The notes under the pieces were generated by a model. It worked only from the letters and a program-made list of their open reading frames with translations, made no database searches and was not told where the DNA came from. Positions 1-64,000 of a stretch of 64,000 nt of DNA are shown here, one piece after another. A program made the position numbers and the translations under genes. Location of the stretch: positions 1 through 64,000 of the forward strand of contig NZ_WSTB01000015.1 of the NCBI RefSeq assembly GCF_009789235.1, written 5' to 3'. Position 1 is the first letter of the stretch. Every line of letters starts with the position of its first letter. The DNA is from Flavobacterium hydrocarbonoxydans. Its GTDB lineage: Bacteria > Bacteroidota > Bacteroidia > Flavobacteriales > Flavobacteriaceae.

Positions 1-7
1 TTTTCAT
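1..7 (-). CDS. GG-leader peptide precursor, cut by window edge
   Basis: Only ATG AAA A is inside the window, but the start codon is preceded by the same short AT-rich spacer that precedes the other array members. It sits 28 nt past the stop of the next gene, the usual spacing here. I infer that the array continues to the left. Confidence 0.6.
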
Positions 8-34
8 AATTTATTTAATTAATGGTTAATTGAA

Positions 35-190
35 TTAGTCTAACATTTTGTCGATTACAATACTGATTGTCAATCCGATGATGATTCCCGGAGTGATTCC
101 ACCTTCTACAGCTTGTAATTGGTTGTCATTTAATTCTGCAACAGCTACTTTGTTGAAAGCTAACTTGTTGTTTACGTTTTGTTTTTTCAT
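35..190 (-). CDS. GG-leader peptide precursor 1 (51 aa, Cys-free core)
   Basis: The first 31 residues form the array leader (MKKQNVNNK, LAFNKVAVAELN, then QLQAVEGG). After the double glycine the core is ITPGIIIGLTISIVIDKMLD, which is hydrophobic, amphipathic and free of Cys. The leader matches the KLxxNKxxVxxLNxxQLxxVxGG pattern of Bacteroidota class I lanthipeptide and other natural-product precursors, but without Cys the core cannot form a lanthionine. The codons for QNV (CAA AAC GTA) give the best pairing with the small-RNA candidates at 2349 and 3814. Function is unknown; exported peptide or bacteriocin is an inference. Confidence 0.85.
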   Translation of the reverse strand: MKKQNVNNKLAFNKVAVAELNDNQLQAVEGGITPGIIIGLTISIVIDKMLD

Positions 191-218
191 AATTATTTTT
201 AATTAATGGGTTAAGGGA

Positions 219-374
219 TTAGTCTAACATTTTGTCGATTACGATGTAGATCGTAAGTCCGATTACGATTCCCGGAGTGATTCCACCTTCTACAGCTTGT
301 AATTGGTTGTCATTTAATTCTGCAACAGCTACTTTGTTGAAAGCCAACTTGTTGTTTACGTTTTGTTTTTTCAT
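219..374 (-). CDS. GG-leader peptide precursor 2 (51 aa, Cys-free core)
   Basis: The leader is identical to that of precursor 1. The core after GG is ITPGIVIGLTIYIVIDKMLD, which differs from precursor 1 at only two residues, so the two are recent duplicates. The gene lies 28 nt upstream of precursor 1 with no visible terminator between them, which supports one polycistronic transcript. There is no purine-rich ribosome site, as is normal in Flavobacterium. Confidence 0.85.
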   Translation of the reverse strand: MKKQNVNNKLAFNKVAVAELNDNQLQAVEGGITPGIVIGLTIYIVIDKMLD

Positions 375-397
375 AATTATTTTTAGTTAATGGTTAA

Positions 398-553
398 TTA
401 ATCTAGCAATTGGTCAACAAGAATACTTAGTGCAATGGTAACTGCAACTGAGATTATACTTCCTCCGTTTACGTCTTGCAACTGATTGTCATTCAATTCT
501 GCAACAACTGCTTTTCTAAAAGCCAGTTTGTTGTTTGGGTTTTGTTTTTTCAT
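398..553 (-). CDS. GG-leader peptide precursor 3 (51 aa, Cys-free core)
   Basis: The leader starts MKKQNPNNKLAFRKAVVAELN and ends QLQDVNGG. The core is SIISVAVTIALSILVDQLLD. The same core is encoded again at 1097-1252 with almost no nucleotide change, which shows duplication within the array. A Ser/Thr-containing hydrophobic helix with an acidic C-terminus and no Cys is typical of this subgroup. Confidence 0.85.
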   Translation of the reverse strand: MKKQNPNNKLAFRKAVVAELNDNQLQDVNGGSIISVAVTIALSILVDQLLD

Positions 554-577
554 AATTATTTTTAGTTAATGGGTTAA

Positions 578-733
578 TTATTCAAGTAATTGATCAACGA
601 TAATGCTTACTGCAATAGTAACTAAAACCGAGAGTAAGCTTCCTCCGTTTACGTCTTGTAACTGATTGTCATTCAATTCTGTAACAACTGACTTTCTAAA
701 AGCCAGTTTGTTGTTTGGGTTTTGTTTTTTCAT
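578..733 (-). CDS. GG-leader peptide precursor 4 (51 aa, Cys-free core)
   Basis: The leader has SVVTELN in place of AVVAELN and ends VNGG. The core SLLSVLVTIAVSIIVDQLLE is a diverged relative of the cores at 398 and 1097. Substitutions are conservative (I/L/V), so a hydrophobic helix is retained. The product is unmodified or modified by an unknown enzyme; nothing in the core identifies the chemistry. Confidence 0.83.
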   Translation of the reverse strand: MKKQNPNNKLAFRKSVVTELNDNQLQDVNGGSLLSVLVTIAVSIIVDQLLE

Positions 734-750
734 AGTTATATATTAGTTGG

Positions 751-906
751 TTATAAATCAACTGCTATTGTTATTAATAGAAGACTCGTTGTTCCTACAT
801 ATAAACCCGATGTTCCTCCATTTACATCTCGTAATTGATTCTCATTCAATTCTGCAACTGCTGCTTTATTGAAAGCAAGCTTGTTATTTGCGTTTTGTTT
901 TTTCAT
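751..906 (-). CDS. GG-leader peptide precursor 5 (51 aa, Thr/Ser-rich core)
   Basis: The leader is MKKQNANNK followed by LAFNKAAVAELNENQLRDVNGG. The core is TSGLYVGTTSLLLITIAVDL. It has six Thr/Ser in 20 residues but no Cys, so dehydration is conceivable but ring closure to Cys is not. This core is unlike its neighbours. Confidence 0.82.
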   Translation of the reverse strand: MKKQNANNKLAFNKAAVAELNENQLRDVNGGTSGLYVGTTSLLLITIAVDL

Positions 907-916
907 TGGTTTAGTA

Positions 917-1069
917 TTAAAACTGAATTAATATGGATAGTGTGGCGATACTCAATGGAAGTAATACTGAATCAATTCCACCTTCTACTGCTTGTAATTG
1001 GCTGTCGTTTAATTCTGCAACAGCTACTTTGTTAAAAGCTAACTTGTTATTCATGGTTTGTTTTTTCAT
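917..1069 (-). CDS. GG-leader peptide precursor 6 (50 aa, Cys-free core)
   Basis: The leader begins MKKQTMNNK, a small variation on the array consensus, and ends QLQAVEGG. The core is IDSVLLPLSIATLSILIQF, strongly hydrophobic with one Pro and no Cys. An in-frame second ATG at codon 6 exists, but the first ATG aligns with all other members. Confidence 0.82.
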   Translation of the reverse strand: MKKQTMNNKLAFNKVAVAELNDSQLQAVEGGIDSVLLPLSIATLSILIQF

Positions 1070-1096
1070 GGTTTTAATTATTTAATTAGTTAATAA

Positions 1097-1252
1097 TTAG
1101 TCAAGTAATTGGTCAACAAGAATACTTAGTGCAATGGTAACTGCAACTGAGATTATACTTCCTCCGTTTACGTCTTGTAACTGATTATCATTCAATTCTG
1201 CAACAACTGCTTTTCTAAAAGCCAGTTTGTTGTTTGGGTTTTGTTTTTTCAT
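1097..1252 (-). CDS. GG-leader peptide precursor 7 (51 aa), duplicate of precursor 3
   Basis: Leader and core (SIISVAVTIALSILVDQLLD) are identical at protein level to the gene at 398-553. The DNA is almost identical too, so the duplication or gene conversion is recent. Confidence 0.84.
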   Translation of the reverse strand: MKKQNPNNKLAFRKAVVAELNDNQLQDVNGGSIISVAVTIALSILVDQLLD

Positions 1253-1260
1253 AGTTAGGT

Positions 1261-1419
1261 TTAGTTATGTTCTAATTGACTAAGAAGTAAGCCTATTGCA
1301 AAACCTATTACGATTCCAGGAGTGATTCCACCTTCTACAGCCTGTAATTGGTTGTCATTCAATTCTGCAACAGCTACTTTATTGAAAGCTAACTTGTTGT
1401 TTGCGTTTTGTTTTTTCAT
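1261..1419 (-). CDS. GG-leader peptide precursor 8 (52 aa, Cys-free core)
   Basis: The leader is MKKQNANNK...QLQAVEGG. The core begins ITPGIVIGFAIG, shared with precursors 1 and 2, and ends LLLSQLEHN. The frame is open upstream to 1497, but the start at 1419 is the one that aligns with every other leader, so the extension is rejected. The stop lies only 8 nt from the start of precursor 7. Confidence 0.84.
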   Translation of the reverse strand: MKKQNANNKLAFNKVAVAELNDNQLQAVEGGITPGIVIGFAIGLLLSQLEHN

Positions 1420-1435
1420 GTAAATAGAAATTCTA

Positions 1436-1600
1436 TTAAACCAGTAATAACAAAGTTTGAACACAACAGCAGCCGGTGCAGGTATCTCCTCCGCCATCTA
1501 TCGATGTACCGCCATTTATATTTTGTAATTGATTTTCGTTCAGTTCTGTAACCGCTACTTTATTAAAAGCAAGCTTGTTGTTTGGGTTTTGTTTTTTCAT
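1436..1600 (-). CDS. GG-leader peptide precursor 9 (54 aa, CTGCCC core)
   Basis: The leader ends QLQNINGG. The core ends GDTCTGCCCVQTLLLLV and contains four Cys plus several Thr and Ser, the composition expected of a class I lanthipeptide. It is related to the cores at 2660 and 3034. Lanthionine formation is an inference from composition and leader type; no LanB or LanC gene is in the window. Confidence 0.86.
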   Translation of the reverse strand: MKKQNPNNKLAFNKVAVTELNENQLQNINGGTSIDGGGDTCTGCCCVQTLLLLV

Positions 1601-1632
1601 GGGTTTTGTAGTTGTGGGTTTTTAGATAATTA

Positions 1633-1791
1633 TTAAAGTGCCTGGTAGATTAAATATGTAATACTTACCACTACTGCTACACTGCAGGCTGGACCAGTAC
1701 CACCATCTATCTCGTACATTTGATTATCATTTAGTTCGATAACAGCTACTTTATTAAAAGCAAGCTTGTTGTTTGGGTTTTGTTTTTTCAT
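1633..1791 (-). CDS. GG-leader peptide precursor 10 (52 aa, single-Cys core)
   Basis: The leader has VAVIELNDNQMYEIDGG, the most divergent GG end among the MKKQN members. The core TGPACSVAVVVSITYLIYQA (plus a final L) has one Cys five residues after GG, with a Thr at its first position. A single ring is possible at most. Confidence 0.82.
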   Translation of the reverse strand: MKKQNPNNKLAFNKVAVIELNDNQMYEIDGGTGPACSVAVVVSITYLIYQAL

Positions 1792-1818
1792 TTTATAATG
1801 ATTAATTAGTTATTAATT

Positions 1819-1965
1819 TTAAAGTAAAGTCAGAATATAGATGGTAATCGGAATGCTTCTTATAGAATCAATACCTCCATTTATCTCTTGTATCTGACTA
1901 TCATTCAGTTCTGTAACTGCAGCTTTGTTAAAAGCAAGTTTGTTGCCTGGGTTTTGTTTTTTCAT
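1819..1965 (-). CDS. GG-leader peptide precursor 11 (48 aa, Cys-free core)
   Basis: The leader is MKKQNPGNK...QIQEINGG. The core IDSIRSIPITIYILTLL is the shortest in the array and Cys-free. This is the first gene of the left block; about 500 nt containing small-RNA candidate A separate it from the right block. Confidence 0.82.
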   Translation of the reverse strand: MKKQNPGNKLAFNKAAVTELNDSQIQEINGGIDSIRSIPITIYILTLL

Positions 1966-2335
1966 GTTGATGTGTTTTAAATTATTTACATTTATTTTGA
2001 ATGAATGTTCTTAACAGGAACAATCACTAAAAAAAATCTAGTCTTTCCATTTAATTTTGAGCATACCAATCCTCATGCTATAAACCTGAACTGAAAAATC
2101 AGTCAACTTTTAGCGGGATTTAGGTATACTGCTATTTACTAAAATGATTAGCTACAGTTTATTCGATAAACATTCGTTTATAATCTTTTAATAAAGATGT
2201 CATCTGTTTTGGCCGCCGGACAGTATTAACCATATAGGCAAATACGTCCTTAGCCAAAGATTTCATTTTGAGCTAATAAGTGCTGTATAGAAGAAGTACT
2301 CTTGAAGTTGTAAAAACCATAATGAAAATGTTTTT
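1966..2335. other. Intergenic stretch inside the peptide array
   Basis: No open frame with coding character is visible on either strand here. Parts of its right end resemble 3720-3800, which precedes the second small-RNA copy. The duplicated block therefore includes some sequence upstream of the promoter. I found no clear minus-strand promoter for precursor 11. Confidence 0.5.
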
Positions 2336-2343
2336 TACTTTTG
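2336..2343 (+). promoter_or_regulatory. Candidate -7 element (TACTTTTG), small RNA A
   Basis: TACTTTTG matches the Bacteroidota -7 consensus TAnnTTTG. A well-spaced -33 TTG is not clear; the nearest TTG ends 25 nt upstream. The same octamer followed by the same CAGAAG occurs at 3801. Confidence 0.5.
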
Positions 2344-2348
2344 CAGAA

Positions 2349-2427
2349 GCAATCTCCGGCTAACTTATAGCATTACGTTTTGTTATTATTCCTTATAAAA
2401 AAGAGTCTCCACACTCTGTTTTATTTT
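2349..2427 (+). ncRNA. Candidate small RNA A (about 80 nt)
   Basis: The sequence starts just after a -7 element and ends with a hairpin (AGAGT, loop CTCCAC, ACTCT) followed by a T-rich tract, an intrinsic terminator. It lacks a plausible open frame. A diverged copy with the same promoter, terminator loop and central ATTACGTTTTGTTA (2372-2385) lies at 3814-3896. Twelve nucleotides of that core are complementary to codons 3-7 of precursors 1 and 2, and eight or nine to most other MKKQN leaders. An antisense regulator of the peptide operon is the inferred role. Confidence 0.5.
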
Positions 2428-2478
2428 ATGTAAACATTGTTGTCAAACCATCGACAATACCGAATGTTCGATCTGTTT

Positions 2479-2646
2479 TTACACCACCGTTAACCAGCTA
2501 CCGTATCCAGTAGTGATAATGATCGTTCTTATCAAATTTCTTGATTCTTCAATACCACCGTTGATATTGTTCAATTGATTTTCATTCAATTCTGCAACAG
2601 CTGCTTTATTAAAAGCGAGCTTGTTGTTTGAGGATTGTTTTTTCAT
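2479..2646 (-). CDS. GG-leader peptide precursor 12 (55 aa, Cys-free core)
   Basis: The leader is MKKQSSNNKLAFNKAAVAEL, then NENQLNNINGG. The core starts IEESRNLIRTIIITTGYG and ends SWLTVV. It is the only core with a Trp and an Arg pair, and has no Cys. The frame is open upstream to 2679, but the start at 2646 aligns with the other leaders. It is the last gene of the right block. Confidence 0.82.
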   Translation of the reverse strand: MKKQSSNNKLAFNKAAVAELNENQLNNINGGIEESRNLIRTIIITTGYGSWLTVV

Positions 2647-2659
2647 CTTCAGCTGTAAA

Positions 2660-2830
2660 TTACATTTGTTGTAATACAAGGCTTATTTGTAAGCAGCAGC
2701 ATCCAGTACAGTTGTCTCCACCTACAATTGTAGATAAACCTCCGTTGATTTCATTCAGCAAATTGTCATTTAATTCTGCAACAGCTACTTTATTAAAAGC
2801 AAGCTTGTTATCCATGGTAGTTTTTTTCAT
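2660..2830 (-). CDS. GG-leader peptide precursor 13 (56 aa, CTGCCC core)
   Basis: The leader starts MKKTTMDNK and ends EINGG. The core ends GGDNCTGCCCLQISLVLQQM. The four-Cys CTGCCC motif with neighbouring Thr and Ser is shared with the genes at 1436 and 3034. It sits directly downstream of an SGCFC-type gene (2838-3020), an arrangement repeated in the next pair. A class I lanthipeptide is the most likely type. Confidence 0.86.
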   Translation of the reverse strand: MKKTTMDNKLAFNKVAVAELNDNLLNEINGGLSTIVGGDNCTGCCCLQISLVLQQM

Positions 2831-2837
2831 TTTATAT

Positions 2838-3020
2838 TTAGTTTACTTGTTTGATAATGGTTAATTTTAAAGAAACAGGAACGCAAAAACATCCTGAAAT
2901 TGGATCCGTAAGTTCGTCTCCTTTAACGCCTCCATTCACATTTTTTAATTGATGTGAATTCAATTCTGTAACAGCTACTTTATTAAAAGCAAGCTTGTTG
3001 TCTGGGTTTTGTTTTTTCAT
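2838..3020 (-). CDS. GG-leader peptide precursor 14 (60 aa, SGCFC core)
   Basis: The leader is MKKQNPDNK...QLKNVNGG. The 29-residue core begins VKGDELTDPISGCFCVPV and ends SLKLTIIKQVN. Two Cys are spaced by one residue, with Ser and Thr upstream. It is nearly identical to the product of 3208-3390 (D/E, LK/FQ and V/L changes). Confidence 0.86.
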   Translation of the reverse strand: MKKQNPDNKLAFNKVAVTELNSHQLKNVNGGVKGDELTDPISGCFCVPVSLKLTIIKQVN

Positions 3021-3033
3021 CTGAATATCAAAA

Positions 3034-3201
3034 TTACATTTGTTCCAATACCAGGCTTATTTTTAAACAACAGCATCCTGTGCAGTTATCTCCTCCAATA
3101 ATGGTAGATCCACCATTGATTTCATTCAATGAATTATCATTTAATTCTGTAACATCTGCTTTTTTAAAAGCCAGTTTGTTCGATATGATTATCTTTTTCA
3201 T
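3034..3201 (-). CDS. GG-leader peptide precursor 15 (55 aa, CTGCCC core)
   Basis: The N-terminus is MKKIIISNKLAFKKADVTEL, the most divergent leader of the array, but it still ends EINGG. The core ends GGDNCTGCCCLKISLVLEQM, close to that of 2660-2830. No other start fits better; the gene is too short to be found by length alone and was recognised by homology to its neighbours. Confidence 0.85.
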   Translation of the reverse strand: MKKIIISNKLAFKKADVTELNDNSLNEINGGSTIIGGDNCTGCCCLKISLVLEQM

Positions 3202-3207
3202 GTGTTT

Positions 3208-3390
3208 TTAATTTAATTGTTTGATAATGGTTAATTGAAACGAAACAGGGACACAAAAACATCCTGAAATTGGATCCGTAAGTTCTTCTCCTTTAACGCC
3301 TCCGTTAACATTTTTTAATTGTTGTGTGTTCAATTCTGTAACAGCTACTTTATTGAAAGCCAGCTTGTTGTTTGGGTTTTGTTTTTTCAT
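3208..3390 (-). CDS. GG-leader peptide precursor 16 (60 aa, SGCFC core)
   Basis: This is the first gene of the array in the direction of transcription. The leader is MKKQNPNNK...QLKNVNGG and the core carries DPISGCFCVPV like precursor 14. Genes at 3208 and 3034 form a pair that is repeated by those at 2838 and 2660. A candidate promoter lies about 110 nt upstream (3509-3535). Confidence 0.86.
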   Translation of the reverse strand: MKKQNPNNKLAFNKVAVTELNTQQLKNVNGGVKGEELTDPISGCFCVPVSFQLTIIKQLN

Positions 3391-3508
3391 TTTTAGTTAA
3401 ATTTTAATTAATAGTGCTTTTTTTCCGAATCAGAGATTCAAATAATCATACTGTGACTAAAATAAATTTCAGCCAGGTTCCGTGAAAATCAAGATTTTCT
3501 AAATGGAT

Positions 3509-3535
3509 CAAACTTATCTTTCAAATAATACGCAA
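3509..3535 (-). promoter_or_regulatory. Candidate promoter of the peptide array
   Basis: Read on the minus strand, TTG is followed after 16 nt by TAAGTTTG, which fits the Bacteroidota TTG / TAnnTTTG promoter pattern with slightly short spacing. The predicted start leaves a leader of roughly 110 nt before precursor 16. Confidence 0.4.
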
Positions 3536-3800
3536 ATGAGCGCTAACGAGTTCTGGAATATTTCCAGGCCGGTTTATTTAAAAAATCTTTTAATGCTCTT
3601 TTTTAGCTTATAAAACAACGATTTAGATTGTTTTACATCCTGATTGTCATCAATTTTAAAAATTGAATTTTTACTTAGTCTTTTTGGACTGGATTGATTA
3701 CCCGTTGTCATAAACTTTGTTTTTAAAAGCTAACAAGTAATGCTTTGTAGAAGTACTTTAGAAATTGTAAAAAAAAAGTTTTATGAAACACATTTTTTTT

Positions 3801-3808
3801 TACTTTTG
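3801..3808 (+). promoter_or_regulatory. Candidate -7 element (TACTTTTG), small RNA B
   Basis: This is the same octamer and downstream CAGAAG as at 2336. The nearest upstream TTG is too far for a standard -33 element, so promoter strength is uncertain. Confidence 0.5.
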
Positions 3809-3813
3809 CAGAA

Positions 3814-3896
3814 GTAATTTCTGGCAATCTTGTTAGGTATTACGTTTTGTTAAATTACCTTATAAAACAGAGTCTCCACACTCTGTTTTATTTTTT
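3814..3896 (+). ncRNA. Candidate small RNA B (about 80 nt)
   Basis: This is the second copy of the unit at 2349. It ends in a perfect 10-bp hairpin (AAAACAGAGT at 3864-3873, loop CTCCAC, ACTCTGTTTT) and a T-run. The central ATTACGTTTTGTTA (3839-3852) is identical in both copies and may sit in a loop closed by GGTA and TACC. The flanks differ more than the core, the promoter and the terminator, which argues for selection on the transcript. No coding frame is seen. Confidence 0.55.
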
Positions 3897-4006
3897 CGGA
3901 TTTGAAAGTGGCTACTCATTTTCATTTTCACCACCTTTTCAAAACCCAATTGAAACAATCTGATATTCGATTTATTTCTGAGACAAAGTAAAATCTTTTT
4001 TTCCTG

Positions 4007-4050
4007 TAAAAAAAACGAAAAACCCCCATATTTATAAAATAAGGGGGTTT
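4007..4050 (-). terminator. Intrinsic terminator of the TPR/AraC regulator gene
   Basis: The stem AAACCCCC / GGGGGTTT lies just past the stop of the regulator gene. On the minus strand a long T-rich tract follows it. Confidence 0.8.
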
Positions 4051-4103
4051 CTATACGAAATTAAATACTTGTTTTTCAGGTAGTTATGCTAAAATAACAT
4101 GTT

Positions 4104-5915
4104 TTAACTTTCTTTCATTTGATTTATCTTTTTTATGTAAATAGAGGGGCTAATACCGGTTGCAATCTTAAAATATTTGGTAAATGACTCTGGACTTTTA
4201 TACCCAATTTCTTCTCCAATTGCATTAATTGAATACGATCTTAGCTTCGAATTGTTCTTCAATTCTATAATAATATAGTTGATTCTTAACTCATTTACGT
4301 ACGAACTAAAGTTTTTATCCAATTCACTATTTACAATTTTAGACAAATAAGCTGTATTGGTTTTAAGCCTTTTAGCGACATTATGCAGCGTAAAGTCTTG
4401 TCTCAGGAACAATTTCTTCTCTTCAAGCTTGATAAGTTTGTCTAAAATCTCTGTTCTTGTTTCATCTTTTATAATAAAATGAGGATTAGTCGTTTCTTCT
4501 CCTTCATTACTATTATCCTGAAATACTTCCTCATTTACATCCTGATCAATCGTTATAATAGAATTAGCAACAAGTTCTGTCTCAAATTCTTCTGCCTGGT
4601 GATTATCGATGTCCTCTTCAATACTTTCATTTTTACTGATTAGAACATTATTCTGGAGGTTTTCCTCGCTATTTTTAACGGGTTGATTTTCGAAATCTTT
4701 AATTTTGAGCAATAACTCCTCAAATTTTACCTGATTTTGAATACTTTCTCTTCTCCTTCTAATAAAGAATCCAATAAAAAGAAGAATTAATAGACTCGTT
4801 AAACCCAATAAAATCCATTTCTGATTTTTTTGCTCTGTTTCACGCTCTTTACTTTCGTTGATATCTATTTTGTGTAAATGATCTATTGCTTCAATTCGTT
4901 TTTCACCAATTTTTTTTGATTTGTCAATAAACTGACTGTAGTAATAATTTGATTCCGAAAAATTTTCAATAGATTTATAGTTTTCAGCTAATAGATAATA
5001 GATCTCTGATAAATTTTCGATAGGTATATTAGATGCTTTTTCGTCAGCTACTATGGACTTTAAAAGGGAAATAGCTTTATTATACTCTTTTTGGATTGAA
5101 TATAATTTAGAAATTTTAATGTTTATCTCCGTAATTAAAGTATTACTTTGAATTTTTTGAGCAATAAGTAAGGCTTTATCAAAGGTTATTTTAGCGTTCG
5201 AATAGTCCTTATTATCAATGTAAATTAAGCCTTGTTGAGACAAAAAATGGATTTCATGCTCTTTTAGGTTACTTTTTTGTGATTCTTCAATACCGCTTTT
5301 TATAAAAATATGGGCTGAATCCTGTTTATTCAAATTAATATAGGTTTTTACAAGACCTAATTTTATATCCAGTTTACTAACATCATCAAATCCTTTTTTG
5401 TTAAGGTTTTCTTTGTAGATTTTTAAAGCGTCCTGATATCTTTCTAATTCATAAGCAATACTTCCTTTTTTAATCGAAATATAATTGTAAGCGTTGTTAT
5501 CCTTTAATTTCTTTGATAAAGTGGAGCATTCTTCATATAAATTAAGTGCTTCCTGGAAGTCAAATTCATTAAAGAGATAATTCGCTTTATTGATTTTGAA
5601 AACCATTTCCAGCTTTTCATTATCTATATCATTGGCTTTATATATTGCTTTATCAAAATAATAAAAAGCACTGTCCTTTTGAGTTAAGGCACCACTCAAA
5701 TCGGCTAAAAAACAATAAGCTCTTGCTTCATCTTCCTCTAAATCATTTGATTTAGAGTACTTTAGTAATTTATGGCTGTAATATTTTGCTTTTGTGGGAT
5801 TGGTATATAGCAACGTTTTAACAGAATCTTTATAAGTCTCTATTTTATTCTGAGAAAAGGCAAAATTCATCAAAAATAATAAAATCAGACTGCAGGCCTT
5901 AGTTAATCCATTCAT
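4104..5915 (-). CDS. Membrane-anchored TPR sensor with C-terminal AraC-type HTH
   Basis: The 603-aa product has a signal peptide (1-22), a helical TPR-like region up to about residue 345, one transmembrane segment (about 367-385) followed by RRRR, an acidic linker, and an AraC-family HTH domain at about 510-595 (GEEIGYKSPESFTKYFK). The order implies a periplasmic TPR sensor and a cytoplasmic DNA-binding domain in one chain, a design known in Flavobacteria. It lies between the peptide array and a divergent GG-leader peptide gene, so control of these peptides is a reasonable inference. The ligand is unknown. Confidence 0.88.
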   Translation of the reverse strand: MNGLTKACSLILLFLMNFAFSQNKIETYKDSVKTLLYTNPTKAKYYSHKLLKYSKSNDLEEDEARAYCFLADLSGALTQKDSAFYYFDKAIYKANDIDNEKLEMVFKINKANYLFNEFDFQEALNLYEECSTLSKKLKDNNAYNYISIKKGSIAYELERYQDALKIYKENLNKKGFDDVSKLDIKLGLVKTYINLNKQDSAHIFIKSGIEESQKSNLKEHEIHFLSQQGLIYIDNKDYSNAKITFDKALLIAQKIQSNTLITEINIKISKLYSIQKEYNKAISLLKSIVADEKASNIPIENLSEIYYLLAENYKSIENFSESNYYYSQFIDKSKKIGEKRIEAIDHLHKIDINESKERETEQKNQKWILLGLTSLLILLFIGFFIRRRRESIQNQVKFEELLLKIKDFENQPVKNSEENLQNNVLISKNESIEEDIDNHQAEEFETELVANSIITIDQDVNEEVFQDNSNEGEETTNPHFIIKDETRTEILDKLIKLEEKKLFLRQDFTLHNVAKRLKTNTAYLSKIVNSELDKNFSSYVNELRINYIIIELKNNSKLRSYSINAIGEEIGYKSPESFTKYFKIATGISPSIYIKKINQMKES

Positions 5916-6102
5916 ACTTGTTTATTTTTAAGTAAAGCATTAACAATCAATGCGTTAGATTTGTATTTAGGTAGGCTATTTTTATAAATCTGGGGATTAT
6001 GGGCTTTTTTTTAAGGTTATTTTGAGATAGTTTTACAAAGCAATTCAACGCAAATCAAAACTCATTTAAAACAATTCAAAACCCTTTTAAAACCCAAAGA
6101 TT

Positions 6103-6288
6103 ATGAAAAAAATTACAATAAAAAAATTAGTGTTAAAAAAAACTAATATCGTAGAACTTAATTCAGATCAAGCAAGACAAATTGTAGGTGGAGGAGACGA
6201 AGTTTCAGGAGCAATAAATGATACAGTAGCTGCAGTAGCAAACCATACAAATCCACGAAGTATGTATTCCATGTTTTGCCCTGCTTAG
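6103..6288 (+). CDS. GG-leader peptide precursor, divergent type (61 aa)
   Basis: The leader begins MKKITIKKLVLKKTNIVELN and ends QARQIVGGG, a Bacteroidota class I lanthipeptide-like leader different from the MKKQN family. The core begins DEVSGAINDTVAAVAN and ends with a Cys close to the C-terminus (MFCPA). The gene is divergent from the TPR/AraC regulator and is followed by a strong terminator. The upstream TAGATTTG at 5956-5963 could be its -7 element, leaving a leader of about 130 nt. Confidence 0.8.
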   Translation: MKKITIKKLVLKKTNIVELNSDQARQIVGGGDEVSGAINDTVAAVANHTNPRSMYSMFCPA

Positions 6289-6308
6289 TTAAGCTAAACC
6301 ATAAAAAC

Positions 6309-6344
6309 AAAAAGAGCGGCTCAATGGAGTCGCTCTTTTTATTT
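6309..6344 (+). terminator. Intrinsic terminator of the 6103 peptide gene
   Basis: AAAAAGAGCG pairs with CGCTCTTTTT, with an extra inner stem around AATG, then a T-rich tract. The gene is therefore monocistronic. Confidence 0.85.
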
Positions 6345-6393
6345 ATATAAGTTTTAAAGGCAAAGCTCTTTAAACCTTGAGTATTTAATCCTC

Positions 6394-6942
6394 TTAAAAA
6401 TACACTCTCACAAAAGGCATAAAAGCTGACCCATACAAACTTCTGTCATCATTAAACAAAACATCGTAGCGCCCGCCTATAGTTACATTGCCGGTTCTGT
6501 AACCAGCTCCGAGATACAAAGCCGTATTCCAGTAATTATCTGAAAAATCACCTCCTTCAAAGTTATAATCAGTGTTAACACGGACTTGCTCAAGCTCGGC
6601 AGATAATTGAATTTGCGGAATCGGATTTACTAGTCCTACCAAACTTCCTCCATATATAAAAGAGCTATAATTGTTTTTCGAAGACAAATACCCAAATTGC
6701 AATCCAACACCCACTGCCACAATCTCGTTTACATTATAAATTGCACTTGGCATAACCGAAATATCGGTGTATCCGGAACCAAATCCCAAACCAAGTCCTC
6801 CTCCAAATTGTACTTTATCCCAAAAATGATTACTGTTATCGATTACATAATTTTCCTGTTGAGCGAAGCTAAAATTCGAAAATAAAGCTATCAAAATCAC
6901 AAAAAATGATTTGAAAACGATTGAAATTTGATTTTTCTTCAT
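6394..6942 (-). CDS. Small outer-membrane beta-barrel protein
   Basis: The 182-residue product starts with MKKNQISIVFKSFFVILIAL and a signal peptide ending FSFAQ. The mature part has alternating Gly/aromatic beta strands (GGGLGLGFGSGYTDISV, YLGAGYRTGNVTIGGRYDVL) and ends in an aromatic residue (FVRVYF), as outer-membrane barrels do. The start at 6942 was chosen because it gives the signal peptide. The gene is divergent from sucA; no functional link is evident. Confidence 0.75.
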   Translation of the reverse strand: MKKNQISIVFKSFFVILIALFSNFSFAQQENYVIDNSNHFWDKVQFGGGLGLGFGSGYTDISVMPSAIYNVNEIVAVGVGLQFGYLSSKNNYSSFIYGGSLVGLVNPIPQIQLSAELEQVRVNTDYNFEGGDFSDNYWNTALYLGAGYRTGNVTIGGRYDVLFNDDRSLYGSAFMPFVRVYF

Positions 6943-7014
6943 AGTTGAGTCTATTTTTAACAAATTTTTACGTAAAAGTACGTAAAAAAAAGATTTAAAT
7001 AATATCGATTGTTG

Positions 7015-7022
7015 TACTTTTG
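7015..7022 (+). promoter_or_regulatory. -7 element of sucA (TACTTTTG)
   Basis: TACTTTTG lies 36 nt before the sucA start codon and matches TAnnTTTG. The expected transcript start leaves a leader of about 30 nt. Confidence 0.6.
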
Positions 7023-7058
7023 CCATTCTATTTAACAAAAAGTATATTCACTAATATT

Positions 7059-9833
7059 ATGGATAGGTTTTCATTTTTAAATGCAGCGCATACAGAGTTT
7101 TTCGCACAATTATATGATCAGTATTTAGTAAATCCAGATAGCGTTGAGCCAAGCTGGAGAAGTTTCTTTCAGGGTTTCGACTTTGGACAAACGGTTTATA
7201 ATGACGAAAATCCAGTTCAACAGATTGTTGAATATGTGACTAGCGACAACGCAGATTGCAGTTTAGTTTCTGACAAACTACAAAAAGAATTCAATGTATT
7301 AAAATTAATTGATGGCTACCGCTCTCGTGGTCACTTGTTTACCAAAACAAATCCAGTACGTGACCGTAGAGTTACGACTCCTTCATTGGATATCGAAAAT
7401 TTCGGTTTAACAACAGCGGATTTATCAACAGTTTTTGATGCTGCACAAGTGATTGGTGTTGCTCCATGTACTTTACAGGACATCGTAAATCGCTTAAAAT
7501 CTATTTACTGCCAGCATATTGGTATCGAATACATGTACATCAGAAATCCTGGCGTTGTAAAATGGATTCAGGATAAACTGGCTGTAAATGTTAATCAGCC
7601 TAATTTTTCTACTGATGAAAAGAAAATCATCCTTAACAAATTAAATCAGGCGGTTTCTTTCGAGAACTTTTTGCACACTAAATATGTGGGACAAAAACGT
7701 TTTTCATTAGAAGGTGGAGAATCAATCATTCCGGCTTTAGACGCTTTAATCGAACAAGCTGCTGAAAAAGGAGTAGAGCAATTTGTAATGGGAATGGCAC
7801 ACCGTGGACGTTTGAACGTTTTGGCAAATATCTTTGGCAAATCGACTCAGGATATCTTCGGAGAATTTGATGGTAAAGATTACGATCAGGAATATTTTGA
7901 TGGTGACGTAAAATACCACTTAGGACTTACTGCCGACAAAAAAACAAGAACAGGAAAAAATATCAATATCAATTTAGCACCAAACCCTTCTCACTTAGAA
8001 ACGGTTGGAGCTGTAATTGAAGGAATCACTCGTGCAAAACAAGACAAATATTACGCTGACGACTTCTCTAAAGTATTGCCTATCGCCGTTCACGGTGATG
8101 CTGCCATTGCTGGTCAGGGTATCTTATACGAAATCATTCAGATGTCTTTGCTGGACGGATACAAAACAGGCGGTACGATTCACATCGTAATCAACAACCA
8201 GGTTGGTTTTACAACTAACTATCTTGATGCCCGTTCCTCAACGTATTGTACAGATGTTGCTAAAGTTACACTTTCGCCAGTATTACACGTAAATGCTGAT
8301 GATGCTGAAGCTGTGGTACACGCAGTATCTTTTGCATTAGATTACAGAATGCAATTTGGGCGTGACGTATTTATCGATTTATTAGGATATAGAAAATACG
8401 GTCATAACGAAGGTGACGAACCTCGTTTTACACAACCTGTTTTATACAAAATCATCGCAAAACATAAAAATCCAAGAGATATTTATGCTGAGAAATTATT
8501 GTCAGACGGTGTAATTGATGCTACTTATGTAAATAATTTAGAAAAAGAATACAAATCTTTGATGGAAGAAAATTTACAGGCTTCCCGCAAAAAAGATTTG
8601 ACAATCATTACACCTTTCATGCAAAATGAATGGAATGGTTTTGAACAAGTTTCTGATAATGTAATGTTGCAAAAAGTAGATACCTCTTTTGATAAAAAAG
8701 GATTGGATTCTATTATCAACACCATTTCGACTTTACCATCAGACAAAAAGTTCATCAATAAAATAACTAAAATTGTTACCGACAGAAAAGCAGGATACGA
8801 TAACAACACTATTGACTGGGGAACTGCAGAAGCATTAGCTTACGGTTCGCTTTTAACAGAAGGATTTGATATTCGTATTTCTGGACAAGACGTAGAGCGT
8901 GGTACATTCTCTCACCGTCATGCGGTAGTAAAAGTAGAAGATTCTGAAGAAGAAGTAATTCTTTTAGATGCAATCGAAAACAAAAAAGGAAAATTTGGCG
9001 TATTCAACTCTCTTTTATCAGAGTACGGAGTTCTAGGTTTTGATTACGGATATGCATTGGCAAATCCAAAAGCTTTAACGATTTGGGAAGCACAATTTGG
9101 AGATTTCTCTAACGGAGCTCAAATTATGATTGACCAGTATATTTCTTGTGGAGAAGATAAATGGAACAACCAAAACGGGATTGTTTTATTGTTACCACAC
9201 GGATACGAAGGTCAGGGTGCTGAACACTCTTCTGCAAGAATGGAGCGTTACTTACAACTTTGCGCAAGACATAATATGTATGTTGCCGATTGTACAACGC
9301 CAGCCAACTTCTTCCACTTGTTGAGAAGACAAATGAAAACAAATTTCCGTAAACCTTTGGTAGTATTCTCTCCAAAAAGTTTATTGCGTGATCCAAGATG
9401 TGTTTCTACTGTAGAAGAATTAGCAACAGGAACTTTCCAGGAAACTATTGACGATAATACAGTAGATAAAAAAGCAGTGAAAACTTTGGTTTTCTGTACT
9501 GGTAAATTCTACTATGACATCGTTGCCGAAAGAGAAAACAACGGAAGAAAAGACGTTGCAGTTGTTCGTATCGAACAATTATTCCCTTTCCCAGCAGAGC
9601 AAATCAAAGCAATCATCGCACAATATCCAAATGCAGACGACTATGTTTGGGCACAGGAAGAGCCTAAAAACATGGGAGCTTATAGCTTTATGTTGATGAA
9701 CTTTGATTTTATAAAATGGAGATTGGCTTCATTAAAGGCTTACGCTGCACCAGCATCAGGAAGTTACACACGTGCAAAACGTCGTCACGCCGATGCGATC
9801 AGAATGGTTTTTGATAAAGATTTATTTAGATAG
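7059..9833 (+). CDS. sucA: 2-oxoglutarate dehydrogenase E1 component
   Basis: The enzyme decarboxylates 2-oxoglutarate with thiamine diphosphate and passes the succinyl group to SucB in the TCA cycle. The 924-aa length is normal. The N-terminal MDRFSFLNAAHTEFFAQLYD and PSWRSFFQGF are typical of the short E1o N-terminal segment. The core shows MGMAHRGRLNVL, HGDAAIAGQGILYE and KYGHNEGDEPRFTQP, all E1o signatures, and the C-terminal part has the transketolase-like region (GQDVERGTFSHRHAV). The start at 7059 gives this N-terminus; the frame is open 13 codons further upstream but that overlaps the promoter. sucB follows. Confidence 0.97.
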   Translation: MDRFSFLNAAHTEFFAQLYDQYLVNPDSVEPSWRSFFQGFDFGQTVYNDENPVQQIVEYVTSDNADCSLVSDKLQKEFNVLKLIDGYRSRGHLFTKTNPVRDRRVTTPSLDIENFGLTTADLSTVFDAAQVIGVAPCTLQDIVNRLKSIYCQHIGIEYMYIRNPGVVKWIQDKLAVNVNQPNFSTDEKKIILNKLNQAVSFENFLHTKYVGQKRFSLEGGESIIPALDALIEQAAEKGVEQFVMGMAHRGRLNVLANIFGKSTQDIFGEFDGKDYDQEYFDGDVKYHLGLTADKKTRTGKNININLAPNPSHLETVGAVIEGITRAKQDKYYADDFSKVLPIAVHGDAAIAGQGILYEIIQMSLLDGYKTGGTIHIVINNQVGFTTNYLDARSSTYCTDVAKVTLSPVLHVNADDAEAVVHAVSFALDYRMQFGRDVFIDLLGYRKYGHNEGDEPRFTQPVLYKIIAKHKNPRDIYAEKLLSDGVIDATYVNNLEKEYKSLMEENLQASRKKDLTIITPFMQNEWNGFEQVSDNVMLQKVDTSFDKKGLDSIINTISTLPSDKKFINKITKIVTDRKAGYDNNTIDWGTAEALAYGSLLTEGFDIRISGQDVERGTFSHRHAVVKVEDSEEEVILLDAIENKKGKFGVFNSLLSEYGVLGFDYGYALANPKALTIWEAQFGDFSNGAQIMIDQYISCGEDKWNNQNGIVLLLPHGYEGQGAEHSSARMERYLQLCARHNMYVADCTTPANFFHLLRRQMKTNFRKPLVVFSPKSLLRDPRCVSTVEELATGTFQETIDDNTVDKKAVKTLVFCTGKFYYDIVAERENNGRKDVAVVRIEQLFPFPAEQIKAIIAQYPNADDYVWAQEEPKNMGAYSFMLMNFDFIKWRLASLKAYAAPASGSYTRAKRRHADAIRMVFDKDLFR

Positions 9834-9877
9834 TCATTGCGAGGAACGAAGCAATCTCACTAAAATAAATATTTTTA

Positions 9878-9956
9878 GGAGCTATTCCCGCTATTCGTTG
9901 CAATCTTTTTATTTTTAAAGAAAAAATAAAAAGGATTTCCACTTCTATCGGGGCTA
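9878..9956 (+). repeat. Structured intergenic repeat, family 1, copy 1
   Basis: The element runs GGAGCTATTCCCGCTATTCG, then a hairpin of A/T arms (ATCTTTTTATTTTT with AAAAATAAAAAGGAT), then CTTCTATCGGGGCTA. Ends match copies at 18130 (reverse), 40927 and 61719, while the stem sequence differs in each. It separates sucA and sucB. A short direct GTCATTGCGAGGAACGAAGC motif precedes it. Confidence 0.75.
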
Positions 9957-10026
9957 AAAAAACAGAATGATTAAGTTCTTTTTAGAACATTAAAAATATA
10001 AAATTCATAATTTAAATTAAAAAGAC

Positions 10027-11304
10027 ATGATTTTAGAAATGAAAGTCCCATCACCAGGGGAATCAATAAAAGAAGTTGAAATTGCAACTTGGTTAGTAAA
10101 AGACGGAGATTATGTAGAAAAAGACCAGGCTATTGCAGAGGTTGATTCAGACAAAGCAACTCTTGAATTGCCAGCAGAAGCAAGCGGAATCATTACGCTA
10201 AAAGCTGAAGAAGGTGATGCAGTAGCAGTAGGAGCTGTTGTTTGTTTAATCGATACAGGTGCAGCAAAACCTGCAGGAGATGCTCCGGCAGCGGCAGCAC
10301 CAGTTGCAGAAGCTCCTAAAGCTGAAGTAAAAGCTGAAGCACCAAAAGCAGCACCTGCGCCAGCAGCAGCGCCAGCAGCAGCGCCAGCAGCAGCGCCAGC
10401 AGCAGCGCCAGCACCAACAAGTTATGCAGCAGGAACACCATCTCCGGCAGCTAGAAAAATATTAGACGAAAAAAATATAGCACCAGCAACAGTTTCAGGA
10501 ACTGGTAAAGGTGGAAGAATCACTAAAGATGATGCTGTAAACGCAGTACCTTCTATGGGAACTCCAACTGGAGGAAGCCGTGGAACGGAGCGTACAAAAT
10601 TATCTATGTTGCGTCGTAAAGTTGCTGAGAGATTAGTAGCTGCTAAAAACGAAACAGCAATGTTAACGACTTTCAACGAAGTTAACATGACCCCAATCAA
10701 CCAAATTCGTAATGAGTACAAAGATGCTTTCAAAGCGAAACACGGTGGTCTTGGTTTAGGATACATGTCTTTCTTTACCAAAGCAGTTACAAGAGCGTTA
10801 CAATTATTCCCAGACGTTAACTCTATGATGGATGGCGATTATAAAGTAGCTTACGATTTTGCTGATATTTCTATCGCAGTTTCAGGACCAAAAGGTTTGA
10901 TGGTTCCTGTTGTTCGTAATGCTGAATTATTAACTTTCCGTGGAATCGAAGCTGAAATCAAAAGATTGGCTTTAAGAGCTCGTGATGGTCAAATTACGGT
11001 TGACGATATGACTGGTGGAACATTTACTATTACAAATGGTGGTGTTTTCGGAAGTATGTTATCTACACCAATTATCAACCCTCCTCAATCAGGAATCTTA
11101 GGAATGCACAATATTATTGAGCGTCCGATTGCTGTAAACGGTAAAGTTGAAATTCACCCAATGATGTACGTAGCACTTTCTTATGACCACAGAATTATCG
11201 ACGGTCGTGAGTCAGTTGGTTTCTTAGTTGCTGTAAAAGAAGCTTTAGAAAACCCATTAGAATTATTGATGAATGGTGATGCTAAAAGAGCATTGGAACT
11301 ATAA
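10027..11304 (+). CDS. sucB: 2-oxoglutarate dehydrogenase E2 (dihydrolipoyl succinyltransferase)
   Basis: The 425-aa protein has one N-terminal lipoyl domain with the lipoylated Lys in [11 protein letters not shown] (K43), an Ala/Pro linker, a peripheral subunit-binding domain (about 138-173, [14 protein letters not shown]) and the acyltransferase domain with [10 protein letters not shown] (His388, Asp392). It transfers succinyl groups to CoA. The linker is encoded by five 12-nt repeats at 10357-10416. It follows sucA after 193 nt that hold a repeat element. A terminator follows. Confidence 0.97.
10357..10416 (+). repeat. Five 12-nt tandem repeats in the SucB linker
   Basis: GCGCCAGCAGCA is repeated four times and once as GCGCCAGCACCA. 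It encodes the flexible Ala/Pro hinge between lipoyl and subunit-binding domains. Copy number may vary between strains without breaking the frame. Confidence 0.9.
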
Positions 11305-11327
11305 GTTTTAAAATAATTTTCAATATA

Positions 11328-11367
11328 AAAATCCCAAATTCCAATTATAAGGAGTTTGGGATTTTTT
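11328..11367 (+). terminator. Intrinsic terminator after sucB
   Basis: AAATCCCAAA pairs with TTTGGGATTT, followed by a T-run. Confidence 0.85.
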
Positions 11368-11412
11368 GTTAGTATTTAGTTCAAAATTTAATTACTATTT
11401 AAGAAATATATT

Positions 11413-12864
11413 TTACGCCCAAAAAGGAATATATTTTTTATATTTTCTTGAATTACTAGACGGGTCATCATCTTTTATTAATCCTTCGGTTATAGTTTCC
11501 TTTATAATTCTAGATGCTATTGCTGAATTTTGTTCTTCAATTTGAAATCGTTCTCTTAAACTTTGATTTGTCATTATATCATTGGAAACATAACGCAAAC
11601 AAGCATGTTGATAACAGGCTCTAACTTTATCTTTTTTATCTAAATGATTAAGTTCTTTATAGCTGAACATTGTAATTCTTGTTCTTTTTTCTGAAACAAT
11701 AAAGTCAACAGCTGGTAACTGAAACATTTCATTGTAAAAAATTACTTTATCAATGCCACTTCCCTTTTCTTCGCATATTCCAAACCTCCTTAAAATATCA
11801 GCTAATTTTTCATTCCGAGAAATATATTCATCAATAAAACGTTGTGGAGTTATTAATGGAAGACCTGGATTTGAAATTTCAATACGGTCTGAAAATATTT
11901 CAATCATAGGAAATCCTTTTTCATTAAAATCCTGATGAATAAGGGCATTTGCAACTAATTCTCGAATTGCAATCTCAGGATACATTTTTGTCTCTTTTCT
12001 AAAAGCTTTTCCAATTTCTTCATTAGCTGGTAATTGTCCATTAATCCAGTCAATTAGTCCATCAAAACCAACTGCATATCCTCTTTTACCTATTTGCTCT
12101 CTTATCGTTTCTACTTTATTTTTTCCTTTATAAACAATTACTCGAACTGCTTTTCTCCCTATCTCATCAAATTCTTCGAGGTTTTTAGCTAGAAGAATAG
12201 CTCCTAATTTTGTTATGTCATAATGTTCTTTATTCTTTTTTATGAATTTTTCAGAGATAAATTTTTCAATCACACCTTCCTGTGTATTGGGGTATGGAAG
12301 TTTTAATAGTTCAAAGTAGGTTTGAGAATTTAGTAAATTTATTATTTCCGATGATGTGACATTTGCCTTCGCAATACGGTTTTCTAATGGTTTGTCTGGT
12401 GCCTTTCTCCAAATTTTGCCTTCTTTTTCAGGAAAATCACTTAATTTTCTGGTATAACTTCCTATTCTTATATAGGATGTATGTAAAAAATCGATAGGGC
12501 GGTTCTCTGCACATGGAATTATAATCATCGATATGTGTATTCCATCTTCATATTTAAATTCGTGAAACCTAAAATCAATCTTTGGTGATAATCGATTCAT
12601 CAACCAACTTTCTAATTCTTCCCCACCTTTTTTATGTGATTTTATTTTGAAAGTGGTTCCAACAACTTTATGAGTTTTATCTTCAATACCAAAAACTAGA
12701 TATCCAAAAGGATGATTATGTAGGCAAGCTCCATTTGATAATGCAGAAATACGTTCCCCAATTTCTTCAGCTGAATGAAAATTCAATTTAAATTCAACCC
12801 ACTCGCTTTCGTTAGGCTGTTTAATTAAGTCGTTTACTATATTTATTAACTTCTTTTCTTCCAT
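11413..12864 (-). CDS. AlbA_2 / RecG-like ATP-binding putative transcriptional regulator
   Basis: The 483-aa product starts MEEKKLINIVNDLIKQPNES and has an N-terminal AlbA_2 (schlafen-type) domain (EWVEFKLNF, NGACLHNHPFGYLVFGIED) and a GHKL-like ATPase part (ELVANALIHQDF, GFPMIEIFSDRIEISNPG) found in the ATP-dependent DNA helicase-related HTH family. The C-terminal part resembles a winged helix. These proteins are usually called transcriptional regulators; the target is not known. The start at 12864 is preferred; a 24-residue extension reads through a direct repeat that looks like an operator. Confidence 0.85.
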   Translation of the reverse strand: MEEKKLINIVNDLIKQPNESEWVEFKLNFHSAEEIGERISALSNGACLHNHPFGYLVFGIEDKTHKVVGTTFKIKSHKKGGEELESWLMNRLSPKIDFRFHEFKYEDGIHISMIIIPCAENRPIDFLHTSYIRIGSYTRKLSDFPEKEGKIWRKAPDKPLENRIAKANVTSSEIINLLNSQTYFELLKLPYPNTQEGVIEKFISEKFIKKNKEHYDITKLGAILLAKNLEEFDEIGRKAVRVIVYKGKNKVETIREQIGKRGYAVGFDGLIDWINGQLPANEEIGKAFRKETKMYPEIAIRELVANALIHQDFNEKGFPMIEIFSDRIEISNPGLPLITPQRFIDEYISRNEKLADILRRFGICEEKGSGIDKVIFYNEMFQLPAVDFIVSEKRTRITMFSYKELNHLDKKDKVRACYQHACLRYVSNDIMTNQSLRERFQIEEQNSAIASRIIKETITEGLIKDDDPSSNSRKYKKYIPFWA

Positions 12865-12866
12865 AA

Positions 12867-12952
12867 TCAAATAACCATCAAATAAGAATGTCTTGTGTTT
12901 ACTGGGTTTATATATAAAAATACATCTATTTGTCAAATAACCATCAAATAAG
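12867..12952 (-). promoter_or_regulatory. Paired direct repeats upstream of the AlbA_2 gene
   Basis: TCAAATAACCATCAAATAAG occurs at 12867-12886 and again at 12933-12952. Each copy itself holds two TCAAATAA-like half sites spaced 11 bp, one helical turn, giving four half sites. The position immediately before the start codon suggests an autoregulatory operator. Confidence 0.5.
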
Positions 12953-12986
12953 ATTCTTGTTTTGCTTGAAGTTGTTGATAACTTTT

Positions 12987-13424
12987 TTATTTCAAATACA
13001 AATAATGATTATAATAATCAATAATTCCTTTTCCTTCCAGTAAAACATCGGCACCAATTATGCCATGAACCGGTTTTGCTTTGTATTGCTGTAAAGCCTC
13101 ATTGACATGCGAAAGATCAAAAATCACCAAACTGAAATCAGTGTTTTTCCAGGAACCCAGCTGTAATACATTGTGCTTCGAGATTTGCGTATCCATTCCG
13201 GTACCGCCAGCTCCTGCGGCTTTGGTTTTGGAGTTTTTTGTAGTCAATGCAAAGCGTTCGATACTTTCGTAACCCACACAGGAATTGGAGGCTCCCGTGT
13301 CCAGAATAAAATTTCCAAAAACACCATTAATTTTTATTTTAATTAATAAATGCTGTGTTTTAATGATTTTGAATTTTATCTTTTTATATTTTTCTTTTTT
13401 CAGAATCTCGTGGAGGTCTTTCAT
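12987..13424 (-). CDS. Retropepsin-like aspartic protease
   Basis: The 145-aa product has the single catalytic motif DTGAS at residues 42-46 in the context GNFILDTGASNSC, and a C-terminal hydrophobic-Gly segment (HGIIGADVLLEGKGIIDYY) like the retropepsin flap and second strand region. Its small size implies a homodimer. No signal peptide is visible. Its start overlaps the end of the CHAT-protease gene by 4 nt, so the two are translationally coupled. The substrate is unknown; the CHAT protein or its partners are candidates. Confidence 0.85.
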   Translation of the reverse strand: MKDLHEILKKEKYKKIKFKIIKTQHLLIKIKINGVFGNFILDTGASNSCVGYESIERFALTTKNSKTKAAGAGGTGMDTQISKHNVLQLGSWKNTDFSLVIFDLSHVNEALQQYKAKPVHGIIGADVLLEGKGIIDYYNHYLYLK

Positions 13425-16045
13425 TTTCGATAGCGATTGAATATCAAAAATAAACCAATTACAACCAATAAACTAATGATGTAAACAATATAATTGGATT
13501 GTTCTTCCGGAGCCGAAATGCTTCCGTAATACACAAAAGCACTCCAGTAATAAGGCGATTTTTTATCATTTGAAATATCAGGATTATTCAAAAAATCGAT
13601 TTTAGCATTGGCATTGGCTTCAAAATACGATTGTCCGTTTTTACTATTTTTGTAAAAATCATCCATGAAGATTGCCGTGGTATAATCGTTTACTTTCCAT
13701 AAAGAAAATAATAAATTCTGAGCGCCCGCAAACTGAAAACCTCTGGCGACACTCATTGCTCCTTCAGCTTTGTAGAGTTTACCTATTCCGGTTTCACAAG
13801 CACTTAAAACGACCAAATCTGGGTTTATCCGAAAATTATACAATTCAGAATAAAGAATTTCCCGATCATAAAACCTAATACTGGCCGGCGTTTCAATATC
13901 TCCTGAAGAAGCGTGTGTACTTAAATGCAAAATAGAATATTCAGGAGCATTATGTTTGAAATTTGAAAAACTGGCTTCTGAATTTTCTAAATATTTTCCC
14001 TGAAAATTATTACGTATCGATTGTAATTCTTTTTTGGAATATGCCAGCTCATAATTGGTCTTTTCGAAAATTGGAAAAACACCTAAAACACTTTTTTTAT
14101 TGGAGGAAAGAGAACCCGAATTCAGATAAAAGGAAGCCGAATTATTATAGGCAATCTTAAAGTCATTCATAAAATAATGCATTTTAGCAAAATTAGTCGT
14201 GCTGGATTCTTTTGTGATTAAAGCTTCAAAAGGAAGAAAATTTAAGATGCCGTCTGGGATTATGATGAGATTTTTCTGTGTACTGCTTTTAGGCAATTTG
14301 AGAACATCATAGGCTACTTTTCCGTATTTGTTGTAGCCTGAAACATTTTTGTTTATGGTATTTGCATCATTAAAATAATCAATAAACTGAACGATTTTCG
14401 GAATTGCCACATGCGAGATATTGATATTATTGAGTTGTATTTTTTTATCCTGAAAAGTAAAATAATACATTTTTTCATAGCCCATAAAATAATAAATCAT
14501 AAAAGCTTTTTCTTTTTCTAATTTGGTAAACAGACTTTCCAAATCACAACTTTCAGGAATAAAATCGGGTTTCTCAGATTGTATTTTTTTTAAAGAAAGC
14601 ATTGCTTCATTTTGCTTCCTGATTGCGCTGTTAATAACTAAAATATTGGCTGAATTACCCTTTTGCTGTTCTTTTACAATGTCATTATTCAGGTTTTGAA
14701 GTTGCTCTAAAAGCTTTTTTTCTTCAGTTGAAGCCGTTTTTACATTCGAACGATAATCCTTTAAAATACCCGATTTTGTGTTTTCGGCCAATTGAAAAGC
14801 TTTTTCTAAATAAGCAACTTTTTGCTCTTTTTGATATAAAAGTTCATAAATCGAAATACATTTTTCGGTACGGTTTCTTGCCCGTAATTGTGTAATGATT
14901 TTAGAATTTTCGAAAACTAACGTATTCATTATTAAATCCTCTATTCTAAAGGAAAGTCCGAATGCTTCAAGCGCCTTTTTAGGTTGATTTTGTTCTAATA
15001 AAATTTCAGCTTTTAAGTCAATAGCATCCATTAAAACAGTTTCAGAATAGAGTTGGTTTTTATCAGGCAGATTGTTTTGATTAACAGCATAATTCGGAAT
15101 CAGGACAGAAAATACTTTTGCAATCTGAACCGAACTTTCGTTATATTTTTTTTGATCAAAAAGTAATAAGGCTTTGTCGTAAAATAATTTTGCTTTTTTT
15201 CGAACTGGTGGATTTGGGATTTGCAAAAACAAATTTTCAGCCTTTTCAAAATAAGTATTGGCGATTTCAAAATTCTGCCATTGTCGGTTTAGTGCAGCTA
15301 AATTTCGATAGGAATTAGAAAGCGTCTCGGATTGATTTTTTTCATTTTTTAAATATTTTATGGAAGAATAAAATGATTGTTCTGCCTTACTGTCGGCGTT
15401 TCTAATCAATATTATATTTTTAGAACTAAGCAAATAACTATTCCCTAAATTATTCCATAAAATACCTTTTTGTACTTCGGATAATTTCTCGCTTTTCAAA
15501 GTGCTTTCGAGCAGCTCGATAGCCAAATCATTTTTCCCTGAACTCTGATACACATTGGATAAATTCAGAATAGCAGCAAATTTCTGTTTACCCGAATCCG
15601 GATAATTTTTAGTTGTATTTACGATAAAAAAATATTGCTTTATCGTGTTTTCGGCATTGTTATAATCGCCCAGAATCGTATATAAATTGCCCAAAGGCTT
15701 CAGGCAGTATTCGATAATATCATAATCGGATAATTTCTTTTTTTGATACAATTGCCAGGCCTTTTCATAGCTTTTTACCGCCTGATTGGTTTGCCCGAAC
15801 TGGTTTTCATAATAGGCTTTGTTGCAGTTTAAAACAACAATTGCCAATAACTCCCCGTTAGTTTTTGGTTTGGGATTTTTCCAAAAAGCAGCTTCAGTAT
15901 TCCTTAAATTTTGCAATGCTTTCGCAGAAGGATTGGCAACAAAAACATCAATTGCATTGTATATTTTATCTTCCTGAGCAATAGGTTTTTGTCCGAATAA
16001 AATCAGTGTAGAGAAGATTAAAATATAGCAATATAGTTTTGTCAT
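13421..16045 (-). CDS. TPR-CHAT domain protease-like protein
   Basis: The 874-aa protein has a signal peptide (1-24), TPR-like helical repeats from about 40 to 420, a coiled region, and a C-terminal CHAT (caspase HetF associated with TPRs) domain. The catalytic dyad is visible: His711 in LSTHAS and Cys750 in LSACETG. The motif GAMSVARGFQFAGAQNLLFSLW follows, as in other CHAT proteins. A transmembrane segment (about 850-869) ends with NRYRK. The signal peptide and C-terminal anchor place the catalytic domain in the periplasm. It is coupled to a retropepsin-like gene. Confidence 0.92.
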   Translation of the reverse strand: MTKLYCYILIFSTLILFGQKPIAQEDKIYNAIDVFVANPSAKALQNLRNTEAAFWKNPKPKTNGELLAIVVLNCNKAYYENQFGQTNQAVKSYEKAWQLYQKKKLSDYDIIEYCLKPLGNLYTILGDYNNAENTIKQYFFIVNTTKNYPDSGKQKFAAILNLSNVYQSSGKNDLAIELLESTLKSEKLSEVQKGILWNNLGNSYLLSSKNIILIRNADSKAEQSFYSSIKYLKNEKNQSETLSNSYRNLAALNRQWQNFEIANTYFEKAENLFLQIPNPPVRKKAKLFYDKALLLFDQKKYNESSVQIAKVFSVLIPNYAVNQNNLPDKNQLYSETVLMDAIDLKAEILLEQNQPKKALEAFGLSFRIEDLIMNTLVFENSKIITQLRARNRTEKCISIYELLYQKEQKVAYLEKAFQLAENTKSGILKDYRSNVKTASTEEKKLLEQLQNLNNDIVKEQQKGNSANILVINSAIRKQNEAMLSLKKIQSEKPDFIPESCDLESLFTKLEKEKAFMIYYFMGYEKMYYFTFQDKKIQLNNINISHVAIPKIVQFIDYFNDANTINKNVSGYNKYGKVAYDVLKLPKSSTQKNLIIIPDGILNFLPFEALITKESSTTNFAKMHYFMNDFKIAYNNSASFYLNSGSLSSNKKSVLGVFPIFEKTNYELAYSKKELQSIRNNFQGKYLENSEASFSNFKHNAPEYSILHLSTHASSGDIETPASIRFYDREILYSELYNFRINPDLVVLSACETGIGKLYKAEGAMSVARGFQFAGAQNLLFSLWKVNDYTTAIFMDDFYKNSKNGQSYFEANANAKIDFLNNPDISNDKKSPYYWSAFVYYGSISAPEEQSNYIVYIISLLVVIGLFLIFNRYRK

Positions 16046-16161
16046 AAAAGTCTATTTATTTCACAGAGGTTCACAAAGTTTTCGCAAAGTTTCACAGAGA
16101 ATTAAAAATTAATTTTGTGTATCTCTGTGATAAATCTTTGTGCAGCTCTGTGTAATAACTC
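16046..16161. repeat. Intergenic repeat with CACAGAG arms
   Basis: Several imperfect copies of TTCACAGAG/CTCTGTGA and TTTGTG/CACAAA occur in opposite orientations, giving a large imperfect hairpin between two minus-strand genes. Confidence 0.5.
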
Positions 16162-18114
16162 TTAAAATTTCCAGATTCCATACACCTGAATATAATTGAA
16201 ATTTTGCTCGAAGTTCATCACATATCGCGCACCAAGACTTGGTCCAATTCGGGCAAAACCAGCGGTTAAATCAAACAACAGTCCTGCTTTATAACCCGTA
16301 AAAGAGTTTTTAACTGAGGTGGAAGCACTTCTGGTATTAATCAAAAACCGGTCATCGGGACCTTCAAAAGTTTCAATTTTCAGGCTTTGAATTTTCTCTT
16401 CAGAAACATTTACATTGGCCTGAATACCCGCTCCGATTCCGATATAATTATTAATGTTATAACGGATCAGAATTGGAATTTCCCAATTGATATTTTTAAA
16501 TTCTGTAGTAGTTGTCGTTCGTTGTAATTGTTTTACTCCGTCCTGATTTCCACCTGTATTATCGGTTACGGCTATGTCGCTTTCGTATGTATTGAGTCCA
16601 TTGACCCACTCTACCTGCCAGTAAAACCGATAGGATTTAAACGGAGAAAGCGTTGCGCCCACAAAATAACTGGTCGATTTTTCTAAATCGGGATAGAAAT
16701 TATAACCTGCTTTGGCACCAATAGAAATACCGGGTAAAAATCGGGTTGTCGCATAATTGGTGATAATCGGTTCATTTTTATCGAAGATGATTGCCGTTCT
16801 GCTTTTGGTTTTTACTTTATGAAAGTCTTCACTGAATTTCATAGAATAACGAACAAAACCTTGTGTGCTGTCTTTTTCTTTTACATTTTTCTGATTACTT
16901 CCCGGCAGATAAATATTTTTGAAAGTAAAGAAAATTTGTTTTTGCTTGATAATCGTGTCCAGACAGCTTGTTGTAGGCACCTCATCTTTTGGACAAATAG
17001 GACATTCCGGATACATTCCTTCTATCTGAAATGTTTTCTTGTCAAACATATCGGGAATATCAGTTTCCAGACGAATCGTTCTTGCCGGTCCTTCGCCATC
17101 GTTTTGGAAACGGGTTTTAAATTTCACTCTTTTAAACCGAACCAGTCTGTAGTTGATTAAACTTCCGGTAGAACTCATTTTATTTGGGTCGTGAGAGGTC
17201 ACGATTTCCATCTCAAGGTTTTTAATTTTATGATTTTTAAAACTTCTGTTGGGCACAAAAATCCCACGCATCGTAACTGTTGCGCTGGTATCTTTTATCA
17301 TTTCAGGGGTAGTTTTGAAAGTATAAAAAATATTGCGTGTTTCGGAAGGATTCGCTTCGTCAAATTCCACAATCGAAACATTATTATAGATTTTATGGGC
17401 TTCGGCAAGTGACGCTTCTAAATCTTCTTCGGTAGTGGTGTTTTTATATTTTTTGGTTTTAAAAGTGTTTTCGGCTGTAGCCAAATAGGTCTTCGAATCG
17501 TCCAGATCGTTTACGGCTGCGATCGTGTTTTCCTGAACTTCTCTTTCGCCGGCATAGGTCCTGAAATCGAGTAATTCAAAATTATTGTTTTTGAATTCTT
17601 TCTCATTATAGAAGAGATATATTTTTCCGTTGGCTACATAATTTTCCAGATTTTGATAACTCAGCACGACTACCATTTCCTGATCCGGAATGGGGTCACA
17701 GTTTTTCAGAATTGCAAATCCGTTTTGATCTGCAATCGAGGCAATATCCTGAGACGGATCATTTTCTATTTCGTTTACCGCCACTTTTTTGGGCCGTGTT
17801 GCCGGAGGTTTTCCGTTATCATAATTATTGGTTACAGCAAGGCGGGCTGTATAGGTTCCCTTTTTTTTGTACACATGTTTGGGTTCTGCCTGTTTGCTGT
17901 AATGACCATCTCCTAATTCCCAGAGATACGAATAGCTTGGTTTGGGTGCACCTGCAATAGGTATTAATGGCGGCGTTTCTGGTTTGAAAGTTACCGCATT
18001 TCCTTTTTGACTGTACGTAATATTGGCTCTTCGGGTTATGGTATCTTTTACTTTGGCTTGCGAAAACACCATTGCTGATGAAAGGCAAATAAAGCAGTAC
18101 AATAGTTTTTTCAT
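16162..18114 (-). CDS. Secreted PKD-domain protein with C-terminal outer-membrane barrel region
   Basis: The 650-aa product begins MKKLLYCFICLSSAMVFSQA, a signal peptide. A PKD-like domain follows (about 40-110: SYLWELGDGHYSKQAEPKHVYKKKGTY split by type). A long middle region of unknown fold contains a CPICPKDE motif and the last 200 residues have alternating beta strands (GISIGAKAGYNFYPDLE, FVGATLSPFKSYRFYWQVEW) ending in a Phe (GIWKF), as in outer-membrane barrels. It is encoded just upstream of the CHAT gene. Surface or outer-membrane location is inferred. Confidence 0.7.
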   Translation of the reverse strand: MKKLLYCFICLSSAMVFSQAKVKDTITRRANITYSQKGNAVTFKPETPPLIPIAGAPKPSYSYLWELGDGHYSKQAEPKHVYKKKGTYTARLAVTNNYDNGKPPATRPKKVAVNEIENDPSQDIASIADQNGFAILKNCDPIPDQEMVVVLSYQNLENYVANGKIYLFYNEKEFKNNNFELLDFRTYAGEREVQENTIAAVNDLDDSKTYLATAENTFKTKKYKNTTTEEDLEASLAEAHKIYNNVSIVEFDEANPSETRNIFYTFKTTPEMIKDTSATVTMRGIFVPNRSFKNHKIKNLEMEIVTSHDPNKMSSTGSLINYRLVRFKRVKFKTRFQNDGEGPARTIRLETDIPDMFDKKTFQIEGMYPECPICPKDEVPTTSCLDTIIKQKQIFFTFKNIYLPGSNQKNVKEKDSTQGFVRYSMKFSEDFHKVKTKSRTAIIFDKNEPIITNYATTRFLPGISIGAKAGYNFYPDLEKSTSYFVGATLSPFKSYRFYWQVEWVNGLNTYESDIAVTDNTGGNQDGVKQLQRTTTTTEFKNINWEIPILIRYNINNYIGIGAGIQANVNVSEEKIQSLKIETFEGPDDRFLINTRSASTSVKNSFTGYKAGLLFDLTAGFARIGPSLGARYVMNFEQNFNYIQVYGIWKF

Positions 18115-18129
18115 AGTCGAGGAGTTTTT

Positions 18130-18206
18130 TAGCCCTGATGGAAGCGGCATCCTTTTTCTGGCTTCTTTAGCCAGGAAAAGATATAGCGGACAGCAGGATT
18201 AGCTTC
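18130..18206 (-). repeat. Structured intergenic repeat, family 1, copy 2
   Basis: Read on the minus strand it contains CTGTCCGCTATATCTTTTCC, then the stem TGGCT/AGCCA, then AAAAGGATGCCGCTTCCATC and AGGGCTA. The layout matches the copies at 9878, 40927 and 61719 with a different stem sequence. Confidence 0.75.
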
Positions 18207-18298
18207 TGAAATTCATAAAACCGAATCTCAAATTGTTTTTAAATGTAAAAAAAAGTGATGAGCAAATCACCACTTTTTCCTGAAAAGTATTTTGTAAG

Positions 18299-19276
18299 TT
18301 ACTGAATAGCATTGATTGCGGCTACTAACTGCGCCTCTGTGCCTATCGTAGTTTCGGCCAAAGTAAACGTATAGGTTTGATTGGCAGCAATGGTAACGGC
18401 TTTGATTGCATAACGCCACTGACCACTTTCTTCGGTCGCAAAAATGATGTGACATGCTAAACCAACCGGAATTTGACCGTAATGTTCGCTAAAAAGACCT
18501 TCGGCTGTATAAGTGTCTAATTTTGCCAATGCGTTTTGACCTTCGCCATCGTAAGACAAATAAATGGCGCAATTGTCGTTGTCATAACCCTCAGGAGCGT
18601 CAACTAAAATGGTTGTTTTAGGTCTTGGATCGCTATAGAATTTATCTACATTTGTCCATCCAAAGTTTCCAAAGGTTACATAATAATTGGTTCCTTCGCC
18701 TTGTACACCACCTTTTCCGCCATCGCCTCCATCTTTAACCTCTCTCCAAACCAGATCGTCTTTTTCGTCGATATTTCCAAACCATAAAGTCATGTCGTTG
18801 TCAACTCCTCCAGTAAGATTTGCAGGTACTAAAAGATTAATGTTGCAGGAAGTGACTAAGTCTTGTCCGTTTTGAGTCGCTCTGATAAAAAACTCTCCTC
18901 CTGAAATTAATAAATTTTTCTTTCCGTCAGCCATTAAACCCATTGTTGGTTTATTGGTTACCAGCATATCGCCTTTGTCAAAAAGCTCTACGTATTCGAT
19001 ATCTACCGTTCCTGTAACCGCATTTCCGGCTTTAGTAAGGCAATCGCCGTTGATGTTGATTTTTACTCCTTTAGCAGAAGTTAGCGTGATAACTCCAGTT
19101 CCGGCAGTAAGTGTAAATTTTTGTGTTTTGTTTTCCAGAGCAGCTTCTCTGATGTTCGTAAAGGCAGCTTTTGATGGCGGCATAATTACAGGATCATCTC
19201 CGTCTGAAATGTCGCAACTTACAAATGAGGTTATAGCTAAGAATAATAGTCCGATTTTTTTAAAATTTGTGTTCAT
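18299..19276 (-). CDS. Putative lipoprotein of unknown function
   Basis: The 325-aa product has a lipoprotein signal peptide with SFVSC (Cys21) followed by an acidic DISDGDD stretch, typical of surface-exposed Flavobacterial lipoproteins. The mature part is rich in beta strands (TLTAGTGVITLTSAKGVKI). I do not recognise a catalytic motif. It is in the same orientation as the PKD and CHAT genes and may be co-transcribed. Confidence 0.7.
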   Translation of the reverse strand: MNTNFKKIGLLFLAITSFVSCDISDGDDPVIMPPSKAAFTNIREAALENKTQKFTLTAGTGVITLTSAKGVKININGDCLTKAGNAVTGTVDIEYVELFDKGDMLVTNKPTMGLMADGKKNLLISGGEFFIRATQNGQDLVTSCNINLLVPANLTGGVDNDMTLWFGNIDEKDDLVWREVKDGGDGGKGGVQGEGTNYYVTFGNFGWTNVDKFYSDPRPKTTILVDAPEGYDNDNCAIYLSYDGEGQNALAKLDTYTAEGLFSEHYGQIPVGLACHIIFATEESGQWRYAIKAVTIAANQTYTFTLAETTIGTEAQLVAAINAIQ

Positions 19277-19359
19277 GATTTCTAGTTTTAAATAGTTATA
19301 TAGTAATAGATGTTTTTCCTTTTGTAATTGTTACCCCTCTTTTTATTTTTTTTTTGAAT

Positions 19360-19659
19360 TTATTCTGAAAGGCATTTTTCTTCAAAAATATTTCCGTCTT
19401 CATCTACCGCGACCAGAATATTTTTCTTCTTATTTAATGTAATGATCCAATAAATCCACACTACTGACCAAAGTCCGATTGTGATAAAAGTCAAAAACAA
19501 ATGAAATGCATGATCGATCTGTTTTTTTTCTTTTCTCAAAACCACATACGGTAATTTGTCATTGCGTTCGATGATAACAAATCCGTTGTTGATTTTAGTA
19601 GAAAGTGTTTTCTGGAATTTGGCAAACTCTTTTTCGGTTGTAAATTGGTATGTTTCCAT
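19360..19659 (-). CDS. Small membrane protein of unknown function
   Basis: The 99-aa product has a charged N-terminal half (METYQFTTEKEFAKFQKTLS) and a transmembrane hairpin or single long segment (HAFHLFLTFITIGLWSVVWI), then an acidic tail. It is the first minus-strand gene beside the divergent ECF sigma gene. No family is recognised. Confidence 0.65.
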   Translation of the reverse strand: METYQFTTEKEFAKFQKTLSTKINNGFVIIERNDKLPYVVLRKEKKQIDHAFHLFLTFITIGLWSVVWIYWIITLNKKKNILVAVDEDGNIFEEKCLSE

Positions 19660-19783
19660 TTTGGCTGTTTTTTGATTTTTAAACCCTTTGTTTACTCATA
19701 TCAATTTGTTGTTTGGATTGTTACCCCATTTGCAGTAATTTTTTTTCGAATTCTTTTTTTTACATTAGCTGATAATTTTCAAT

Positions 19784-20365
19784 ATGGAAAAAAGAACATC
19801 TCATCCCGATCAAATGTATATTGAAGGACTGGCGAATAATAATTCGGCAATCATTCAGTCTATTTATAAGAAGTTTGTTCCGAAGGTGGTTGCTTATATA
19901 AGGAACAACTCAGGCGATGAAGATCAGGCGCAGGATGTTGTTCAGGAAATTATGATTTTACTTTTTAATCAGGCCAAGGCGGGGACTTTGAATCTGACTT
20001 GTCCTTTTGATGCTTATTTCTTTTTATTGTGTAAACGAAAATGGCTCAACGAATTGAAAAAAACTTCGAACAAAGGGGTAACAATCAACGAAGATTTAGC
20101 ATCTATGAGTGAATCTACTCAGGAAATGATTTTACAAACCGAAGCTTTCGACGAAAAACAACAGCTTTTTGATACCATGTTTCAAAAGTTAGGCGACAAA
20201 TGCAAAGAAGTATTGCAATGGAGTTTTACCCTGAAAACAATGGAAGAAGTGGCTGAAAAACTGCAGGTAACCTATGGTTATGTCCGTAAAAAGAAATCGT
20301 TGTGCGTAGGGCAGTTAACACAGTGGATTCAGGAAGCCCAAATCTATAAATCGTTAAAAAAGTAA
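19784..20365 (+). CDS. ECF-type RNA polymerase sigma factor
   Basis: The 193-aa product has sigma region 2 (IYKKFVPKVVAYIRNNSGDEDQAQDVVQEI split over residues 27-60) and region 4 (VLQWSFTLKTMEEVAEKLQV). It fits the ECF family in size. It is followed after 6 nt by a membrane protein that could be its anti-sigma factor, and diverges from the lipoprotein/PKD/CHAT genes. Those are plausible targets. Confidence 0.88.
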   Translation: MEKRTSHPDQMYIEGLANNNSAIIQSIYKKFVPKVVAYIRNNSGDEDQAQDVVQEIMILLFNQAKAGTLNLTCPFDAYFFLLCKRKWLNELKKTSNKGVTINEDLASMSESTQEMILQTEAFDEKQQLFDTMFQKLGDKCKEVLQWSFTLKTMEEVAEKLQVTYGYVRKKKSLCVGQLTQWIQEAQIYKSLKK

Positions 20366-20371
20366 CCCGCC

Positions 20372-21097
20372 ATGAACGAAGAAAATTACATCTTATTTGA
20401 TTTATACCTTCAGAATGAAATGTCTGTTGAAGAAAAAAATGCTTTTGAAAGCCAATTGGCTCAGGATGATTCATTGGCTTCTGCCTTTGAAACATTCAAA
20501 GAAATGCAGCTTCAGCTAACCAATAAATTTGGAATTACGGAAGAACGCGAAGCTTTTAAAGCCAATCTTAAAACTATTTCGGAAGCCCATTTTAAATCTT
20601 CAAAACCAAAAGTAATCCAATTGAAACCCTGGTATTATGCTGTTGCCGCTTCGGTTGCAGTTTTGATTGGAGTTTTCTTTGTGAATCAAAATTCTAATCC
20701 ACGTTTTGAAGATTTCAATCAGCCCGAGCAAGCTTATTTTACAGAAAGAGGTACTACTGAAGCAGCTTTAAAACAGGCTGAAATTGCCTTTAACGACAAG
20801 CAATACAAGCAGGCAATTTCGCTTTTTGAAACTATTTTAAAAGAAAACAAAACGGCTGAAATTCAATATTTTTATGGCATTTCATTACTTCAGGAAAATC
20901 AGTTTCAGAAATCAGAAACGGTTTTTAATGAGTTAAAATCCGGAACTTCTGTTTACAAAAACAAAGCCATCTGGCAACTGGCTTTATCCAAATTAAAACA
21001 GAAAGACTACAAAGCCACCAAAGAAATCTTGCTGACAATTCCTGCTGATTATGAAAATACCGAACAGGTTCAGAAACTTCTCAGCGAATTAGATTAG
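20372..21097 (+). CDS. Membrane TPR protein, putative anti-sigma partner
   Basis: The 241-aa product has a cytoplasmic N-terminal region with DLYLQNEMSVEEKNAFESQL, which resembles the zinc-less anti-sigma N-terminus of Bacteroidota, one transmembrane segment (87-104) and periplasmic TPR repeats (about 128-235). Its position 6 nt after the sigma gene supports an anti-sigma role; the sequence alone does not prove it. Confidence 0.75.
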   Translation: MNEENYILFDLYLQNEMSVEEKNAFESQLAQDDSLASAFETFKEMQLQLTNKFGITEEREAFKANLKTISEAHFKSSKPKVIQLKPWYYAVAASVAVLIGVFFVNQNSNPRFEDFNQPEQAYFTERGTTEAALKQAEIAFNDKQYKQAISLFETILKENKTAEIQYFYGISLLQENQFQKSETVFNELKSGTSVYKNKAIWQLALSKLKQKDYKATKEILLTIPADYENTEQVQKLLSELD

Positions 21098-21255
21098 TTA
21101 TTTTAAAGTATTGAAAGTCAAAATCGTGAAAGGTAATGTATAAACATTGTCGCTTTTTTCTCAAAAAATTAACTTTTTTAAGAATTAAGTCCTAAATTCG
21201 GATTCGTTTTTAAATGAAACTAGTCCCAAAACCTTTTATAAATTAACCTTAATAC

Positions 21256-21603
21256 ATGAGGAAAATTACTTTATTGTTGCTTCTTGTCCTGCTTTCGCAA
21301 AATACATCCGCAAAAAACAATCTTACCGAAACTCAAAAACTAGCGGCAACCTGCAAAGTTTGGGGTTTCTTAAAATATTATCACCCAAAAGTAGCCAATG
21401 GAGAGTTTAATTGGGATAATCAGCTTTTAGAGAAATTACCACAAATAGAAAAAGCACAAACCAAAGAAGAGTTTTCATTAATCCTTGAAAACTGGATTGA
21501 TGATCTTGGTCCGATAAAAGAAATTGCCCCGATTCCTGTTGCAAAAGAGGTTGAATATTTCGATAAAAACTTCGATTTAAGCTGGTTCGCTAATTCTAAT
21601 TGA
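21256..21603 (+). pseudogene. Truncated S41-family peptidase remnant
   Basis: The 115 residues have a signal peptide (ending NTSA) and a conserved N-terminal segment (KLAATCKVWGFLKYYHPKVA) of Flavobacterial S41 peptidases, which are normally around 700 aa. The frame stops at FDLSWFANSN and neither the PDZ nor the tail-specific protease catalytic domain follows in any frame. It is likely a remnant after deletion. Confidence 0.7.
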
Positions 21604-21631
21604 GGCTATTCAATAATAATCGAAAGTTTAT

Positions 21632-21690
21632 TAAAAAAAAATCCCGTCCTGAAACTAATACTGAAACGTATTTTCTCAGGACGGGATTAT
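21632..21690. terminator. Bidirectional intrinsic terminator
   Basis: AATCCCGTCCTGA pairs perfectly with TCAGGACGGGATT. It lies between the convergent S41 remnant and the gene at 21706, and on the minus strand a T-run follows. Confidence 0.8.
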
Positions 21691-21705
21691 CAAATAGAAA
21701 AATCG

Positions 21706-22572
21706 CTATTCGTAAATAAACGTTTTTTCGGTTTTTACAATTCCGTTTGCTTCAATCTGTGAGCAGGATATTGGAAAATTTAATTTATTGTATTTGTATT
21801 TTCTCATCTCTCCAATTAAGGTAGTCGATGACGGTACATAATTCATTTCGTTGTTGTACGAAATCGCTTCAAAACTAAATTCGTCTTCATGATAAGAAAT
21901 CATTGGAACAATAATTTTATAATTATCACCAAATAAGCTTTGCACAATCAGACTTTCAACTGATTTTTTATCATCAAAAGTGTAGGTTTTACTTATTTTA
22001 TCTCCTACTAAACCTTTATGTTTTATAACGTTATCATTTACGTAAACATATTCGATTTTGCCAATAATCTGTTTGTTTCTATCACGCAAAGTACGTCTCG
22101 AAATCACTCCGTTTTCGACAATATATTCAACATTTTCTAAAGGATTTTGATGATTATTACTTTTTTTAGTCAGGGCTTTAATTCTCGCACCTTCGTAACT
22201 AAAGGTTACGGTTTTAGTTACATACTCCGTTCCTTCCTGGTATTTTTTTATAAACTTGGTAATATTATTATCTGCGTCATACACATAGTTTACCACTTCT
22301 TTCCAGTCACTTCCAGTTTTTTCTTTTACAGTCATGTCTAAAAGTCCTTTTGGATTATAAAAGAATTTCTGAATGATATCTGAAGTCTGAATCGATTCGA
22401 TCCTTCCTTCTTTAAATAATACTGTTTTGTTTACAATTTCGCCATCTTTTAAATTTTGATAATTGGTTTTAATAACATTGATTTGTTTTAATCGAATAGG
22501 TTTGTCCTGATCCTGACTATTGGCTAAAAAGGGAAGTACCATTAATAAAATGGTGATAACGTAGGTTTTCAT
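21706..22572 (-). CDS. Secreted protein with YD-repeat-like beta structure
   Basis: The 288-aa product begins MKTYVITILLMVLPFLANSQ, a signal peptide. The mature part has alternating strands such as FYNPKGLLDMTVKEKTG and YVYDADNNITKFIKKYQEG, which resemble RHS/YD-type or DUF4595-like repeats. No catalytic motif was recognised. It is a single gene; its terminator is at 21632. Confidence 0.65.
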   Translation of the reverse strand: MKTYVITILLMVLPFLANSQDQDKPIRLKQINVIKTNYQNLKDGEIVNKTVLFKEGRIESIQTSDIIQKFFYNPKGLLDMTVKEKTGSDWKEVVNYVYDADNNITKFIKKYQEGTEYVTKTVTFSYEGARIKALTKKSNNHQNPLENVEYIVENGVISRRTLRDRNKQIIGKIEYVYVNDNVIKHKGLVGDKISKTYTFDDKKSVESLIVQSLFGDNYKIIVPMISYHEDEFSFEAISYNNEMNYVPSSTTLIGEMRKYKYNKLNFPISCSQIEANGIVKTEKTFIYE

Positions 22573-22671
22573 AAAGTACTTGTATTGATTTGGGAAGACC
22601 AAAATACAACTTTAAAAGAAATTTTAAAAATATCGTATGCAAAAAATACAAAAAAAATGGCTTGCCTACCT

Positions 22672-24021
22672 TTACTTCTCCCCATAAACCTGAACATCAT
22701 CTAGCTGAAAAGCCCCGTCTAATGCCAGATTCTTTCCGGAACCGGTATATTTAAAAGCAATTCTAATGTTTCCTGTATATTTTGACAAATCAATCGCGCC
22801 ACTGCCAACAAACACGTTCCAGGCTGTTGACTGATTAGGGAAATTAGCTTTTAGTGTTTCCCAGGTAGCTTTATCAATATTCAATCCGTCAAAATCGGCT
22901 GAAACCAAAACTTCTAAAGAGTTTAATGGTGAGTCAACATCCAAATGATGCTGAGATGATCTAAAAGTCAGAATTTCATTTTTATATTCATCCATATTGA
23001 TTTCCGGAGAAATCAGCCAGCCTACATTGGATACCACTTTTGTGCCGGAAATAGCATATTCAGCATATCCGTTTCCTGAAGCAACAACGCCTTTCCAAAA
23101 CAATTTTCCTTTTTCCACAATATTTGCCCAACCCGGTAAACTTAAAATTGAATTATTAGTGGCCGTTTGAAAATCTTCTGAAAAGAACGGAATCGATCTA
23201 CTTCCTTTCATATCAACATCTCTTTCGTATCTTGCCACCAACTGATAATCTGAACCAAACTTGGTCAAAACTCCTCGAATATTTCCGTTTCCTTCAGGTA
23301 CAAAACTAGTTGCAAAGTCAGCAAAACTGCTGGTTCTGAAAATGATTTGATTTCCAGTTTTATCCCGTAAATTCCAGTTGGTCGCGCCTCCAACATTGTT
23401 TGTTTCTTCAAAATAATGTCGGCCCATAGCGGCTTCTGTAAACTGAACATCTTTTAGTTCTACCAAAGTATTTAATTTGCTGTCATCTAAAGCTTCTTCT
23501 ATCGAAATTTGTTTCAACAATTGCTTTTCATCGACCATTGTACAAGAAGCATTCAGCACATTTTTATAATCGTTTTGAGGAATTCTTCCTATAGAAGCAC
23601 TTCCTGTCCCGCTTTCGTATAAACTCCCCACTCTCATTCCGCCAAAAGACAAATCCGTAAATTGATTTTTTAGTTTGATATAAACTTTGTTCCCAACGCG
23701 ATAGTCGATATAGGTATTCGAAGCATCTACAGAAATGCTAAAGCCAACTGCAGGCATTGTTTCTGTTGGAATTGTCTGCATCGAAATGGTTTTAAAAAAA
23801 TTCCCACCTTCGTCGCTTGAAACCACATAGGCTTCGATAATATCATCGTACAAATATTTGGTAGCGGTTGTGCTGGCTGTTTCTTTAATTTTTTCAACCG
23901 TTTGATTGGGTCTGAAATTGGCAGCTGAGCATTCTAATTTTGGCATTTCGACTTCTTCATTACAACTGTAAAAAAACAAAATAATGAATACAGGAAACAA
24001 TTTAGCGTATTTATTTTTCAT
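22672..24021 (-). CDS. DUF5689 lipoprotein, partner of a TonB receptor
   Basis: The 449-aa product has a lipoprotein signal ending FFYSC, a DUF5689 domain in the first half (YLYDDIIEAYVVSSDEGGNF) and a C-terminal carbohydrate-binding-like or choice-of-anchor domain (GWANIVEKGKLFWKGVVASG). It is encoded 20 nt downstream of the TonB-dependent receptor, as often seen in Flavobacteria. A surface partner of that receptor is likely; the substrate is unknown. Confidence 0.85.
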   Translation of the reverse strand: MKNKYAKLFPVFIILFFYSCNEEVEMPKLECSAANFRPNQTVEKIKETASTTATKYLYDDIIEAYVVSSDEGGNFFKTISMQTIPTETMPAVGFSISVDASNTYIDYRVGNKVYIKLKNQFTDLSFGGMRVGSLYESGTGSASIGRIPQNDYKNVLNASCTMVDEKQLLKQISIEEALDDSKLNTLVELKDVQFTEAAMGRHYFEETNNVGGATNWNLRDKTGNQIIFRTSSFADFATSFVPEGNGNIRGVLTKFGSDYQLVARYERDVDMKGSRSIPFFSEDFQTATNNSILSLPGWANIVEKGKLFWKGVVASGNGYAEYAISGTKVVSNVGWLISPEINMDEYKNEILTFRSSQHHLDVDSPLNSLEVLVSADFDGLNIDKATWETLKANFPNQSTAWNVFVGSGAIDLSKYTGNIRIAFKYTGSGKNLALDGAFQLDDVQVYGEK

Positions 24022-24041
24022 GGTTACTAATTTTTTAAAAT

Positions 24042-26867
24042 TTATAAATTGATAGAAAGGTTTACGAAATACGTTCTTCCGTACCCATAAAAATATTTAG
24101 GCCCAAAAGAGGGCGTTCCGCTGGATACATCCTGATTTAATTCTCTGAAATTAGCATTTCGTGTTTGCTCAAAACCTCCTGTTTTATATTTTGTATCCAA
24201 AACATTATTGATACTTGCAAAAAGTCCCACATTTTTACCCCGAATTCTCCAGGACTTTCCTCCTGTAATATTGAACAACGAAATGGGGTCGAATTTTTCT
24301 TGTTCCAATAATACTGCGGCACGTTCTTGCGTAGCTTCCGGAAAAACAGAACCACTTGCCGGATTGATGTAAAATCTTGCCGTTCTGGAAATTGGCGAAA
24401 CATCTATATAAGTATTCGCTATATAATTCATATTTACGCCAATCCACCAAAATTTAGGGTCTCGATAATCAATTCCTAACGAATACGCCTGTTCTGGAAC
24501 ACCTTGTTGTTTGTAATTTTTAAGATACGACTGACCTAAATCAAATGTGTTTTGAGCTACATTTGCGTCATTGGCAATGGAGACATTAGGATTACTATCG
24601 TAAGTATAATTGCCAAACGCAGCAGCCAAAGTCGTTTTGATTGTTGTCGAAATCTGATATTCAAAACTCAATTCGGCTCCTACATTTTTCTTCGTCAGCC
24701 CAGTTAAAGTTTGACTCACAAAAGCATCTGTACTGTTATAACCTGCACCGTCATCAAAAATACCTTCTGCATAAAAAAAGGAAGTTTCTGTGGTATTTTT
24801 CATTAAAGAATAATAACCCGTCAAACGGAATTTGATTTTAGGTGAACGAAAAACATAATTGGCTTCGGCAGAACTAATAGTTTCGCTTTCTAAACCATCA
24901 ACAATGGAATTATTAAGACGAGAATTTGAAAATGAATTCCTGATTGAAGGTGCTTTTGTCAAATACATTCCGTTCAAAAACAACCATTGTTTACCCGAAA
25001 TTTTATACGTCAGTCCACCTTTGAAACCAAAGTTCTCAAAACTTACTTTTTCGCTTTTTCCGAGAGAATTAGATGGATAAATTCCGTTTTGATACAACCC
25101 TTCACGCTGATAATTGGTAGTCGAAAAAGAGTTCGCTAAATAAAAATCTATTTTATTATAAGAGAATTTGAACTGCGTAAAGGCATCGATTGTCGTGGCT
25201 AGAAAATTATAATTATACCCATAAATATCCCCCGTTTTTACCTGACGATTTGGGTTTTGCAAATCCGACTGTGATCTGTCTCCTTTGTAGAAAGCATCAA
25301 TATCCTGGAAATATTCTCCTCCAAGCAAGTCTAAAAGATATTGAAAATTATGTGATTTTAGTTTTCTAAAAGTGGCACCACCATTAAAGGTACTATTTTC
25401 TGTAAACCGAACATTTAGGTTCGTATTCGCGGCTAATGATGTATCATCGGTTCTGTCTTCGTACAAAACATAACGGCTTTGTACCGGTTCATATCCTGTA
25501 ATTATGCCTTCAGAATTTGTAATAGGTTTTTGATTGGCACGGTACATGGCTTCCCAATTAATTTGTGAATTTTCTAAAAAAAGCGTTCTGCTTTTTTCGG
25601 CATTTTCATAATCTGGAGCTGGTTCACCTGAATATTCGCCATTATCAGCCGCATATATCGAAGTGTAATAACTCGGCAATTTTCGATAATACGTTGGATC
25701 CGGACTTTGGGCTTTTTGATAATCAATGTTGCTGTTACCGACTTTTCCAAACTGATACATTACGCCCGAATTGAGATGTACTTTTTCATTAATTTTAAAA
25801 TAATGATTGAGCATAAACAGTGGTTCTTCGACATTTTTTACTCTTGAATTTCGTTTTTCTCCATTCTGAAATCCCCAATACGAATTGTATTTCTCGGAGG
25901 TTAGTTGCGTTACTTCGGCTGTATTTGCCGAATTTTTTCCGCGGGAATTAGGCGTATAAAAACCCGTGAAATTGAGTGAATGTTTTTCGTTTAATTTTTT
26001 TTCGACACTTAAAAAAAAGGATTCCGCTTTAAAGTTTGTCCCTTCAAAATAACCTTCTTTTGCCCAGCGTTTTCCCGCCGAAATGGCAAAAGCCCAACCC
26101 GAGGCATTCATCCCTGAAGCATAAGTTCCAATGGTTCTCCAATTATAATTCGTATTGCTTCCAGAAAAAGAGATTCTGCCACCTTTTCTGTAAGCAGAAG
26201 CTTTTGTACTGATTTGCTGCGTTCCTAAAATACCGCCAAAAGTATAATCTGAAGCTGCTGCTCCTATCGAAAATTCCTGATTTCTAAGCACATCATTCAA
26301 ACCTCCCCAATTGTTCCATTGTGGACGCCCGTCGTAAATTTTGTTCATTGACATCCCGTTGAGCATCATCGTAGCATTTTCGCTATCCAGACCACGAACT
26401 CTAAATCGGGCTTGTCCCCAGTTGAACGCCGAGGCTTGCAAAAAAGCATCTTTGGAAGATTGTAAAAGTCCGGAAGTAATCTCAGACGAGCTGCTATCAT
26501 CGGACAAATCGCTTTCTAAAATTGTAATTAAGGTTGCGGGAACATCATCTGAAAAATCATTTTCTAAGGTAATTATACCCAGATTTACGGTTTCTCCGGG
26601 TTTAGCCTTTATTTTTAAAAGCAAATCTTTATAATCCTGACTGTGAATCAAAAGAAGTTGTTCGCCCTGAAGTGACGAATGAAGTTCGAATTTCCCATCA
26701 TTTTTGGTAAGTTGTGTAATCGAAGAATTTTGAATGCTTACTACAACATGCGCTAAAGGATTTTGTGTTTTGCCATCGATAACCATTCCTGAAAAAATAG
26801 TTTCCTGTTGCGCAAAAGCACTTTTAAAACACAATAAAATAAAAAAGACCAAGTACTTTTTTCCCAT
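24042..26867 (-). CDS. TonB-dependent receptor with carboxypeptidase-like N-domain
   Basis: The 941-aa outer-membrane receptor has a signal peptide (ending AFAQ), a CarboxypepD_reg-like domain (GMVIDGKTQNPLAHVVVSIQ), a plug domain (FRVRGLDSENATMMLNGMSM) and a barrel ending NLSINL. It lacks an STN domain, so it is probably not itself a sigma-regulating receptor. The ATG at 26867 was chosen because it gives the signal peptide; an upstream TTG is possible. It pairs with the DUF5689 lipoprotein. Confidence 0.92.
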   Translation of the reverse strand: MGKKYLVFFILLCFKSAFAQQETIFSGMVIDGKTQNPLAHVVVSIQNSSITQLTKNDGKFELHSSLQGEQLLLIHSQDYKDLLLKIKAKPGETVNLGIITLENDFSDDVPATLITILESDLSDDSSSSEITSGLLQSSKDAFLQASAFNWGQARFRVRGLDSENATMMLNGMSMNKIYDGRPQWNNWGGLNDVLRNQEFSIGAAASDYTFGGILGTQQISTKASAYRKGGRISFSGSNTNYNWRTIGTYASGMNASGWAFAISAGKRWAKEGYFEGTNFKAESFFLSVEKKLNEKHSLNFTGFYTPNSRGKNSANTAEVTQLTSEKYNSYWGFQNGEKRNSRVKNVEEPLFMLNHYFKINEKVHLNSGVMYQFGKVGNSNIDYQKAQSPDPTYYRKLPSYYTSIYAADNGEYSGEPAPDYENAEKSRTLFLENSQINWEAMYRANQKPITNSEGIITGYEPVQSRYVLYEDRTDDTSLAANTNLNVRFTENSTFNGGATFRKLKSHNFQYLLDLLGGEYFQDIDAFYKGDRSQSDLQNPNRQVKTGDIYGYNYNFLATTIDAFTQFKFSYNKIDFYLANSFSTTNYQREGLYQNGIYPSNSLGKSEKVSFENFGFKGGLTYKISGKQWLFLNGMYLTKAPSIRNSFSNSRLNNSIVDGLESETISSAEANYVFRSPKIKFRLTGYYSLMKNTTETSFFYAEGIFDDGAGYNSTDAFVSQTLTGLTKKNVGAELSFEYQISTTIKTTLAAAFGNYTYDSNPNVSIANDANVAQNTFDLGQSYLKNYKQQGVPEQAYSLGIDYRDPKFWWIGVNMNYIANTYIDVSPISRTARFYINPASGSVFPEATQERAAVLLEQEKFDPISLFNITGGKSWRIRGKNVGLFASINNVLDTKYKTGGFEQTRNANFRELNQDVSSGTPSFGPKYFYGYGRTYFVNLSINL

Positions 26868-27057
26868 GAAAAACACCAATTAACTTTGAAAATAGTTTTG
26901 GATTGAAATGGATTTTAAACATTACAATCTTTATTCAAAAGAGAAAATTGGTTTTTGGAAAAAAAATATAGATTTCAGAGCATCATTTCACTATAATGAT
27001 TCTTGATACATTATTTCAAATATAGAAAAAAATATTCAATAGTACTATTTTTCTGAT

Positions 27058-28281
27058 TTATTTTGTCTCTGAAGTTCTGATTTTAGAAACCATAAAGGCA
27101 ATCATAACGCCAAAAACACCTATAAATGCAAAAGAAAACTGAAGTCCAAACGTTTCTGCAATATGCCCAATTACTGGCGGGCCAAGTAAAAAACCAAGGA
27201 AACTTATACTCGAAACTATTGTAAGAGCTTCTCCCGGCGGTACTGTTGGATTTTTACCAGCCAAACTATAAACCGTCGGAACAATGGTAGAAACGCCCAA
27301 TCCGACCAACATAAAAGCGAGCGTACACGGAATAATATAAGGTAAAAAAACTGCTGTAAAAAGCCCTAACGAAATCATGGCTCCACTAATTTGCATCACG
27401 CGTTCTCTACCAAATTTATTGATCAAACCATCACCTAAAAAACGTCCTCCGGCCATCATAATCATAAACGAAGTGTATCCTAAAATTACCAATGGTCCAG
27501 GTGCTTTTACAATTTCTTTAAAATAAACACCACTCCAGTCAAACATAACACCTTCGCTGGCCATACTGCAAAAGCCTATTACACCCAGCCAAATTAATGT
27601 CGTATCGGGTTTAGAAAATAGTTTTTTGCCTTCCGGTTTGGGTTTTATTTTTTCTTTGGCTCTTACCAAAAACTGAAAATTAAAAGCAATCATCAATACC
27701 ACAATCCCAGCTACAATCAGAAAATGATAAAACGGAGTTAAATGCAATGTCATCATCCCTAAACCTACCAATGCACCCGTAAATCCTGCAAAACTCCACA
27801 TGCCGTGAAAGGATGACATAATCGTTTTTTTATAAAGTACTTCGGCATAAACACCTTGGGTATTAACGGCGATGTTTGCTAAATTTCCGAACAGACCAAA
27901 AACAAAAAGAGCCGTAGAAAGCTGCAATACTGAAGTAGCCAAACCTACACTTATCAAACTCAAAACATACATGATTAAGGTTACTACCAAAATACGATGG
28001 CTGCCAAATTTAGTGACCATTTTGCCCGAAAAAGGCATAATTACTAATTGTCCAAATGGAATGGCAAAAAGTATAGAGCCTAAATCGCCCTCGGATAAAT
28101 GCAAAGCCGTTTTAATGTCCGGAATTCTACTGGCCCAGGTGGCAAAACTTAAACCCATTCCGAAATAAAACATTCCAACAGCAATACGAATCCTGTTCAG
28201 ATAAGATGCTTTGGCTTCTCTATAAACTTTTTTGATTTTTCCTTTGGTCTGGAATAATGTTAATGGATTGAAGTTTATCAC
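27058..28281 (-). CDS. MFS transporter
   Basis: The 407-aa protein has twelve predicted transmembrane segments and the MFS motif around GKMVTKFGSHRI between helices 2 and 3. The N-terminal GLSFATWASRIPDIKTAL resembles YbjJ-like members. Substrate unknown. The frame begins with GTG at 28281, directly after a 14-bp inverted repeat that flanks the likely promoter. Confidence 0.88.
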   Translation of the reverse strand: MINFNPLTLFQTKGKIKKVYREAKASYLNRIRIAVGMFYFGMGLSFATWASRIPDIKTALHLSEGDLGSILFAIPFGQLVIMPFSGKMVTKFGSHRILVVTLIMYVLSLISVGLATSVLQLSTALFVFGLFGNLANIAVNTQGVYAEVLYKKTIMSSFHGMWSFAGFTGALVGLGMMTLHLTPFYHFLIVAGIVVLMIAFNFQFLVRAKEKIKPKPEGKKLFSKPDTTLIWLGVIGFCSMASEGVMFDWSGVYFKEIVKAPGPLVILGYTSFMIMMAGGRFLGDGLINKFGRERVMQISGAMISLGLFTAVFLPYIIPCTLAFMLVGLGVSTIVPTVYSLAGKNPTVPPGEALTIVSSISFLGFLLGPPVIGHIAETFGLQFSFAFIGVFGVMIAFMVSKIRTSETK

Positions 28282-28289
28282 AGGAATAC

Positions 28290-28351
28290 AATTTAGGTTT
28301 GGTGCTGTAAAAGTACGAAAATCCTACTTTGCAGACTACCAAACCTAAATT
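28290..28351 (-). promoter_or_regulatory. Inverted-repeat operator candidate at the MFS promoter
   Basis: AATTTAGGTTTGGT (28290-28303) is repeated in perfect inversion at 28338-28351, with 34 bp between. On the minus strand the interval holds TACTTTTA, a near match to the -7 consensus, just before the second arm. Only one arm would be in the mRNA, so a DNA-level role, such as a pair of repressor sites, fits better than an RNA hairpin. Confidence 0.5.
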
Positions 28352-28508
28352 GTTCCTTTATATATAACGTTATTGTTTATAAATTGTAGCTTAAATAACT
28401 CTTTTAAATACAGCCGGGAAAAGATTTTTCACGCAGATTTGGCAGATGGAGCAGATTTATTTTAATCTTTTTAATCCTTTAATCTGTGGCAAATAAATAA
28501 ATTATGCG

Positions 28509-29549
28509 CTATAAACTAATCACTTTTTGCTGTGCGTTACTTGCAATTGCTGCTTCGATGATTTGCATAACACGCACTCCATCCTGTGCTGTTACTGGCT
28601 CTATTGTATTATTTACTATCGAATGGTAAACGCCATCAAAATACTCGTAATAATTACCCTGAAGTGTTGGGATTTTTTCACGAATAATTTTTCCGTCGAT
28701 TTCGGTATGCAAAAGCCCTTTTAAATCTTCGGATTCAGTTCCCCAACTATCTAAATTTGGTTTCTTTCCGACTTTCAAATCATCTTCCTGAACATCTCCG
28801 CGAGGTTTTAAAAATGATCCTTTTTTACCATGAATTGTATAGGCCGGATGTGCTTCTCTAACAAAGAAACCTGCTTTTAACCGCACTCTGAAATCTTCAT
28901 AAAGCAACAACAAATCGATATAATCATCTACCAAAGAATTTTCTCTGGTAATGCGAATATCAGCAAAAATACCTTTTGGTGAACCAAACAAACAAACAGC
29001 CTGATCGATTAAATGCGGCCCTAAATCTTTGAGAATTCCGGCACCGTCATTAGCGGTTTCTTTATGTGCTTTCGGGCTCAATAACGGATTATATCTGTCA
29101 AAATGAAATTCGGCTTCAACTAAATCGCCTAAAACACCTTCTTGTATTATTTTTTGAATGGTTTTAAAATCACTATCCCATCTACGGTTTTGAAAAACGG
29201 CTAATTTTACTCCTTGTTCTTTAGCTATTTTGGCTAATTCTTCGGCTTCGGCAACAGTGGTTGTAAATGCTTTTTCGACCACGGCATGTTTCCCGGCCAA
29301 AAGCACTTTTTTAGCATATTCAAAATGGGTTCCGACTGGCGTGTTTACGATAACCAAATCGACATCATCGGCTAATAATTCTTCGATAGAAGGATAACTT
29401 TTTACATTAGGATAATCTTCCTGAATCAGTTTTTTGCTTCTCTCCCAGGAACCTAATAATTCAAATCCCGGGTGAAGTTCTAAAAAAGGCGCGTGAAAAA
29501 CTTTCCCCGACATTCCGTATGATAATAGTGCAGTTTTTATTTTTTGCAT
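28509..29549 (-). CDS. Gfo/Idh/MocA-family oxidoreductase
   Basis: The 346-aa product starts MQKIKTALLSYGMSGKVFHA, a nucleotide-binding N-terminus, and has VVEKAFTTTVAEAEELA and the dimerisation/C-terminal domain with KDLGPHLIDQAVCLFG (the catalytic Lys-Pro-like and His region). It is an NAD(P)-dependent sugar or inositol-type dehydrogenase; substrate not determinable. A palindromic repeat separates it from the next gene. Confidence 0.88.
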   Translation of the reverse strand: MQKIKTALLSYGMSGKVFHAPFLELHPGFELLGSWERSKKLIQEDYPNVKSYPSIEELLADDVDLVIVNTPVGTHFEYAKKVLLAGKHAVVEKAFTTTVAEAEELAKIAKEQGVKLAVFQNRRWDSDFKTIQKIIQEGVLGDLVEAEFHFDRYNPLLSPKAHKETANDGAGILKDLGPHLIDQAVCLFGSPKGIFADIRITRENSLVDDYIDLLLLYEDFRVRLKAGFFVREAHPAYTIHGKKGSFLKPRGDVQEDDLKVGKKPNLDSWGTESEDLKGLLHTEIDGKIIREKIPTLQGNYYEYFDGVYHSIVNNTIEPVTAQDGVRVMQIIEAAIASNAQQKVISL

Positions 29550-29566
29550 TTTATAAAGTTTTTTCC

Positions 29567-29619
29567 GCCACGAATTCACGAATTATATATTCTGAAAAAA
29601 TAATTCGTGAATTCGTGGC
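29567..29619. repeat. Palindromic intergenic repeat, family 2, copy 1
   Basis: GCCACGAATTCACGAATT at 29567-29584 is perfectly inverted at 29602-29619 with a 17-nt loop. The same arms occur at 41636, 45186 and, more diverged, 63015. Confidence 0.85.
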
Positions 29620-29625
29620 TATTTT

Positions 29626-30696
29626 TTAATTTTTAGCGCGTTCGTATTGTTTAGGCCACTGAATATCTTCGCTTAAAGCGGAAGCAAAATCGAGAGGCAA
29701 ATTAGGATTTCGAAGTGATTCTCTGGCGAATAAAACTAAATCGGCCTGACCATTTTCTAAAATCTCTTCGGCTTGCTGTGCTTCGGTAATCAAACCAACT
29801 GCTCCCGTTAAAATATTGGCTTCTTTTTTTACTTTTTCGGCAAAAGGAACCTGATAATTTGGCCCAAGCTGAATTTGCTGATGCGAAACCAATCCACCTG
29901 ACGAAACATCAATCAAATCAACTCCTTTTTCTTTTAATATTTTTGAAAGTTGCACTGATTCTTCCGGATTCCATCCGCCTTCTGCCCAATCTGTAGCCGA
30001 AATTCGGACAAACAAAGGCAAATCCGAAGGCCACACTGATTGCACTGCATCGGTAATTTCAACCGTTAAACGAATTCGATTTTCGAAACTTCCACCATAT
30101 TCATCGGTTCTGACATTCGTTAAGGGCGATAAAAATTGGTGTAACAAATACCCATGAGCGGCATGAATTTCCAATACCTGAAAGCCTGCCTCCACTGCTC
30201 TTTTCGTAGCCGATTTAAAATCTGAAATTACTTTTTCAATTCCGGTTTTATCTAAAGCTACCGGCAAATAAGGCTCATTCTCATGATATGGTACAGCACT
30301 TGCGGATACCGTTTGCCATCCAATATTAGAAATATCTAATTTTTTATTCCCTAGCCAGGGAGCAGAAACACTCGCTTTTCGACCAGCGTGTGCCAACTGA
30401 ATTCCCGGAACCGAATCTTGCGAAACAATAAACTCATTGATTTGTTTCAACTTCACGATTTGCTCGTCGTTCCAAAGTCCTAAATCGGCAGGTGAAATTC
30501 GGCCTTCAGGAGAAACTGCTGTTGCTTCCTGAATGATTAAACCCGCTCCACCGCTGGCACGACTGCCTAAATGAACCAAATGCCAGTCGTTTGCAAATCC
30601 ATCGATTGCAGAATATTGACACATGGGTGAAATAACGATTCTATTTTTTAAAGTGATTTTTTTTATCGAAAGAGGTGTAAATAATAATGAAGCCAT
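29626..30696 (-). CDS. namA: Old yellow enzyme family NADPH dehydrogenase (YqjM/NamA-like)
   Basis: The 356-aa FMN protein has the YqjM-type N-terminus (LFTPLSIKKITLKNRIVISP) with MCQYSA, whose Cys tunes the flavin in YqjM, and HAAHGYLLHQFLSP and RISATDWAEGGW as active-site and FMN segments. It reduces activated C=C bonds using NADPH. The symbol is by similarity; the physiological substrate is unknown. Confidence 0.8.
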   Translation of the reverse strand: MASLLFTPLSIKKITLKNRIVISPMCQYSAIDGFANDWHLVHLGSRASGGAGLIIQEATAVSPEGRISPADLGLWNDEQIVKLKQINEFIVSQDSVPGIQLAHAGRKASVSAPWLGNKKLDISNIGWQTVSASAVPYHENEPYLPVALDKTGIEKVISDFKSATKRAVEAGFQVLEIHAAHGYLLHQFLSPLTNVRTDEYGGSFENRIRLTVEITDAVQSVWPSDLPLFVRISATDWAEGGWNPEESVQLSKILKEKGVDLIDVSSGGLVSHQQIQLGPNYQVPFAEKVKKEANILTGAVGLITEAQQAEEILENGQADLVLFARESLRNPNLPLDFASALSEDIQWPKQYERAKN

Positions 30697-30861
30697 AGGA
30701 TGTAACTTTTAAGGAAATTTTGCTACCAACTGAGTAGCGATAGCAATTAAAAAAAGTAAAGTTACAGCATCTTGTTAAAGTAGAAATCTAAATTTTACGA
30801 ATTAACAAACTTTTAAAACCTTATACACTATATTGCACTATCAAATTAAAATAGAAAACGT

Positions 30862-30869
30862 TACTTTTG
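30862..30869 (+). promoter_or_regulatory. -7 element of rseP (TACTTTTG)
   Basis: TACTTTTG matches TAnnTTTG and ends 30 nt before the rseP start codon. No optimally spaced -33 TTG is seen. Confidence 0.5.
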
Positions 30870-30899
30870 TGCGTTAAAATTACGAACTAAAAATACAAA

Positions 30900-32249
30900 A
30901 TGGATATAGTTATCAAGCTTTCTCAATTTCTATTGAGTTTATCATTACTGATTATTCTTCACGAATTAGGACATTTTATTCCTGCCAAATTATTTAAAAC
31001 CAGAGTCGAAAAATTTTATTTATTTTTTGATGTGAAATATTCCCTTTTCAAAAAGCAAATTGGAGAAACGGTGTACGGAATTGGGTGGCTGCCTCTTGGT
31101 GGTTATGTAAAAATCTCCGGAATGATCGACGAAAGCATGGACAAAGAACAAATGGCTTTGCCTCCACAGCCGTGGGAATTTCGTTCTAAACCGGCCTGGC
31201 AACGTTTGATTATTATGTTAGGTGGGGTTACAGTAAACTTTATCCTGGCGTTTATTATCTATATCGGAATGGCGTTTGTTTATGGTGATACGTATGTTGC
31301 CAATGCAGATTTGAAAGACGGAATTTGGGTAACCAATCCGGCTATTGAAAAAGCTGGAATAAAAACTGGGGATAAAATTATTTCTATAAACGGAAAGAAA
31401 ATGGAGCGTTATGATGATATCTCCAAAAATCTGTACATGGCTTCAGAAGTTACCGTACAACGAAACAATGAAACTAAAACTATAAAATTCCCTATCAATA
31501 TTATCAATCAGATAAGTAATTCCGGAGCCAAACGTACTTTGGTCGAAATGAGGATTCCGTTTATAGTTAGTGAAGTAGAAAAAAACTCTCTTAATGCTGC
31601 AAATTTGAAATCAGCAGATATCATCACTCATTTTAATGGTGTTCCAGTAAAATATGCAGATGAAGCAATAGCTCAATTTAAAAACTTTAGTGGCAAAACT
31701 GTTCCTGTCACTTTAAAAAGAGATGGTAAAGTTGTTCAGACTACTGTAAAATTCAACAACAAATCTAAGTTACAAATAGCTTACGCTTCAAGATTACCCT
31801 ATTCTAATATTGAAAAATTGAATCTTTATAAGGTTAATCGCGATCAATATAGTTTTGGAGAATCTATTCCAATCGGAATTACTACTGGTGTTGACGGATT
31901 AGTTGACTACGGAAACCAGCTTAAAACAATATTCAATCCTAAAACAGAAGCTTATAAAGAAGTAGGTGGTTTTGCCGCAATTTTCAATATTTTTCCAAAT
32001 TCATGGAGCTGGGAAGCATTCTGGTCAATCACTGCTTTATTGTCAATTATGTTGGGTGTAATGAATTTATTGCCAATTCCTGCCCTTGATGGTGGTCATG
32101 TGATGTTTTTATTATACGAAATAATTAGTGGCAGAAAACCAAGTGACAAGTTCCTTGAAAACGCCCAAATGGTTGGTTTCGTACTACTTATATCACTGCT
32201 TTTATTTGCCAACGGAAACGATATTTACAAGGCAATTGTAGGCAAATAA
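30900..32249 (+). CDS. rseP: Site-2 intramembrane metalloprotease RseP
   Basis: The 449-aa protein has the HExxH zinc site at residues 21-25 in LHELGHF within its first transmembrane helix, two PDZ-like domains (about 130-300) and the LDG motif in IPALDGGHVMF near the C-terminus. It cleaves membrane-embedded segments such as anti-sigma factors. The window encodes two ECF/anti-sigma-like pairs that are possible clients, but this is inference. Confidence 0.94.
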   Translation: MDIVIKLSQFLLSLSLLIILHELGHFIPAKLFKTRVEKFYLFFDVKYSLFKKQIGETVYGIGWLPLGGYVKISGMIDESMDKEQMALPPQPWEFRSKPAWQRLIIMLGGVTVNFILAFIIYIGMAFVYGDTYVANADLKDGIWVTNPAIEKAGIKTGDKIISINGKKMERYDDISKNLYMASEVTVQRNNETKTIKFPINIINQISNSGAKRTLVEMRIPFIVSEVEKNSLNAANLKSADIITHFNGVPVKYADEAIAQFKNFSGKTVPVTLKRDGKVVQTTVKFNNKSKLQIAYASRLPYSNIEKLNLYKVNRDQYSFGESIPIGITTGVDGLVDYGNQLKTIFNPKTEAYKEVGGFAAIFNIFPNSWSWEAFWSITALLSIMLGVMNLLPIPALDGGHVMFLLYEIISGRKPSDKFLENAQMVGFVLLISLLLFANGNDIYKAIVGK

Positions 32250-32279
32250 AAATAGTTGCAAAAAAGAGTTAAAATATTT

Positions 32280-32308
32280 TTGGGAAATTAAAAATTCGAC
32301 TATATTTG
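32280..32308 (+). promoter_or_regulatory. Promoter of the tRNA-Asn genes
   Basis: TTG (32280-32282) is followed after 18 nt by TATATTTG (32301-32308), an exact fit to the TTG / TAnnTTTG promoter. The first tRNA begins 25 nt downstream. Confidence 0.8.
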
Positions 32309-32332
32309 CACTCGCTAAAAAGAGCAACAACT

Positions 32333-32406
32333 TCCTCCTTAGCTCAGTTGGTTAGAGCATCTGACTGTTAATCAGAGGGTCCTTGGTTCGAGCCCAAGAG
32401 GGGGAG
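32333..32406 (+). tRNA. tRNA-Asn(GTT)
   Basis: A full cloverleaf is visible: acceptor TCCTCCT with AGGGGGA, D-arm GCTCAGTTGGTTAGAGC, anticodon loop CTGTTAA (GTT) and T-arm CTTGGTTCGAGCCCAAG. CCA is not encoded. Confidence 0.97.
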
Positions 32407-32444
32407 CAACTTTTTTTAGCAAACATATTTACCTTTAAGGTGAT

Positions 32445-32518
32445 TCCTCCTTAGCTCAGTTGGTTAGAGCATCTGACTGTTAATCAGAGGGTCCTTGGTT
32501 CGAGCCCAAGAGGGGGAG
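32445..32518 (+). tRNA. tRNA-Asn(GTT), second identical copy
   Basis: All 74 nt are identical to the copy at 32333, 38 nt downstream of it. A T-rich hairpin-like tract follows. Confidence 0.97.
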
Positions 32519-32740
32519 CTTATTAAAAGACTATCATTTACTTGGTAGTCTTTTTTTTGCTCTAAAGTCAAGTGAATTTAATACGGATCAACACGAAAAA
32601 CCATCAAGACGAAAAGCTGTGGATAGAGTAAAAATTTAACGCAGAGAACGCTAAGTTTTTTTGCTCTTATTTTATATAAAAGACATTCTAAGATAAAAAT
32701 CCTTGTATTCTCAACGGTAAAAAAAATTAGTATTGATCCT

Positions 32741-33889
32741 CTAAAACGCTTCTGTAAAATTAAAATACAAACCGTGCGCTTCTTTTCCTACTCCAAAATC
32801 GATTCGGACATTCATTCTGGGCTGCACTTCAAAACGGTATCCTATTCCTCCGTTAGGAACAAATTTATTGATTTCCTTAACCGAATCCGCCATGGTTCCT
32901 AAGCCAGCCCAGGCGACAACTCCGTGTTTACTCATCTTGCCATCACTTTTCAGAAACATATAACGCCATTCCGGAATTAAAAAAATAGCGGTTTTATCCC
33001 GATATTTACCCGTCAAATAGCCCCGAAGAGCATCATTCCCACCAATTACAGATAATTCCGAATACGGAACATCGCCAGTTGCAAAACGACCGTCAAGCCG
33101 CACTGCAAAAGTGTTTCCCGGTCTGTTTATCTGATAGTATTTTCTCAAATCTACTTCGTAAACACTATACGTATTATCACCTCCTAAAGCATCCGTATAT
33201 CGTGTAAAAAATATCTTTGCAAGCATTCCTTTATAAGCATTTACCGAGATATCACGACTATCATAAGTAAGTGTTACGCCAACTCCTGTGTTGAAATTAT
33301 TTGGCCCATATTTTATGTAATTTGAATCATTGAGCATTATCTCATTAACCTCTTTGACATCTGTCTGATTCAAATCTACCAAAACCCCTGCGTATAAACT
33401 TTTGACAATTCTGTATTGAAACTCTGGCGTAAAAAAGAAACCAACTCTTTTATAACTGGAGGTCGATTCACCTTTTTCTATATTATCTGCCGTTTCAAAA
33501 CCTACACCAAAATAATCATCGGTTGCTTTTACCACTCTACTCACAAAATTAAACCTGATTTTATCTTCGTTCCAGAAAGAAGCCATTTTTACATTTAAAC
33601 CAATATTGCCTTTGGTACTAATAAAAGCGGTAACAGGCAATGAAGAACGCTGAATCAGACTGTCCTTCCGATTTGTTTTAAAGGTTATCAAAGCTCCTCC
33701 TCCTAACAACAAACCATTTTCGGGCGTGTATCCCGGACCCACTATCGGACTTATAAAAACTTTTCCGGAGTCAATTTTGTTTTGTTTTATAACAGCTCTT
33801 TTTTCCATAAACTTTTTTATGAAGGCAGGCTGAGAAAAACCATTCAAACAAAAAAAAGAAAAACAAATGATGTAAATATATCTTTTCAA
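32741..33889 (-). CDS. Omp85/BamA-like outer-membrane protein
   Basis: The product (about 382 aa) has a signal peptide (KRYIYIICFSFFCLNGFSQ) and a C-terminal surface-antigen type barrel: GVGVTLTYDSRDISVNAYKG, LSVIGGNDALRGYLTGKYRD, then ending FNFTEAF. No POTRA domains are evident, so it is a short member. There is no ATG before the signal peptide; a TTG at 33889 gives the best N-terminus. Confidence 0.82.
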   Translation of the reverse strand: MKRYIYIICFSFFCLNGFSQPAFIKKFMEKRAVIKQNKIDSGKVFISPIVGPGYTPENGLLLGGGALITFKTNRKDSLIQRSSLPVTAFISTKGNIGLNVKMASFWNEDKIRFNFVSRVVKATDDYFGVGFETADNIEKGESTSSYKRVGFFFTPEFQYRIVKSLYAGVLVDLNQTDVKEVNEIMLNDSNYIKYGPNNFNTGVGVTLTYDSRDISVNAYKGMLAKIFFTRYTDALGGDNTYSVYEVDLRKYYQINRPGNTFAVRLDGRFATGDVPYSELSVIGGNDALRGYLTGKYRDKTAIFLIPEWRYMFLKSDGKMSKHGVVAWAGLGTMADSVKEINKFVPNGGIGYRFEVQPRMNVRIDFGVGKEAHGLYFNFTEAF

Positions 33890-34002
33890 AATGCTATTTT
33901 TTAAATTGTTGTTCAAAAAAACTATAGCCAAGTTACGCCATTTTTTTATTTTTTGTAGGTTTTTAGTTCGGAAAAGCGCCTAATCAACGGAAAAAGAATA
34001 AG

Positions 34003-34039
34003 ATAAAAAAAAGTCCTTATAATTAATTATAAAGACTTT
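34003..34039 (-). terminator. Intrinsic terminator of the DUF418 gene
   Basis: AAAGTCTTTATAATT and its complement form a hairpin followed on the minus strand by a run of eight T. Confidence 0.75.
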
Positions 34040-34127
34040 GCTTATTGTAATAGCTGCTTAATTCTTTTTCATAACACCTTGATTATCTGTAGAAAAAGTG
34101 TTTTAAAATTTATCTTCCCGATAAAAA

Positions 34128-35324
34128 CTATACTGCTTTTATTTCGGCAATTGCTTCATCATTTGTTTTTCGGAAAGGAAATAATTGTCGGTAACTAGCC
34201 GCTCTCCAAGCCCATTCGATTGGACCGTAATTGAACTTCGAAAGCCACCATTTGCTTATAAACAACTGGATAACATATACAATAACTGCTACTGTAAAAT
34301 AAAACCAGTACGGCATTGTATTGCCTATTTTTAGACCAATCCCTGAGAAAATAAAGGCTGCCAGGATATTTTGTACAATGTAATTTGTTAGTGTCATTTT
34401 TCCGCAGGCACTAAAATAACTAAATACCGTTTTGAGCTTACCACTATTATACAACAAACAAATTCCTGTAGCAATAAAAACCATGGTACTTAGAATGACC
34501 CAATAAACCGGAAAAAAATAAGTAAGAAAAGCTGCTTTATAAGAAAGCGCAACATTAAAAATGATTCCAAAAGTTACAGCACAAAAAAGACTTATAAAAA
34601 GGGTATATTTTAATGTTTTTTTCAATTCATTTAAACGATTAAAAAAATCAATTTTTTGCAGCAGAAACCCAAAAAGCATACAAGCAAACATCACGATATG
34701 TGCTGAAACAGCATATCCCAGCCTGACGATTTGCTCGTAATAGGAAGCCAGCAAATTAAAATTAAAAAAGTCCAGCCAATTCCCAGAATAATACAACTTC
34801 AGATATTCAGCATTGGTGGTGATTTCTGTATATTGCATTTTTATGCCTGCGATGTAAGCCGTAATAACCGGAGTTAAAACAATAAGAACGGTACAAAGTA
34901 ACCCTAGAACTTTAGCAGAACTTTTATAAAAAAGCAACAACACAAGTCCCAAAAAAGCATAATCTTTTAAAATATCGCCCAACCAAAAAGACGAATTAAT
35001 AAAGGCCAGCACAAAAAGCAAAATCATTCGCCAGCTAAAAAAAAGAACTGGGTTTTTTCCTTTACTGGATATATTATTTATTAAAATCGCAAAACCATAA
35101 CCAAATAAAAGTGTCAATAGTGTCCAGGATTTCGCAGCAAAAAAATGGCGATTGATCAGCTGCAAAACAGTTGAAAGGATATTATTTTCAGTCTTAACAG
35201 GCAATCCAATGTAGATAAAATCTATATAATTCCCAATTACAACTCCTAATAATGCCCATCCACGAAGAATATCAACAATAGCAGTTCTTTTACTTTTTTC
35301 AATAGGCTGGTAGGAAGTCGTCAT
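34128..35324 (-). CDS. DUF418 family multi-pass membrane protein
   Basis: The 398-aa protein has about ten transmembrane segments, an N-terminal RTAIVDILRGWALLGVVIGN, and the C-terminal region FSACGKMTLTNYIVQNI and YGPIEWAWRAASYRQLFPFR that define DUF418 proteins. Its function is unknown. Confidence 0.87.
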   Translation of the reverse strand: MTTSYQPIEKSKRTAIVDILRGWALLGVVIGNYIDFIYIGLPVKTENNILSTVLQLINRHFFAAKSWTLLTLLFGYGFAILINNISSKGKNPVLFFSWRMILLFVLAFINSSFWLGDILKDYAFLGLVLLLFYKSSAKVLGLLCTVLIVLTPVITAYIAGIKMQYTEITTNAEYLKLYYSGNWLDFFNFNLLASYYEQIVRLGYAVSAHIVMFACMLFGFLLQKIDFFNRLNELKKTLKYTLFISLFCAVTFGIIFNVALSYKAAFLTYFFPVYWVILSTMVFIATGICLLYNSGKLKTVFSYFSACGKMTLTNYIVQNILAAFIFSGIGLKIGNTMPYWFYFTVAVIVYVIQLFISKWWLSKFNYGPIEWAWRAASYRQLFPFRKTNDEAIAEIKAV

Positions 35325-35432
35325 ATATTTTGGGGAAATTTTGGGGTTATACGTTTTTTTTAAATTTATTAATAGTGAGTCAAAAGTAAGAAAATTATAT
35401 ATTCCTGCTTTTTTTACCTCCTTTTTTTACAT

Positions 35433-35479
35433 AAAAAAACTGCCTTGATTTAAAAGTATTTCTTTTAAATCAAGGCAGT
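35433..35479 (-). terminator. Intrinsic terminator of the threonine dehydrogenase gene
   Basis: ACTGCCTTGATTTAAAAG pairs perfectly with its complement; a T-run follows on the minus strand. Confidence 0.85.
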
Positions 35480-35505
35480 AATGATCTTAGCTTAATTTGT
35501 CCTTA

Positions 35506-36444
35506 CTAACTTAAATGCTCCAGCATATCTTTAGTCATCGACTCCAAATCAAAAGTATGTTTCCAGCCCCAGTCTTTTCTTGCTTCGTTATCATCGATAC
35601 TTGCCGGCCAGCTGTCCGCAATTTTCTGACGGAAATCCGGATTGTAGGTAATCTCAAATTCAGGTATGTGTTTCTTGATTTCGGCAGCAATTTCGGTGGG
35701 AGTAAAACTCATCGCTGCTAAATTATAAGACGAATGTATTTTGATTTCTTCAACTGGTGCCTGCATTATATTAATAGTCGCATTAATCGCATCATCCATG
35801 TACATCATGGGCATTTTGGTTTCTGATGACAAGAAACATTCGTATTTTTTATCGGCAATAGCTTTGTAAAAAATATCAACCGCATAATCTGTCGTTCCGC
35901 CACCAGGAGGCGTTGACCAGCTAATTAAACCCGGATAACGAATACTGCGCACATCAACACCATAAATATTATGATAGTATTCGCACCATCTTTCGCCGGC
36001 TTGTTTACTGATTCCGTAAACCGTTGAAGGTTCCATAATGGTATATTGAGGTGTATTTTCTTTGGGAGTTGTGGGTCCAAAAACCGCAATACTGGATGGC
36101 CAGAATATCTTTTTTATTTTTTTGGCTTTAGCCAAATTTAAAACATGGAAAAGTGAATTCATATTCAAATCCCAGGCAAATGCAGGATTCTTTTCAGCTG
36201 TAGCAGATAAAAGAGCGGCCATCAGATACACATCAGTAATTTGATGTACCTCAACCAAATGTTCGATCTGATTAAAATCTAAAGCATTTACAACTTCAAA
36301 TGGTCCTGAATTAACGACATCTGTATTTAATTTTCGGATGTCAGAAGCGATTACATTTTCTGTTCCGTATAACTTACGCAGTTTTTGAGTCAGTTCGGTC
36401 CCAATCTGACCGCAAGCGCCAATAATCAATATCTTTGGATTCAT
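35506..36444 (-). CDS. tdh: L-threonine 3-dehydrogenase, SDR type
   Basis: The 312-aa protein starts MNPKILIIGACGQIGTELTQ (Rossmann GxxGxxG) and has TVYGISKQAGE with the catalytic Tyr/Lys, SSIAVFGPTTP, YPGLISWSTPPGGGTTDYAV and IADSWPASIDDNEARKDWGW, signatures of the SDR-type threonine dehydrogenase (as in cold-adapted Flavobacterium). It oxidises L-threonine to 2-amino-3-oxobutyrate with NAD. The frame is open far upstream, but the Rossmann start fixes the ATG at 36444. Confidence 0.9.
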   Translation of the reverse strand: MNPKILIIGACGQIGTELTQKLRKLYGTENVIASDIRKLNTDVVNSGPFEVVNALDFNQIEHLVEVHQITDVYLMAALLSATAEKNPAFAWDLNMNSLFHVLNLAKAKKIKKIFWPSSIAVFGPTTPKENTPQYTIMEPSTVYGISKQAGERWCEYYHNIYGVDVRSIRYPGLISWSTPPGGGTTDYAVDIFYKAIADKKYECFLSSETKMPMMYMDDAINATINIMQAPVEEIKIHSSYNLAAMSFTPTEIAAEIKKHIPEFEITYNPDFRQKIADSWPASIDDNEARKDWGWKHTFDLESMTKDMLEHLS

Positions 36445-36802
36445 TTGAGTGATTTTAATACTGCAAATATAACGTTTTCGCAAATATCTAATGTTTTTAG
36501 AAGTTAAAATTATAAAATCAACAACGATAAAGATTGTTTTTTGGATTATTCCTGAATTGAAAGAATGTATCAAAAGATTATTTTTGCCTCGAATTTCACT
36601 AATTGTCACCAATTATTTTAAATTTTTAAGCGTACTGATTTACCATTAAGTTTGTCATTCCGTAGGAATCTCAGTAAGCAAATAACAAAAGTTTTAGATT
36701 CCTACGGAATGACAAACATGACGGAATCTGTGGCTAAAAAATATATGTTAATCTCCAACTTCTATACCTTAAATCAGAATTCGTAATTGTAAATTTACTT
36801 TG
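36445..36802. other. Intergenic stretch with a long palindrome
   Basis: No gene is seen. A perfect 21-bp inverted repeat lies at 36651-36671 and 36696-36716 with a 24-nt spacer. It begins TTTGTCATTCCGTAGG. It is a REP-like element; the rest is featureless AT-rich DNA. Confidence 0.6.
36651..36716. repeat. Perfect 21-bp inverted repeat
   Basis: Both arms match over 21 bp. The arms contain GTCATTCCGTAGGAATCT and its complement. No T-run follows on either strand, so it is not a standard terminator. Confidence 0.85.
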
Positions 36803-36810
36803 TAACTTTG
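36803..36810 (+). promoter_or_regulatory. -7 element of the lipoprotein-mfd operon (TAACTTTG)
   Basis: TAACTTTG fits TAnnTTTG. The predicted start is about 110 nt before the lipoprotein gene; a 25-codon open frame lies in the leader. Confidence 0.5.
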
Positions 36811-36829
36811 TAGCTTAATGTTTTACCAA

Positions 36830-36907
36830 ATGAAATCGCCATTAACAAAAAGTTTGCGCAGACAAACACCCATAAAAATAGAAGGCGATAACATATATGA
36901 CCATTAA
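36830..36907 (+). CDS. Possible leader peptide (25 aa)
   Basis: ATG at 36830 opens 25 codons (MKSPLTKSLRRQTPIKIEGD, then NIYDH) ending in TAA 18 nt before the next start codon. It lies about 13 nt from the inferred transcript start. The peptide is basic at the N-terminus. Coding is not proven. Confidence 0.35.
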   Translation: MKSPLTKSLRRQTPIKIEGDNIYDH

Positions 36908-36925
36908 AAAATAAATTTTACATAT

Positions 36926-37528
36926 ATGAAATATAAAATATCTCTTTTTCTACTTTTTGTTTTTGTATTGAACTCGTGTCAGGATGAAAACGAAAAACGC
37001 CGTGCAGAAAACGAAAAAGAAGCCAAAAAGAAAGAAGTTATCTTTAACAACATCAATAAAGGATGGGTCTTTATCGATGAACCCATCAATGAAATATCGG
37101 AACAAAAAATAAGTTCATGGCCTCAATGGCGTGACTTTCTAAAAGAAATCGATCAAAAGCCGCGAAAAACAATTGGTGCTTTTCAGAAAAAATCAGCAGC
37201 GATTGCCAAAAAAGCAATGGCTTTGAACGAAAATATTCCAGCCGAATTTAATTTACCTCAAATTAAAAGCAGGATTTCTGTTTTGATTACCAAAGTAAAA
37301 ATGATGGATCTGTTCATTCACCTGGATAAAATTCCGGATGAAAAAGTGACTTTTTTAATTGGTGAAATCAACAAAGAATTGGTTTCATTAGAAAGACAAA
37401 TGGATAACATTGTGGTAAAAAGTAAAATTCCGAAAGAACAGGGAGAAGAAGATTTTCTGCGAATGTTAGACACAACCCGTGCCATTCCGAACGCAATTAC
37501 GGATCCAAATTTAAAAAAAATTGAGTAA
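36926..37528 (+). CDS. Small lipoprotein with coiled coil, upstream of mfd
   Basis: The 200-aa product has a lipoprotein signal ending VLNSC (Cys18), then a charged, probably coiled segment (DENEKRRAENEKEAKKKEV). The rest is helical without a known motif. Its last 8 nt overlap the TTG start of mfd, so the two are co-expressed. Confidence 0.75.
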   Translation: MKYKISLFLLFVFVLNSCQDENEKRRAENEKEAKKKEVIFNNINKGWVFIDEPINEISEQKISSWPQWRDFLKEIDQKPRKTIGAFQKKSAAIAKKAMALNENIPAEFNLPQIKSRISVLITKVKMMDLFIHLDKIPDEKVTFLIGEINKELVSLERQMDNIVVKSKIPKEQGEEDFLRMLDTTRAIPNAITDPNLKKIE

Positions 37529-40500
37529 AAACGCTTTATATACGATGTATGACAATTTGCCTAAAACACAGCAGATTGCCACACAATTACTGGAAGACAA
37601 TCAGGTAAAAATGCATCTTAACGGCTTGTTGGGATCCGCAGTTTCCTTTGTGATTCGTGCTGTTTTCAAAAAAGCTGAATTGCCTTTTTTAGTCGTTTTA
37701 GACAATAAAGAAGAAGCTGCTTATTATTTGAACGATTTGGAGCAAATGATTGGCGAACAGGATGTTCTGTTCTATCCAGCATCATTTCGTCGCCCATACC
37801 AAATTGATGAGACTGATAACGCCAATGTTTTGTTGCGTGCCGAGGTTCTAAACCGAATCAATTCCCGCAAAAAGCCGGCCATCATTGTTACGTATCCAGA
37901 AGCTCTTTTTGAGAAAGTGGTAACGCGTCAGCAATTGGACAAAAACACTTTGAAAGTTGCTCTGAACGACAAAATTTCAATTGATTTTATCAATGAAGTG
38001 TTGTTTGAATACGAATTTAAAAGAGTCGATTTCATCACAGAACCTGGCGAATTTTCGGTTCGTGGAGGTATTGTTGATGTATTTTCTTTTTCGAACGATC
38101 ATCCGTACCGAATTGAATTCTTCGGAAATGAAGTTGACAGTATCAGAAGCTTTGATGTCGAAACCCAATTATCGGTGGAAACACACAAAAAAATCACGAT
38201 TATCCCGAATGTCGAAAACAAAGTTTTTCAGGAAAATCGCGAAAGCTTCTTAGATTATATTTCGGAGAAAACGGTGATTTTCATTCAGAATACTGATGGA
38301 TTATTCAGTCAGTTAGACAAACAATTCGCCAGAGCCGAAGAAGCTTTTGAGAAACTTTCGGGAGAAATAAAACACGCCACTCCGGAACAATTATTCTTAA
38401 ATCAAAAGTCTTTCATCAAACGAGCATTAGATTTTTCGATAGTCGAATTGACTTCAAAGCCGATTTTTAGAATCACAAAATCATTCGAATTTCATATTCA
38501 GCCACAACCTTCTTTCAACAAACAATTTGATTTGTTATTGAATAATCTGAGCGAAAATCATTTCAACGGACTCAAAAATTATCTTTTTTGTTCGAATGAT
38601 GCTCAGGCAAAACGTTTTCATGACATTTTCGAAACCTTAGACGAAGCCAATTCCGAGAATATCCGAAAGCAATATCATACTGTGGTGTTGCCTTTGTACC
38701 AGGGATTTATTGACGAAGAAAATCAGATTACGGCCTATACCGATCATCAGATTTTTGAACGTTACCATAAATTCAACATCAAAAACGGCTATTCGAAAAA
38801 GCATAATATTACGCTGAAAGAATTGACGGCCCTTTCTGTTGGCGATTATGTAACGCACATCGATCACGGAATCGGGAAGTTTGGTGGTTTGCAGAAAATT
38901 CAGGTTGAAGGCAAAACGCAGGAAGCCATAAAATTGGTGTATGCCGATAATGATATTGTGTATGTGAGTATTCACTCGCTTCATAAAATCTCAAAATACA
39001 ACGGAAAAGACGGAACGCCGCCTAAAATATATAAATTAGGCTCAAATGCCTGGAAAGTTTTAAAACAAAAAACCAAAGCCAGAGTCAAACATATTGCCTT
39101 CAACTTGATTCAGTTGTATGCCAAACGAAGATTAGAAAAAGGTTTCCAGTTTGCGCCAGATAGTTATTTGCAAAACGAATTAGAAAGTTCGTTTATCTAC
39201 GAAGACACGCCTGACCAAACCAAATCAACGCAGGAAGTAAAAGCCGATATGGAGAGCGATCGCCCAATGGATCGTTTGGTTTGTGGCGACGTAGGTTTTG
39301 GTAAAACCGAGGTGGCCATTCGTGCAGCTTTTAAAGCAGTTGATAATAGTAAACAAGTTGCCGTTTTGGTTCCAACAACCATTTTGGCTTACCAACATTA
39401 CAGAACTTTTACCGAAAGATTAAAAGACATGCCGGTTTCGGTTGGGTATTTAAATAGGTTTAGAACCGCCAAACAAAAAGCGCAAACCCTAAAAGATTTA
39501 GCCGAAGGAAAACTAGATATCGTCATTGGAACACATCAATTGGTTAATAAAAATGTCGTTTTTAAAGACCTTGGTTTATTGATTGTCGATGAGGAACAAA
39601 AATTTGGTGTAAACGTAAAAGACAAACTCAAAACGATTGCCGCAAATGTTGATACCTTGACTTTAACCGCAACGCCAATTCCGAGAACTTTACAATTTTC
39701 ATTAATGGCGGCACGAGATTTATCGGTAATTACAACACCTCCGCCCAATCGTTATCCGATAGAAACGAATGTCGTTGGATTTAATGAAGAAATTATTCGG
39801 GACGCGATTTCGTATGAAATTCAGCGTAACGGACAGGTTTTCTTTATCAATAATAGAATAGAAAATATAAAAGAAGTCGCTGGAATGATTCAGCGTTTGG
39901 TGCCCAATGCCAGAGTCGGAATTGGTCACGGACAAATGGAAGGCGCAAAACTTGAAGAATTGATGTTAGGTTTCATGAACGGCGATTTTGATGTTTTGGT
40001 AGCCACAACCATCATCGAAAGTGGATTGGATGTACCCAATGCCAACACGATTTTTATCAACAATGCCAATAATTTCGGATTGTCAGATTTGCATCAAATG
40101 CGTGGTCGCGTGGGTCGAAGCAACAAAAAAGCGTTCTGTTATTTTATTTGCCCACCGTATTCATCCATGACCGAAGATGCCAGAAAACGTATTCAGGCTT
40201 TGGAACAATTTAGCGAATTAGGAAGCGGTTTCAATATTGCCATGAAAGATTTAGAGATTCGTGGTGCAGGTGATTTATTGGGTGGCGAACAAAGTGGTTT
40301 CATCAACGAAATTGGTTTTGATACCTACCAGAAAATCATGAACGAAGCCATCGAGGAATTAAAAGAAAACGAATTCAAAGATTTATATCCTGAAGAAAAC
40401 GATATTGAAACCAAAGAATACGTCAAAGATTTACAAATCGATACCGATTTTGAGTTGTTGTTTTCTGACGAATATATCAATAATGTCACCGAGCGTTTGA

Positions 40501-40889
40501 GTTTGTACAACGAATTGGGTTCGGTAAAAAATGAAGCAGAATTAATTATTTTCCAAAATAAATTAATCGACCGTTTCGGGCCAATGCCGCCGCGCGCCAA
40601 TGCTTTGATGAATAGCATCCGCATCAAATGGATTGCCACCAACATCGGAATCGAAAAACTGGTCATGAAAAAAGGCAAAATGATAGGTTATTTTGTCTCC
40701 GATCAGCAGTCTGATTATTACCAATCATCGAAGTTTAGAAAAGTGTTGCAATTTGTACAAAAACAAAGCAGTCTTTGCACCATGAAAGAAAAGCAAACAC
40801 CAAACGGCTTGCGTCTTTTACTGACTTTCGATAATGTAAAATCGACCAAAAGAGCTTTGGAATTGATGGAGATGTTGGGTGGTGAGTAG
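37521..40889 (+). CDS. mfd: Transcription-repair coupling factor
   Basis: The 1122-aa protein has the UvrB-like N-terminal region (ELPFLVVLDNKEEAAYYLND), a CarD-type RNA polymerase interaction domain (SVGDYVTHIDHGIGKFGGLQ, about residue 435), the helicase motor with Walker A GDVGFGKTE (about 590) and DEEQ (about 690), a RecG-like TRG region, and the C-terminal Mfd domain. It displaces stalled RNA polymerase and recruits UvrA. The start is TTG at 37521; an internal ATG at 37545 would remove eight residues. Confidence 0.96.
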   Translation: MSKNALYTMYDNLPKTQQIATQLLEDNQVKMHLNGLLGSAVSFVIRAVFKKAELPFLVVLDNKEEAAYYLNDLEQMIGEQDVLFYPASFRRPYQIDETDNANVLLRAEVLNRINSRKKPAIIVTYPEALFEKVVTRQQLDKNTLKVALNDKISIDFINEVLFEYEFKRVDFITEPGEFSVRGGIVDVFSFSNDHPYRIEFFGNEVDSIRSFDVETQLSVETHKKITIIPNVENKVFQENRESFLDYISEKTVIFIQNTDGLFSQLDKQFARAEEAFEKLSGEIKHATPEQLFLNQKSFIKRALDFSIVELTSKPIFRITKSFEFHIQPQPSFNKQFDLLLNNLSENHFNGLKNYLFCSNDAQAKRFHDIFETLDEANSENIRKQYHTVVLPLYQGFIDEENQITAYTDHQIFERYHKFNIKNGYSKKHNITLKELTALSVGDYVTHIDHGIGKFGGLQKIQVEGKTQEAIKLVYADNDIVYVSIHSLHKISKYNGKDGTPPKIYKLGSNAWKVLKQKTKARVKHIAFNLIQLYAKRRLEKGFQFAPDSYLQNELESSFIYEDTPDQTKSTQEVKADMESDRPMDRLVCGDVGFGKTEVAIRAAFKAVDNSKQVAVLVPTTILAYQHYRTFTERLKDMPVSVGYLNRFRTAKQKAQTLKDLAEGKLDIVIGTHQLVNKNVVFKDLGLLIVDEEQKFGVNVKDKLKTIAANVDTLTLTATPIPRTLQFSLMAARDLSVITTPPPNRYPIETNVVGFNEEIIRDAISYEIQRNGQVFFINNRIENIKEVAGMIQRLVPNARVGIGHGQMEGAKLEELMLGFMNGDFDVLVATTIIESGLDVPNANTIFINNANNFGLSDLHQMRGRVGRSNKKAFCYFICPPYSSMTEDARKRIQALEQFSELGSGFNIAMKDLEIRGAGDLLGGEQSGFINEIGFDTYQKIMNEAIEELKENEFKDLYPEENDIETKEYVKDLQIDTDFELLFSDEYINNVTERLSLYNELGSVKNEAELIIFQNKLIDRFGPMPPRANALMNSIRIKWIATNIGIEKLVMKKGKMIGYFVSDQQSDYYQSSKFRKVLQFVQKQSSLCTMKEKQTPNGLRLLLTFDNVKSTKRALELMEMLGGE

Positions 40890-40926
40890 TTTTTTCAAGA
40901 GCAGAAAACTTTTTTTCATAAGAACA

Positions 40927-41045
40927 CTTGTCCCGCTATCCCTTTCAAACGAAGTTCACTGAACTCCAATAAAAATAAAAATTAAGTGAAGTAATCTTTT
41001 GTGCCTAACCCCGGCACAAAAGGATTTCCAGTCCTATCGGGGCTA
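40927..41045 (+). repeat. Structured intergenic repeat, family 1, copy 3
   Basis: It begins CTTGTCCCGCTATCC and ends CAGTCCTATCGGGGCTA. The central hairpin is ATCTTTTGTGCC with GGCACAAAAGGAT. Compared with other copies, about 40 nt are inserted between the left end and the hairpin. Confidence 0.7.
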
Positions 41046-41112
41046 GGTATGAGGTTTAGTATTTATAAGTGCTTATTTGCCATTTTTAAAATTATCTAAT
41101 CTATAAAAAAAC

Positions 41113-41586
41113 ATGAAAATAACCTCAAAGAGCCTTTATAAATTAGGTTTTGTAGGATTGGTTCCAAATTTCGGATTAATAGCCGGAATGGTTTTAATTG
41201 TTCAGGGTTTTATTAGAAAAGACAATAAAATGAAAATAATCGGATTGTCTGGAATTCTTTTCACTCCTTTATTTTGGTTCATTTATCTCAATAGCGATTT
41301 TCATAAAGGACATTTAACTCAATTTACAAATCATCGATTGAATGAAGTAGTGAAAGATTTAGAGTTTTATAAAAACAAAAAAGGTCAATATCCGGATAGT
41401 TTAGCACAATTAAAACCTCAAAATAAATTCTTTTTGGATGATGAGTTTTTTAGTGATGAATTTAATTTTAAGAAGTCAAAACCTGCCAGATTTTATTACA
41501 AAAAAACAGAACAAAATTATGTTTTAAAATCATTTGGACCAGATTTGATATTAAATACAAAAGATGATATTTATCCAGAATTATAA
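41113..41586 (+). CDS. Membrane protein with GspG-like C-terminal segment
   Basis: The 157-aa product has two transmembrane segments near the N-terminus (about 12-30 and 40-58). The remainder (LNEVVKDLEFYKNKKGQYPD, then FYYKKTEQNYVLKSFGPDL and TKDDIYPEL) resembles the C-terminal part of type II secretion major pseudopilins, but the N-terminus does not have a pilin signal. Function unknown. Confidence 0.7.
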   Translation: MKITSKSLYKLGFVGLVPNFGLIAGMVLIVQGFIRKDNKMKIIGLSGILFTPLFWFIYLNSDFHKGHLTQFTNHRLNEVVKDLEFYKNKKGQYPDSLAQLKPQNKFFLDDEFFSDEFNFKKSKPARFYYKKTEQNYVLKSFGPDLILNTKDDIYPEL

Positions 41587-41627
41587 AAAAAGCCCGGATG
41601 AAATTTTCATCTGGGCTTACTTTTTTA
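41587..41627 (+). terminator. Intrinsic terminator of the 41113 gene
   Basis: AAGCCCGGATGAAA pairs with TTTCATCTGGGCTT, then a T-run. Confidence 0.8.
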
Positions 41628-41635
41628 ACAATAAT

Positions 41636-41653
41636 AATTCGTGAATTCGTGGC
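41636..41653. repeat. Family 2 repeat, single arm
   Basis: AATTCGTGAATTCGTGGC matches the right arm of the palindrome at 29567, without the left arm. Confidence 0.6.
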
Positions 41654-41663
41654 GAAAAAACAA

Positions 41664-44600
41664 TTATTTAACAATCAGTTTCTTCGTCACATTCACATCA
41701 TCTGCCTGAATATGTACTAAATATAAACCAGCAGCTAAATGATGATTTACAGTTCCTGATGCCGAAAGTCTTTCCGCTACAACCTTTCTTCCATTCATAT
41801 CTGTAACCGTAATTGTTGCTGGGGCTTCTCCCTTTAATTCCGGTAACGTTACATTAAAAAAGTTTTCTGATGCCGGATTTGGATAGATCCCTACCAAAGC
41901 TGAAGTATCTTCTTTTATGATTTCTTCCTTAACACTAACCGCAGTTTTTGACATTGTGGTCGTCTCCAATTGCCATTGTGCACTGTACCAGCCATCCTGA
42001 GAATTTCCGTATTGTGCAGAACCTGTTTGGTTTTCTACGTGAACAATGTTTCCGGTCTGCCATCTGTTTCTGATTCTGATCCATGTTCCGTCTATATAAT
42101 CCGCTGACCATTGTGCGCTCCAGAAAGTAGTATCTGTTACATTCGACTGAACATTTCCGGTTTGACTTTCGATATTCATCAGTTCACCAGTCGCCACATT
42201 TTTCAAGACAAAATAAGTCGCGTCAATAGCAATTTTCTGCCATTTGTAATTGTTATTGGAAGCTGTTGCCCCATAACCTACATTCGCTCCATTATCCGAC
42301 AAATAAGCATTTGTCCATCTGTTTTTGATGGTATAATACGTTCCTGTAGCCGTTGAAACCGTAATGGCACAAGTGGCGGTTTTGCTTCCGCTAACTGTTG
42401 TTACCGTAATCGTTGCTGTTCCGTTTGCCACAGCCGTTACTACTCCAGAAGCATTTACCGTTGCCACAGCTGTATTACTTGAGCTGTACGTTACGGCTTT
42501 ATTCGTCGCATTGGCAGGCAGAATTGTAGGTGTAAGCTGTTGTGTTCCGCCAACAGACAATGAAGCTGATGTTGGGCTAAGACTAACGCTTGTTACTGCT
42601 ACATTTACAGCATTTACTGTTACCACACAAGTTGCTGTTTTGGCACCGTCCTGAGTTGTTACCGTTATCGTAGCAGAACCCGCTGTTACGGCAGTTATTA
42701 ATCCTGCAGCATTTACTGTTGCAACGCCTGTATTAGAGGAACTGTAAGCAACTGCTTTATTGGTTGCCGTTGCAGGAGCAACTGTAGGTGTTAACTGTTG
42801 CGTAGCACCCACTAATAAAGTGGCCGTAGTTGGAGCAAGTGTAACTCCCGTAACTGCTACTACAGTACCAGGATTGCTGTCGTACCACGTATTATTCATG
42901 TACCAACCGGTTTTGTTTCGGCTTAAGTCGGCCGTTTGATTGGTACCATCGTTAAATATTACATTCGTAGAAGTTACATTGGTAAAAGTATAACTGTACC
43001 AACCATTACCTGTATCTGTCATGTTTACACCAGGCCAGCTAGCATTTGCCAAAACCCCAGCCGGTAATGCACTCCAATAGTAAATTTTGATACCCGTTCC
43101 CCAAGTAGATGGTTTATAAAAATAAACGGTAAAATTAGTATTGGCATTTACCGTAATGGTTGCCGAAGCTATTTTATTTCCGTCTTGTGTAGTCGCTGTA
43201 ATAGTTGCTGTTCCGGCAGAAACTGCTGTTACAAGTCCGCTTGAATTTACAGTGGCAATGGCATTATTACTCGAAGACCAGCTTACCGTTTTGTTGGTCG
43301 CATTGGCAGGAGCCACTGTTGCGCTAAGCTGTTGCGTATTGCCGGCATATAAACTTGCTGTAGCAGGTGAAACACTCACAGATGCAACAGGAATTGCCGC
43401 CACGGTTATGGCTGATGTAGCCGTTTTATTTCCGTCAACGGTTTTAACTGTAATTGTTGTGGTACCCGCTGAAACTGCCGTTACTAAACCATAAGCGTTT
43501 ACCGTTGCTACAGCGGTATTTCCCGATGTCCAGGTCAGGTTTTGGTTGGTGGCATTTGCCGGAGCAATTGTAGCATTAAGCTGCTGTGTTGAACCTAAAC
43601 CAACTGTAGCTGTTGCCGGATTAACCGATACTCCCGTAACAGCTACCACCGGAACATTGGCATTGGTTAAAACCAAATATTCATAAGCTGCAAATGATCG
43701 TGTAGCGCCTGCTGTTAGCGTTACAGAAGCATTTCCGTTATACGGATTTACATAGGTTCCCGCTAATGCTGCCGGAATAACATACGATTTAGAAGCATTT
43801 CTTAAATTCGACATTACGACTACTTTTTCAGCACCTAATGTTTTGGTAAAAATACTAATATCATCATTCGCATACATCGTTAAATCGCCTCGACGAATGG
43901 CTGCACTGCTGGTTCTGAAGTTCAATATTTTAGCAAAATCAGCCGCAGCGGTTGGATTTTGAGACCAATTGAATTTAAAATTGTTCCAGGGCCAATCTGT
44001 TTTGGGTTCGTAATCGATTTCCTGTCCACTCATTAAAAAAGGAACCCCTTTCATATAAGCCGAAACCAGGAAATTAGCAACAATACCATTATGATTATTG
44101 AAGATTACAAAAGGTCTCTGTACCCCATTTTCATTGGTGTAAGTATCATGATTCCCGGTGTATCGAACAGCCTGATTGGATCCGGTTGCATTTACATATT
44201 CATAATCATTGATGGTTTGAAATCGTTGCGAAACAGGTCCTCCGGCAGCAACATCTTTTAGAGCGTTCCAAAACCATCTGTCACCAAAATTCATATCGAA
44301 TCCGGCAGTAAAATTAGCCTGTCTGTCTCCTTCAGCAAGCATCAGTAATTTATGCGTATTGATTCCACGGATATTTCCAATTACTTCCGACCAAAAATCA
44401 AGCGGCGGATTATTAGCATAATCACAACGGTAACCGTCGATATTTGCCGCCAAAATCCAATAACGCATAGCATCTTTTATGGCGTTTCGTGTCGCCGAAC
44501 TATTAAGGTCAAGAGCAGCAATATCTGAAAAATTACCTAATTGCTGAATGGTTGTTCCGCTACGCAAATAATACTCAGGATGCTGGATTGTCCAGGGATT

Positions 44601-45035
44601 ATCCCAGGAAGTCCCGTTGATAGCAATATCTAAAATAACAGCCATTCCACGGCTGTGTGCTCCATCAACTAAAGTACGAAGGTCAGACAACGAGCCATAT
44701 TCAGAAGCTACGGCTTTAAAATCTTTAATACAATAAGGCGAAGGCGAGCTTCTCGAATCAGTACCATGAGGGTAAATGGGCATTAAATAAATAACATTGG
44801 TCCCAAGTGCTTTAATATTATCTAATCGGGCGGTTACTCCGGCTAAATCTCCGTTAGCACTAAACGGACGAATATGTACCTGATACATGTTTATATCTCT
44901 GGTATCGGGAACTCCTGCGAAGGGGGTGCCGTACTGAGGTGGATCTTGTGCATAAACGGAACTTGCAAATAACATCAGAAAACAAATTAATGCTTTGCTG
45001 ATCTCCAATAATCTTGTGATTTTTTTAATTTTCAT
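41664..45035 (-). CDS. Secreted multidomain alpha-amylase with T9SS sorting domain
   Basis: The 1123-aa product has a signal peptide (1-30), a GH13 catalytic domain (about 40-460) with the expected triad: Asp205 in YRCDYA, Glu235 in MLAEG, Asp297 in GNHD. Four Big_2-type Ig domains follow (VxGVSVNPATATVGLGSTQQ type), interrupted by a CBM26-like starch-binding module (YFYKPSTWGTGIKIYYWSAL). A lectin-like region comes next, and a C-terminal type IX secretion domain (IYPNPASENFFNVTLPEL...KLIVK). It is the last gene of the starch locus and is likely secreted to the medium or cell surface. Confidence 0.93.
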   Translation of the reverse strand: MKIKKITRLLEISKALICFLMLFASSVYAQDPPQYGTPFAGVPDTRDINMYQVHIRPFSANGDLAGVTARLDNIKALGTNVIYLMPIYPHGTDSRSSPSPYCIKDFKAVASEYGSLSDLRTLVDGAHSRGMAVILDIAINGTSWDNPWTIQHPEYYLRSGTTIQQLGNFSDIAALDLNSSATRNAIKDAMRYWILAANIDGYRCDYANNPPLDFWSEVIGNIRGINTHKLLMLAEGDRQANFTAGFDMNFGDRWFWNALKDVAAGGPVSQRFQTINDYEYVNATGSNQAVRYTGNHDTYTNENGVQRPFVIFNNHNGIVANFLVSAYMKGVPFLMSGQEIDYEPKTDWPWNNFKFNWSQNPTAAADFAKILNFRTSSAAIRRGDLTMYANDDISIFTKTLGAEKVVVMSNLRNASKSYVIPAALAGTYVNPYNGNASVTLTAGATRSFAAYEYLVLTNANVPVVAVTGVSVNPATATVGLGSTQQLNATIAPANATNQNLTWTSGNTAVATVNAYGLVTAVSAGTTTITVKTVDGNKTATSAITVAAIPVASVSVSPATASLYAGNTQQLSATVAPANATNKTVSWSSSNNAIATVNSSGLVTAVSAGTATITATTQDGNKIASATITVNANTNFTVYFYKPSTWGTGIKIYYWSALPAGVLANASWPGVNMTDTGNGWYSYTFTNVTSTNVIFNDGTNQTADLSRNKTGWYMNNTWYDSNPGTVVAVTGVTLAPTTATLLVGATQQLTPTVAPATATNKAVAYSSSNTGVATVNAAGLITAVTAGSATITVTTQDGAKTATCVVTVNAVNVAVTSVSLSPTSASLSVGGTQQLTPTILPANATNKAVTYSSSNTAVATVNASGVVTAVANGTATITVTTVSGSKTATCAITVSTATGTYYTIKNRWTNAYLSDNGANVGYGATASNNNYKWQKIAIDATYFVLKNVATGELMNIESQTGNVQSNVTDTTFWSAQWSADYIDGTWIRIRNRWQTGNIVHVENQTGSAQYGNSQDGWYSAQWQLETTTMSKTAVSVKEEIIKEDTSALVGIYPNPASENFFNVTLPELKGEAPATITVTDMNGRKVVAERLSASGTVNHHLAAGLYLVHIQADDVNVTKKLIVK

Positions 45036-45288
45036 AATTTTGGTTTTTGCATGCTTGTCAGCATCTTTAACTAAAATTCATTCTCACTTGCATTGTTTTT
45101 TAAATTTGACAAACATTGGTTGGTTAATAGTCTTCAAGTAGTAAATTTTTAATTTTTGCCCAAAAATTAGACAATCGTTTTCCCTGCCACGAATGCACGA
45201 ATTTTTTTTCCAGTTTATTTTTATGGAGAAAAACTTAATTCGTGAATTCGTGGCAAAAAAACTTTTTAATAAATGCGATTCTGTAATC
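45036..45288. repeat. Intergenic region with family 2 palindrome
   Basis: GCCACGAATGCACGAATT at 45186-45203 and AATTCGTGAATTCGTGGC at 45237-45254 form a hairpin with one mismatch. The rest shows no gene. Confidence 0.75.
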
Positions 45289-47490
<2,202 letters not shown>

Positions 47491-47518
47491 CTAATTTATT
47501 TTTAAAGTTGCTTCTCTT

Positions 47519-48895
47519 TTATTTTGTTAATATAAGATATTCATATCCTGACAAAGATACCTCAGCACCCAAATTTATTGTTGCTCCTGAAAGAGCGTCT
47601 TTCCAGGTTCCTTTTAAACTTGGAGCTACAAGATATTTTACGGATCCGCTTGTCAAATTAGACAAAACCAAAACCTTTTCAGCGTCTTTTTCCATAGTAA
47701 AAGCACTTACGGCATCGTTACTATATCCTTTGAAAGTTCCTTTTTTGACCGCATTACTGGTGTTTCTGAAAGCAATAATTTTTTTGTACTCAGCAAGTAA
47801 GTCAGCGTCAGCAGTGGACCAGTCAATTGGCGTGCGGGAGAAATAATCGATTTTTTGATCGTATCCAATTTCCTGAGCGTTATAAATCATCGGAACCGAT
47901 TTCATATAAGCCGCTACTACAAAGGTTGCCACAGATCCTTTTTTACCTCCAAAAAGTTGGATAGGTGTTCCTTCAACCCAATTTACATCGTGGTTGCTGG
48001 TGTATCTTACAATTCTGTTTTCTTCGTTATAATTGCTGGCATATTCTGTAGCATTAGAATCCTGAATGGTGGTTGCAGGTTTTCCTTCTTTGAATACTTT
48101 TTCTAAAGTGCTGAAAAAATTAAATCCAAAAGTATAATCGAAACCAGCCGTAAAATGATTGACTTTTGTTCCCTCAGCCAGCATTAGCATATTTTGTTTT
48201 TTAATTCCTCTGATTTTTGTAATCGCTTCGGACCAAAAATTTTGCGGAACAAAATCTGCATAATCGCATCGGAACCCATCAATATTGGCAGTATAAACCC
48301 AATATTCCATGGCGTCGATCATAGCCGCTTTCATTTCACTATTATTAAAATCCAATTGCGCCACATCATTATAATTGGTTCCCGGAGGAATAATAATATT
48401 TCCGCTTGCATCTTTCTGGTACCAGTCAGGATGCTGCGTAATCCAGGCATTATCCCAGGCGGTATGATTAGCAACCCAGTCCAGAATTACAGCCATATCT
48501 TTTTTATGTGCTTCTTCGACTAATGTGCGAAGATCTTCCAGAGTTCCAAAATCAGGATTCACCGCTTTGTAATCTTTAACTGCGTAAGGCGAACCTAATT
48601 CCCCTGTAGCTCTTTCTTCTCCCACAGGAAAAACAGGCATTAAGTAAATTACATTTACACCTAAATCCTTAATTTGAGTCAGTCTTTCCTGAACTCCTTT
48701 TAAGGTTCCGGCCTGACTAAAAGCGCGAATATTTACCTGATAAATTACAGCATCTGCTTTGCTTGGCATTTTTTCGAAAACCGACCCATATTGAGTATAT
48801 GGAGAAATCGGAGCTGAATCGTCATCAGATGAACTACAGGAAACAAACGCTAACGCAAGCAGTAGTCCCAAAACGATTTTTATATTAAATTTCAT
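47519..48895 (-). CDS. GH13 alpha-amylase lipoprotein
   Basis: The 458-aa product has a lipoprotein signal ending AFVSC (Cys20) followed by SSSDDD, a pattern compatible with surface exposure. The GH13 triad is visible: Asp211 in FRCDYAD, Glu241 in MLAEG, Asp303 in SNHD. It is the counterpart of the SusG-like cell-surface amylase, which cuts starch for SusC/SusD uptake. Confidence 0.92.
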   Translation of the reverse strand: MKFNIKIVLGLLLALAFVSCSSSDDDSAPISPYTQYGSVFEKMPSKADAVIYQVNIRAFSQAGTLKGVQERLTQIKDLGVNVIYLMPVFPVGEERATGELGSPYAVKDYKAVNPDFGTLEDLRTLVEEAHKKDMAVILDWVANHTAWDNAWITQHPDWYQKDASGNIIIPPGTNYNDVAQLDFNNSEMKAAMIDAMEYWVYTANIDGFRCDYADFVPQNFWSEAITKIRGIKKQNMLMLAEGTKVNHFTAGFDYTFGFNFFSTLEKVFKEGKPATTIQDSNATEYASNYNEENRIVRYTSNHDVNWVEGTPIQLFGGKKGSVATFVVAAYMKSVPMIYNAQEIGYDQKIDYFSRTPIDWSTADADLLAEYKKIIAFRNTSNAVKKGTFKGYSNDAVSAFTMEKDAEKVLVLSNLTSGSVKYLVAPSLKGTWKDALSGATINLGAEVSLSGYEYLILTK

Positions 48896-49031
48896 AATTT
48901 TTTGAATTTTAGTTTTTAATAAGTTCCGGGTTTATTCCAGAACTTCTACTGTTTTCAGGTCATTAAGAATAGCCTGCCTTTCACGAATGAAAGACAAGCA
49001 TTCTGTAACCAAACTAACTTAGAATTTTTTA

Positions 49032-50111
49032 TTATTTTTTTGTAATGGTGTACGTCGCTGTTGGAGGATATCCAAGGTTAGCAGGATCGACATCATTTAT
49101 TGACAGGGTAATTTCGTAAGTACCGGCTTCACCAACATAGTGCGCACCCGGATCATCAAGATGTACCATTCCGTCTGTTGTGTTTTTTGGTCCGTAATTG
49201 ATCGTCCAGTTGTTATTTAGTCTGAATTTTACGTTTCCGGCAACCAGCGTCGTGGTAATTTTCCAGATTTTAAGCTGATGATCGTATGACATTGGTGTAC
49301 TGTTGTCCCAGCTTCCAGCGGTTCCGTCTCCTACAATTCCCCACGAATAAGGAGTTGCTGACCATTTTAAGGTGTTTAGATTGGCTTTTACCTGATACGT
49401 TCCTGCGCCTGGCATTACCAAATCAGTATCGCTCATGTTTTTAAGGTTTCCAGCTCCGTCATCTCCATAAAATTGTGCCCAGTTTCTTGCTGTGTTTAAT
49501 TTAAAGCCTAAACCAGCTCCTTCCGGAATTTCAACATAACCCTGATAAACACCGGTTTGTATGGCACTTAAAGCAGCAGCTGTTTCTACAGCCCATCCCT
49601 GATAACTTCCCGGCATATAAATTTCGCCAAAAACAACCTTTTTTTCATAAGGCGTAACCGTTAAGGTAATCTCATTCGAATACACTTTATGGTCTAAACT
49701 GGCTTCTACACGAACAACTAATTTTCCTGGAATATCAATAGCAAGTCCTAAATCTGTAGCTATTTTGTTTAAATCTCTTCCTATTAGAGCTTTGCTTAAA
49801 ACATCTTCGCCCACTTCAACCCTTTTGGCTTTTTGCCAGGCAGTTGGACCTGTAATACCTGAGATTACATCAATTTGTAAAGCATACGTAACTGCTGTAC
49901 CAACAGGAAATTGGACTGACGGCCATGAAAACAGCACAACAGATTCATCTGAATTATCTTCTGTAAGTACCAATGTGGTTGCAGAAGCCTCAATGTCTGC
50001 CGGAAAAGTAACTTTTTTCAAAGTCGTTGTTTGGGCGGATTCATTTTCACAGGAGGCACCCAAAAAAAGCAAGCTGCCTAATATGAATAATTTATTTATA
50101 TATTTTTTCAT
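49032..50111 (-). CDS. SusE/SusF-like starch-binding lipoprotein
   Basis: The 359-aa product has a lipoprotein signal ending FLGASC, an N-terminal SusE-type domain (PADIEASATTLVLTEDNSDE) and two C-terminal starch-binding modules (FGEIYMPGSYQGWAVETAAA; WGIVGDGTAGSWDNSTPMSY). It follows SusD after 12 nt. It probably binds maltooligosaccharides at the surface. Confidence 0.9.
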   Translation of the reverse strand: MKKYINKLFILGSLLFLGASCENESAQTTTLKKVTFPADIEASATTLVLTEDNSDESVVLFSWPSVQFPVGTAVTYALQIDVISGITGPTAWQKAKRVEVGEDVLSKALIGRDLNKIATDLGLAIDIPGKLVVRVEASLDHKVYSNEITLTVTPYEKKVVFGEIYMPGSYQGWAVETAAALSAIQTGVYQGYVEIPEGAGLGFKLNTARNWAQFYGDDGAGNLKNMSDTDLVMPGAGTYQVKANLNTLKWSATPYSWGIVGDGTAGSWDNSTPMSYDHQLKIWKITTTLVAGNVKFRLNNNWTINYGPKNTTDGMVHLDDPGAHYVGEAGTYEITLSINDVDPANLGYPPTATYTITKK

Positions 50112-50123
50112 GATAGTTTGTTT

Positions 50124-51638
50124 TTATTGCGGGTAGCCCGGATTTTGTTTCAGCGCTTTATTTGCATTTAAAGCAGATGTTGGAATAGGGAATAACTTTC
50201 GGAAATCAGGCGATACACCTCTGAATTCGTTTGCTAATAAAAATTTATTAAAACGAATCATATCCTGTCTTCTGTGGCCTTCCCAGTTTAACTCAAAACC
50301 TCTTTCGTTATAAACATCATCCAGTGTTGGGTTTGCATCCAGTGCATTTAATCCAGCACGTTGTCTGATTTGATCTACAAAAGGTTTTGCTGCTCCAGGA
50401 TTTCCTAAACGAACATTACACTCCGCTATCATCAAAAGCACATCAGCGTATCTGTAAATCGGAAAATCATTAGAAGCTCCTCCTCCGGTACTTACTCCAG
50501 CAGGATAAAATTTTACATTACGAACACCTGCCTGCGGATCTGCTCCCGGAAGATCTATAGACTGAACAGTTAATGAATAATTAACTCCTCCAGGCTGTTC
50601 GCCTACTAAAAACTGCTTTTTACGAATATCGTTATCTGCATATTTCAGGTAATATTGTGTTGGGACAATAGTACCATTCCAGCCACTAAATCCAAATACA
50701 GCTTGTGCATGAGGACCATAAAGGCTTCTAACGCCGTAAACATTACGCGACAAAACATCAACAGTAGCATAAATGGATAAAATAGTTTCATCCTGAGGTG
50801 AAACATCCCCAAACAATTCATAATATTTATTTCCTAAAGGATTAGATGCGTCAGCAGCACCTGAGTGAAGTGTAAATCCGCCTTCGCTTACTTTATTACA
50901 AGCCGCAAGACATTCATTCCATTTTGCTTCGCCAGTATAAACCTCAGCATTCAGATATACTTTTGCCAATACGGTATAAGCTGCCCATTTGTTGAATCTT
51001 CCGTAATAGTCTGCTCCTTTGGTACCCGAAAGTAATTCTACATTGTCTTTTAGTTCCTTTACAATAAAATTATAAATTTCTTTACGGCTCACTTGTGGAA
51101 TTTTATCTCCATCAATTTTGTTTTCTGTAAAAAAAGGAACATCTCCAAAATCATCAATCAATAAATAATAGAAAAAAGCACGCAATGTTTTCGCTTCGGC
51201 AATTTTTGAAGCATCTGCATTTGATTTTTCTAATAATTCTATTGCTAAATTGGCTTTGAAAATACATCTGTACAGCCAGTTCCAGGTATTGTCGATGATA
51301 CCTTCAGTTGGCAACCAGCCATGTTTATGGAAACGTGCAAAATCCTGTTGCCAGTTACCATCATTTCTATGCGGAATAACCTGTTCATCAGATGCCATGC
51401 AATTCATGTCATACCAGCCATTATCTGCTCCAGCATAGCCTACACCATTATATCCGTCTCTATTAAATTCTCCCGGAATTTGGGCGTAAATGCTTGCAAG
51501 TAAACTATTGGTTCCTTCGGGAGTTGCGTAAAACTCATCTGCAGGATATTGGTCATATACCGTTTCACTAACATCGGTACAACTAAACAAGGCAAGGAAA
51601 CATAAGCTTCCAGCCCACAATATATTTTTAATTTTCAT
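50124..51638 (-). CDS. susD: SusD-like starch-binding lipoprotein
   Basis: The 504-aa product has a lipoprotein signal ending LALFSC and the RagB/SusD fold: helical TPR-like part with TLRAFFYYLLIDDFGDVPFF, and the C-terminal VYNERGFELNWEGHRRQDMI. It caps the SusC channel. The gene starts 8 nt after SusC. Confidence 0.94.
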   Translation of the reverse strand: MKIKNILWAGSLCFLALFSCTDVSETVYDQYPADEFYATPEGTNSLLASIYAQIPGEFNRDGYNGVGYAGADNGWYDMNCMASDEQVIPHRNDGNWQQDFARFHKHGWLPTEGIIDNTWNWLYRCIFKANLAIELLEKSNADASKIAEAKTLRAFFYYLLIDDFGDVPFFTENKIDGDKIPQVSRKEIYNFIVKELKDNVELLSGTKGADYYGRFNKWAAYTVLAKVYLNAEVYTGEAKWNECLAACNKVSEGGFTLHSGAADASNPLGNKYYELFGDVSPQDETILSIYATVDVLSRNVYGVRSLYGPHAQAVFGFSGWNGTIVPTQYYLKYADNDIRKKQFLVGEQPGGVNYSLTVQSIDLPGADPQAGVRNVKFYPAGVSTGGGASNDFPIYRYADVLLMIAECNVRLGNPGAAKPFVDQIRQRAGLNALDANPTLDDVYNERGFELNWEGHRRQDMIRFNKFLLANEFRGVSPDFRKLFPIPTSALNANKALKQNPGYPQ

Positions 51639-51646
51639 TTCTTTTA

Positions 51647-54600
51647 CTATTTAAATTTTACACTTAAACCAAATGCAATACTTCTGGTACGAGGATAAAT
51701 CCCTCTGTCTCCACCAAAGTTGTCTGCAGGATTCCCACTTCCACTTATATTTAATTCCGGATCCATACCTGTATAATCAGTAAAGAGTAATAAATTATTT
51801 CCTGTAAGAGAAAGTCGAACCGAATCAACATATTTATCTGTAAAACGGAAACTATAACCCGCTGTAATATTATCTAATCGAATAAAAGAACCATCTTCTA
51901 ACCATAAATCTGAGCTGTAGGTAGAAGTAACAATTCCTTTGTCAACAGCGCTTTCTAAAACATTCGATTTACCAACATTCTCCAGCATGCTTAACCTTTG
52001 ATTAAGTGCATTGTAAATTTTATTTCCTCCTGAACCTCTCCATAACATCGAAACATCAAAATCTTTATATCGATAAGATGGGTTGAAAGCAAAAGTATAA
52101 GTTGGTAAAGCGGAACCTGCGTAATAACGATCCGGGCTATCGGCATTTTGATTGATAACACCTCCGCTTCCGTCACGATCCAATACTGTTTCTGCATTAT
52201 TACCATCTACCCCCGTAGATTCCAGAATATAAAAGGCTCCCACTGGCTTTCCTTTTACCAAATAAGAATTTGCAGTTCCCCAACCTACGTAAGCCGTCGT
52301 TAGATCCTGACCATTATAATTTCCGTTTAGGTTAAGTACTTCATTTTTCATAAATGAAACGTTACCTCCTACTGTAAGGGTGCTGTTGTCTGTTTTGATG
52401 ACATCATACGCCAATGAAGCCTCCAATCCTTTATTTGAAATACTTCCTACATTCGCTTTTATGTAATTGTAGTCGTTTCCTTGCTGAGTTAAGGTATAAT
52501 CCAGTAATAAATCATCGGTTGTGGCATCGTAAACATCAACCGTTCCTCTTAATCGATTGTCTAAAAGGGCAAAGTCAAGACCTATATTGGTTTGTTTTTT
52601 CGTTTCCCACTTCAAGTCAGGATTTGCATTTTGTTTTGCACCATAATTTGTGATTTGTGATCCTCCAAAATAAGTTAATCCACGGTTACCGATTAAGGCG
52701 ATAGAGTTTTGAGGCATAAGCCCCTGTTGGTTTCCTGTTACACCATATCCTGCACGCAATTTCAATTCAGTGAACAAACTTTGATTCTCCATAAAAGACT
52801 CCTTGTTGATTTGCCAGGCTACAGATGCAGATGGAAAATCTCCCCATTTATTGTTTACCCCAAATACAGATGCACCATCACGTCTGAAACTCCCTGTAAA
52901 CAAATAACGATTAAGCAAAGAATAGTTTACACGTCCTAAAAAAGAGACCAATGTTCTGTCGTTTTTGTATGATGTCATATCACCAGGAGAAACTTTAGAA
53001 AGATCCCCTAACTGAAGCGCATTGTAAGTAGTCTTATCACTGATAAACCCTTTTACACGTGCATAATTTCCCTGATAGGTCTGATTTTGCCATTCGTATA
53101 GCGCCAATGCATTTATACTGTGAACACCAAAAGTTCTTTTATAGGTAAGACTGGCATTCATCAGTTTTTCGTTTTGCTTTTGGTCTGTAATGTCTGCATA
53201 TCCCTTTTGATCAATTGCATAGGCATTTGTCGATGCGGCAGGCAGATAATAACCAGACATTACATTTGTTTTTCTCCAGCTTCCAAACCAGCTTGCAACC
53301 AAACCTTTGGCTACATCCAGATCTGCTTTCAGACTTCCAAATAAATTATCTTCCTGTCTTTCATTGGTAACCGTTTGTGCCGCTGCATAAGGGTTTAAAT
53401 ATTGAAACACATTAGGATCTGTAAAATAACTTCCATCCGTATTATACACAGGATCTGTTGGTCGCATCAAATAGGCATTTGTAATCAAATTTGACATATA
53501 GGCCGCTGTCCCGATATCGCCAATAGAGTTATTGCCATTGATAATCCCGTTAGTCAAATTAAAAGTCAGTTTTAATTTATCATCAAGGGCTGTTTGTGTT
53601 GCCTGAACACGTCCAATGTATTTTTTATTATTTGTGTTTATAACAACTCCATCCTGTAAAATAGCTGTTATAGAAGCTCTGTAGTTAAATTTATCCGTTC
53701 CTCCACCAAAAGACAAAGTATGCGTTTGTGTGATTCCGGTTTGTGTCAAAAGACCATACCAATCCGTATCTGAACCATGATTGGATGAAGCTGGCACTCC
53801 TAATGTTTGAGCCGTTTTCCACCATTGATTCGCATCTAGCATATCCAGTTTTTTTGGAATGAAATCTAAAGATGTAGAACCAATATACTCCAAGGTAGTT
53901 CTTCCTGCTTTGTTCTTTTTTGTTGTTACAATGATTACACCTGGCGCTCCTCTTGAACCGTAAACCGCAGTAGCCGAAGCATCTTTCAAAATATCCATGC
54001 TTTCAATTTCGCTAGGCGGAACCTGATTTAGCAAATCCATATTTCCCTGGATTCCATCTACCACTACCAATGGATCGTTTCCTCCAATCAAAGAACCAAT
54101 TCCGCGAATACGAACACTTGGCCCTGATCCTGGTTCACTACCAATTTGTGTAATATTTACACCCGCCGCTTTTCCTGAAATCAACTGTAACGGATTTACA
54201 ATAGCCCCCTGATTCATCTCTTTTGCATTGATAGAAGAAACAGCTCCCGTAACATCTCTTTTAGCTGTAGAACCATATCCTACCACTACAATTTCCTGTA
54301 AATCTGTAGTATCCGGAAAAAGCTGAATATTGATGTTTTTCTGGTTAGCAACCACTCTTTTGGGTTTGTATCCAATAAAAGTTACTACAATTACTGAGTT
54401 GCTGCTTTCAACTGTAAGTTTATATTTCCCGTCAAAATCGGTCACCATACCGTTTTTTGATCCTTCTTCAAAAACGGAAGCTCCAGGTAAAGGCATACCA
54501 TTTTCATCGGTAATAATCCCGGATACCGTTATCTTCTCTGGTTGTATAGTTTCCGTTCTGAGTTCCGGCTTTTTTAGGATAATCTGCGTATCTCGCACCC

Positions 54601-54922
54601 TGAATTCAGTAGGAGTTCCTTTAAAAAGTTTATCCAAAACAATATCGATCGATTGATTTTTAACTGAAATCGAAATCACCCGGTCTAAGTCGATATCATT
54701 CAGTTTGTAAATAAATCTAAAATCTGTTTTTTGTTCTATGGTCTCAATAACCTTCTCGATTGTTGAATTGTTTAATTCTAAAGTTACTTTTGTTTTTTGG
54801 GCATAAGTATTCCCTCGAATATTAAACACGGCGACCAAAATAAGTAAGGCTGTTAGTTTCAATTTTAGGTCAATTTTGAATATTGGGAACAAAAATCCCA
54901 TATCCTTTGATTTTTTTTTCAT
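51647..54922 (-). CDS. susC: SusC-like TonB-linked receptor with STN domain
   Basis: The 1091-aa outer-membrane transporter has a signal peptide (to about residue 42), an STN domain (about 50-105: ELNNSTIEKVIETIEQKTDF), a CarboxypepD_reg-like domain (VSGIITDENGMPLPGASVFE), the TonB box region LQEIVVVGYG, plug (VRIRGIGSLIGGNDPLVVVD) and barrel ending AFGLSVKFK. The STN domain is used by receptors that signal to FecR-type anti-sigma factors, in line with the two genes upstream. Confidence 0.95.
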   Translation of the reverse strand: MKKKSKDMGFLFPIFKIDLKLKLTALLILVAVFNIRGNTYAQKTKVTLELNNSTIEKVIETIEQKTDFRFIYKLNDIDLDRVISISVKNQSIDIVLDKLFKGTPTEFRVRDTQIILKKPELRTETIQPEKITVSGIITDENGMPLPGASVFEEGSKNGMVTDFDGKYKLTVESSNSVIVVTFIGYKPKRVVANQKNINIQLFPDTTDLQEIVVVGYGSTAKRDVTGAVSSINAKEMNQGAIVNPLQLISGKAAGVNITQIGSEPGSGPSVRIRGIGSLIGGNDPLVVVDGIQGNMDLLNQVPPSEIESMDILKDASATAVYGSRGAPGVIIVTTKKNKAGRTTLEYIGSTSLDFIPKKLDMLDANQWWKTAQTLGVPASSNHGSDTDWYGLLTQTGITQTHTLSFGGGTDKFNYRASITAILQDGVVINTNNKKYIGRVQATQTALDDKLKLTFNLTNGIINGNNSIGDIGTAAYMSNLITNAYLMRPTDPVYNTDGSYFTDPNVFQYLNPYAAAQTVTNERQEDNLFGSLKADLDVAKGLVASWFGSWRKTNVMSGYYLPAASTNAYAIDQKGYADITDQKQNEKLMNASLTYKRTFGVHSINALALYEWQNQTYQGNYARVKGFISDKTTYNALQLGDLSKVSPGDMTSYKNDRTLVSFLGRVNYSLLNRYLFTGSFRRDGASVFGVNNKWGDFPSASVAWQINKESFMENQSLFTELKLRAGYGVTGNQQGLMPQNSIALIGNRGLTYFGGSQITNYGAKQNANPDLKWETKKQTNIGLDFALLDNRLRGTVDVYDATTDDLLLDYTLTQQGNDYNYIKANVGSISNKGLEASLAYDVIKTDNSTLTVGGNVSFMKNEVLNLNGNYNGQDLTTAYVGWGTANSYLVKGKPVGAFYILESTGVDGNNAETVLDRDGSGGVINQNADSPDRYYAGSALPTYTFAFNPSYRYKDFDVSMLWRGSGGNKIYNALNQRLSMLENVGKSNVLESAVDKGIVTSTYSSDLWLEDGSFIRLDNITAGYSFRFTDKYVDSVRLSLTGNNLLLFTDYTGMDPELNISGSGNPADNFGGDRGIYPRTRSIAFGLSVKFK

Positions 54923-54971
54923 AATTTTGTTAATTGATTGTAGTTAATTCGTTATATTCAATCACTTAGTT

Positions 54972-55008
54972 AATCGGAAATTGTTCGCAGCTCTTTCCGA
55001 TTTTTTTT
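54972..55008 (+). terminator. Plus-strand hairpin with T-run in the SusC leader
   Basis: AATCGGAAA (54972-54980) pairs with TTTCCGATT (54994-55002) and is followed on the plus strand by six T. All genes here are on the minus strand, so the terminator has no evident gene. Confidence 0.55.
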
Positions 55009-55054
55009 ATTCTAGTATTTTTACTTCTTCATCTTTTTTCATTGGTTTTAGTGG

Positions 55055-56233
55055 TTATTTAATTAGTATCTGATTGTTTTTTATGGTGTAATTAATTCCG
55101 TGAATATCATCAAAGTAACTCATCACTTTTTCTATAGATTCATCACTAAAGCTGGCATTAAATTTCTCGTTAGCTAGTTTTTCGTTTTGGTTTACAATGG
55201 TTACGTTATAACGTCTTTCGAGTTTTGTAATAATATTTTTGAAGGTCATGTTTCTAAAAGTCAGCCCTCCGTTTATCCACGAAGTGTAGATGTCTGTCAA
55301 AACTGGTTTCGTCGAAATTTGAGCATTTCCTCTATTAAAACTTCCTTTAAAACCTGGCTTTAAAATCGTGTTTTTAGCTGCATCAAATTCCTCACTGGTA
55401 TGATACATTCCTACTGAACCTTCAACCAGAACTACATCTGTCATCGCATCTTCAGGGTAATTCGAAACATTAAAATGGGTTCCTAAAACACGTACATTCA
55501 GCTTATCCGCATTTACGATAAAAGGGTGTTTTTTATCTTTGGCAACATCAAAAAAAGCTTCACCATCCAGAAATACTTGTCGGTTTTCACCTGCAATAAA
55601 CTTCACCGGATATTTTAAAGTCGTTCCGGAGTTTAAGTGTACCAAAGTCCCGTCTGACAATTGCAACTGGAATTTTTTCCCGTATGGAATTTTAATCGTG
55701 TTATAAGAAACTTTCTCTACATCTGAACCTGTTTCATAAACCAGTTTGTTTCCGTTTTGATTCCCCACAACATTTCCTTTAGAATCTCTTACCTCAACAG
55801 AATTATCTTCAGAAATAATCTGAACATTACCATTTTCTAACTGCAGGACGATATCTGTACTCTTAAAATCGAATTTTGGTTCCGCAGTTTTATTCTGAAG
55901 ATTTTGTTTGTAGAAAAATCCAACTCCCAACAAAATTATTACCGATGCAGCAATCGAAATGTGTTTTCTGAAATTTGATTTTTTCGGAGCAATAGCAATC
56001 GTAGTTTCATTTTCTTTTGATGAAGCCAGAATGTTCATGAAAATATCATCTGCGGTTTGCTGATTCATTTTCGGCATTTCGCCTAAAAGAGTTTGAACCT
56101 CTTCTACGGAAGGAAAATCATCCGTAAGTTTATTTTTTTTATAATAAGCGATTACCTCGTTCGTTTCTTCGGGCGTGCATTGGTTTAAAATAAACTTTTG
56201 AAGTAACTGTTTTATTTCTGAATTTGAATTCAT
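55055..56233 (-). CDS. FecR-family anti-sigma factor
   Basis: The 392-aa product has a cytoplasmic N-terminal helical part, a transmembrane segment (92-107), a FecR domain (about 178-275: TIKIPYGKKFQLQLSDGTLV, LDGEAFFDVAKDKKHPFIVN) and a C-terminal DUF4974 (about 318-388). It holds the adjacent ECF sigma factor until SusC senses substrate. It lies between the sigma gene and susC. Confidence 0.94.
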   Translation of the reverse strand: MNSNSEIKQLLQKFILNQCTPEETNEVIAYYKKNKLTDDFPSVEEVQTLLGEMPKMNQQTADDIFMNILASSKENETTIAIAPKKSNFRKHISIAASVIILLGVGFFYKQNLQNKTAEPKFDFKSTDIVLQLENGNVQIISEDNSVEVRDSKGNVVGNQNGNKLVYETGSDVEKVSYNTIKIPYGKKFQLQLSDGTLVHLNSGTTLKYPVKFIAGENRQVFLDGEAFFDVAKDKKHPFIVNADKLNVRVLGTHFNVSNYPEDAMTDVVLVEGSVGMYHTSEEFDAAKNTILKPGFKGSFNRGNAQISTKPVLTDIYTSWINGGLTFRNMTFKNIITKLERRYNVTIVNQNEKLANEKFNASFSDESIEKVMSYFDDIHGINYTIKNNQILIK

Positions 56234-56412
56234 TACGAATTGATTTTTAGGACTAGTTCTGATATAATACAGCTGAAAGGAATTTGAGTACTACTCAAAC
56301 GTTATAAATTTTTTAATTTTAACATTTAAAATGAATAAAATATTCGCTAAAAACTTTGTGAAGCATTGATTTTAAAGACTTTATTGACTTGAAAATATTT
56401 TCAGAAAAAAGC

Positions 56413-56442
56413 AAAAAAAATCACCCACAAGGAGTGATTTTA
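56413..56442 (-). terminator. Intrinsic terminator after the sigma gene
   Basis: AAATCAC pairs with GTGATTT across a short loop and a T-run follows on the minus strand. FecR may therefore need its own promoter or read-through. Confidence 0.7.
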
Positions 56443-56461
56443 ATGGTTAGCTAGTTTTTAT

Positions 56462-57025
56462 TTAAATCATTTCGTCGTGAACCTGAAAAAAAACCCGCAT
56501 CGTTTCGAGTGCTTTACTCATCTGGTTCCTGACTGTATTTATCGAGATGCCGAGTTCCTGGCTTATTTCTTCATAACTCATCCCTTTTTTCCGGGACATT
56601 TTAAAGATTTGTTTCCGTTTCGGCGGTAATTGTTTCATGGCCTCTTTCCTAAGTTTTTTACAATCGGCTTCCCGAATAGAATAATCGCCATATTCGTGCG
56701 ATTGCTGGCTTTCATAAAAAATCTCCTGTTTAAGCAAAACCTCATTTGCCGCTTTATTCAGAAAATTAAAAGCCTGATTTCGGGCAATAGTAAAAATATA
56801 AGCTTTAAATGATTGTTCCAGATTTAAGTTTTCGCGATTGAGCCAAACTTTCATAAAAACATCCTGAACATTTTCTTCGGCCGCTTCTTTTGATTTTAGA
56901 ATACTAACACTATACCCATAGATATCCTGGTAATAAAAATCAAAAAGGGTACGAAAGGCTTTTTCGTTGCCATTTTTGAGTTCACTTACCAATAATTTTT
57001 CGCTATGGAGGTTCGCTTCTAACAT
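56462..57025 (-). CDS. ECF sigma factor of the starch locus
   Basis: The 187-aa product has region 2 (FRTLFDFYYQDIYGYSVSIL, EENVQDVFMKVWLN) and region 4 (ISQELGISINTVRNQMSKAL) of the Bacteroidota ECF family. With FecR and the STN-bearing SusC it forms a trans-envelope signalling chain. Likely targets are the genes from susC downstream. Confidence 0.94.
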   Translation of the reverse strand: MLEANLHSEKLLVSELKNGNEKAFRTLFDFYYQDIYGYSVSILKSKEAAEENVQDVFMKVWLNRENLNLEQSFKAYIFTIARNQAFNFLNKAANEVLLKQEIFYESQQSHEYGDYSIREADCKKLRKEAMKQLPPKRKQIFKMSRKKGMSYEEISQELGISINTVRNQMSKALETMRVFFQVHDEMI

Positions 57026-57330
57026 TAATTTAATTAGTCTTTATTTAATTCTAATTATATTATGATACTATCAAAATGAGTGGTCTAATTTGCTGATGGG
57101 TTAGCAAATATATAAAAATATTATTCTCATCGAATATTCTCTAAAAAACTTAATTTAATTTTTTTGTTGTTTTTTTAATGAAGAAGTGCTGAAGTTCTTA
57201 ATTTACAGGATTTATCAACTTAGCAGGTTTTTAACGTATATTTTACATTTAAAACACGCTAATTATCTTTTATTGTGAATATTCTTATTTAAGTTTTATT
57301 TCATGATAATTTGATATTCAACTTTCAAAC
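57026..57330. other. Intergenic stretch without a gene
   Basis: This is very AT-rich DNA upstream of the sigma gene, presumably holding its promoter. I see no repeat or open frame of note. Confidence 0.5.
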
Positions 57331-57372
57331 AAAAAAAATCCTTTTATCTTTCTTAAAAAAAGACAAAAGGAT
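57331..57372 (-). terminator. Intrinsic terminator of the ACT-like gene
   Basis: ATCCTTTT pairs with AAAAGGAT with an inner CTTT/AAAG stem; eight T follow on the minus strand. Confidence 0.85.
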
Positions 57373-57418
57373 GGTATAATAAAGAATCTTTAATAGATTC
57401 TGATTGGATTTTTGCGAA

Positions 57419-58075
57419 CTAGTTTTTCAGGTCTTTTATTACTTTAAAAGCTACATCTACCTGATCTTCTCCTACCAAAATAGTAAACTCATTCGAAGTA
57501 GAAATTACCTCATTGATGATAATTCCTTCCCAGGCCAAACGCTGAAAAATGAAGTAATAAATACCCGGTACAACAATATTTTCTTTAGGCAATTTTACTG
57601 TAATTGAAGCTAAATTATCTAATTTCTGAATTAATTTTTCGCGCATAAAGTGTTTTTCAACCAAATGATTAACACTGCTGCTCACCACAATATTCGTTTC
57701 GTTTACACCACGTGAGGATGTATAAAAAATATCAGATAAAGCATTAATATCCGAAATAAGATCGGCTTGTTTGTTTAAAACTGTTTCAGAAGCTGCAAAA
57801 GTATAATCCGTCAACTCTGATCGAACCGTAATTTCGCCAATATTTTTGATGACTTTATTGATTTTATGATTCAGTTTAAAGTCAAGTTCTTCCGTAAGTC
57901 TTTTCAACGACATTACAACAGCGCCTTGTTTCACTTCTTTACCAAATTCACTTTCGAGTTCATTCATAATGTTCCGGGAAAGAGAAGTCAGATTGATAAT
58001 TCCGAGTGATAACGCATTTAATAAAAAAGGCTTGGTCTTGATGTAATTTTCTACAATTGAAGAAACGGTTTTCAT
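57419..58075 (-). CDS. Protein with ACT-like C-terminal domain
   Basis: The 218-aa product begins MKTVSSIVENYIKTKPFLLN. The N-terminal half is helical (possible HTH: VKQGAVVMSLKRLTEELDFK). The C-terminal part (ASITVKLPKENIVVPGIYYF, then INEVISTSNEFTILVGEDQV) matches the ACT fold of aspartokinases in pattern. There is no kinase domain. A regulatory role is inferred; the ligand is unknown. The start at 58075 is the ATG before a long A-run in the leader. Confidence 0.7.
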   Translation of the reverse strand: MKTVSSIVENYIKTKPFLLNALSLGIINLTSLSRNIMNELESEFGKEVKQGAVVMSLKRLTEELDFKLNHKINKVIKNIGEITVRSELTDYTFAASETVLNKQADLISDINALSDIFYTSSRGVNETNIVVSSSVNHLVEKHFMREKLIQKLDNLASITVKLPKENIVVPGIYYFIFQRLAWEGIIINEVISTSNEFTILVGEDQVDVAFKVIKDLKN

Positions 58076-58193
58076 AATTTTTTTTTTTTTTTTGTAACTT
58101 AATTGGGTTGGTTTAGTTAATAGTGATGTTATAAATCTTTGCAAATATAAATAAAAAAACAATTTGTTACAATTATAACAATAAAAAATTATG

Positions 58194-58553
58194 TTAAAAG
58201 TGATAAAAAGCATCTGTAAGGTGTTCAATAGCAAATGATTCTCCATTTTTATGGATGGCAATGATGTCAAATCGAACCTCAAAATCTATTCCCCTATCGT
58301 TTATGTAGGCATTTACTGCTTTTAAAAGCAGCTGAATTTTTTTTGGCTTCACAAATTCTTCCGGAGAACCAAAATCTAAACTCGATCTGGTCTTGACTTC
58401 TATTATCGCTAAAACATCCTCTTTGAGTGCAATAATATCTATTTCGGCCTTTTGAAAAATCCAGTTTCGGTCCAGAATTTCATAACCGTTTTCAATCAGA
58501 AAATCCGCAGCTAGCTGTTCTCCTTTTTTTCCAAGTTCGTTGTGTTCAGCCAT
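58194..58553 (-). CDS. YraN/UPF0102 nuclease-fold protein
   Basis: The 119-aa product has the GKKGEQLAADFLIENGYEIL start and the restriction-like core EIDIIALKEDVLAIIEVKTR (D, then E-V-K), as in YraN. It is probably a DNA-associated nuclease-like protein of unknown task. The ATG at 58553 gives the conserved N-terminus. Confidence 0.9.
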   Translation of the reverse strand: MAEHNELGKKGEQLAADFLIENGYEILDRNWIFQKAEIDIIALKEDVLAIIEVKTRSSLDFGSPEEFVKPKKIQLLLKAVNAYINDRGIDFEVRFDIIAIHKNGESFAIEHLTDAFYHF

Positions 58554-58590
58554 TTTTTGTTTTTTAAATATCAGTTCAAAATTGATGCAA

Positions 58591-58636
58591 ATACAAAAAG
58601 ACGTAAAGGCCGAATACACTTCCTTTGCGTCTTTTT
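58591..58636 (-). terminator. Intrinsic terminator of the LD-carboxypeptidase gene
   Basis: AAAAAGACG-type arms with one mismatch, followed by T on the minus strand. Confidence 0.7.
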
Positions 58637-58694
58637 AAGATTTTATATGTGGTATTTAAAGTTTCTTCTTAATCAAAAGAAGTTGTAGTGACTT

Positions 58695-59699
58695 TTATTT
58701 TTGAAAAACAACAGTACTTCCAGAAGCATTTACATCAATAGAAACGGTGCTACCCATGATAAGTGCTCTGTTGTCTCTGATGTGTCCTGCAGGAAAATTA
58801 AAAATAACAGGAATGTTATATTTTTTCGTTACGTCATCAATAATTTCCAGTGCATTTTTCCCCCACGGAATATCATTGTCTTTCATGCTCGTCATGGCTC
58901 CAATAACAATTCCTTTCAGATTTTCGATACAGCCATTTCGCCTTAAATTCATCATCATACGATCGATATGATATAGGTATTCATCTAAATCTTCCATAAA
59001 TAAAATTTTGTCTCTACAATCTATTGCCGATTGCGATCCTAATAAACTGTATAGAATAGATAAATTCCCACCCACCAGTTCACCTGTTGCTTTTCCAAAA
59101 CGATTCATTGGATCCGGACCTACTGTATAGGATAAGGGTTCACCAAATAAACTTGCTTTTAATGTACTTATGGCTTCGGGCGTGGCACGTGGAATACTCA
59201 CCGGCATTGCACCGTGAATGGACTTATATCCCATTGTATTCAAATGATTATGCAAAACCGTAACATCACTAAAACCAATAATCCATTTTGGCTGTTGCTT
59301 AAACTTGGTGAAGTCAAGTAAATCAAGCATTCTTACAGTTCCGTATCCGCCTCGTACACACCAGATTGCTTTAATATTTGGATTATCCATCTGTTTCTGA
59401 AAATCCGCTGCACGCTGCTCATCAGTTCCTGCAAGCTGATGGGTATCAAGTCCAATGGTTGTTCCTATTACAGCCTCTAAACCCCAGCTGTGCAATAAAT
59501 CCAGGGTAGGTTTTAAGTTATCATCGATGTTTTTTCTGGCTGTGGCTAAAATAGCGACTGTATCTCCTTTTTGTAAATAAGGTGGTGTTATCATGTGTTG
59601 TTGTGATTGACAGGTGAATGAATTTAGAGCAAAAATAACAAATGCTAATTTATAAAAAATCAAGTGTTTCTTACTGAATACGGAGCTTTTTAAGTACAT
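58695..59699 (-). CDS. LD-carboxypeptidase (peptidase family S66)
   Basis: The product (about 334 aa) starts MYLKSSVFSKKHLIFYKLAF, a signal sequence. The S66 catalytic residues are recognisable: Ser in IGFSDVTVLHN, Glu in LFMEDLDEY and His in PAGHIRDN. It removes the terminal D-Ala from murein tetrapeptides in cell-wall recycling, here apparently in the periplasm. Confidence 0.9.
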   Translation of the reverse strand: MYLKSSVFSKKHLIFYKLAFVIFALNSFTCQSQQHMITPPYLQKGDTVAILATARKNIDDNLKPTLDLLHSWGLEAVIGTTIGLDTHQLAGTDEQRAADFQKQMDNPNIKAIWCVRGGYGTVRMLDLLDFTKFKQQPKWIIGFSDVTVLHNHLNTMGYKSIHGAMPVSIPRATPEAISTLKASLFGEPLSYTVGPDPMNRFGKATGELVGGNLSILYSLLGSQSAIDCRDKILFMEDLDEYLYHIDRMMMNLRRNGCIENLKGIVIGAMTSMKDNDIPWGKNALEIIDDVTKKYNIPVIFNFPAGHIRDNRALIMGSTVSIDVNASGSTVVFQK

Positions 59700-59827
59700 G
59701 TTTTCTTTTGCTAAAAATTTTATTAAAAACAAAGATAAAATTTTTGGTAATTAAACGTATTTGAAATTTCTTACAAATAGAATATTTTTATAAATTTAAT
59801 CAATTCAATTCAGGAAAACTTATACCA

Positions 59828-60940
59828 ATGCTAAAATTTCGATTCGGTTTCTTTTTTATTTTAATAACAGCTTTACTACAGGCGCAATCAAAAAAATATG
59901 TCATCCATACGGTTGCATTTTACAATTTCGAAAATCTTTTTGATACTATAAATGATGCTACAACAAATGATGATGAGTGGACGCCCAAAGGAGCGCAGCA
60001 CTGGACATTTGATAAATACAGTCAGAAACTAAAAAACCTCGCCAAAGTTTTATCCGAAATTGGAACGCCAGAAAACCGTAATGCACCGCTTTTTATTGGG
60101 GGTTGCGAAATCGAAAATAGAGGCGTTCTCGAAGATTTAATCAAAGAACCCATGATTTTAGATTTTGATTATGGCATCATTCATTTCGATTCGCCTGACA
60201 AACGCGGTATCGATGTGGCGCTTTTGTATCAGAAGAAATATTTCAAACCAACCTCTTTTTCGAACATACCTTTATATGTGTATAAAAATCAAATCGTTGA
60301 AAAAGACGAAAAAGACGAAAAAGACGAAAAAATAGAAGAAACTGAAGATCTGGAAATAGAAACAAAACCTGATAACAAGCGAATTTTTACACGAGATCAG
60401 CTATTGATTACTGGTTTTCTCGAAAACGAAGAAATCCATATTATTGTCAATCACTGGCCGTCTCGCTCCGGCGGAGAGAAAGCTTCGAGCCCCTATCGCG
60501 AAGCTGCAGGAAAACTCAACCGAAAAATCATCGATTCGCTACAACAAATAAATCCCGAAGCCAAAGTCATAACGATGGGCGATCTCAACGACGGACCTTA
60601 TAATAAGAGTATCAAAGAAGCTTTGGGCGCAAAAGCTAAAAAAACCGAAGTTCCGGAATTCGGAATTTTTAACCCTTTCGAAGAAATGCAAAAAAGAGGT
60701 CAGGGCACCATTGCACATCGTGATGCCTGGGATATTTTCGACCAAATCATGATGACCGAATCGCTCATAAAACCTGATTTCTCAACCTATAAATTCTGGA
60801 AAGCCGGCATTTTCAACAAACCCTATCTCATACAAACCTCGGGACAATACAAAGGGTATCCCTTGCGCCACAGCCAGACCGAAATAGGTTTCAGCGACCA
60901 TTTCCCCGTTTATATTTATCTCATAAAAGAAAAACGTTAA
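59828..60940 (+). CDS. Secreted endonuclease/exonuclease/phosphatase family protein
   Basis: The 370-aa product has a signal peptide (ending LLQAQS) and the EEP fold: AFYNFENLFDTIND, GGCEIENRGVLEDL, VNHWPSRSGG, MGDLNDGPYN and SDHFPVYIYL at the C-terminus, which supply the metal and catalytic residues. A linker with three 9-nt repeats (60299-60325) encodes DEK repeats. Secreted nuclease or phosphatase activity is inferred. Confidence 0.9.
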   Translation: MLKFRFGFFFILITALLQAQSKKYVIHTVAFYNFENLFDTINDATTNDDEWTPKGAQHWTFDKYSQKLKNLAKVLSEIGTPENRNAPLFIGGCEIENRGVLEDLIKEPMILDFDYGIIHFDSPDKRGIDVALLYQKKYFKPTSFSNIPLYVYKNQIVEKDEKDEKDEKIEETEDLEIETKPDNKRIFTRDQLLITGFLENEEIHIIVNHWPSRSGGEKASSPYREAAGKLNRKIIDSLQQINPEAKVITMGDLNDGPYNKSIKEALGAKAKKTEVPEFGIFNPFEEMQKRGQGTIAHRDAWDIFDQIMMTESLIKPDFSTYKFWKAGIFNKPYLIQTSGQYKGYPLRHSQTEIGFSDHFPVYIYLIKEKR

Positions 60941-61032
60941 CACCGTAGAATCGCACAACTTTACCAATGTATTAAGTTAAGGTTCTATTTTGAAAAGCTG
61001 TTGCTTAATAGATTTCCATTCCAATTTTTATC

Positions 61033-61114
61033 GTAGAGGCGCACAGCAGTGCGTCTTACACAATCTGAATAAATTGTGTTTACCTAACCTAAGACACACT
61101 GCTGTGTGTCTCTA
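61033..61114. repeat. Large imperfect palindrome
   Basis: GTAGAGGCGCACAGCAGTGC and the sequence ending TGCTGTGTGTCTCTAC form a 26-bp hairpin with three mismatches. Part of the interval is a nested ACACAAT/ATTGTGT pair. REP-like. Confidence 0.75.
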
Positions 61115-61170
61115 CCCAAATTTTCCTTAACTTAGCATCTCAGAACCTTAGTAACTCAGCACCTTAAAAA

Positions 61171-61710
61171 ATGGCCATAGCAAAACCTTTCAACCTTACC
61201 AAATGGATCGATGATAACCGTCATTTACTAAAACCACCCGTTGGAAACAAAAATCTTTATATAGATTCGGGCGATTATATTGTTATGATTGTTGCCGGTC
61301 CAAATGCCCGAAAAGACTATCATTACAACGAAACCGAAGAGCTTTTTTACCAACTCGAAGGCAGTATAAAAGTCGTAATCCAGGAAGATGGCGAGCGCAA
61401 AGAAATGGTTTTAAACGCTGGCGACATGTACCTTCATCCTGCCAATGTACCGCACTCACCTGTACGTTCCGAAGGTTCAATCGGACTCGTAATTGAGCGG
61501 AAACGTGTCGGAAAAGGATTTACCGATGGATTGCTTTGGCATTGCGACAACTGCAATCATAAACTCTACGAAGTACGTTTTGAACTAAAAGATATCGAAA
61601 AAGATTTCCTTCCACATTTCGAGCATTTCTACAATTCAGAAGCCCTAAGAACCTGCGATAAATGCGGAACCATAATGGAATCGGACCCAAGATTTGTAGC
61701 CAAGAAGTAG
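61171..61710 (+). CDS. nbaC: 3-hydroxyanthranilate 3,4-dioxygenase
   Basis: The 179-aa cupin protein has iron ligands at His51, Glu57 and His95 (RKDYHYNETEELFY, HPANVPHSPVR), the same positions as in the characterised bacterial enzyme. The C-terminal rubredoxin-like zinc site has Cys125, Cys128, Cys162 and Cys165. It opens the ring of 3-hydroxyanthranilate in the kynurenine pathway. No other kynurenine gene is visible in the window. Confidence 0.95.
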   Translation: MAIAKPFNLTKWIDDNRHLLKPPVGNKNLYIDSGDYIVMIVAGPNARKDYHYNETEELFYQLEGSIKVVIQEDGERKEMVLNAGDMYLHPANVPHSPVRSEGSIGLVIERKRVGKGFTDGLLWHCDNCNHKLYEVRFELKDIEKDFLPHFEHFYNSEALRTCDKCGTIMESDPRFVAKK

Positions 61711-61718
61711 TTTAATAA

Positions 61719-61794
61719 GGAGCTATTTCCTGCTATCCGCTATATCTTTTGTGGCGAACCCCGCCACAAAAGGATGTCGCTTCTATCAGGGCTA
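61719..61794 (+). repeat. Structured intergenic repeat, family 1, copy 4
   Basis: It runs GGAGCTATTTCCTGCTATCC, GCTATATC, hairpin TTTTGTGGC/GCCACAAAA with loop GAACCCC, then GGATGTCGCTTCTATCAGGG and CTA. Stem bases differ from the other copies but pairing is kept. Confidence 0.8.
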
Positions 61795-61837
61795 GGGGCA
61801 GTTGTTTTCAGAAGAAGGTTTAATAAAAAAATAAGAA

Positions 61838-62020
61838 GTGAAACAAACTAACAAAATAAAAACTACTAACTCTGTAACGAATAGTTATGAAGAAGATTAT
61901 TTCAAAGAGTTAAAAGGTGAAATTGCACAAGGAAAATTAGATTATAAAGAAGGGAATTTTATTTCTCACGAAGAAATGCTTTTGGAGTTGAAAAATAAAA
62001 AAAAACAGCTTAATCCGTAA
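61838..62020 (+). CDS. Small antitoxin-like protein (60 aa)
   Basis: The product, starting with GTG, ends in GNFISHEEMLLELKNKKKQL, a tail like those of Bacteroidota antitoxins of the ParD/RelB type. No toxin gene is next to it. Function is inferred only from this resemblance. Confidence 0.5.
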   Translation: MKQTNKIKTTNSVTNSYEEDYFKELKGEIAQGKLDYKEGNFISHEEMLLELKNKKKQLNP

Positions 62021-62039
62021 AACCTGTGATCCAAAAAAA

Positions 62040-62999
62040 CTACAACTCAAACCTTTTCCCCTGCTCAGGATAAATAATCTTAACTCCCAAATCATTTTGC
62101 TGTTTCAGTTCTTCCTTAACTTTTGTGATGTTTTTTGTTGGCGGTTTCAAGTGCGTCACGATAATTTTAAAACCTTTTAGAGAATCCTTTCCAGCCAATT
62201 CTTCCAGAACATGTAATTCTTTCATCAAATAATTTGGTGTCAAATGCCCAAACAAAAATTTGTCCGGCTGCTCATTCGGGAACGAAACTTCAATAAAAAT
62301 TCCTTTCAGTTGTTTGCTTTGAACTAAGGGTGCAATTGCGGTCCATAATTTTCGTAAATTATCACTTTTCTCTACTTCATCGGGGCCAGTATCTCCTAAA
62401 TACAAAGCGTAATTCTCTCCGTTTTCAACTAAAAAAGCCGTGCTTTCAAAAGGGTTTACATGACTTAACGGAAACGCTTTTACCGTCATCGTTGTATTGG
62501 TAATTGGAGTTTCTTCTTCTAAATTTAAAGTCTGAAAATGGTATTTTTTTAAATGATTTCCAGGTCCTGCATCGCCAAAATTCGCCCAGGTTTCATCATT
62601 AAAATAATGTTTTTCCATCATTTCCATACATTTATCCGTGGCGTAAACTGTTTTTGAAGAATCCGCAGGCGAGTTGATAATCAAACCCGAAACGTGATCT
62701 AAATGCGCGTGCGAAATCAAATAGCCTTTGATGTATTTTCTTAAAACTTCACTCGCCGAAATCCTGAATGTTTTTTTCTCAATTGCTTTTTCGATTCCGG
62801 AATTTACCGTTCCCGCATCCAAACAAATAAAATCGATTGTGTTGGTTGGAGCCAGTAAATAAGCCGAAAGATTCTTCTCATCAATACCGCCTTTTACACC
62901 TAAAGGCACGACCTGAAAAGCTGATTTTGGTGATTTTTGAGCAATTGTCAAAAATGAAACCAGCAGTAAAACAATCAAAAAACGATTAAAATTAGTCAT
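62040..62999 (-). CDS. Secreted metallo-beta-lactamase-fold phosphodiesterase (class II PDE-like)
   Basis: The 319-aa product begins MTNFNRFLIVLLLVSFLTIA, a signal peptide. The metal-binding SHAHLDHVSGL motif and VVPLGVKGGIDEKNLSAYLL, together with YLGDTGPD and FGHLTPNYL, match class II cyclic-nucleotide phosphodiesterases. Extracytoplasmic cyclic-nucleotide hydrolysis is plausible but not proven. An upstream extension of the frame runs through a repeat and is rejected. Confidence 0.85.
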   Translation of the reverse strand: MTNFNRFLIVLLLVSFLTIAQKSPKSAFQVVPLGVKGGIDEKNLSAYLLAPTNTIDFICLDAGTVNSGIEKAIEKKTFRISASEVLRKYIKGYLISHAHLDHVSGLIINSPADSSKTVYATDKCMEMMEKHYFNDETWANFGDAGPGNHLKKYHFQTLNLEEETPITNTTMTVKAFPLSHVNPFESTAFLVENGENYALYLGDTGPDEVEKSDNLRKLWTAIAPLVQSKQLKGIFIEVSFPNEQPDKFLFGHLTPNYLMKELHVLEELAGKDSLKGFKIIVTHLKPPTKNITKVKEELKQQNDLGVKIIYPEQGKRFEL

Positions 63000-63014
63000 A
63001 GCAAAAATATTAAT

Positions 63015-63072
63015 GCCACAAATTTCACCAATTAACCCGAATAAATTAGTGTGAATTAGTGAAATTCGTGGC
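63015..63072. repeat. Family 2 palindrome, diverged copy
   Basis: The arms at 63015-63033 and 63054-63072 match with two mismatches and contain GCCACAAATTTCACCAATT. They are related to the palindrome at 29567. Confidence 0.65.
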
Positions 63073-63244
63073 AAAAAAGAAGCATTCTTCTGAGAAGCGG
63101 AAATGCTTTTTCTAAAAACATACTTCTTCAATCGATTAAATTCATCTAAATTTACTCTGATTTTAACACCAAAATTTGATTAAAATTCAACTCGAAATAA
63201 TATCTTTACGAAAAAATATAACAATTTTAACTAAAAAAGTTACA

Positions 63245-64000
63245 ATGACAACAATAGCATCGCAATTTGGAATGAATGAAGCTCTGGAAAAATTGGGCAT
63301 CAAAACGATAAATGAAGGGACTTCGACTGGTGCGGAAAACTTTTCATCAGGAGAAACATTAGCAAGTTATTCACCTGTTGACGGTAAATTAATTGCTTCG
63401 GTAAAAATGTCAACACCTGCTGATTACGAGAAAGTAATGCAGTCGGCAACCGCAGCATTCAAGACTTTCAGGTTAATTCCTGCTCCACAGCGTGGAGAAA
63501 TTGTACGTCAGTTTGGACAAAAGTTACGTGAGAATAAAGAAGCTCTTGGAAAATTAGTTTCGTATGAAATGGGTAAATCTTTACAGGAAGGTTATGGAGA
63601 AGTTCAGGAAATGATCGATATTTGTGATTTTGCTGTAGGATTATCACGCCAATTACACGGTTTAACCATGCACTCTGAGCGTCCAGGACATAGAATGTAC
63701 GAACAATATCATTCATTAGGTGTTGTCGGAATCATCTCGGCGTTTAACTTTCCGGTGGCAGTTTGGGCATGGAACACCGCTTTGGCATGGATTTCTGGTG
63801 ACGTTTGCGTGTGGAAACCATCTGAAAAAACCCCTTTATGTGGCGTTGCCTGTCAAAACATTATGGCTGAAGTAATCAAAGAAAATAATTTACCAGAAGG
63901 TATTTCTTGTTTGATAAACGGCGATTACAAAATAGGGGAATTAATGACTGCTGACACCCGTATTCCGTTAATTTCGGCTACAGGTTCTACCCGCATGGGT
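63245..64000 (+). CDS. ALDH7-like aldehyde dehydrogenase, 5' part
   Basis: 252 codons lie in the window and the frame runs off the right edge. The product begins MTTIASQFGMNEALEKLGIK and shows ALDH motifs (GVVGIISAFNFPVAVWAWNT, VWKPSEKTPLCGVACQ, LISATGSTRMG). The region resembles antiquitin (alpha-aminoadipic semialdehyde dehydrogenase) type proteins. The catalytic Cys lies beyond the window. Confidence 0.88.
   Translation, partial: MTTIASQFGMNEALEKLGIKTINEGTSTGAENFSSGETLASYSPVDGKLIASVKMSTPADYEKVMQSATAAFKTFRLIPAPQRGEIVRQFGQKLRENKEALGKLVSYEMGKSLQEGYGEVQEMIDICDFAVGLSRQLHGLTMHSERPGHRMYEQYHSLGVVGIISAFNFPVAVWAWNTALAWISGDVCVWKPSEKTPLCGVACQNIMAEVIKENNLPEGISCLINGDYKIGELMTADTRIPLISATGSTRMG

Follow-up and report, generated by a model that had tools for sequence, protein, structure and literature searches.

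A tandem array of GG-leader precursor genes beside a LanB dehydratase and a LanJA-type dehydrogenase in a Flavobacterium genome without LanC

The precursor array and its leaders

The first 3,390 positions of the window analysed here (the whole stretch of 64,000 nucleotides from Flavobacterium hydrocarbonoxydans) carry a tandem array of small genes for GG-leader peptides, which raises the question of what kind of peptide such an array yields and by which enzymes its products might be matured. As had been proposed from inspection of the sequence, sixteen complete minus-strand ORFs of 48-60 amino acids (35-190 to 3208-3390) are arranged in two blocks, together with the start of a further gene (ATGAAAA, 1-7). 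Block 1 comprises eleven genes (35-1965) and block 2 five (2479-3390). The proposed number of at least 17 genes, however, was too low: the contig (C7) ends inside the array, and the other half, with five further genes and a fragment, lies at the end of contig C41. The array thus comprises at least 22 precursor genes across the two contig ends, and the start at 1-7 may continue in the tail fragment on C41.

In reading direction, the whole array begins with the precursor at 3208-3390 (core VKGEELTDPISGCFCVPVSFQLTIIKQLN, two cysteines), followed by those at 3034-3201 (STIIGGDNCTGCCCLKISLVLEQM, four), 2838-3020 (VKGDELTDPISGCFCVPVSLKLTIIKQVN, two), 2660-2830 (LSTIVGGDNCTGCCCLQISLVLQQM, four) and 2479-2646 (IEESRNLIRTIIITTGYGSWLTVV, none). 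Block 1 starts at 1819-1965 (IDSIRSIPITIYILTLL, none) and continues with 1633-1791 (TGPACSVAVVVSITYLIYQAL, one cysteine) and 1436-1600 (TSIDGGGDTCTGCCCVQTLLLLV, four), after which all cores are cysteine-free: 1261-1419 (ITPGIVIGFAIGLLLSQLEHN), 1097-1252 (SIISVAVTIALSILVDQLLD), 917-1069 (IDSVLLPLSIATLSILIQF), 751-906 (TSGLYVGTTSLLLITIAVDL), 578-733 (SLLSVLVTIAVSIIVDQLLE), 398-553 (SIISVAVTIALSILVDQLLD again), 219-374 (ITPGIVIGLTIYIVIDKMLD) and 35-190 (ITPGIIIGLTISIVIDKMLD). A longer mechanical ORF at 1261-1497 has its start upstream of the precursor assigned at 1261-1419.

The leader was assigned by the NCBIfam model lant_leader_L1a (NF038153), which matched all nine of the 16 window precursors scanned against NCBIfam (34.8-47.0 bits, cut-off 22). 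A whole-genome scan with this model gave 22 matches over the cut-off, namely the 16 array genes of the window, the five on C41 and one solo copy, so that all 21 complete array genes carry a class I lanthipeptide leader; all 21 leaders end in GG. This agrees with the original prediction, which had placed them in the leader family of Bacteroidota class I lanthipeptides. The motif NKLAF-x12-17-GG occurred 16 times in positions 1-3400, nowhere in the remaining window and not once in 200 mononucleotide shuffles of the same 3,400 positions, and is thus beyond chance. Among the 210 pairs of the 21 leaders, mean pS was 0.46 and mean pN 0.14, indicating that the leader is translated and under purifying selection. 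The notion of one leader with many cores held for the cores, 16 of which are distinct, but the leaders are similar rather than identical (15 distinct; DNA identity 80% on average and 66% at the lowest).

Modification and export genes

Directly downstream of the array, contig C41 carries genes for HlyD, a C39-peptidase ABC exporter, a full-length LanB dehydratase and a dehydrogenase of the MDR family. Both the LanB and the C39-peptidase transporter that had been suggested for the DNA to the left of position 1 are therefore present, and the idea of a single modification and export machine serving many products appears right. The exporter genes scored over the Pfam cut-offs for PF03412, PF00664, PF00005 and PF13437. 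LanB is complete (1042 amino acids; PF04738, E 4e-124; PF14028, E 4e-67), is the sole PF04738 match of the genome and can be aligned to the solved structures 9g04 and 5ehk. A Pfam scan of the seven neighbouring proteins on C41 revealed neither a YcaO nor a radical SAM enzyme, and the radical SAM route, also considered initially, was dropped.

In a LanB tree of 32 rows, a quick tree with long-branch warnings, 13 loci formed one clade (SH-aLRT 100), which was sister (86) to four full-length LanBs that adjoin a LanC-like gene. Three blocks to which work on NisB assigns a catalytic role (FFIRYxDxxGHHxRFR, RELQRYG and HMxCNR) were invariant among the ten array LanBs aligned (of 13; the alignment leaves out G594, G761 and G381, the last of which is divided between two stretches).

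The dehydrogenase gene begins 4 bp after lanB. Its product is 30.7% identical over its whole length (residues 1-361, E 2e-38) to a dehydrogenase of the lacticin 3147 plasmid pMRC01, which adjoins LanM-type and C39-ABC genes, is annotated as MDR family and is known as LtnJ. Both share the altered nucleotide loop S-[NA]-T-[SA], and other leading matches adjoin either LanM with Nif11 precursors or a HopA1-family gene. By these sequence features the MDR dehydrogenase is a LanJA homologue. Its predicted structure, of moderate confidence (pLDDT 74 for the best of five models, 52-57 for the others), has an MDR fold and adds no more than the fold.

Across 398 Flavobacterium genomes, with up to five candidates scored in each, seven contained LanJA-type genes at E <= 1e-100; the next best match had an E of 3.5e-26. 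Five of these seven lie in the LanB-array operon, whereas the other two adjoin a split LanB and belong to genomes that lack LanC. Among 397 genomes of the family, three matched at E <= 1e-40, our own and two from another genus with the same operon. A generic MDR function was set aside, as the LtnJ-type loop and the gap in E (4.1e-101 versus 3.5e-26) separate the enzyme from the other MDRs found in the genus. It probably converts dehydrated residues into mirror-image (D-) amino acids. The known LanJA enzymes, with the exception of RodJA, reduce dehydroalanine alone, as described in an excerpt of PMC11519912. The cores fit such a restricted enzyme less well, since threonine outnumbers serine in ten of the 21 and two lack serine.

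Cysteine-free cores in a genome without LanC

LanC, likewise suggested for the DNA near the array, was absent: PF05147 had no match anywhere in the genome (99.98% complete). Cysteine is present in six of the 21 cores and absent from 15, in which lanthionine formation is therefore impossible. An ordinary class I lanthipeptide system is thus hard to reconcile with this locus, which in addition has the LanJA-type gene after lanB. All cores are hydrophobic (GRAVY 0.42 to 1.88).

The loci of the relatives resemble ours in this respect. A tblastn search detected no LanC-like gene in 17 stretches covering the 13 clade loci as well as G049 and G355; the same queries found one, if weakly, in all four sister loci. 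By itself, however, the absence of LanC is not special, since a survey of 249 Flavobacterium genomes gave 65 LanB loci, of which 34 lacked a LanC on their contig at a distance of up to 10 kb, a count that leaves aside seven second LanB gene fragments and below-cut-off or partial LanC matches.

Recurrence in related genomes

A comparison of the array between relatives had been suggested, and both array and operon order recur: regulator, array, HlyD, C39-ABC exporter and LanB follow each other without interruption on a single contig in each of F. poyangense, F. terrae and G182. The LanJA-type gene is part of the operon in the former two and missing in G182. Overall it lies beside LanB in ten of the 13 clade loci and is missing in three, so LanJA is not indispensable. 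Precursors, LanB and exporter occur together in 11 of the 13 loci; a metagenome-assembled genome with a short contig (L038) and G594 had no precursor in the stretch examined.

Core composition varies among the relatives, as judged with a search pattern that requires NKL; at least one F. poyangense precursor and three of F. terrae escape this pattern. Cores with cysteine make up 17 of 19 in G182, 12 of 12 in sp. 1355, five of five each in F. poyangense and HTF and 19 of 25 in F. supellecticarium. The cysteine often stands in a T[TS]PxC motif, which would suit a thioether ring. Cysteine-free cores prevail in G185 (3/4) and G381 (13/16), as in our own array, and all three of these cysteine-poor arrays have LanJA. 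The cysteine-rich F. hydatis and G182 have neither LanC nor LanJA, and in the two LanJA-less loci with cores available, 19 of 21 cores contain cysteine. We did not use this association as proof, as five LanJA loci are cysteine-rich.

A proposed pathway and its alternatives

Taken together, the gene content makes it fairly likely that this is a multi-product RiPP locus with a dehydratase of class I type and no cyclase, producing linear peptides with dehydrated or D-residues. The array genes would provide precursors with a common GG leader, which a single full-length LanB would bind in order to dehydrate serine and threonine in many differing cores. The LanJA-type enzyme might then reduce dehydroalanine, and perhaps dehydrobutyrine, to D-Ala and D-Abu, respectively, and the C39-ABC transporter with HlyD would cleave after GG and export the product. 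As the genome lacks LanC and 15 of the 21 cores lack cysteine, most products should be linear; they would be hydrophobic peptides of about 20 residues with dehydro and/or D residues, and not lanthipeptides. The six cysteine-containing cores may also remain without rings, and a membrane-directed use of the peptides, bacteriocin-like or in signalling, is conceivable.

We regard it as rather unlikely that the array encodes ordinary class I lanthipeptides, with rings in the cysteine cores arising spontaneously or through LanB itself, a cyclase that escaped recognition or a LanC acting in trans, and the cysteine-free cores being decayed copies. The T[TS]PxC type, which is the commonest core type in G182, F. 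hydatis, F. poyangense and F. supellecticarium, would be in line with this, and so would our ITPGI cores, which resemble TTPxC minus the cysteine, and the recurrence of CTGCCC cores in our array, F. poyangense and G182 (CTGCVC in G381); T-P-x-C, which resembles nisin ring B, would be a candidate for spontaneous cyclisation. In addition, LanC could act in trans in six of the 11 array genomes scanned (G594 and G761 are not among the 11), where a strong LanC is encoded elsewhere, in an APH-HopA1-LanC cluster. However, this cluster, identified by Pfam in F. poyangense and by gene order and appearance elsewhere, carries its own precursor-like protein of 450-590 amino acids, and three array genomes (our own, F. 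hydatis and G182) have no LanC at all, so that LanC in trans was rejected as a general answer. The cysteine-free ITPG (six copies, pN/pS 0.046/0.258) and SIIS cores (three copies, 0.104/0.374) are retained and amplified and thus do not look decayed, and the dominance of cysteine-free cores in G185 and G381 also argues against this reading.

It is still less probable that the peptides leave the cell without modification, to serve as bacteriocins of class II type or as signals, and that LanB and the dehydrogenase act elsewhere or are inactive. Hydrophobic cores would suit such peptides, four of the nine scanned precursors scored over the cut-off of the general GG-leader model TIGR01847 'bacteriocin', and one barely exceeded that of TIGR03949, a model for class IIb bacteriocins (21.9 bits against 21.5). 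However, NF038153 gives much higher scores for all nine, modification enzymes (LanB and LanJA) lie adjacent, the precursors are kept with LanB and exporter in most clade loci, and the LanB motif blocks are invariant. That repeat collapse inflated or misjoined the array is highly implausible: C7 and C41 both end within near-identical repeats, as the F. hydatis, sp. 1355 and HTF contigs end in the array, but the copies differ in their cores, collapse would shrink rather than enlarge the array, and in relatives 19 (G182), 25 (F. supellecticarium) and 16 precursors (G381, a one-contig genome) follow one another within a single stretch.

Comparison with known systems

LanB, LanJA and GG-dependent export are each known; new is a LanB with LanJA and without LanC feeding large arrays. 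Bacteroidota class I lanthipeptides have an LxLxKx5L-type leader, often ending in GG, and a C39-family protease in the cluster (PMC7268733, in part); the PedA15 peptides of Pedobacter lusitanus have been named (PMC12328550, in part). The Flavobacterium locus shares leader type, C39 link and LanB with the pinensin/PedA15 type, but lacks LanC, has mostly cysteine-free cores, contains LanJA and forms a very large array.

LtnJ is a whole-length homologue with the same loop signature, and like LtnJ, NpnJA and RodJA the Flavobacterium enzyme is encoded beside a RiPP dehydratase. These described LanJA enzymes work in class II LanM systems, according to portions of PMC11519912 and PMC12328550, whereas the Flavobacterium locus has a class I LanB and no cyclase. 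The prochlorosins and cyanotins (ProcM, SyncM) also combine one enzyme set and one leader with diverse cores, some without cysteine (PMC7268733, same part), with up to 79 substrates for SyncM (PMC9872173). They resemble our array in serving many precursors with a common leader through a single enzyme set, but are cyanobacterial class II LanM systems with Nif11 leaders, in contrast to the clustered head-to-tail array and class I enzyme found here.

To our knowledge, LanC is also absent from goadsporin and thiopeptide clusters. There, LanB-type dehydration takes place in azole peptides (PMC10676384, in extract), by a split LanB along with YcaO, in contrast to the full-length LanB and LanJA, without YcaO among the neighbours scanned, of the Flavobacterium locus. 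In bicereucin, one component is nearly ring-free. This class II system forms D residues by dehydration and reduction with the LanJB enzyme BsjJB (PMC11519912, in part); the route is alike, but LanM and a flavin-type reductase replace LanB and LanJA.

A large lanthipeptide survey located clusters through the LanC domain (partial text of PMC7268733), so LanB systems without LanC would escape it. In the literature searched, we met no description of LanB with LanJA but without LanC on large arrays, nor of such linear products. A broader proposal, whose chances we consider even, is that a ring-free branch of dehydratase RiPPs arose when an ancestral class I system exchanged LanC for LanJA, with some 20-25 precursors per LanB-LanJA pair and linear D-amino-acid peptides as products. 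If so, this would be a LanB system ending in reduction instead of cyclisation, and, judging by the literature searched, its D residues would be the first made after the action of a LanB. LanB and LanJA, acting as proposed, would represent a natural, leader-guided and genetically encoded means of introducing D-Ala/D-Abu into a wide range of unrelated linear sequences, which could help in making protease-resistant peptides. Such a system also raises the question of what use bacteria make of a library of linear hydrophobic D-residue peptides. The three LanJA-less relatives provide a natural comparison.

Elements flanking the array

The array is headed by a small ORF of 45 amino acids (3574-3711, minus strand) with counterparts in F. 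poyangense and G182 (pS 0.48 and pN 0.14 against the latter) and no match in an NCBIfam scan; a putative 35-aa ORF (2159-2266, minus) is placed before block 1 in the same manner as 3574-3711 is before block 2. An upstream element (3728-3894, minus) is matched at the DNA level by sequences that precede the array in F. poyangense, F. terrae and G182, and a second copy lies between the blocks (2271-2427, minus; 77% identity over 167 columns), where it may act as a promoter. A terminator-like hairpin was noticed by eye at this second copy. An Rfam search of positions 1-7000 gave no match. A protein with TPR and an AraC-type helix-turn-helix (4104-5915, minus), located at the same position in F. 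poyangense, G182 and F. terrae, is the candidate regulator. Divergent from it lies the solo precursor (6103-6288, plus) of the same leader family (NF038153 match at 6103-6192), whose PRSMYSMFC stretch is also found in F. poyangense and G182.

The precursor array continues on a second contig

The original prediction of a tandem array of GG-leader peptide genes on the minus strand of positions 1-3390 was borne out: 16 complete small genes were found there in two blocks, 11 in 35-1965 (block 1) and five in 2479-3390 (block 2), together with the first bases of a further precursor gene at the start of the contig (C7), whose first base is window position 1. All 16 passed the curated cut-off of NF038153 (lant_leader_L1a). 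In a motif search of the window, NKLAF-x12-17-GG occurred 16 times in 1-3400 and was absent from the rest of the window and from 200 mononucleotide shuffles. The array continues at the end of contig C41 of the same genome (223,295 bases), which carries five further complete precursor genes and a tail fragment (L029:18342-19295; L029 is a stretch of C41). As the fragments at the C7 start and the C41 tail could be one gene, the count of at least 17 genes rises to at least 22 (16 + 5 + 1). The array is split because near-identical repeats lie at both contig ends. The join is supported by F. poyangense (L035) and F. terrae (L039), where regulator, array, HlyD, C39-ABC transporter, LanB and LanJ follow one another unbroken on a single contig, and by genome G182 (L106), which has the same unbroken order without LanJ. 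The 21 complete genes encode 15 different leaders and 16 different cores, and the array leaders had a mean pS of 0.46 versus a pN of 0.14 (210 pairs).

Export and modification genes

Downstream of the array, all on the minus strand of C41, lie an HlyD-type adaptor (L029:16932-18086), a C39-peptidase ABC transporter (L029:14780-16969), a full-length LanB (L029:11631-14759; PF04738 and PF14028) and an ADH_N-type dehydrogenase, LanJ (L029:10538-11626), which starts 4 bp past the lanB stop. The transporter exceeded the Pfam cut-offs for Peptidase_C39, ABC_membrane and ABC_tran and scored 473 bits against TIGR01193, under the curated cut-off of 524. This LanB is the sole PF04738 match of the genome. 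The machinery sought left of position 1 was thus found in part, as LanB and the C39-ABC transporter are present and LanC (PF05147) had no match anywhere in the genome, whose completeness was estimated at 99.98% by the tool used. Since LanC was tested for and is missing, the operon does not qualify as a class I lanthipeptide cluster; it resembles the first half of one in its predicted working. A 117-aa protein without a Pfam or NCBIfam match is encoded convergently to lanJ (L029:10167-10520, plus strand) and is conserved in several relatives, where it likewise follows LanB. The genome also contains a second C39-peptidase region (G000:C41:129163-131573).

The dehydrogenase is a LanJA homologue

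Among the best matches of the dehydrogenase in 72,556 plasmid records was the MDR gene (ltnJ) of pMRC01, the lacticin 3147 plasmid (30.7% over residues 1-361, E 2e-38); on the plasmid it comes after lanM and genes for a C39-ABC and a DUF4135 protein. Of the other top plasmid matches, that in Pseudanabaena adjoins LanM and Nif11 precursors, that in Pediococcus pMD136 adjoins a HopA1-family gene, and a third stands in an unannotated Azospirillum record. In the alignment, a loop S-[NA]-T-[SA] takes the place of the glycine loop of ordinary MDR enzymes, in the dehydrogenase and its plasmid matches alike. AlphaFold predicts the MDR fold for the dehydrogenase (best model with mean pLDDT 74 and pTM 0.72; pLDDT 52-57 in the remaining four), with 3wlf as top Foldseek match (E 2e-17, TM 0.62).

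LanJA enzymes are described as depending on zinc and NADPH and as forming D-Ala from Dha in class II lanthipeptides (PMC11519912, PMC7268733); LanJ-made D residues are placed in classes II and V (PMC11519912), and LanJA-family genes in class I clusters are raised as a possibility (PMC7268733). According to a review, NpnJA acts leader-independently on other substrates and reduces a non-cyclised lacticin 481 variant, and a dehydrated GLP-1 peptide has also been reduced with it (PMC12328550), which makes a linear substrate plausible for the family.

Core peptides and predicted products

Array, leader, exporter, LanB, LanJA homologue and the absence of LanC are read from the sequence itself. LanB would dehydrate Ser and Thr of many different cores, LanJA would turn Dha, perhaps also Dhb, into D residues, and C39 would cut at the GG site; the final products would be linear peptides. 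The cores have 17-29 residues and a hydrophobic character (GRAVY 0.42-1.88). Six of 21 contain Cys; in these, rings may close spontaneously or by an unrecognised route. Cys-free cores predominate in this genome, G185 and G381. T[TS]PxC or SSPAC cores occur in F. hydatis, G182, F. poyangense, sp. 1355, HTF, F. supellecticarium and G761, and CTGC[CV]C cores are a further type among relatives. The ITPGI cores look like TTPxC minus Cys. The pN/pS values of the ITPG group (0.046/0.258) and SIIS group (0.104/0.374) suggest that Cys-free cores are maintained.

Thr outnumbers Ser in 10 of the 21 cores and two have no Ser, so the proposed LanJA step is not an easy fit, as the LanJA enzymes described prior to RodJA reduce only Dha (PMC11519912). 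With shifts of -18.011 Da per dehydrated Ser/Thr and net -15.995 Da once reduced, the computed mass of core ITPGIIIGLTISIVIDKMLD is 2124.248, becoming 2070.216 when all are dehydrated, 2072.232 with Ser also reduced and 2076.263 with all reduced; for core SIISVAVTIALSILVDQLLD the values are 2082.219, 2010.176, 2016.223 and 2018.239.

Relatives and LanB phylogeny

Seven named Flavobacterium records contain a homologue of this LanB. Among 398 Flavobacterium genomes (best two candidates per genome), identity was 63-100% in eight, four of them named records (G385, F. hydatis; G344, sp. 1355; G390, a MAG; G098, F. terrae), and at most 39% in the others. Together with G594 and G761, which belong to a different genus of the family, the resulting 11 Flavobacterium array genomes make 13 loci. 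Ten of these carry LanJA, the exceptions being F. hydatis, the MAG and G182; precursors are present in 11, the MAG and G594 stretches examined showing none. The precursors of F. supellecticarium, G381 and G761 are encoded past LanJ on the opposite strand. A second lant_leader_L1a match group lies in G185 (G185:C15:40385-51940), on another contig than its LanB-LanJA operon.

In a LanB tree of 32 rows (quick method, SH-aLRT only, long-branch warnings), the 13 loci formed one clade (support 100), sister (86) to four full-length LanBs; the 11 Flavobacterium loci were separated from the other two with a support of 42. In each of the four sister loci a LanC-like gene adjoins LanB, as indicated by HMM in two and by weak tblastn matches in all four. 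As the tree has a midpoint root and a weak backbone, we can only infer the simplest history, in which LanC would have been lost and LanJA gained before the clade, with two to three later LanJA losses.

Distribution of LanC and other LanB designs

LanC was counted genome-wide in 13 genomes: the 11 Flavobacterium array genomes, plus G049 and G355, in which LanJA adjoins a split LanB. It was wholly absent from five (the present genome, F. hydatis, G182, G049 and G355) and present in eight. In G185 and G098 it lies far from the array operon, adjoining a second LanB. In six of the 11 array genomes it sits in a separate, class-V-like APH-HopA1-LanC cluster that also encodes a long, repetitive precursor-like protein, and some of these six carry one more LanC. 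APH kinase, HopA1 lyase and LanC are consecutive in L153, L154, L155, L156, L157, L160 and also L158, and the 450-590-aa precursor-like protein (MSKI..VENGAVYEGYD or similar) adjoins them in six of these seven stretches.

Across 249 Flavobacterium genomes, 65 LanB loci were counted in 46 genomes, leaving out seven second fragments: 31 lie within 10 kb of a LanC and 34 do not, of which four are full length, all of this operon's family, and 30 are under 800 aa. No LanC over cut-off was present in 19 of the 46. LanB without LanC is thus common in the genus, and the array operon represents one among several designs of this kind. The LanB-LanJA combination is less frequent (seven LanJA genes in 398 genomes, best five candidates per genome). 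G049 (L143) and G355 (L144), with LanJA, a split LanB (737 + 296 and 737 + 288 aa) and a single precursor, have no LanC in their genomes and represent a second LanB-LanJA design. A further LanB design is a split LanB adjoining 563-568 aa proteins (L115, L116, L117, L119 and L120); a short GG ORF occurs in four of these five, and L116 has two more.

Within the literature searched, which left most subscription papers outside, including the Pedobacter lusitanus work, there was no account of a LanB-LanJA system without LanC; within the same limits, no such arrays were reported in Flavobacterium. For Bacteroidales, PMC10352776 reports no LanB.

Upstream elements

Upstream of the array is a gene for a TPR-AraC protein, and divergent from it stands a solo precursor of the array leader family (6103-6288, plus strand), with counterparts at L035 2372-2542, L106 6575-6736 and L039 2597-2794. 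This precursor may act as a signal for the TPR-AraC regulator. Near its end, PRSMYSMFC occurs in the window, L035 and L106 and PRTIFTTC in L039, in contrast to the variable cores of the array.

An element with a terminator-like hairpin precedes each block (2271-2427 and 3728-3894; 77% over 167 columns). Since block 1 is preceded by a second copy of the block 2 element, the two blocks probably have separate promoters. A small ORF also stands before each block (2159-2266 and 3574-3711); the latter, of 45 aa, also occurs in relatives, and between the copies synonymous change exceeds non-synonymous change.
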